This document shows, one piece after another, positions 1 to 23,943 of a stretch of DNA of 23,943 bases. The notes under the pieces are model-generated. The model ran no database searches. It was given only the letters and a program-made list of their open reading frames with translations, and was not told where the DNA came from. Every line of letters starts with the position of its first letter. The stretch's first letter is position 1. A program made the position numbers and the translations under genes. The DNA is from a virus: positions 1-23,943 of the IMG/VR virus record IMGVR_UViG_3300037560_000144. One strand, written 5' to 3'.

Positions 1-1515
1 CCTGAGTACGACATTTCGCTGGCAGAGAAGCAGGGCAAGTCCGAGAAGCCCATGCGCAACTACAAATACTGCGGGCAGGACGCGACGTACACGCTCAGGC
101 TGGGCAAACTCTTCGAATCCATGCTGCGCCAAGAGCCCGGTGTGCACCGTGTCTTCTGGAAGATAACGATGCCGGGAGCGCGCGTCATGGAGCAGGCTGA
201 GCTGGAAGGTCTCACCATCGACAGGGCTGCGCGCAAGGAAGTCGGACTCGAACTGCTATCCGAGATGATCACGGAACGCGAAGAGCTGAACGACATGGTA
301 GGGCACGAGGTGAATTGGAACAGCCCAGCGCAGATCGGAAAACTCCTATATAAAGATCTGGGATATCAGTGCAAAATTTTTACGAAGAAAGGGGCAAACT
401 CCACATCCGAAGAAGCACTGCTCAGCATCGCAAAAAAACCCGTCGTCAAGAAGCTGCTCAAATTTCGCGGCGCAGCGAAAATGTTCAACACTTATATTAA
501 GGGTTGGGAGCAGTACCGTGTTGGCGACAAATATTATTTCGACTACAAGCTGCACGGCACCGTCACGGGACGCTACAGCTCGCCGCTCCATCCTATCCCA
601 CGCGATGGAAAGATTCGCAACCTGATTACTGCACCAAAAGGATGGACACTCTGCGCGTTGGATCTCGCCACCGCAGAGATGCGTATTGCTGCGCACCTGT
701 CCAAAGACCCAGAGATGCGTCGGTGCTTCACCCACGGCATAGATGTTCACTGGCGCACGATGATCGAGAACCTGTCGATTAGTCAGCATAGCGAGTGGAC
801 CGACCTGGTGTTCGACACTGCCGAAGCCATCTTCATCGACGGACGTGATTCCCGCAGTGGCATGTCGTACAACGAATGCCTCGACGTGATGATGGAAGCA
901 GGCCCGAAAAAGTGTATTGCTATCGAACCACGCTGGTACGAAGGCAGGACGCGTGCGAAGGCAATTAATTTCGGCTTCATTTTCGGCATGTATGAGAAGA
1001 AATTCATCGAGCAGGCAGAAAAAGACTACGGGTGGTCTCCAACTTTTGCTGAAGCTAAGAACGCACGCCGCGCGTACTTCCGTCTCTACAGCAGGCTGGC
1101 TGATTGGCACACCAGAACGAAACGACTGGCAAAGTCGAACGGTCATGTGCGTTGCCTGACTGGTCGGTTACGCAGACTCCCCGGCATTCAGGTCAGAGAC
1201 AAGATGGTGCGCATGGCAGCTGAGCGACAGGCAGTTAACTCCGGCGTGCAGGCACTGATCGGTGACTACAAAGCGATGATCCTGATCGAGATCCACAAGA
1301 CATTTCCACGCGATCATGTGCGCATTGTCGGTGAGCACCATGACTCAGTGCTGACCATTGTCAGGGACGAAGTTATCCCTGAGTGCGTGCCGAAGATGCT
1401 GAAGATCGCAGAGCGACCGAAGCTGATGGACACATTTAAAATAACACTCAGCGTGCCGATGGAAGGCGAAGCTGAACTTGGCCCATGGGGCAAAGGGGAA
1501 AAGTATGCAGCCTGA
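1..1515 (+). CDS. polA: DNA polymerase I (family A), 5'-truncated by window edge
   Basis: This is the replicative DNA polymerase of the phage. The frame is open from base 1, so the ATG at 52 is internal and the N-terminal part of the 3'-5' exonuclease domain lies off the window. The remaining exonuclease part shows the Exo III motif YxxxD in YCGQDATYTLRL (around 70-105). Polymerase motif A is DLATAEMR (D at 661), motif B is KAINFGFIFG (K at 958), and motif C is HHDSV (D at 1342). The residue equivalent to E. coli Phe762 is Phe (970-972). The position equivalent to Tyr766 is Phe (982-984), and the usual HDE of motif C reads HDS. About 46 extra residues separate motif A from motif B compared with E. 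coli Pol I. The 3' end overlaps the next gene by 11 bases. The family assignment is secure; an effect of the substitutions is inference. Confidence 0.95.
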   Translation, partial: PEYDISLAEKQGKSEKPMRNYKYCGQDATYTLRLGKLFESMLRQEPGVHRVFWKITMPGARVMEQAELEGLTIDRAARKEVGLELLSEMITEREELNDMVGHEVNWNSPAQIGKLLYKDLGYQCKIFTKKGANSTSEEALLSIAKKPVVKKLLKFRGAAKMFNTYIKGWEQYRVGDKYYFDYKLHGTVTGRYSSPLHPIPRDGKIRNLITAPKGWTLCALDLATAEMRIAAHLSKDPEMRRCFTHGIDVHWRTMIENLSISQHSEWTDLVFDTAEAIFIDGRDSRSGMSYNECLDVMMEAGPKKCIAIEPRWYEGRTRAKAINFGFIFGMYEKKFIEQAEKDYGWSPTFAEAKNARRAYFRLYSRLADWHTRTKRLAKSNGHVRCLTGRLRRLPGIQVRDKMVRMAAERQAVNSGVQALIGDYKAMILIEIHKTFPRDHVRIVGEHHDSVLTIVRDEVIPECVPKMLKIAERPKLMDTFKITLSVPMEGEAELGPWGKGEKYAA

Positions 1516-2518
1516 GGAACACGTTAGTTTCAGTGAAGTAAATTCGTATCGACGATGTCAAAAGGCATGGTGGTACCGTTATTTCCTGAAGATCAAACGT
1601 AAGTTTAAAGGCGTGCGTCTGCTGCGTGGCGAGATCCTGCACGAGATGCTCAACGCTTACGTCGAATACAAAATTCATGGCAACAGCTACGCGGGCAGCG
1701 ATCCGTGGGACGTGCTCGAAACGTACGCCGAAGAGTTCGCTGCCTACTTCGAAGAAGAGCGCGACATGCACGGTGACATCATCGGCGACTGCGGCAAGAT
1801 CTTCGAGGGTTACCTGCGCAAGTACCGCAAGGACCCGCTGACATACGAGGCGACTGAGGTCAAGATCGAAGTGGACCTGAGCAAGCTGGGCAGCGGTGAC
1901 ATCCCCGTCATGTTCATCGGCTTCATCGACAAGATTGCAACGGACAAGCACAAGCGACGCTGGCTGATGGATCACAAATTCATGAAGTCCATTCCGACAG
2001 CTGATGATCGGTTCGCTGAGCTGCAGCTCCTGTTATATGTGTGGGCGTACGGCATGATGAAGCCGAAGGAAAAGATCGACGGTATCTGCTGGGACTACGG
2101 CAAAGCGAAGGCACCGACCGAACCGGAAGTGCTGAAGAGTGGCGAGCTGTCGAAGCGCAAAAACCTGGACTGCGATCCGTACACTTACCTCAAAACAATC
2201 CGCAGAGAGAAGCTCGACGCCACCCAGTACGTGGACATGCTGGAGATGCTCGAAGGGAAAGAGGACACATTCTTCGAACGCGTATTCCTGCCGAAGCCCA
2301 GCACCAACATGATCATTGAAGTGGTCAACGATTTCCTGCAGAGTGCGGCAGAAATTCAGGCCAAGCGAGATGGCGGACACTGCGCACGCAGCATGTCATC
2401 GTTCAATTGCAACACCTGTGAGTACCGAACAATCTGTGAAGCGGAGGTCCGGGGACTGGACTCTGATTTCATCATGAAGAGCGAATACGTCGAACGAGGG
2501 AGCCACAATGCCAGCTAA
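1505..2518 (+). CDS. RecB/Cas4-like PD-(D/E)XK exonuclease with iron-sulphur cysteines
   Basis: This 337-residue protein has the layout of the Cas4/AddB C-terminal nuclease family (PDDEXK_1). It probably degrades or trims DNA ends during recombination or genome maturation. Visible elements are C18 in the SYRRCQKAW box, GEILH with H46, GFID with D142, the DHK core (D156, K158), and the QxxxY motif (Q174, Y178). The C-terminal triplet C302-x2-C305-x5-C311 together with C18 is the classic 4Fe-4S ligand set of this family. I chose the ATG at 1505 because GGGG lies six bases upstream; a TTG at 1478 in the same frame would add nine residues but has no clear ribosome binding site. It overlaps polA by 11 bases and the next gene by 11 bases, consistent with one operon. 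The family is clear; the exact role is inferred. Confidence 0.9.
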   Translation: MQPEEHVSFSEVNSYRRCQKAWWYRYFLKIKRKFKGVRLLRGEILHEMLNAYVEYKIHGNSYAGSDPWDVLETYAEEFAAYFEEERDMHGDIIGDCGKIFEGYLRKYRKDPLTYEATEVKIEVDLSKLGSGDIPVMFIGFIDKIATDKHKRRWLMDHKFMKSIPTADDRFAELQLLLYVWAYGMMKPKEKIDGICWDYGKAKAPTEPEVLKSGELSKRKNLDCDPYTYLKTIRREKLDATQYVDMLEMLEGKEDTFFERVFLPKPSTNMIIEVVNDFLQSAAEIQAKRDGGHCARSMSSFNCNTCEYRTICEAEVRGLDSDFIMKSEYVERGSHNAS

Positions 2519-3413
2519 ACCGATGCGGAAAAAACCGAGATTGAAGGTCACAAAGAAAAAGACACTGATGAAGAAGCGGTCAGCGAAGCGGATGAAGAAG
2601 ATAGCAAAAAAAGAAGCCGTGGAGTCGGTCCTCGACCGGATCAAACCGGTCACGGAACTCAAAACCAACTTGGTCATGATGGTGTACGGTCGCTCCGGCA
2701 CCGGCAAGACACACTTTGGTTCGACATTTCCCAGGCCCATCTTGTTCATCGATACGAACGAGCGTGGCACCGAGACCATTGCGCTGGAAGAAGACATCGA
2801 TGTCGTGCGCATCACCGAATGGGCTGAGATGGACGAGCTGTACTGGGCACTCCTCGACAAAACGCTACCGACTGAGTACGCCTCCATCGTGATCGATCAG
2901 GTGAGCAATTTGCAGGACATAGGCATGGCTGAGGTGCTGCGTAAAGGTCGTAAGGGCAGAGACGAGACGTTCACGCAACGTAACTGGGGGCAACTCTCCG
3001 GAATGCTGAAGCAATGGATCAGCGACTTCCGTGACCTGTCCGATGATTATAATCTGCTGCTGATTGCGCACGAACGTATCAACGAAGCAGGCGACGATGA
3101 GGAAGAGTCCATCGAGCCCAGCATCGGGGCACGCGTCATGCCCTCGGTCAGCGCTTTCCTCGATGGTGCAGTTGACTCCATTGGCTCCACGTTTATTAAG
3201 GAGCGCTGGGAGACTGAAGACAAAGAAGAAGTGCGGCATGTGGACTACTGTATGCGGATCGGTCCTCACGCATTTTACTCGACGAAGATCCGCAGACCCG
3301 TAGCCGCAGGTCCGATCCCTGAGCTGATCGTCAACCCGACGTTCAAGAAAATTAAGGATCTGGTCACAGGCAAACAAAAACCGAAACGTAAGAAGCTTAG
3401 GAGAAAAAGCTAA
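2508..3413 (+). CDS. AAA_24/Sak4-like RecA-fold ATPase
   Basis: This is a 301-residue phage nucleotide-binding protein of the AAA_24 type, related to Sak4 single-strand annealing proteins. Walker A is GRSGTGKT (residues 61-68), and the hydrophobic strand SIVID (126-130) is the likely Walker B. A further strand with LLLIAHERI fits the RecA-like core. The first 36 or so residues are unusually lysine-rich and precede the conserved domain, suggesting a DNA-contacting tail. The ATG at 2508 is preceded by GAGGGAG, and the gene overlaps both neighbours (11 bases upstream, one base downstream as TAATG). It sits between a RecB-like nuclease and a putative ssDNA-binding protein. This is the usual setting for Sak4-type recombinases, so annealing or strand exchange on ssDNA is the likely role, by inference. 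Confidence 0.85.
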   Translation: MPAKPMRKKPRLKVTKKKTLMKKRSAKRMKKIAKKEAVESVLDRIKPVTELKTNLVMMVYGRSGTGKTHFGSTFPRPILFIDTNERGTETIALEEDIDVVRITEWAEMDELYWALLDKTLPTEYASIVIDQVSNLQDIGMAEVLRKGRKGRDETFTQRNWGQLSGMLKQWISDFRDLSDDYNLLLIAHERINEAGDDEEESIEPSIGARVMPSVSAFLDGAVDSIGSTFIKERWETEDKEEVRHVDYCMRIGPHAFYSTKIRRPVAAGPIPELIVNPTFKKIKDLVTGKQKPKRKKLRRKS

Positions 3414-4201
3414 TGGCAACACGAAAGAAAAGGCCTGCCAAAAAGGCAGCGAGCAAGAAGAAAACACGCGGACGTCGGGGCAAGTCCAATGTCATAACGG
3501 TTGACTTTACCGATGTGGAAGCCGGAGGTGGTATGCCCACACCGGACGGTTACTACGTCGCTGAAATCATGAGCGCTGAGTTGGAAGCGAGTCAAGCCGG
3601 TAACGACATGGTCACCGTGCGATGGAAGACGCACATTGGCTCAACAGTGTTCGACCGATTCGTGTTGGTTCCGCAGTCGTTGTGGGTTTTGCGCACCGCG
3701 CTTAACTGCATGGGATACGACACCCCTGATGGTCCTTTCGACTTTGATCCCGATGATCTGGTCGGTAACAAGTGCGGTCTGGAGATCGTAAACGAGGAGT
3801 ACGAAGAGAAAGATCAGCCTCGTGTCACAGGTTACCTCACCGAAGAAGTCGCGGAGCAGTACGTCGAAGAGCAGGGTGGTGAAATCCCGGAAGACGACAA
3901 CGGTGAAGAAGAAGAGGAGGAGGGCGAGTACGAAGAAGAAGACGAAGGCGAAGAGGAAGAAGAGGAAGCCCCACCTGCCCGCAAAAAAGCGTCGAAGAAG
4001 AAAGCTGCTAAGAAAAAGCCAGCGAAGAAAAAGGCACGGAAGTCCACTGCGCTGCGACCGGGTGCTCGCGTCACCTTCGAAGATGAAGACGGCGAAGAGT
4101 ATCAGGGCGTAATCGAAGGCATCGAAGACGATATGGCAGTCGTGGTCGATGACGAAGAGGGTGAGTGGGAGATCCCGCTTAAAGAGCTGACGAAAGCGTA
4201 G
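3413..4201 (+). CDS. DUF669-like putative ssDNA-binding protein with acidic, basic and SH3-like C-terminal modules
   Basis: The body of this 262-residue protein (about 27-145) resembles DUF669 phage proteins. These are usually encoded beside Sak4-like ATPases and thought to bind ssDNA. The GYYVAEI strand and the MVTVRWKTHIG strand are the recognisable parts. It starts with a Lys/Arg-rich tail (3-24). After the core come an acidic run (about 157-186), a histone H1-like lysine/alanine run (190-210) and a compact beta-rich end (214-262), LRPGARVTF to IPLKEL, that looks like a small SH3/KOW-type barrel. An acidic tail is known in phage and bacterial SSBs as a partner-recruiting element. Here it is internal and followed by a basic module, which is unusual. 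The start overlaps the preceding stop by one base. DUF669 membership is judged by eye. Confidence 0.7.
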   Translation: MATRKKRPAKKAASKKKTRGRRGKSNVITVDFTDVEAGGGMPTPDGYYVAEIMSAELEASQAGNDMVTVRWKTHIGSTVFDRFVLVPQSLWVLRTALNCMGYDTPDGPFDFDPDDLVGNKCGLEIVNEEYEEKDQPRVTGYLTEEVAEQYVEEQGGEIPEDDNGEEEEEEGEYEEEDEGEEEEEEAPPARKKASKKKAAKKKPAKKKARKSTALRPGARVTFEDEDGEEYQGVIEGIEDDMAVVVDDEEGEWEIPLKELTKA

Positions 4202-5610
4202 TGATCAGGACGGAACTTCGTCCATATCAGAGAGAGGCTGTCGCTGCGGCATTGCCCTTCGACGGCTTCGCTCTTTTTCCGGAACAGCGCACAGGGAAGT
4301 GCCTGATTTCTCTGGCTATCGTTGATGAGCGCAAGCCGGAGGTGTTGATCCTTTTATGCCCGAAGAAGGCACTGAAAACCTGGGAAGAGCAGCTCGAAGA
4401 ACACCTCGACAACGATTGGGGCTGCGAGATTTACCTCATCTCGTATCAGGAGCCTGTGAAAGACATGCAGCTCCGGAAGGAGTGGTACGCCGAAACACTG
4501 AAGTGGCAGAAGCAAGGCGTCGAGATGATGATCATTGCCGACGAAGCGCACATGATCAAGAAACCTGGCGCAGCCCAGTCGCGGTTTGCACGTACGCTTG
4601 CCAAGCGTTGCGTTTGGAAACTCGCGTTAACCGGCACACCAGCCGACAAGGGTTTCGAGCAGTACTGGGCAGTTTTCGACTTCATTGGGAAGAACGAAAT
4701 CTTCGGCACGTACAGCAATTTCAAGGAACGCTATGTCGTCTACGAACAGCATGAAAGACGAGACGGTCGAACGTACCCCGTGCTCGTCGGATACAACTAC
4801 GAAGAAGAAATCCTTGAGAAAATCCACGAGTACAGTTATCGGATCACGTTCAACGAAGCGCGAGTTGCCATGGGAAAGTCCCCCGTGCGCGTCCGCCGGA
4901 AGAAAGTGCGTTTCGACCTCAATCGTAAGACGCGACACATCTACGAAGAGCTGAAAAAGGACATGGAGACCACCATCGACGACCTGACCATCGGTGTGCC
5001 GTTACCGGTCACGCTGCCGCAGAAGTTGCAGCAGGTGTGCGGTGGTTTCCTTCTGCATCAGGAGCGCATTCCCGGCCAGAAGAAACGCAAGCGCATCGTC
5101 GTGCCGGTCGGTACTGAGAAGCTGGACAAGCTCATGCACCTGCTGTCCGGTTTCGGCCAGGAAAAGGCTGTCATCTGTTGCCGGTTTACGCACGAGATCG
5201 AAGCCATCGCTGCGGAGTTCGATGCGTTCAACTGGACATACAAAATCATTTCGGGGAAGCACGAATGGGACATGCAGTTCGACGTGGACTACGTCATCTT
5301 GCAGGTGAAGAGTGGGCTCGGTTTCGATCTGTCAGAGGCAAACACGTACGTGTTCTACAGCTGGGATCACAGCCACATCACGTTTGAACAGGCGCGGTTC
5401 CGCATTTTGCACATGGAGAATACTGACTGGGTGAAGTATTTCTTCCTGATGGCGAATGACACAATTGAGGATGAATACTATGAAGCGGTTGCAAAGAAAA
5501 AAGACTTCTCGACGCTCGTCCTCGACAGGTACCGCAAGAAAGGTAACCGTCGAAGAACGGCTGGCAAGGGTGCGCGAAGAATTCGCAAAACCCGTGCGAT
5601 GTTCGCCTAA
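4201..5610 (+). CDS. SNF2-like superfamily 2 helicase
   Basis: This 469-residue SF2 helicase probably drives unwinding or remodelling at phage replication forks. It begins LRPYQREAV (6-14), typical of SNF2 proteins. Motif I reads QRTGKC (29-34), motif II is DEAH (114-117), motif III is TGTP (144-147), motif V is SGLGFDLSEA (371-380), and motif VI is QARFR (397-401). Motif I ends in Cys where most helicases have Thr or Ser, so nucleotide binding may differ, although G32 and K33 are present. The C-terminus (446-466) is strongly basic. The start is GTG, overlapping the stop of the upstream gene by one base (TAGTG), so translation is probably coupled. A VRR-NUC-like nuclease follows; SNF2 and VRR-NUC genes commonly neighbour each other in phages. 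Confidence 0.92.
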   Translation: MIRTELRPYQREAVAAALPFDGFALFPEQRTGKCLISLAIVDERKPEVLILLCPKKALKTWEEQLEEHLDNDWGCEIYLISYQEPVKDMQLRKEWYAETLKWQKQGVEMMIIADEAHMIKKPGAAQSRFARTLAKRCVWKLALTGTPADKGFEQYWAVFDFIGKNEIFGTYSNFKERYVVYEQHERRDGRTYPVLVGYNYEEEILEKIHEYSYRITFNEARVAMGKSPVRVRRKKVRFDLNRKTRHIYEELKKDMETTIDDLTIGVPLPVTLPQKLQQVCGGFLLHQERIPGQKKRKRIVVPVGTEKLDKLMHLLSGFGQEKAVICCRFTHEIEAIAAEFDAFNWTYKIISGKHEWDMQFDVDYVILQVKSGLGFDLSEANTYVFYSWDHSHITFEQARFRILHMENTDWVKYFFLMANDTIEDEYYEAVAKKKDFSTLVLDRYRKKGNRRRTAGKGARRIRKTRAMFA

Positions 5611-5660
5611 TGTAGATTCGGTGAAAAAGTAGTCTAATATTTTTGGGGAATTTCGGTTTT

Positions 5661-6149
5661 ATGAACGAAGCGAACTTATGGGACTGGTTGCGGGATGTTG
5701 CGCTGCCGCTGGGGCAATACTCCAGAATCGAATCTCCGGATACTGCGCCGGGATTTCCTGATGTATTCTTTCAAGTCCACGATGCCCAAGACCCCACGCA
5801 CGTCCCGCACATTGGCTGCGGCACGCTCGAACTCAAGGCGACCGACCGTAGCCTGCGAGTACCCTTCCCGGATGAAGAGAAGGGACTGCACAAGACACAG
5901 CTGCGATGGATTCGGGACAACGTCAACGAAGGTGGCATCGTCTGGATCATTGCAGAAACTCCCGGCGTCATTTACATTGTGCACGGCAAGGATGCCGCGA
6001 AGTTTAACGGAGCAACGCACGAGAAACTAATCGAGATGGCTTGGGAAACAATGAGCCGGAGCGATCCTAAACAAGCTGCGCGGTTATTAGATATCGCGCT
6101 CAGGGTGCCGAGTAACTATCGGCTTTTCGCAGAGTACTATGGAGAATAA
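5661..6149 (+). CDS. VRR-NUC-like PD-(D/E)XK nuclease
   Basis: This is a 162-residue single-domain nuclease of the PD-(D/E)XK fold, best matched to the VRR-NUC group that often acts on branched DNA. The catalytic signature is visible as GFPD (P33, D34), then ELK (E57, K59), then Q80 in LHKTQLRW, followed by the hydrophobic strand GGIVWII. The ATG at 5661 has GGGGAA ten bases upstream; a TTG at 5643 would add six residues but has no ribosome binding site. It directly follows the SNF2-like helicase gene, a common phage pairing that suggests joint action on replication or recombination intermediates. The nuclease fold is convincing; assignment to VRR-NUC rather than a sister group is by eye. Confidence 0.8.
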   Translation: MNEANLWDWLRDVALPLGQYSRIESPDTAPGFPDVFFQVHDAQDPTHVPHIGCGTLELKATDRSLRVPFPDEEKGLHKTQLRWIRDNVNEGGIVWIIAETPGVIYIVHGKDAAKFNGATHEKLIEMAWETMSRSDPKQAARLLDIALRVPSNYRLFAEYYGE

Positions 6150-6151
6150 AA

Positions 6152-6382
6152 ATGAGTAACGGTTTTGAAGACAGTGATGCAAGAGAAGTACAATCAGCAG
6201 GCCTCGGACGCGCGATGGTGGATCACCGTCCACCGACTGTCAGCGAGAAGCTGCTGCAGGAGAAGAAGGAACTGGAGCTGCGTCTCGAAGCAATCAATCA
6301 GCTGATCTCACAGATGGAGGCCAACCCGGAGACGCGTGACATCATCGACAAGCTCGCCCAGCTCGGGCGTGGGATGTTCTGA
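6152..6382 (+). CDS. small hypothetical coiled-coil protein
   Basis: This 76-residue protein is not recognised. Residues about 30-60 (KLLQEKKELELRLEAINQL and onward) form a predicted amphipathic helix with heptad character, so it may dimerise or bind a partner. The start is supported by GGAG about ten bases upstream, within the end of the nuclease gene. Its stop overlaps the start of the MazG-like gene by one base (TGATG). The position in a replication operon suggests an accessory or metabolic regulator, but nothing in the sequence gives a function. Confidence 0.7.
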   Translation: MSNGFEDSDAREVQSAGLGRAMVDHRPPTVSEKLLQEKKELELRLEAINQLISQMEANPETRDIIDKLAQLGRGMF

Positions 6383-6801
6383 TGACACGCACCTGTACGT
6401 TTGCAGGTCCGCACAACGTAGCTACGTGCACCGAGTGCAACAGTGACCTGACTCTCTGTCAGTGTGTGGCACCAGACGACCAAGCACATGAGCGATTGAC
6501 CAGTCCGGACGGGCTGGTCTTCGCCATGATCCGGGACGAGTTGATAGCTGCACGAAAAGCATTCCCGGAGAACACGCACAAGCTCGCCGCCCTTATGGAA
6601 GAGGTAGGTGAGCTGGCGCAAGCAATGATGCAGCACGACCGTCATCTAGGTACGACTGTGACTGAAATTCTACGTGAAGCAATCCAGGTTGCAGCCATGG
6701 CTGTGCGCATCGCTGTCGAGGGCGATGACAACTTCCTGTACGAGTTCCCCATCGTAGAGGACGAGCTGCCACGCGGACCTATCGGGAGGACATATGAGTA
6801 A
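6382..6801 (+). CDS. MazG-like nucleotide pyrophosphohydrolase with N-terminal Cys cluster
   Basis: Residues about 45-115 resemble the all-alpha NTP pyrophosphohydrolase fold. The metal-binding motif is EEVGE (73-77), and a second helix carries EAIQVAAMAVRI (99-110). The usual ExxD of the second helix reads ExxQ (E99, Q102), a form I recall from other phage MazG-like proteins but cannot verify here. Enzymes of this family hydrolyse NTPs or dNTPs to NMP and pyrophosphate, which could tune nucleotide pools during replication. A separate N-terminal module contains C5, C16, C19, C26 and C28, arranged like a small zinc-binding element. The gene shares one base with the upstream stop and overlaps the next gene by eight bases. 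The fold is likely; substrate and activity are unknown. Confidence 0.8.
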   Translation: MTRTCTFAGPHNVATCTECNSDLTLCQCVAPDDQAHERLTSPDGLVFAMIRDELIAARKAFPENTHKLAALMEEVGELAQAMMQHDRHLGTTVTEILREAIQVAAMAVRIAVEGDDNFLYEFPIVEDELPRGPIGRTYE

Positions 6802-7072
6802 TCCACTGGACATCGTAATCACATGGGACAGGGAGCGCGTTGCTGACATCGTCAACGCAATGCTGGATGATCCTGACCCCATCGGGATCTATCCAACCAC
6901 TCGATGTTTCGATAAGCTACAGGAACTGCTCGGCAGCGTTCGGGCGGAGGCTATCGGATGGACATGGACTGAGGCCTGCTCGCAGTACGATAGGGGCATG
7001 GACCCACGTCGCTTCGAGATGCCGCTGCTGCTGGACAAAGCTAAGGCTGACCTCAACCCGGAGCGCAAGTGA
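6794..7072 (+). CDS. hypothetical protein, 92 aa
   Basis: This small protein is not recognised. It is soluble by composition, with the N-terminal strand LDIVITWD, a helix RVADIVNAML and Trp-rich GWTWTEA. There are no Cys clusters or membrane segments. The ATG at 6794 has a near-ideal ribosome binding site (GGGAGG, four bases upstream) and lies inside the end of the MazG-like gene. Its stop overlaps the next start by one base. Coding status is supported by tight operon packing and the ribosome binding site. The function is unknown. Confidence 0.7.
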   Translation: MSNPLDIVITWDRERVADIVNAMLDDPDPIGIYPTTRCFDKLQELLGSVRAEAIGWTWTEACSQYDRGMDPRRFEMPLLLDKAKADLNPERK

Positions 7073-7284
7073 TGGCAGACGAGAAGACTGAAGTAGATGG
7101 AGGCGTGCCGCTGGAAGAAATTAAACCACCTCTCAGCATTAAAGTAGGAATGGAGAATGGGAAGGTGGTTACCATCTTCTCTGAGCGGCTCTCGGTGTTC
7201 TCACTGCCGTGGGACGAGGCTGAGAAGTACGCTGATGCCTTGTACCACCACGCTTCGGAGGCCAAGGAGGCATCTGGGACCTAG
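7072..7284 (+). CDS. hypothetical protein, 70 aa
   Basis: This is an unrecognised small acidic protein. A short beta segment (LSIKVGMENGKVVTIFS) is followed by a helix (WDEAEKYADALYHHASEAK). I placed the start at the ATG at 7072, which overlaps the previous stop (TGATG) and has GGAG eight bases upstream; a GTG at 7069 is an alternative one codon earlier. It is the last gene before the internal promoter at 7289-7318, so it probably ends the first + strand transcription unit, although I see no clear terminator. Confidence 0.65.
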   Translation: MADEKTEVDGGVPLEEIKPPLSIKVGMENGKVVTIFSERLSVFSLPWDEAEKYADALYHHASEAKEASGT

Positions 7285-7312
7285 TCGCTTTACACACTAG
7301 CGAATGTGTGTA
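7285..7312. promoter_or_regulatory. putative operator: two interleaved dyads over the promoter
   Basis: A perfect 7-base inverted repeat, TACACAC (7291-7297) and GTGTGTA (7306-7312), has an 8-base spacer and fills the space between the -35 and -10 boxes. A second inverted repeat, TCGCT (7285-7289) and AGCGA (7299-7303), interleaves with it and covers the -35 box. A protein bound here would block RNA polymerase, so repressor control is likely by inference. The binding protein is unknown. Confidence 0.5.
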
Positions 7313-7318
7313 TATAAT
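7289..7318 (+). promoter_or_regulatory. sigma70-type promoter
   Basis: A -35 box TTTACA (7289-7294, five of six matches to TTGACA) is separated by 18 bases from a perfect -10 box TATAAT (7313-7318). It lies in the only real intergenic space of the left arm, just after a stop codon and 28 bases before the next ATG. Transcription would begin near 7325 and read the zinc-ribbon gene and the three genes after it. Confidence 0.75.
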
Positions 7319-7345
7319 GGATGCCTAATCAGACTGGAGATAGGT

Positions 7346-7525
7346 ATGGCAACTGCACGAGCCCACAGTGACAGCGTTGGCGCACAGATGGCAATGATGC
7401 GCAAGCGTAGCAAGAAAAACTGTAAGAACCCGGAGTGTGGCAAGCGCTTCGAGGGTCTCACGATCACTAACTACTGCTCTGACGAGTGTCGTTTCAGGGC
7501 AGCTTACCTGCGTCGCACAAAATAG
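7346..7525 (+). CDS. small zinc-ribbon protein
   Basis: This 59-residue basic protein contains four cysteines, C26-x4-C31-x12-C44-x3-C48, in the pattern NCKNPECGKRF to YCSDECRF. This resembles short treble-clef or zinc-ribbon proteins that bind nucleic acid or protein. I chose the ATG at 7346, with GGAG six bases upstream; an earlier in-frame ATG at 7304 lies within the promoter and is unlikely to be used. It is the first gene after the promoter at 7289-7318. It is therefore a candidate regulator of that promoter or of the switch to late expression, which is a guess from position only. Confidence 0.75.
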   Translation: MATARAHSDSVGAQMAMMRKRSKKNCKNPECGKRFEGLTITNYCSDECRFRAAYLRRTK

Positions 7526-7534
7526 GAATAAAAA

Positions 7535-7735
7535 ATGTACCTGAAACAACATCGCAAAGGCACTCTCGAATTGGAAGGGCGTAAGCTCAAGATGCATCTC
7601 GAAGTGAGCCTGACCAATCAAGGTGATCGGGAAGTAACGACCGAGTTCATCAGCGAGATACGCAAGCAGCTGCGTGACTTCGATCCCGCCAAGAAGAAAA
7701 AGAAAGTTGGCGCGAGACGTAAAAAGCGCAGATGA
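7535..7735 (+). CDS. small basic hypothetical protein
   Basis: This 66-residue protein has no recognised family. The first 50 residues alternate in a way suggesting a small beta-alpha fold (GTLELEGRKLKMHLEVSL, then a helix ISEIRKQLRDF). The last 14 are almost all Lys/Arg (AKKKKKVGARRKKRR), pointing to binding of nucleic acid or of an acidic partner. The ATG has AGGAA upstream at good spacing. Its stop overlaps the next start as ATGA, so it is translationally coupled to the HAD-like phosphatase gene. Confidence 0.65.
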   Translation: MYLKQHRKGTLELEGRKLKMHLEVSLTNQGDREVTTEFISEIRKQLRDFDPAKKKKKVGARRKKRR

Positions 7736-8211
7736 TTCTGGTTGACCTTGAGGGTGTGCTGACCGATCACACTGATCGGCTGTCTCTTCTTCAGTCCCGA
7801 ACGGCAGACAACAAACGCGACCGCACTGCGTGGAAGGATTATTATAAAGCGATCATGGAAGATCAGCCGCGCACCCACATCATGGACATGGTGCACGACT
7901 GGCTCGACGCAGACATCCGACCGATCATCTACAGCACACGCTTCGTTAATAAGTGGAAGCACGAGGAAGAATGGTTACGCAAGCACGATCTACTTGGGCG
8001 TGTCGAATTGATTCAACGACTGCCACACCAGACTGCAATCAAAGGTCCGGACCTGGTCCTTCAGTGGGTGCGACAGCACAAACCTGAGATCGTCATCGAT
8101 GATAGAGTCGAGGTGCGCGACAAGCTGCGCGGACTCTACGCAGGCATGATGGTGTACGGTCCCAATGCGTTCCTCAACACGGGGGAGAACGATGGACATT
8201 CACTGCGCTGA
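7732..8211 (+). CDS. HAD-like phosphatase
   Basis: This 159-residue protein has the order of HAD motifs: motif I DLEGVL (D5 nucleophile), motif II IIYSTR (S68), motif III lysine K104 in TAIKGPD, and motif IV VIDD (D123, D124). Phage relatives include nucleotide phosphatases and polynucleotide 3'-phosphatases. The second aspartate of motif I, the general acid, is Glu here (E7), which may reduce or change catalysis. There is no kinase domain, so it is not a full polynucleotide kinase. It is coupled to the upstream gene by a 4-base ATGA overlap, and the small gene at 8192 begins within its end. The fold is likely; the substrate is unknown. Confidence 0.75.
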   Translation: MILVDLEGVLTDHTDRLSLLQSRTADNKRDRTAWKDYYKAIMEDQPRTHIMDMVHDWLDADIRPIIYSTRFVNKWKHEEEWLRKHDLLGRVELIQRLPHQTAIKGPDLVLQWVRQHKPEIVIDDRVEVRDKLRGLYAGMMVYGPNAFLNTGENDGHSLR

Positions 8212-8404
8212 CAACTGGCTGTATCACGAGTGGGGACCTGACGGTAAGTGCGTTCGACGTTGCGGTGCTACTGTCTCATTCCACCACCGGGGAAACCTCC
8301 ACGTCGTGACATCGGACGACGCCCAGTCCCCCGCTGCAACGCGCGAGCCAATCCGCCTTGCTGGTCTTGCATCCCTACGCGGTTTACGCCACCACCGACG
8401 TTAG
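8192..8404 (+). CDS. small Cys-containing hypothetical protein, overlapping the convergent gene
   Basis: This is a 70-residue frame starting at an ATG with an excellent ribosome binding site (GGGGGAG, five bases upstream). The first 30 residues look like a real protein: MDIHCADNWLYHEW followed by a Cys pair, KCVRRCG. The second half (from about 8268) runs antisense to the C-terminal end of the 972-residue protein gene and has a less convincing composition. The gene may be an intact small protein or a 5' remnant whose end was replaced at the strand-switch junction. No function can be given. Confidence 0.5.
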   Translation: MDIHCADNWLYHEWGPDGKCVRRCGATVSFHHRGNLHVVTSDDAQSPAATREPIRLAGLASLRGLRHHRR

Positions 8405-11186
8405 CCGGGGGACGATTCTGCATCCGCATCTTCTGTAGCATGCCCCGCATGTTAGGAGCCACTCCCGGTCCACCTCTCGGTCCCGGTCCACCTGCCTCGG
8501 GAGGCATGCCACGTGGCACCGGAACTCCTCGCGGATCGAATCCACCACGACCACCTAGCCGTGCGCGAGGCGGAGGTGCGCCTCTCCACGGTGTGCGACC
8601 ACCACCACGACCACCGGGGAAGCCACCGGGACCGGGGAGACCACGCGGTGGGAAGCCACGACCACCACCACCGGGGAAGCCACCACCCGGCGGCATGCTC
8701 GGTGGCGTCGTTCGTATCGGTCCCCCTTTCCATGGCGGCATTCCTCCACCGGGACCAGGTTGGATTCGAGGCGGAGGTGCACCGCGCCACGGCATCTCCA
8801 CAGGGTTCGTCGTCGCACCGTATCCACCACCCTGCGGTGGCATCGAAATGCTCGGAGGTACGCCACCTGTAGGAGGCCGACGGAAGTTTGCCTGCGCAAG
8901 TCCACCTCCCTGATAACCGGCAGGCGTGTCGATGTAACCACCGTACGCCTGCTCCATTTTTTCCATCTCTTCATCAATTTTAGTGGTGTCTCCGTAATCC
9001 ATGATCCGCTTGTACCACGGGACATCTTCCTCAGCTTCAGGCGGAGGTGGAGGAGGCGGAGGAGCTTTGTGATGCTTCCGCTCCCATGACTTCCATGCAT
9101 TCGGCATCTTTCCTTTGTCGTAAGGGTTCGGACCCTCAGCATGTCCGGGGCGAGCTTCACCACCTTCGGCGTAGTAATTCACGTGACCTCCTCCTGCGTA
9201 CCCTCCTTGGGGCACCGCTAATAATAACGCGACACGTTCTTTGTGCGCGCGTAGTTGCTCTGAATATTCAGTGTCTCTTCCTGCTCGTCGTTCCGCTCCG
9301 CCAAATGGTCCCGGCGGAGGAGTACCATCCGGAGGTGGTTCACCTTCTATCGGTGGCGTACCCGGCGGAATTATTCTTGGATCCGGAGGCTGACCACCTC
9401 CACCACCCCCACCACGTCGGCCTCCACCACCGCGACGTCCACCTCGACGTCCACCACGGGGACCTTGAGAAACCGTTGTCGGTGTCCCACCGTAGTACGG
9501 ATCGTAACCCTCCGTTACCTGACCCGTGTAATCTTCACCTAAGATTGTCTGCTGCGGTGGCATGTACATCAGAGTTTTCATTTCATCTTTGGTGTACTTA
9601 CCTTCCGCACCACCTTGGGGCAGGAACGATGGTTGCCATGCGCCTGACTGCATAAGTCTTGCAAACCGGATCGCACCCTTGACTCCCTTCCCCATTTTCT
9701 TACTGAGATCAGCATACGAGAGCGGTTCGTCGCCTAAGTTAAAATAATCTTGAGCCCGAAGAGCCCAGTCGTCGAGTTTTTTGTCCTTGCCTGTGCTACC
9801 ACCGTGAGCAAAGTTCAGACCAGGTGCGTCCATTCGCTGACGCAAATCTTCCATCGGTGCGAGTCCACCTTCCCACATGCCTTCGGCTGCAGCTCTGTCG
9901 GCTTCGCTCATTACGCCCGTGGGCATTTGACTCGGTGGCATGAAGATGTCTTCGCCACGGTCGTTGACACCGATGCGGTTCAGCTCGTCTGCCGTTGGCA
10001 TGCGACCTAAGTCATCGGGACTGCCTTCGAGACCGGCTGCAATCTGCTCCATCTGCTGACGCTCAAAGTCAGACATCTGACCTGTCATACCTTGCTGTGA
10101 TTCTTGCGCTTGTTTCTGCAGTGCCTTGCTCCACTCCTCACGCAGCGCTCTCACTTTATCTTGCTGCACTCCGTAGTCCCGGATGGAATACTGCTTACCA
10201 AATTTTGTCGAGCCGATATCGTCCATGAGTTTTTCAGCTTCGAGCAGCTGCGGACGAAGCATTTGTACTAGCTCTTCTCCAGGCATCTCATCTAAGCGTG
10301 CTCTGGCTTGGGCTTCCCGACTTGCTTCGACCTCCCGATAGAAATCTGTCTTGAGTTTATCCGCAGCCGCCCGTGTCTCCGGTGTCGCCGGAGGCTGGCT
10401 CATGATGTCTTCGAGTTGACTCTCCAACTTGGCAGTGACGGATCCACCTTCGGCGTACCTGCTCTCTGCAAACCCACCTGAATACATGCCGCGATCCTTT
10501 TTATCGACGAACTCATTCGCTACTGCACGTGATGGACCTCCGCCTCCCGGCTTCTTCCACCCGTGCGCAGTTGCACGCATCAATCTTGCTTGCGCCTCAC
10601 TGGCGTAGCCGCCCTTCGCCAACGTAGGCACGTTCTGTACCCTAAAACTTGGCTGACGTGTCAGGTGAATTTCTTCCAGTTCGAGTGGGTCCACAACACC
10701 CGGAACTAATTTGTCAGCCTCAGCAGCACCGGCTGTGACTGCAGCTGTCGCAGCTGCACCCGTGCCCGACAGGCCCGCAGCAAAAGTCGCTCCACTGGGG
10801 ATGGCTGCAGTGACGGCAGATCCTACTCCGGTTGCTGCACCACCAGCTGCCGTGGCTCCTGCTCCAGCCGCAGCACCAGCAGGCGCAGCAAGTGCACCGA
10901 GTGCTCCGCCCGCGTAGATTGATGCAACCGTCGCAGCTATCTGGTGCATCGTCGCGCCAGCTTTGATGTTGATGCCTTCATCGAGAGCTTGTTGGTAATC
11001 GTACGACGTCGCACCCCCTAACTGATTGACGAGTGCCCTGTCGTTACGACCGAGAATCTCATTCCACATCTTCGTACTGAGCGGATCAACACCAAGGACC
11101 AGTCGCTTAGGATCTTTCCAAATCCCCTTCGCCAGTGTCTTGAAGTGTGACTTCTCAAATTTTAATACGTCGCTTAGGAAACCCAT
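8268..11186 (-). CDS. large Gly/Ala-rich putative virion protein with long disordered RGG/PGG tail
   Basis: This 972-residue protein is the last gene of the late operon. The N-terminus (MGFLSDVLKFEKSH and on) is followed at about 80-160 by a long hydrophobic Ala/Gly stretch, like membrane-active segments of ejection proteins. The middle is helical and charged. Scattered Gly-Gly motifs (GGYASEAQ, YAEGGSV, FAHGGS, YYAEGGE, GGYIDTP) recur and also occur in two other virion genes here. Residues about 574-600 form an RGG block, about 708-716 are a poly-proline run, and about 757-972 are almost entirely PGG, RGG and GGFPGG repeats. The start has GGGGAGG nine bases upstream and overlaps the terminase stop by one base. 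A role as an internal or ejected virion protein is inferred from composition and neighbours. Confidence 0.75.
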   Translation of the reverse strand: MGFLSDVLKFEKSHFKTLAKGIWKDPKRLVLGVDPLSTKMWNEILGRNDRALVNQLGGATSYDYQQALDEGINIKAGATMHQIAATVASIYAGGALGALAAPAGAAAGAGATAAGGAATGVGSAVTAAIPSGATFAAGLSGTGAAATAAVTAGAAEADKLVPGVVDPLELEEIHLTRQPSFRVQNVPTLAKGGYASEAQARLMRATAHGWKKPGGGGPSRAVANEFVDKKDRGMYSGGFAESRYAEGGSVTAKLESQLEDIMSQPPATPETRAAADKLKTDFYREVEASREAQARARLDEMPGEELVQMLRPQLLEAEKLMDDIGSTKFGKQYSIRDYGVQQDKVRALREEWSKALQKQAQESQQGMTGQMSDFERQQMEQIAAGLEGSPDDLGRMPTADELNRIGVNDRGEDIFMPPSQMPTGVMSEADRAAAEGMWEGGLAPMEDLRQRMDAPGLNFAHGGSTGKDKKLDDWALRAQDYFNLGDEPLSYADLSKKMGKGVKGAIRFARLMQSGAWQPSFLPQGGAEGKYTKDEMKTLMYMPPQQTILGEDYTGQVTEGYDPYYGGTPTTVSQGPRGGRRGGRRGGGGRRGGGGGGGQPPDPRIIPPGTPPIEGEPPPDGTPPPGPFGGAERRAGRDTEYSEQLRAHKERVALLLAVPQGGYAGGGHVNYYAEGGEARPGHAEGPNPYDKGKMPNAWKSWERKHHKAPPPPPPPPEAEEDVPWYKRIMDYGDTTKIDEEMEKMEQAYGGYIDTPAGYQGGGLAQANFRRPPTGGVPPSISMPPQGGGYGATTNPVEMPWRGAPPPRIQPGPGGGMPPWKGGPIRTTPPSMPPGGGFPGGGGRGFPPRGLPGPGGFPGGRGGGRTPWRGAPPPRARLGGRGGFDPRGVPVPRGMPPEAGGPGPRGGPGVAPNMRGMLQKMRMQNRPPANVGGGVNRVGMQDQQGGLARALQRGTGRRPMSRRGGFPGGGMRQ
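8271..8915 (-). repeat. low-complexity PGG/RGG-coding repeat tract
   Basis: Degenerate tandem units, read on the - strand as GGTGGTGG, CCGGTGG and CGTGG-type blocks, encode Pro-Gly-Gly, Arg-Gly-Gly and GGFPGG tripeptide-like repeats at the C-terminus of the 972-residue protein. A shorter block of the same kind lies at about 9388-9465. The repeats are imperfect at base level, which suggests selection on amino acid composition rather than recent slippage alone. Confidence 0.75.
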
Positions 11187-11761
11187 TACTTATCTACCTC
11201 CCCGGTACGCCCGTCGATGACAGCGTTATCAGGTTTCGGTTTGATCAATGCCAAAATACTCGAGACCACTTCGAGTTTCGTCTCGTCACGCAGACCGATG
11301 GGTGCACCTTCCTTGCCGCTGTGCTCAGTCTCTTTACGATCAGCCCAGTGCTCGCGCTGTCGGTTGGTCAGCCACAGTTTGATTGCTTGCACGTCAGGTT
11401 TGTAATGCTTGATAGTGTCGGCACGGATGATCTCTCCGTCCCACTGAAAAATCTTTTCTTCGTCGTGCGTGTAACCGACGGCAGTCTGGTACAACGCACC
11501 AAGGACAGCAGCATCCGCATCGGTGTAGCCACTTTCGAGTGCATCTTTGAACAGCGGGTACTGCGCCTTCCACAGACCCAGTTGACGTTTGCTGATGTCG
11601 AAGATCTCGGACAGCTGGTCTTCATCGATGCCACGCATTGCAATCGCACGGACCTGGTCGAGGTGATCGGGCAGGAACACACGCGAACCTTCCGCAAGCA
11701 GGTGACCTGCACGGTTACGGGCGTATCTCTTAGCCGGTAGTTTGGTGCGGACTGCAGGCAT
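11186..11761 (-). CDS. terminase small subunit
   Basis: This 191-residue protein is the probable DNA-recognition subunit of the packaging motor. Residues about 36-75 form a helix-turn-helix (DEDQLSEIFDISKRQLGLW). The following segment, GYTHDEEKIF then KHYKPDVQAIKLWLTNRQ (97-135), matches a conserved pattern of one TerS group in which a PDxxA helix is followed by WLxNR. The N-terminus is basic. It sits between two large putative virion protein genes, with one-base TAATG overlaps on both sides. No large subunit lies beside it. AGGAG is found about ten bases before the ATG. The family call is fairly sure; the cos or pac site it would bind is not visible. Confidence 0.82.
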   Translation of the reverse strand: MPAVRTKLPAKRYARNRAGHLLAEGSRVFLPDHLDQVRAIAMRGIDEDQLSEIFDISKRQLGLWKAQYPLFKDALESGYTDADAAVLGALYQTAVGYTHDEEKIFQWDGEIIRADTIKHYKPDVQAIKLWLTNRQREHWADRKETEHSGKEGAPIGLRDETKLEVVSSILALIKPKPDNAVIDGRTGEVDK

Positions 11762-13749
11762 TACGGTTGCTGCTCCTGTTCCATTTGCTGAAGTTTTAGA
11801 GCCGCCTCTTCTGCGCCCCCACTACCGGGATCCAACCCAGGTCCGACGAGGAGCGAACCCTGACCTATTCCGGTTCCAAATGCGCCACCTCCTGACTCCT
11901 CTCCGGGTGTGCCTCCCAGCCATCCGATGGGATTTATTCTCTCCGTGACACCGCTAGCTATCTGTCGCAGTGCACTCATGCCCGATGCCGCTTGCCCTGC
12001 AACCATCCCCGGCTCCATGGTCAGGCTCAGTTCAGGCATGTCCACATCTCCCTGCAGCACCGCGTTGCCCGTCGCCAGTATTAGCGGACGCAGTTGCGCC
12101 ATGATCTCTTTCACAAGTTCAGGTTTGCCCTTAGCATGTGCGAGACGCAAGAAAAGATTACGCACTCCAGCACTTTGTACTGCCTGCCCCATCATGCCCG
12201 TCATCATGCCAGCCATTGCTCCGCCCACGACATCGAGGAGGTAGAACATCCCGCCTCCCGCCATGGCTGCAGTCATGCCCGCACCCTTACCGATGTTCGC
12301 TGCATCCTCGGTGATGCGAATGAACTCTCGCGCACCCTTAACCATTGCAAGCTGCTCAGGATCCGGGAACATGTTATTCAACGCTTTGCGATGGTCATCG
12401 AGGTACTTCACAAACGTACCGGGATTTGCAATGTTGGTGGCTTGTCCCGGTCTCCAGTTCGCACGTCGCAGACCTTCCGCAAGGAATCGTTGCTGCGCCA
12501 TTTTCTGTCCTGCCGGAGTGAGCTTGTCGAACAGTTCTTTGATGCGCCTGCCGTTGTTGCCATTGAAGACAGCGTCCACCAGCTGCTCATCGATTTTACC
12601 GGCTTTGATCTTATTCGCGAGGACGTCATCCACAACCTCTCCGGCTTCCTTCAGCCAAGCACGTTTGACCATCGCTTCGGAAGGTCTGCCATCGAGGGTG
12701 TTGAAGCCAAAGAAACGCCAGTCTTTCATGCGTTCCTCAAAAGTCTGCGCAATCTCCTGACCCAGCTCACCGTCCATGTCAACACCCAGGTCGTCTGCAA
12801 TCGATTTGAGTGTGTCGGTACGCTCGGCCTGCTGCTTGAGACGTTGCTTTGCAGTGCCGAAGAACGGAATACGATCCGTGACCTTAAGGAAGATCCGTTG
12901 CGCAGGCGCGAGGTGCTCCTGTAATGCATCGGACGTCATAACCCTGTAGCCTCGTGCTGTAGCAAACTTCAGTGCCGACACAACGGTCTCAGGAATATGA
13001 GTTAACTCTGCTACCTTGCCAAATAATTCCTTGCCCTTCATTGCCAGTCCCAGAGCTGGCTTCGCTAACAGTTCCGGAACAAGACCGAACGCTGTTGCCA
13101 GTGCAACATCTTCAGGATCGTACTCACCTCCCGCTGCCTCTTGACCAAGTTGTGCAGCGTGTTCGGTTACGCCTGAGGTAACCATCGCTGTGGCTGCTCG
13201 CGGCATCAACGCTTTAGGAATGGCAGTGAGCTTTGAAGCAGGTAAGAACTGACCGACCAGTCCGATAGTTTGCAGCACATCTTGCCCACTGATCCCCGGC
13301 TTGTTGATGACAGCTTCGTACCCGGTGAGTTTGTTTCGTGCAATCGGAACGTACTCCGGTGGGTCCTCTTCGTCCCAGTCATCCTCCAACATCTTAGGAT
13401 GAGGTGCGAGGCGCACATCGATGACCTCCGGGAATCGATTCTGCAATTGCATGCCCAGCTCGTGTGGATCCATGGTCGTCATGTTGAGCCACGCCTGACT
13501 GAACTCGACACCCAATTTACGTGACTGAGTTGCTGCGAATCCCATGATTGACGGATCAGCTTCACCTGAAGTTTCGAAGCCTTCCATCATGCGAGAGCTG
13601 TGCGTCATCTCCGGCAGCTCTTCGATCATTTCAGGAGTGACGCTCGGATCAATAGGAAACCGCTGTCCGGTTGCCGCAGGTTGGAGGTGCCAGTCCCCGG
13701 TATCGACAGCTTCTCCAAATGCTGCGTCGTCTTCCCACCACTCAGCCAT
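11761..13749 (-). CDS. putative internal virion/ejection protein, 662 aa
   Basis: This large protein is not matched to a named family with confidence. The N-terminal 150 residues are acidic and polar. Alternating helical segments follow, some hydrophobic (DVLQTIGLVGQFLP; the GLVPELLAKPALGLAMKG region). Residues about 495-535 form a Gly/Ala/Met-rich hydrophobic stretch (AAMAGGGMFYLLDVV, then MAGMMTGMMG) that could enter a membrane. The C-terminus is Gly-rich and disordered. Position among other large late genes of a short-tailed phage suggests a protein carried in the head and ejected with DNA. GGGGAG lies about nine bases before the ATG, and the gene overlaps both neighbours by one base. Role by inference only. 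Confidence 0.7.
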   Translation of the reverse strand: MAEWWEDDAAFGEAVDTGDWHLQPAATGQRFPIDPSVTPEMIEELPEMTHSSRMMEGFETSGEADPSIMGFAATQSRKLGVEFSQAWLNMTTMDPHELGMQLQNRFPEVIDVRLAPHPKMLEDDWDEEDPPEYVPIARNKLTGYEAVINKPGISGQDVLQTIGLVGQFLPASKLTAIPKALMPRAATAMVTSGVTEHAAQLGQEAAGGEYDPEDVALATAFGLVPELLAKPALGLAMKGKELFGKVAELTHIPETVVSALKFATARGYRVMTSDALQEHLAPAQRIFLKVTDRIPFFGTAKQRLKQQAERTDTLKSIADDLGVDMDGELGQEIAQTFEERMKDWRFFGFNTLDGRPSEAMVKRAWLKEAGEVVDDVLANKIKAGKIDEQLVDAVFNGNNGRRIKELFDKLTPAGQKMAQQRFLAEGLRRANWRPGQATNIANPGTFVKYLDDHRKALNNMFPDPEQLAMVKGAREFIRITEDAANIGKGAGMTAAMAGGGMFYLLDVVGGAMAGMMTGMMGQAVQSAGVRNLFLRLAHAKGKPELVKEIMAQLRPLILATGNAVLQGDVDMPELSLTMEPGMVAGQAASGMSALRQIASGVTERINPIGWLGGTPGEESGGGAFGTGIGQGSLLVGPGLDPGSGGAEEAALKLQQMEQEQQP

Positions 13750-15062
13750 TACTGTCTCCCCTTATACTGGTAAATTTTACCGTCAGGTCGTCGCACCCAA
13801 TCATTGACGTTAGGCTCGGGCACTCCCGGTCCTACAACGATAGGATTTTGCATGCTTGAACCTGGTGCAGCCGACTTAGCTGCTTCTCTTTTTTGCAATG
13901 CTCCCTCGGGGGTGTCTGCTGTGATACCCATCGCTTCTAAATCGAGGTTGAGTCCATACTCACGTGCTGCTCTAACACCGCGACGGTATCGCTGACGTTG
14001 TATGCGCAAGCCCTCTTCAATGAGTGCCATGTTGACACCAAGCGGTTTCGACAATCCTGTTTCCAAAGCTTCCATGTACTTGCGTTCGCCCTCGGAAATC
14101 TGACCGGGGAAATTCTTCAAACCTAACAGCACTGCTTGACCCAATTCGTTCCGTAGAATACCGAGAGTGGTAACTTCTTTCGTGTTGACACCGAACCATT
14201 CAGAGGCACGCTGCAGCAAATCTACCCAGCCGCCAGTACCGTAGCCAGCCCGTTCCACTTCCTTCATCAGGCCAATTACTGTTTCGTATTTGTGGATGAC
14301 CGGGTAAGCCTCGCGGCCTGCCATGATGTCATTGTTGATGCGATCCGCTTTGGCTTCTTCCAGTCCCAGTTGGAACTGCAGTTCACTTCTCCGTTGCAGA
14401 TCGTAGGGAGAAGATGAGTACGGAATGCTACCGTCTTCGCCCGGTGTGTCCACGTACTGCGTTGTCATCATGCCCTGCTCACCGTTGGGACCGATGACAT
14501 CGGGATCCCATATCTGCTGTACCCGTGCAAACCTATTGGGATTTTCAGGGTGTTCCATAGAGTACGCGGTGCCGACAGGCCTGCGTTGAGCGTACTCTCC
14601 GAGTCGGCCTTGCTTCTCGATCTGTGCACGACGTAGCTCGTCGTCCAGATAGTCCCGTCGGATCTGTTCTTCCTGAGCTGCGTACGCTTGCTCCTCAGCT
14701 ATCCGTTCGCCTTCGTGCCCACGTTGAGCTTCGATTTCTCCACGCATTGCGCCCGCAGCCATGCCGACGTTTTCACCGAAGCCACCCGTCTGAGTTGGTG
14801 ACAACATAGCCTGCCCGAACGCCAACCACTTGGCCTGTTGGTCGCGATGCTGCTGCTGGGCACGTCGTTGTTTTATCGCGTCCTGACCTGCACGCAGACG
14901 AGCGAGTGCATCGTCACGATTCTTGATGATCATCTGTTGCAGATTCAACCCAGGTTCTGGATCAGTACTGCGCTTGACGATCTGATCAACTGTAAGTGCA
15001 GGTGCCGGAGGACCGTAAGCCTCTCCGCCTTCCTGAAATGCTTGTTCCACTTCTGATCTCAT
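13749..15062 (-). CDS. putative internal virion protein, 437 aa
   Basis: The start is placed at the ATG at 15062, with AGGA six bases upstream; an in-frame TTG at 15068 is less likely. Residues about 45-160 are a charged, Gln/Arg/Glu-rich helical region with coiled-coil character. A second helical domain (about 255-365) contains KNFPGQISEGERKYMEAL and a following Arg-rich helix. This block resembles a segment I associate with phage tail or ejection proteins. The C-terminus ends in a small beta unit, NDWVRRPDGKIYQYKG. It begins two bases after the end of the -1 frame extension of the upstream gene and ends overlapping the next start by one base. Function is inferred from context. Confidence 0.7.
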   Translation of the reverse strand: MRSEVEQAFQEGGEAYGPPAPALTVDQIVKRSTDPEPGLNLQQMIIKNRDDALARLRAGQDAIKQRRAQQQHRDQQAKWLAFGQAMLSPTQTGGFGENVGMAAGAMRGEIEAQRGHEGERIAEEQAYAAQEEQIRRDYLDDELRRAQIEKQGRLGEYAQRRPVGTAYSMEHPENPNRFARVQQIWDPDVIGPNGEQGMMTTQYVDTPGEDGSIPYSSSPYDLQRRSELQFQLGLEEAKADRINNDIMAGREAYPVIHKYETVIGLMKEVERAGYGTGGWVDLLQRASEWFGVNTKEVTTLGILRNELGQAVLLGLKNFPGQISEGERKYMEALETGLSKPLGVNMALIEEGLRIQRQRYRRGVRAAREYGLNLDLEAMGITADTPEGALQKREAAKSAAPGSSMQNPIVVGPGVPEPNVNDWVRRPDGKIYQYKGRQ

Positions 15063-15064
15063 GA

Positions 15065-15268
15065 TCAATCCTGTTTGTGTTGCAGTTCGAGGTGGTGTCC
15101 TCCTGCTGCGCCAACACCTCTTCCAAAATCAGGGTACAACTGTCGCGCCCAATTACTGAGCGCTCCTACTGCACGTCGTCCGAAGTTCCAGATGCCTGAA
15201 CCTGCGGCACGTGCCAGTCCACCGATGCCGTACTCGTCTACCTCATAGCCGCCTCCACCAGCGCTCCT
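15065..15268 (-). CDS. -1 frame extension of the 15238-16362 gene (putative programmed frameshift)
   Basis: This 68-codon open segment (67 residues plus TGA) has no usable start of its own: in its frame there is no ATG or GTG after the upstream stop, and the only TTG lies deep inside. It is the -1 frame relative to the upstream gene and joins it at the heptamer CCCAAAA (15268-15274). The predicted peptide begins RSAGGGGYEVDEYGIGG and continues with WNFGRRAVGALSNWARQ. It carries the same Gly-Gly motif style as the protein it would extend. It ends two bases before the next ATG, as expected in this tightly packed operon. Joined to the first 365 residues, it gives a 432-residue product. A sequencing indel is the main alternative. 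Confidence 0.6.
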   Translation of the reverse strand, partial: RSAGGGGYEVDEYGIGGLARAAGSGIWNFGRRAVGALSNWARQLYPDFGRGVGAAGGHHLELQHKQD

Positions 15269-16362
15269 TTTGGGTACGCGTACCCACCCTCCGCGTAGTC
15301 AGTCACGTCCTCGTAGTCGGCTTCAATGTAGCCGCCTTCGGCTGTTCCCGGTGGTGGTTGCAGTCCACGGTACACACCGTAAGCACCAGCAAGTTGCGAC
15401 AGCGGTGACGGCTGGTAAACGCTCGCCGGTCCCACATCGGTACGCGTCGTCGTCCTTCCTTGCGGAGGCAATCCACGAATGATCTCGGACATCCAGCTGG
15501 CTCGGTCGAACGGCAACTGACGTTGCTCCAAGAAGTCGGCGTACGCGAGATCGAGACTTGCCTGATCCATTCCACGTGTCTGCTGACCGATTGCTTCCAT
15601 CGATGCAGCATCCGTGAGGCCCATCCGCTGAGCTGCTTCGCCCATACGTCCAAGTCCTTCGGCTCCGGCGTACATCTGTTGTGCACCTGCTTCTTCGAGG
15701 GCACCAGTAATGCGAGCCAACTCGGCCTGCCGTTGCTGTCCTGCACCGAAGATGTCTGCGCCCTGACCGTAGGCTCCGGACAGTGCTTCGAGACGTTGCG
15801 CTTCGAGTCCCTCAGAGATTTCCTGCATGCCCTGCATACCGATGTCTTCCATCGAGCCGGTGCCGCCACGTGATCCATACTGACCGGCACCTCCAAAGGT
15901 GCGCTGCAGTGACGGCAGGAATTTATTTTCCAGCGTACGTTGGGCGAGCTGCTCTTGTCGGTCGAGCACGCCACCGATGTAAGGATTCATGTACGACTCG
16001 GCGACGCCGGGATCAGTCCACTGTTGTGAGCCCGCTTGGAGGAAGGGGTCCGCCGAACGTCTGATGTTGGCCGCACGACTCAGGCCTCCGCCATAGCCCG
16101 CAGCTCCCGCTTCGAGGTACGGCTGATACGAGCCGATGTTCGCTTCGGTCATGCCGAACGCAGCCTGTTGCTCGGGAGAGAAGCCAGCGATCCTGGGACC
16201 ACCGTACGGAATGTAGGGCTCAGCTGCAGCAGCGTTCGCTCGCGCGATCAGTCCCTGCGTGTAATCCGACATCCACTTCGGGATGTTTTCCACGGTCTGC
16301 CCGTAGGTTGTGACCGATTGTGGAGGCTTTCCCTCAAATAAGAAGTCTAAGTTAGCGGGCAT
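15238..16362 (-). CDS. putative virion protein, 374 aa (0-frame product)
   Basis: The start (ATG at 16362) directly follows the stop of the upstream gene and has GGGGAG about seven bases before it. The protein opens with a linker, then NIPKWMSDYTQGLIARANA and YIPYGGPRIAGFSPEQQAAF, a beginning I associate with environmental phage virion proteins. The middle is helical and rich in Ala, Gln and Gly (about 120-310). The end carries repeated Gly-Gly motifs (TAEGGYIEADYED, DYAEGGYAYPK). The 0 frame stops at TAG (15238-15240), nine codons after the slippery heptamer. I believe a fraction of ribosomes shift to the -1 frame. Function unknown; neighbours suggest an internal or tail-associated virion component. 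Confidence 0.75.
   Translation of the reverse strand: MPANLDFLFEGKPPQSVTTYGQTVENIPKWMSDYTQGLIARANAAAAEPYIPYGGPRIAGFSPEQQAAFGMTEANIGSYQPYLEAGAAGYGGGLSRAANIRRSADPFLQAGSQQWTDPGVAESYMNPYIGGVLDRQEQLAQRTLENKFLPSLQRTFGGAGQYGSRGGTGSMEDIGMQGMQEISEGLEAQRLEALSGAYGQGADIFGAGQQRQAELARITGALEEAGAQQMYAGAEGLGRMGEAAQRMGLTDAASMEAIGQQTRGMDQASLDLAYADFLEQRQLPFDRASWMSEIIRGLPPQGRTTTRTDVGPASVYQPSPLSQLAGAYGVYRGLQPPPGTAEGGYIEADYEDVTDYAEGGYAYPKGALVEAAMR
15268..15285 (-). promoter_or_regulatory. putative -1 frameshift site with overlapping palindrome
   Basis: On the - strand the 0-frame codons read TAC CCA AAA GGA, giving the canonical X XXY YYZ heptamer C CCA AAA (15268-15274). Its CCC is the end of the perfect 14-base palindrome GGGTACGCGTACCC (15272-15285), able to form a 5-base-pair stem with a CGCG loop. 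A Shine-Dalgarno-like GGAGGG lies about 12 bases upstream of the heptamer, a spacing similar to known bacterial -1 stimulators. No strong downstream hairpin was found by eye. Confidence 0.55.
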
Positions 16363-18414
16363 TTACATTCTCCCCGATTCGGTCATCGCTCTGCGAAGTT
16401 TTGCCATGCCACCTCGCGCCATATACTGGTGAGGCTGCTTCGCTTTGTGACTGAAGCCGCCCTTCATCAGGTTCTTCGCCTTGTGTTGGCGGAGGTTCGT
16501 ACGCATCTCATCCAACCGCTTCGCTCCCGCGTCACCGGATCCGTCACCCAAGAGTGCGACCGATTCTGCGTCTATGACGTACTCACCGTCGCTCAGTCGC
16601 GCCGGAATGTCGTCGGACCTACCTGTGCCCGGTCCCTTAACATAACGCCCTGCGGCTGCTACAGACGGGCTGGCACGCGGCACGTCAGCGTTCTGAGCCC
16701 AGTAATCGAACTCGCCTCCACGTTGGTAGCCGCCCATGGCTGCTCCCGGCATGCCTTGACCCAGCTCGGGTGCGGGTGGCATCCACGTTCCCGTGTTGGG
16801 ATCTTTCATGTAGCCAGCCGCTCGCAGCCGTCCACCATTACCCCGGACCATCTGGGCTGGGATAGGCTGACCCTGCGACATCATCTGAGCTAGTTGATCC
16901 TGCGCTCCCAGTCCTCCTGTCGGATCTCCCGGTACAGCGGGCGTGCCCGTCTCTCCGGCGAACGGTTCAGGCGTGACGAAGAGTCGCTCGCCAGTATGCG
17001 GAGCCCCTTGCTGACCGTAGGTGTAGTAAGCGCTCGGGTCTCCGGGACCAATCCATTCTCGCTCGCTGGTGTATTGTGGCAGAGATTCCATCATCCACTC
17101 GGGCATCGCTGGAGCCTGACCTTCTTCGTAGCCACCACCAGTTAGAGCACCCAGTCCAGTCAGCATTGGCAGGTACTTCATCAGGTCGGTCCCACCTGCC
17201 GCCGGAGCTGCTGGGGGTGCCGCAGCTGCTGCGGGAGTTGCTGCGGGTCCACCTGCAGGATCACCAAACACAGTTAGCTCATCCGGCCCAGCAGGGATAG
17301 GACTCATGCCACCTGCTTCAGCCAAGCCGCCCGCTGCAGGATCGAGGAGCGGATCTGGGGGAGCTGCGGCGGCAGGTGACATCGAACCCGGTTCAGTTGG
17401 TCGCACTGCCATGATGCCACCGGCACCCGGATCTTCGAGGTTGAAAATGTCCTGTCCCTTCTCAACGAGACCTTCCATGGTCGGCTTCATCATCTGAGCC
17501 ATTGCACCCTGCATGGCACCCGTTGCGAAGTCACCACCGGTCAACTCGGAACCTGCACCACTGGCGAGCGCTGAACCGAGAAGCGCTGAAGTACTGTCGG
17601 ACAAGTTGGGTGCAATATCCTTGAGTGCGCCACCCGCTAAGTCACCCAGACCTCCGCTAATGGCACCGGAGATCGCACCGGTTGCAAAGTCGCCACCTCC
17701 AGCTGCGGACATGCCGCCACGCAGCAGTGCGTTGCCGACTACACTACCCGCTGTACCCGCACCGGCACCTATCGCTTTGCCGATCCACGCGCCCAGTCCG
17801 GGAGCGAAAATGCTCAGTGCAATTGGAGCAACGATCTGGAAGATCTCGGAACTAAAGACTTTTTTCACTGCCTTCTTCACCTTCTTCCAGATCTTCGACA
17901 GGAAACCGTACTCGGGCATGCCGGTGTTAGGATTGACATCAGCCTTACCCCACATGCCTTCCATAACCTCCATCTCCTCCGGCGTCATGTGCACCAGCAT
18001 GGAGTCGCCGCCACGTCCACCGCGACGTGTCGTCTCAGCAGCTTTTGCAAGACCACCTTCGGCCTTGTCCACGTAGCCACCGATCTCGTACAGGCGCACC
18101 TTCTTGGTGTCCTCTGTCTTGACACCGGCTTTCTTCATCAGCTCGGTTGCAGCGAACGAGTACAACAGCTCGGAACCACCGGGCATGGACTCGATCTCTT
18201 GGGCAGCTTCGACGATCTCAGGGTCACCCCCTTTCTCCTGCAGCATGGCAGCAAGACCTGGTTGAGCTTGGATGCCCGCGAAACCTTCCCGCTCTTTCGC
18301 AGTCGGCATCGGTCTGCCTTTAAGTGCGCCAGGTGTGTACGGACCTCCGGGAGGACCCGAAGCTGTGATCCGTTTTGGTGTGCCGCCGCGCTTTGGTGCT
18401 GGTAAATCTGCCAT
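16363..18414 (-). CDS. large virion protein with hydrophobic Gly/Ala segment and DGEYVID motif
   Basis: This 683-residue protein starts with a Pro/Gly-rich region. An early Gly-Gly motif block (YEIGGYVDKAEGGLAKAAE) follows at about 108-126, then a basic amphipathic helix (about 170-185, FLSKIWKKVKKAVKKVF) and a long hydrophobic Gly/Ala stretch (about 186-300) suited to membrane insertion. The middle is Pro/Ala/Gly-rich and likely disordered. Near residue 610 is GTGRSDDIPARLSDGEYVID, a motif I recall as widespread in environmental phage virion proteins. The C-terminus has further Gly-Gly motifs (MKGGFSH, MARGGMAKL). It lies four bases after a small gene and abuts the next. An ejected internal protein or tape-measure-like role is likely by inference. 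Confidence 0.75.
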   Translation of the reverse strand: MADLPAPKRGGTPKRITASGPPGGPYTPGALKGRPMPTAKEREGFAGIQAQPGLAAMLQEKGGDPEIVEAAQEIESMPGGSELLYSFAATELMKKAGVKTEDTKKVRLYEIGGYVDKAEGGLAKAAETTRRGGRGGDSMLVHMTPEEMEVMEGMWGKADVNPNTGMPEYGFLSKIWKKVKKAVKKVFSSEIFQIVAPIALSIFAPGLGAWIGKAIGAGAGTAGSVVGNALLRGGMSAAGGGDFATGAISGAISGGLGDLAGGALKDIAPNLSDSTSALLGSALASGAGSELTGGDFATGAMQGAMAQMMKPTMEGLVEKGQDIFNLEDPGAGGIMAVRPTEPGSMSPAAAAPPDPLLDPAAGGLAEAGGMSPIPAGPDELTVFGDPAGGPAATPAAAAAPPAAPAAGGTDLMKYLPMLTGLGALTGGGYEEGQAPAMPEWMMESLPQYTSEREWIGPGDPSAYYTYGQQGAPHTGERLFVTPEPFAGETGTPAVPGDPTGGLGAQDQLAQMMSQGQPIPAQMVRGNGGRLRAAGYMKDPNTGTWMPPAPELGQGMPGAAMGGYQRGGEFDYWAQNADVPRASPSVAAAGRYVKGPGTGRSDDIPARLSDGEYVIDAESVALLGDGSGDAGAKRLDEMRTNLRQHKAKNLMKGGFSHKAKQPHQYMARGGMAKLRRAMTESGRM

Positions 18415-18418
18415 CGTC

Positions 18419-18685
18419 TTACCCCATAAAATCTACAGTGGAGAACATTCTCTCCGCCCATTCTCTCCAATCATCGAACGAATACGGGTCAGGCACGTCC
18501 TGCCCAAGTGCATCTGAGCCTCCGAAGACACCTGCCGCCCAGTCCTGCCACTTCTCAGGATCGTCCAGACGAGCGTAATTAGGATCGGATCCCATCTCCC
18601 CATCAGTGAGGAAGCCCAGTGCGCCTGCCATGAAGTCAGCCCACTCGATCACGTTGTCGAAGCCCTGTGGGTTGATGATGGTCAT
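18419..18685 (-). CDS. small acidic hypothetical protein, 88 aa
   Basis: This is an unrecognised acidic, Trp- and Asp-rich protein. Two related segments are visible: IEWADFMAGALGFL near the N-terminus, and WREWAERMFSTVDFM at the C-terminus, with WQDWAAGVFGG between. These W-x-x-W-A-x-x-(M/V)-F patterns look like three short repeats of an amphipathic helix. It has AAGGA about nine bases before the ATG and overlaps the nozzle gene by four bases (ATGA), so it is translationally coupled. A minor virion or assembly factor is possible. Confidence 0.65.
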   Translation of the reverse strand: MTIINPQGFDNVIEWADFMAGALGFLTDGEMGSDPNYARLDDPEKWQDWAAGVFGGSDALGQDVPDPYSFDDWREWAERMFSTVDFMG

Positions 18686-20244
18686 GACTCGATCCTTCCG
18701 TCAGCGGGCTCGATGTGGGCGTAAGTTTTGCCCAGCTCGTAGTTGCCACCCTGCGTGTTCGATTCGAACTTGAAGCTCATCAACCGTCGGATGTCCTTGA
18801 ATTTAACAGTCTCTTCGTCGCTAGACGAGGGTGTCTCAAAAATCGTCTCGATGGGTCCGTCCGCCACGGTAGCTTTCGCGTTGGCACGTCCACGTACCTG
18901 TAGGGTCATGTCCCCTGCCTGCACCAGGTCGGGCTCGACTCGTGCAACACGCAGAGATTTGTCTGCCACCTGCTGGTCAAGCAACGCGAACTCGTGCGTC
19001 TCGAAGAACGATTGCACAGCGCTGACGCTGCTCAGGCGAATCTTGTCGAACGCTGTCTCGTGCTGCCAGAGCGTGCGTCCGTTTGCAGTAATCTCGTTGT
19101 CCACCATGAAGGGACGTTGGTACACGTTGGCAAAAACTCCTGCCGTGCGTCCCTGATCAATGTCATCGAAGTCGGGTAACGGTGTGTCGAACCAGTAGCC
19201 TTCGCGCACGTTGAAAATCACAGCGTGGGTGCACTCAGTTGCACTGCCACGTGGGTAGCACCACCAGATCTCACCGTAGCGAGGGATCTTGAAGCCGAAA
19301 CACTTCTGCCGGTGCGTGAAGTTGATGTTGTCGAAGAAAAAGTTCTGGTTCATGTTGTTGGGCATCTCACGCACGACACCGTTGAACAGATACCAACGAT
19401 CAACACCGGGCCAATAGTAAATGCCGTCCATCTCGACCACGCCCTGCGAACTCATGATCGTAGTGCCTCGGGCAACGATGTCGAAAACAAAATCAGGTGA
19501 GCCACCAGCATTGAACGTCGCGCGGATGACGGAGTCGAGTCCCCACATCAGCACAGCAGGACCAGCACCGGCACCTCGAAGCGGCATGCCCTTAACAATT
19601 TTCTGCGTGCCCAAGTTGAACTCGACCGGCGCAATCGAGAGGTTGTTGATTGCAGAGTACCGGATGATGCCTCCACTACCGAATGCGAACAGGTATAAAC
19701 CACTGACACAGATGCCACCGCTCACAGGACCAAACGTGCCGGTGTTCCAACCGGTAGTAGGATCGGCACTTAATCCCGTTATCGAGAGGACCGTAGTTGC
19801 TGTCATCGTGTCGATGTAGATGTCACCACCGATGGAGTTGTCAATGTTCGCTGCATTCGGTGCAGCGTGTGCAACGAGCACATGGTTACCAGTGCCTTGC
19901 GTGTCGGCATACACCTCGAACTGCCACAGATTGTTGAGATCGGTAACGAAGCCAACAGGTGTGCGGTCGTTGAACAGGAACAGCGAGCCATTGTTAACCT
20001 GGTACTGACCAATAGTATTCGGGTGACCCAAGTGCAAGAACTGAACGTCGTCTTGCGAGAAGGTAGCCATGCCACGAGTGATCTCGGGCACGGTGTCAGT
20101 GACCTGCTGATAGCCGCCCATCTTTTTTGGTTTGCCACGCTGGAACCTGCACCACAGCCCGTCGATGTAGTGCTCGTTATCGAAACGAGTACTGTCCCGT
20201 TTGATTCCGGGAGCAGAGGCAAGCATTGCAGGCTGTTCAGCCAC
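18682..20244 (-). CDS. tail nozzle-like/DNA-stabilisation-type virion protein
   Basis: The 520-residue sequence is rich in beta strands and resembles proteins forming the tail tube or nozzle in short-tailed phages. The N-terminus carries the diagnostic-looking block GIKRDSTRFDNEHYIDG followed by WCRFQRGKPKKMGGY (13-45), then strands with DDVQFLHLG and a propeller-like series of short beta units (FLFNDRTPVG, YLFAFGSGGIIRY, YYWPGVDRWYLFNG). There are no membrane segments. The start is GTG at 20244, nine bases after the tail fibre stop, with a poor ribosome binding site; an internal ATG at 20226 is an alternative. The neighbouring SU10-type adaptor supports the assignment. Nozzle identity is inferred. 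Confidence 0.72.
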   Translation of the reverse strand: MAEQPAMLASAPGIKRDSTRFDNEHYIDGLWCRFQRGKPKKMGGYQQVTDTVPEITRGMATFSQDDVQFLHLGHPNTIGQYQVNNGSLFLFNDRTPVGFVTDLNNLWQFEVYADTQGTGNHVLVAHAAPNAANIDNSIGGDIYIDTMTATTVLSITGLSADPTTGWNTGTFGPVSGGICVSGLYLFAFGSGGIIRYSAINNLSIAPVEFNLGTQKIVKGMPLRGAGAGPAVLMWGLDSVIRATFNAGGSPDFVFDIVARGTTIMSSQGVVEMDGIYYWPGVDRWYLFNGVVREMPNNMNQNFFFDNINFTHRQKCFGFKIPRYGEIWWCYPRGSATECTHAVIFNVREGYWFDTPLPDFDDIDQGRTAGVFANVYQRPFMVDNEITANGRTLWQHETAFDKIRLSSVSAVQSFFETHEFALLDQQVADKSLRVARVEPDLVQAGDMTLQVRGRANAKATVADGPIETIFETPSSSDEETVKFKDIRRLMSFKFESNTQGGNYELGKTYAHIEPADGRIES

Positions 20245-20253
20245 TTACATCAC

Positions 20254-22527
20254 TCATGATATGTTGTCGTTCTCCGCAAGTTCAAAGAAGGAAGGCTCTC
20301 GGATAGTAGTGGCGGCACCACTGACTGAAGCCTGTGAAAACAGAATCTCTAGATTACCGACGAGCGTATCGTGGGACTGGAAAGAGAACTCCCAAATCAA
20401 ACACGATAGCTGTCCATTCGTCATGGTGGTGATATCAATTTCAGTTTCAAAATCTGTTCCCACATCACTATCAAACACACCAGCAGCATCTTGCGCTTGC
20501 CACATAAACTGTCCGATTTCCTCTGGTGTTTGGCTATAGCTGGCGACAACCGTAATGTCCCCACCGTTCTGGTCATACCAGATAACGGCCCGACCTTTCC
20601 AGCGTCGTGCAGGGGGAACGTGAAAGTTTGACCAGTTTGCAATGCTAGTTGGGGTGGCATCACTCGTACGTGATTGGTCAGCAAGGGTAGCTCTACGCTG
20701 CAGCCCATCAAGCCTATAGTCATTGCCAGCGTCATCCCTAAACATCATCGTATTCGGATTCAAGCCGGTCACATGGGGACCATCGCTATACAGTGCACCA
20801 AACCCTCCAAGCTGCGAAGGAGCTATTGCCGTCTCGGCTAGGTAGATAACCCCAGACAGGAATCGCCAATCCTCATCAGTCTGGAAGTCGGTGATCACGC
20901 CTCCGCTGGACGTGAGAAAGCAGGTCCCTCCTATGACTGCTAGAGTGACTACATCAGCTCCGCTGGTGAGTTCGACACGCCCAATGCCGAGTATGCCACC
21001 CGCACTAAGAGTGGCTAAGGTCCCAGCATCAGCCCATTCACCCGCACCATCACCTCGGAGCATTCGACCAGCCGCTCCACTCGCAGCAACAATTCCTCCG
21101 GATATCGTAATTGTCTTGGTCGAACCAACTCCACTTGCCACGACACCCGCACCGACAAAGTCGAGCGTGTCTGCGACTGTTGCTAACGGGACACCTTCGT
21201 CTTCGATGGTAATCCCAGGAAAGCCCAGTGCAAGGATGTCAGTGATCGTTGCTTTGCGATTGACGTTCGCGTTATCAATATCCTCGAAGGCTAAGAAGTC
21301 ACCGACTGCCGGTGCAGCTGACACGATGCTGGTGAGATCGAAGTCGAACGTCCGGGGAGACGATGACAAATCGCCGCCTCCAGCCATGCCGTCGCCAGCC
21401 ACAAGACTAAACGTGGTAGCAACACCTCCCAGGTTTGCAAGTGCTGTTGCAGCATCCGTCGCACCGGTACCACCCTGACCGATGGTGATCGGGAACCCGA
21501 TGCTGGTGGAGCTGCTCGCGTTGATCACGTCAGTGCCATCGCAGTAAACGATTAAACTCTGACCCTGAGTAACGAATATCCCCGCACCGGCAGCGGTGTC
21601 GATCTCCAGCGTGAACGCATTTGTCGTCTGGTTATCCACCCAATACTGCTGCGTCGTGTTAGGTACGACGATGCGTCGGTTACCAGTCAATGCACCCGTG
21701 AAACGATACGCAATCCTGTTGAGGTTCGCACCGGACAGAACGAAGTCACCTGAACCTGGTATCGGAATCGACACGAAGTCGAACGCGATAGTTGAACCGG
21801 AGCTAAGTCCAACGGTGAAGAAGTCTGTGCCATCAGTAAAGATGAAACACGAGTCCTGCGGATCGAGATTGATGCTCGCACCACTGTCGATCTGTCCGGA
21901 CGGAGGCAAGACATTAAGCGTGCCGCTGCCTCCGTTGTGCAGCATGAAGAACCAGTCATTGCCGACTACTCCCGGCGACGGCAAGTTACATGTACCTGCA
22001 CCTGCGATATAGACCAAGCACTTCGCTCGATCACCATCGACAGCGGTGAAAGGTGTCGCTGCTTCAATGTCGGAGTCGATCTTCTGGTTGAGCAGTGCGC
22101 TAATTGCTTTGAGGCCTGCGCCTGCCAGTCCAGAAGCAGATGCCGGAGTGGCTGCATTGCCACCCAACTGGAACGTGGTCCATATACCTGCTTGCGTGGA
22201 GTTGTCCGTAAGTACGACAACCCACTGCTCGCCTGACAGCACCTGCTGGATCGTGCCGCCTGTGTTGTCACGCACGGTAAATGAATTGGCACCTCGGTTG
22301 TTGAAGGTAGCTTTGTTACCCGTGCTCGTGTTTCGTGCATCGGGCATGTCAACGTTGAGCGACGGTGCAGTAGTATCGACGTCCATGACGTCTGCAACGA
22401 CGCTGTCGCCCGTGATCTGTTGTTCAGTCGGCCACTGCAGCGTGACATCCACAGCCGTAGTTATCATTAGATAACTCAACTGCGATGGGAAAATTAAATT
22501 TCCACCAAAGACATCGGTGTAAGACAT
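20254..22527 (-). CDS. tail fibre / receptor-binding protein
   Basis: This 757-residue protein is almost all short beta strands with Gly, Thr, Ser and Asn, typical of trimeric tail fibres. Residues 350-367 read GQGGTGATDAATALANLG, a hallmark segment of many phage fibres. Before it are three related beta domains at about 58-121, 168-240 and 275-338. Each has a pattern of NxTTNxFTL-like strands, a G-x-x-(W/D) turn, and a DGT or TDNS turn near the end, suggesting duplication. The C-terminal part (about 600-757) is probably the receptor-contacting head. GGGAGG lies nine bases before the ATG, and the start overlaps the adaptor stop by one base. It is the main candidate for host-range determination. 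Confidence 0.85.
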   Translation of the reverse strand: MSYTDVFGGNLIFPSQLSYLMITTAVDVTLQWPTEQQITGDSVVADVMDVDTTAPSLNVDMPDARNTSTGNKATFNNRGANSFTVRDNTGGTIQQVLSGEQWVVVLTDNSTQAGIWTTFQLGGNAATPASASGLAGAGLKAISALLNQKIDSDIEAATPFTAVDGDRAKCLVYIAGAGTCNLPSPGVVGNDWFFMLHNGGSGTLNVLPPSGQIDSGASINLDPQDSCFIFTDGTDFFTVGLSSGSTIAFDFVSIPIPGSGDFVLSGANLNRIAYRFTGALTGNRRIVVPNTTQQYWVDNQTTNAFTLEIDTAAGAGIFVTQGQSLIVYCDGTDVINASSSTSIGFPITIGQGGTGATDAATALANLGGVATTFSLVAGDGMAGGGDLSSSPRTFDFDLTSIVSAAPAVGDFLAFEDIDNANVNRKATITDILALGFPGITIEDEGVPLATVADTLDFVGAGVVASGVGSTKTITISGGIVAASGAAGRMLRGDGAGEWADAGTLATLSAGGILGIGRVELTSGADVVTLAVIGGTCFLTSSGGVITDFQTDEDWRFLSGVIYLAETAIAPSQLGGFGALYSDGPHVTGLNPNTMMFRDDAGNDYRLDGLQRRATLADQSRTSDATPTSIANWSNFHVPPARRWKGRAVIWYDQNGGDITVVASYSQTPEEIGQFMWQAQDAAGVFDSDVGTDFETEIDITTMTNGQLSCLIWEFSFQSHDTLVGNLEILFSQASVSGAATTIREPSFFELAENDNIS

Positions 22528-23171
22528 CAGACAGCCTCCCTCGTAACGTTCCTATCAATGATGCGCTTGACGTCCTGGCCTTCAAGAATCGCAACATCCT
22601 TTTCGTAAATGCCTTGCCATACCGGAATACGTTCGTCGTTCTTTAAAAATGGAGTCGCCTGCAGGAGCGCACCATGAAGCAAAGAGTTCGGGGCAAAGTC
22701 CGTCGTCCAGTTCGTTTGATTGGTGGCATCCAGAAGTGCAGGCAACTCCCAGTAGTTGACCTCGAATGGATAAGCAAAATCTGCCGACGGTGCGAACAAC
22801 CAATTGAAGTAATCGTAGTCAGCGTAAAACTTCGGCTGTTCAGTGAGATCTTCATCCGGCCAATAACGTCGGGCGTACTCATACGAACGAGCGAACAGCT
22901 GAGTTCTCACCTGCGTCGTTCCCACACCTATGTTGATCGAGATCGTGTCGCGCCAGCGGTTAGGCTTTGGAATAACTGACTGTCCGACACCTAGCGTGTC
23001 GGTCACTACGGCTACAAACCCCAGGATTTTCAATCGGTTCGCCAGCTCCCGCTCTGCAAGGTTAATCAAGCTCGGGAGCTGGTCGAACACAGTAGGATCC
23101 ACAGCCGTGCCTCGCTCCAGATACGCACGGAGATCACTTTGGAGCGAGTCAAATGTCATCGAGACAGCCAT
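22527..23171 (-). CDS. SU10-type head-to-tail adaptor protein
   Basis: This 214-residue protein resembles the adaptor family described for phage SU10-like podoviruses, which links portal to tail. The N-terminus MTFDSLQSDLRAYLERG, then DQLPSLINLAERELANRLK, is characteristic. Beta strands with RWRDTISINIG, the Tyr/Trp-rich middle (YWPDEDL, KFYADYDYFNWLFAP) and the C-terminal helical region (LLHGALLQATPFLKND) also fit. AGGAG lies about six bases before the ATG. It is followed directly by the tail fibre and nozzle genes, as in a connector and tail module. The portal gene would be expected further right, beyond the window. The assignment is from recognised sequence pattern, not from a search. Confidence 0.8.
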   Translation of the reverse strand: MAVSMTFDSLQSDLRAYLERGTAVDPTVFDQLPSLINLAERELANRLKILGFVAVVTDTLGVGQSVIPKPNRWRDTISINIGVGTTQVRTQLFARSYEYARRYWPDEDLTEQPKFYADYDYFNWLFAPSADFAYPFEVNYWELPALLDATNQTNWTTDFAPNSLLHGALLQATPFLKNDERIPVWQGIYEKDVAILEGQDVKRIIDRNVTREAV

Positions 23172-23181
23172 GAATTACTCC

Positions 23182-23667
23182 TCACCCGGTTGGGGGTGTT
23201 TCAGTCTCTGTTGGATCAGGATCTGGCACAGGATCCGGTTCCGGTTCGGGTGTCGGATCAGGCTCGGGCTCAGGAGTTGGCTCTGGCTCAGGCTCAGGTT
23301 CCGGCTCGGGTTCGGGTTCCGGTTCTGGTTCCGGGTCAGGAACTGGAGGTTGATTTGCAGCTTCTTCCTCTTCAGCTCTGCGGCGTGCTTCCTGAATGAC
23401 ATCATGGGCTGCATCGCTTCGCTCCTGCAAAGATGTCCACTCTGCTGCAGTTGGCGCTCGCCCCTCTTCAGCCATGGACTTGATGGTCTCAGCGAACTCT
23501 TTCAGTTCGGTGTGAGCTTCGTCACCGCGTTCCAGAATCTCGCCGAAGAAATTAAGCAACTTCGACGCCTCCGACAATTTCACCATGGAACCTCCGCCGA
23601 GAGCAGGGTTGTTGGTGATCACGGACAGGCCGCGAATAGCGATCAGTATCAGTTGGATTGGATTCAT
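23182..23667 (-). CDS. hypothetical protein with coiled coil and Pro-Glu repeat tail
   Basis: This 161-residue protein is not recognised. It has a short hydrophobic start (PIQLILIAIRGLSVI), a charged helical region (about 28-105) with coiled-coil character, and a tail of about 55 residues made of repeated EP and DP dipeptides (PDPEPEPEP and so on). Pro-Glu runs form stiff extended rods, as in the periplasm-spanning part of TonB. Here the tail could be a spacer on the virion or across the periplasm. The ATG has AAGGAG about eight bases upstream and overlaps the previous stop as ATGA. A virion-associated or lysis-related role cannot be separated from the sequence. Confidence 0.7.
   Translation of the reverse strand: MNPIQLILIAIRGLSVITNNPALGGGSMVKLSEASKLLNFFGEILERGDEAHTELKEFAETIKSMAEEGRAPTAAEWTSLQERSDAAHDVIQEARRRAEEEEAANQPPVPDPEPEPEPEPEPEPEPEPEPTPEPEPDPTPEPEPDPVPDPDPTETETPPTG
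23212..23346 (-). repeat. hexanucleotide-type tandem repeat coding Pro-Glu/Pro-Asp
   Basis: On the + strand it reads as imperfect tandem units such as GGTTCC, GGCTCG, GGTTCG and GGCTCA, encoding EP (and some DP/TP) dipeptides on the - strand. Third-position variation shows the tract is old or selected at protein level. Copy number may vary between related phages through slippage. Confidence 0.8.
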
Positions 23668-23942
23668 TGTTCAGCTCCTTGTACTGCAGATAGTAAATTA
23701 TTGATGAGCGGAACAAGTCTCTCGGTCCAGTTGTTGAGGCTGTTCATGGCATTGATGTACCGTTGTTCACCAGTACCGAACCTCCTAAACTCTTCCTGGA
23801 TCTCTTCGAACTCCAACACTGCCGCGATCAAATCATCGACGACTGCTTTCGCTCGCTCGTCCGCCCTCCCGATAGCAATTATTTGATTGTTAGTTAACTG
23901 ACCACTGGAGACCAGCTTCGCAGCCTGCTCCTCAGCGATAAC
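23664..23942 (-). CDS. hypothetical protein, start missing at window edge
   Basis: The frame is open from the right edge to a TGA at 23664-23666, giving at least 92 residues with no start in view. The sequence is helical and charged (EEQAAKLVSSGQLTNNQ, DERAKAVVDDLIAAVLEFEE, LNNWTERLVPLINNLLSAV), without Cys or a clear membrane segment. Its stop overlaps the start of the Pro-Glu repeat protein by four bases (ATGA), so both are in the same operon and probably coupled. No family was recognised. It is a soluble or virion-associated helical protein. Confidence 0.65.
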   Translation of the reverse strand, partial: VIAEEQAAKLVSSGQLTNNQIIAIGRADERAKAVVDDLIAAVLEFEEIQEEFRRFGTGEQRYINAMNSLNNWTERLVPLINNLLSAVQGAEQ

Positions 23943-23943
23943 A

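Follow-up and report, generated by a model that had tools for sequence, protein, structure and literature searches.

We uncovered a late gene in a phage contig that appears to use programmed -1 ribosomal frameshifting to set the ratio between a long and a short form of a probable DNA-ejection protein, and whose relatives have swapped the frame that holds the tail of the long form at least four times. We put the probability of this reading at about 0.85. The contig is a 23,943-base IMG/VR record analyzed over its whole length (hereinafter the window), whose late genes are read on the minus strand. Comparison with homologues, in which the heptamer, the open -1 frame and the selection on it are all conserved, lends support to an earlier note that had proposed a programmed -1 frameshift at this site.

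A slippery site and a start-less extension in the window

The stretch between positions 15063 and 15237 (175 nt) is the sole sizeable gap between the late minus-strand genes of the window. The earlier note had described in it a frame without a start, open for 67 residues and lying -1 to the upstream gene, with a C CCA AAA heptamer nine codons ahead of the 0-frame stop, and this description holds base for base (Table 1). The 3′ end of the upstream ORF reads TAC CCA AAA GGA GCG CTG GTG GAG GCG GCT ATG AGG TAG, such that nine sense codons separate the heptamer from the TAG. Past the heptamer, the -1 frame runs through its 67 open codons to a TGA at 15067-15065, 2 nt ahead of the next ATG (15062-15060). 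The frames likewise bear out the earlier expectation of products of 374 and about 432 residues, the former from the 0 frame and the latter predicted after a -1 slip, with the extension ending 2 nt before the next start.

Table 1. Features of the frameshift locus in the window
Feature	Position	Strand	Remarks
0-frame ORF, 374 aa, short product	15238-16362	-	Probably an internal virion (DNA-ejection) protein; matches in relatives are to phrog_4287 'DNA ejection protein'
Slippery heptamer C CCA AAA	15274-15268	-	Read directly; in-frame in 10/10 C-type members including the window
0-frame TAG, end of short product	15238-15240	-	Read from the ORF
-1-frame C-terminal extension, 67 codons and TGA (RSAGGGGYEVDEYGIGGLARAAGSGIWNFGRRAVGALSNWARQLYPDFGRGVGAAGGHHLELQHKQD)	15065-15268	-	Homologous to the fused 0-frame C terminus in relatives
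SD-like GGAGGG, predicted -1 stimulator	15292-15287	-	12 nt upstream of the heptamer; identical and at constant spacing in 10/10 C CCA AAA members
28-nt conserved element GCGGAGGGTGGGTAYGYGTMCCCAAAAG (SD-like motif, spacer and heptamer)	15267-15294	-	Most synonymously conserved run of the gene
Palindrome GGGTACGCGTACCC, judged incidental	15285-15272	-	Varies among members with the same heptamer
Next virion gene	13749-15062	-	SD (AGGA in AAACAGGAT) inside the last codons of the extension

Our proposal is that most ribosomes would read TAC CCA AAA GGA on to the TAG and release the 374-aa form, while a fraction, aided by pairing of the GGAGGG 12 nt upstream with 16S rRNA, would slip back one base on C CCA AAA and go on to make the form of about 432 aa. 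The latter, with its helical, Gly-Gly-rich tail, would presumably account for a minority of the copies in the particle. A change of one base close to this site would, in relatives, bring the tail into the 0 frame and, the signal being kept, slipping would there yield the short form.

Two configurations among the relatives

Searching IMG/VR with the window protein returned 16 loci and profile scans added more; in all, about 30 distinct extension-bearing relatives were recovered, and a scan of a bacterial genome collection found no encoded relative. Cultured relatives are distant, namely the Caulobacter phages RW, RLK, KcrB and GB2A at 35% and Planktothrix/Synechococcus phages at 27%. In every one of the 14 genes with an early stop, the window counted, an extension of 46-81 aa lies exactly in the -1 frame behind an in-frame canonical heptamer: C CCA AAA in the window, L029 and L030; G GGA AAA in L032, L034, L037 and L053; and G GGA AAG in L045, L047-L051 and L074. 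In the fused relatives the homologous extension is part of the 0 frame itself. Among these, C CCA AAA is retained in L018, L019, L022-L025 and L028, and G GGA AAA in L033, L035, L039-L041 and L056 (L040, L041 and L056 being near-duplicates); a -1 slip at these heptamers is predicted to run into a stop after 3-8 residues. Only L038, L042, L043 and L044 (L042 and L043 again being near-duplicates) are fused and devoid of a canonical heptamer, and hence the two forms are not universal in the family. More distant members (L052, L124, L054, L055, RW gp065 and others) have the short form only, with the next gene following directly. The earlier note had reckoned that loss of the heptamer and a -1 frame full of stops in homologues would tell against its reading, and had asked if some relatives carry a fused frame; the homologues keep both the heptamer and the open -1 frame, and many do carry the fusion.

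Elsewhere in these genes, in-frame heptamers of the form X XXY YYZ occur at 13 of 12,032 codons, while the overlaps that hold one in all 14 early-stop genes mostly span 8-34 codons (118 in L047); as the sequences are related, the number of independent heptamers is nearer to the three heptamer families than to 14. The length of the open -1 frame was dropped as evidence on its own, long open -1 runs being common in these genes.

A tree built from the N-terminal ~320 residues requires at least four changes between the fused and frameshifted states and three changes of heptamer type, and close sisters differ in state (L035 and L039 fused versus L034 and L037 split). L053, which is the sister of L030 by the N-terminal 320 residues, displays another C-terminal module and another heptamer, suggesting an exchange of the 3′ end by recombination.

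The predicted slip signal

Across the ten C-type members (seven fused, three split), the run GCG GAG GGT GGG TAY GYG TMC CCA AAA G has the highest synonymous conservation in the gene: it accounts for the two best of 184 windows compared, with a codon identity of 0.94 against a gene mean of 0.62. The codons GCG GAG GGT GGG .. CCA AAA are invariant in all ten, a single codon is used in six of the seven amino-acid-invariant columns (hypergeometric P 2.8e-4), and the conservation ends one base past the heptamer. A degenerate DNA pattern of this element retrieved 14 of 2.9 million viral contigs, all within this gene family. The GGAGGG that had been noted about 12 bases upstream of the heptamer is present at a spacing of 12 nt, which falls within the 9-14 nt range of SD-like -1 stimulators (PMC5009743). 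Reading the signal in this way assumes suitable tRNAs and a suitable anti-SD in the host; ordinary SD sequences stand ahead of the starts of many window genes. The palindrome that the earlier note had also pointed out does exist, but several C-type relatives read GCGTCCCC in its place, and we rejected it as a part of the signal.

The other heptamer families point to a different stimulator. In the G GGA AAA members, whether fused or split, and in four of the seven with G GGA AAG, a potential 12-16-bp stem lies 5-6 nt downstream of the heptamer. In these stems about 98% of the cells are paired, as against 31-58% when the structure is slid; the slid controls give better support than covariation, yet they favor a structure derived from the same sequences. 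There is one compensatory change in each group, with four distinct sequences per group, and the shuffle control for covariation is not decisive, its score being reached by 82-135 of 500 shuffles. In a 45-nt window, the shuffled-energy z ranges from -2.5 to -4.6 in eight G GGA AAA members and from -0.9 to -2.6 in four G GGA AAG members. In the window itself, no downstream stem exceeds the shuffles (z 0.1 to 1.3), nor does the C-type signal in general have one above chance. Of the features of bacterial-type -1 sites, an in-frame heptamer within the overlap, purifying selection on the -1 product and a candidate stimulator are all found here.

What is selected

Since relatives whose tail lies in the 0 frame have not lost the slip signal, what is conserved seems to be the pair of products, with the frames exchanged, and selection appears to maintain a ratio of the two forms rather than a particular frame. 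The broader model would be a two-form ejection protein in which the signal and the ratio are selected, the long form is free to pass from the 0 to the -1 frame and back (with at least four swaps) and the stimulators, upstream SD-like or downstream stem, are interchangeable; this we would back at slightly better than even odds.

The main rival, which we consider unlikely, grants the -1 slip to the window's clade, ascribes the heptamers of the fused genes to coding or ancestry and sees in the early-stop genes repeated accidental losses of frame that were rescued by slipping, in place of a conserved system with two products. The mixture of in-frame, -1 and +1 expression seen for the Ig-like domains of phages has indeed been attributed to chance, in a model of 'indifference' (PMC5009743). 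Moreover, four fused members lack the heptamer, and in those that have it the -1 stop is not significantly close behind it, given their codons (P 0.03-0.28 each); hence, the case for functional slipping in fused members rests on the conservation of the heptamer, the SD-like motif and the stem. It is these that speak against the rival, for neither the codon-level conservation of the 28-nt element in the fused C-type members nor the strong, correctly spaced stem in the fused G GGA AAA members would be expected if no slipping took place. Sister genes that have exchanged product roles but kept the signal make the choice between a selected ratio and the rescue of accidental frame loss testable: under the ratio model, comparable long:short ratios would be expected from fused and split genes alike. 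If that model holds, the family would constitute a natural experiment, with frameshift efficiency comparable between sisters in which the slip makes the long form and those in which it makes the short one.

A second alternative, to which we give little credence, holds that the main purpose of the slip is translational coupling, its rate setting the expression of the downstream gene through termination nearby, with the extension peptide being secondary. The stop of the long product lies within about 15 nt of the next start in every member (mostly -1 to +4), and in most members the SD of the next gene sits inside the last codons of the extension. However, nearly all late genes abut, so the stop position is not special; the downstream gene has its own SD; and the extension is under purifying selection at the amino-acid level. 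In each of the four groups compared, the dN/dS of the extension comes to about 0.07-0.42 (a few saturated pairs giving no usable ratio), similar to that of the upstream gene, and it is 0.12-0.19 for the extension of the window. Judging from these ratios, the extension is evolving as a protein in the -1 frame. Coupling may nonetheless arise as a by-product.

It is very improbable that a small gene of its own, with its own start codon, accounts for the extension, or that the extension is reached by internal initiation at the GGAGGG. In eight of the ten C-type members a GGAGG does occur 6 nt ahead of an ATG (GGAGGGTGGGTATGCG), but that ATG opens the +1 frame, not that of the extension, its peptides are unconserved, and it is replaced by ACG in the window and L029. 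Further, neither ATG nor GTG occurs in the window's -1 frame, whose lone TTG is 43 codons in, and starts are not conserved among the members, leaving no usable start in frame; we therefore rejected this option. Transcriptional slippage was also rejected: it requires homopolymers longer than A3-A4, and these are the longest here. Least probable of all, sequencing or assembly error (the earlier note had named an extra or missing base near 15268) or a recently broken gene, to which the single base separating fused from split versions might point, is ruled out since the -1 state recurs in independent contigs at 86-91% identity (L029 at 91%; L030 and L031, which stem from two datasets) and across the three heptamer families, with the heptamer always present, and purifying selection on the extension persists after the split.

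Probable function and genomic context

The window and L018 proteins have no match in Pfam or PHROGs, and homologues match phrog_4287, 'DNA ejection protein' (RW gp065 at 1.6e-9, L055 at 8.8e-10 and L124 at 1.2e-4). In MW202675 the homologue makes up the N-terminal portion of a protein annotated 'internal virion protein D' that also has S74 and SLT transglycosylase domains; the whole, at MW202675.1 L207:2992-6546, is a single 1185-aa protein uniting the ejection-family homologue with a Peptidase_S74 chaperone and an SLT transglycosylase domain. The gene occupies an ejection-type late position, near the tail adaptor and other ejection or transglycosylase genes, and its neighbors include an SU10-type adaptor (22527-23171) and a DNA-transfer protein (11761-13749); with these, the late gene order is podovirus-like, and no major tail protein was found in the window. 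The weak PHROG matches in relatives, taken together with synteny, make it likely that the product is a DNA-ejection (internal virion) protein. An AlphaFold model of the fused L018 protein, of low confidence (mean pLDDT 66), consists almost wholly of long helices, with the tail poorly predicted. PDB sequence and fold searches gave nothing significant, and a BFVD fold search returned only unnamed or multi-domain phage proteins. The fold matches include proteins named for an intramolecular chaperone domain.

Relationship to known frameshifting systems

Programmed frameshifting is familiar in phage capsid, tail and tail-chaperone genes, and the C-terminal extension of a virion protein by this means is already known. 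In T7 gene 10A/10B, T3 gene 10, Lactobacillus phage A2, the Listeria phages A118, A500 and PSA, and proteins with Ig-like domains, a slip at the 3′ end likewise adds a C-terminal domain to a fraction of a virion protein. The targets there are major capsid or tail proteins, whereas the window gene, which has no capsid, tail or Ig match and whose relative L018 has a helical model, codes for a probable DNA-ejection protein with an extension that is not Ig-like. In-frame and frameshifted versions are both known across Ig-like-domain phages (PMC5009743); unlike in the T7 10A/10B-type systems, the slip signal persists in the fused relatives here, with the short form as the predicted frameshift product. 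In this they parallel the E. coli dnaX gene (tau/gamma), wherein a short product arises by slipping from a long 0-frame ORF. dnaX is not homologous, however, and combines an upstream SD-like stimulator with a downstream stem, whereas in the window's family these two are found in separate lineages and sister genes have the frames reversed.

In the lambda G/GT tail-assembly chaperones, too, ribosomes slip into the -1 frame at a heptamer close to the 3′ end of a late gene, and G GGA AAG is listed for the g-t gene of the archaeal virus HCTV-5 (PMC5009743). Such chaperones are absent from the virion and belong to long-tailed phages, whereas the window gene has an ejection-protein position beside an SU10-type adaptor and, in the window, does not lie between a major tail protein and a tape measure. 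For the Alteromonas virus vB_AspP-H4/4, a putative -1 slip in genes 39/40 was proposed to yield an internal virion protein (PMC5658483); there the genes for an endolysin and the internal virion protein overlap, and the proposal is of a putative slippery sequence only, without comparative support (PMC5658483). It is the sole mention of frameshifting in DNA-ejection or internal virion proteins that we found in the open-access literature, most subscription papers lying outside this coverage. The family of phrog_4287 and Caulobacter phage RW gp065 shares a homologous body and a conserved gene order with that of the window; RW gp065, like its counterparts in those cultured relatives where the gene is separate, stops at the short form and lacks the extension, the following gene lying within about 10 nt. 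What is new here is the probable ejection-protein target, the interchangeable candidate stimulators and the kept signal with product roles predicted to be swapped.

Additional observations

For about half of the group, the final ~45-80 residues of the protein escape gene callers. The codons for the conserved C-terminal 'KQD' of the extension (15065-15076 in the window, and in relatives), AAACAGGAY, include the AGGA that is the SD of the next gene, and 'KQD' may be conserved on account of this SD instead of the peptide. That next gene (13749-15062 on the minus strand in the window; L018-L056) varies from about 415 to 643 aa among close relatives, which suggests module exchange beside the extension. 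The window also has a 972-aa ORF (8268-11186, minus strand), situated between the terminase small subunit gene and the early region, that has no match in Pfam, PHROGs or cultured phages. Finally, A/R-x-G-G-[YLFM] motifs (AEGGY, ARGGM, GGL) recur near the ends of several late proteins encoded at 15238-18414 on the minus strand.
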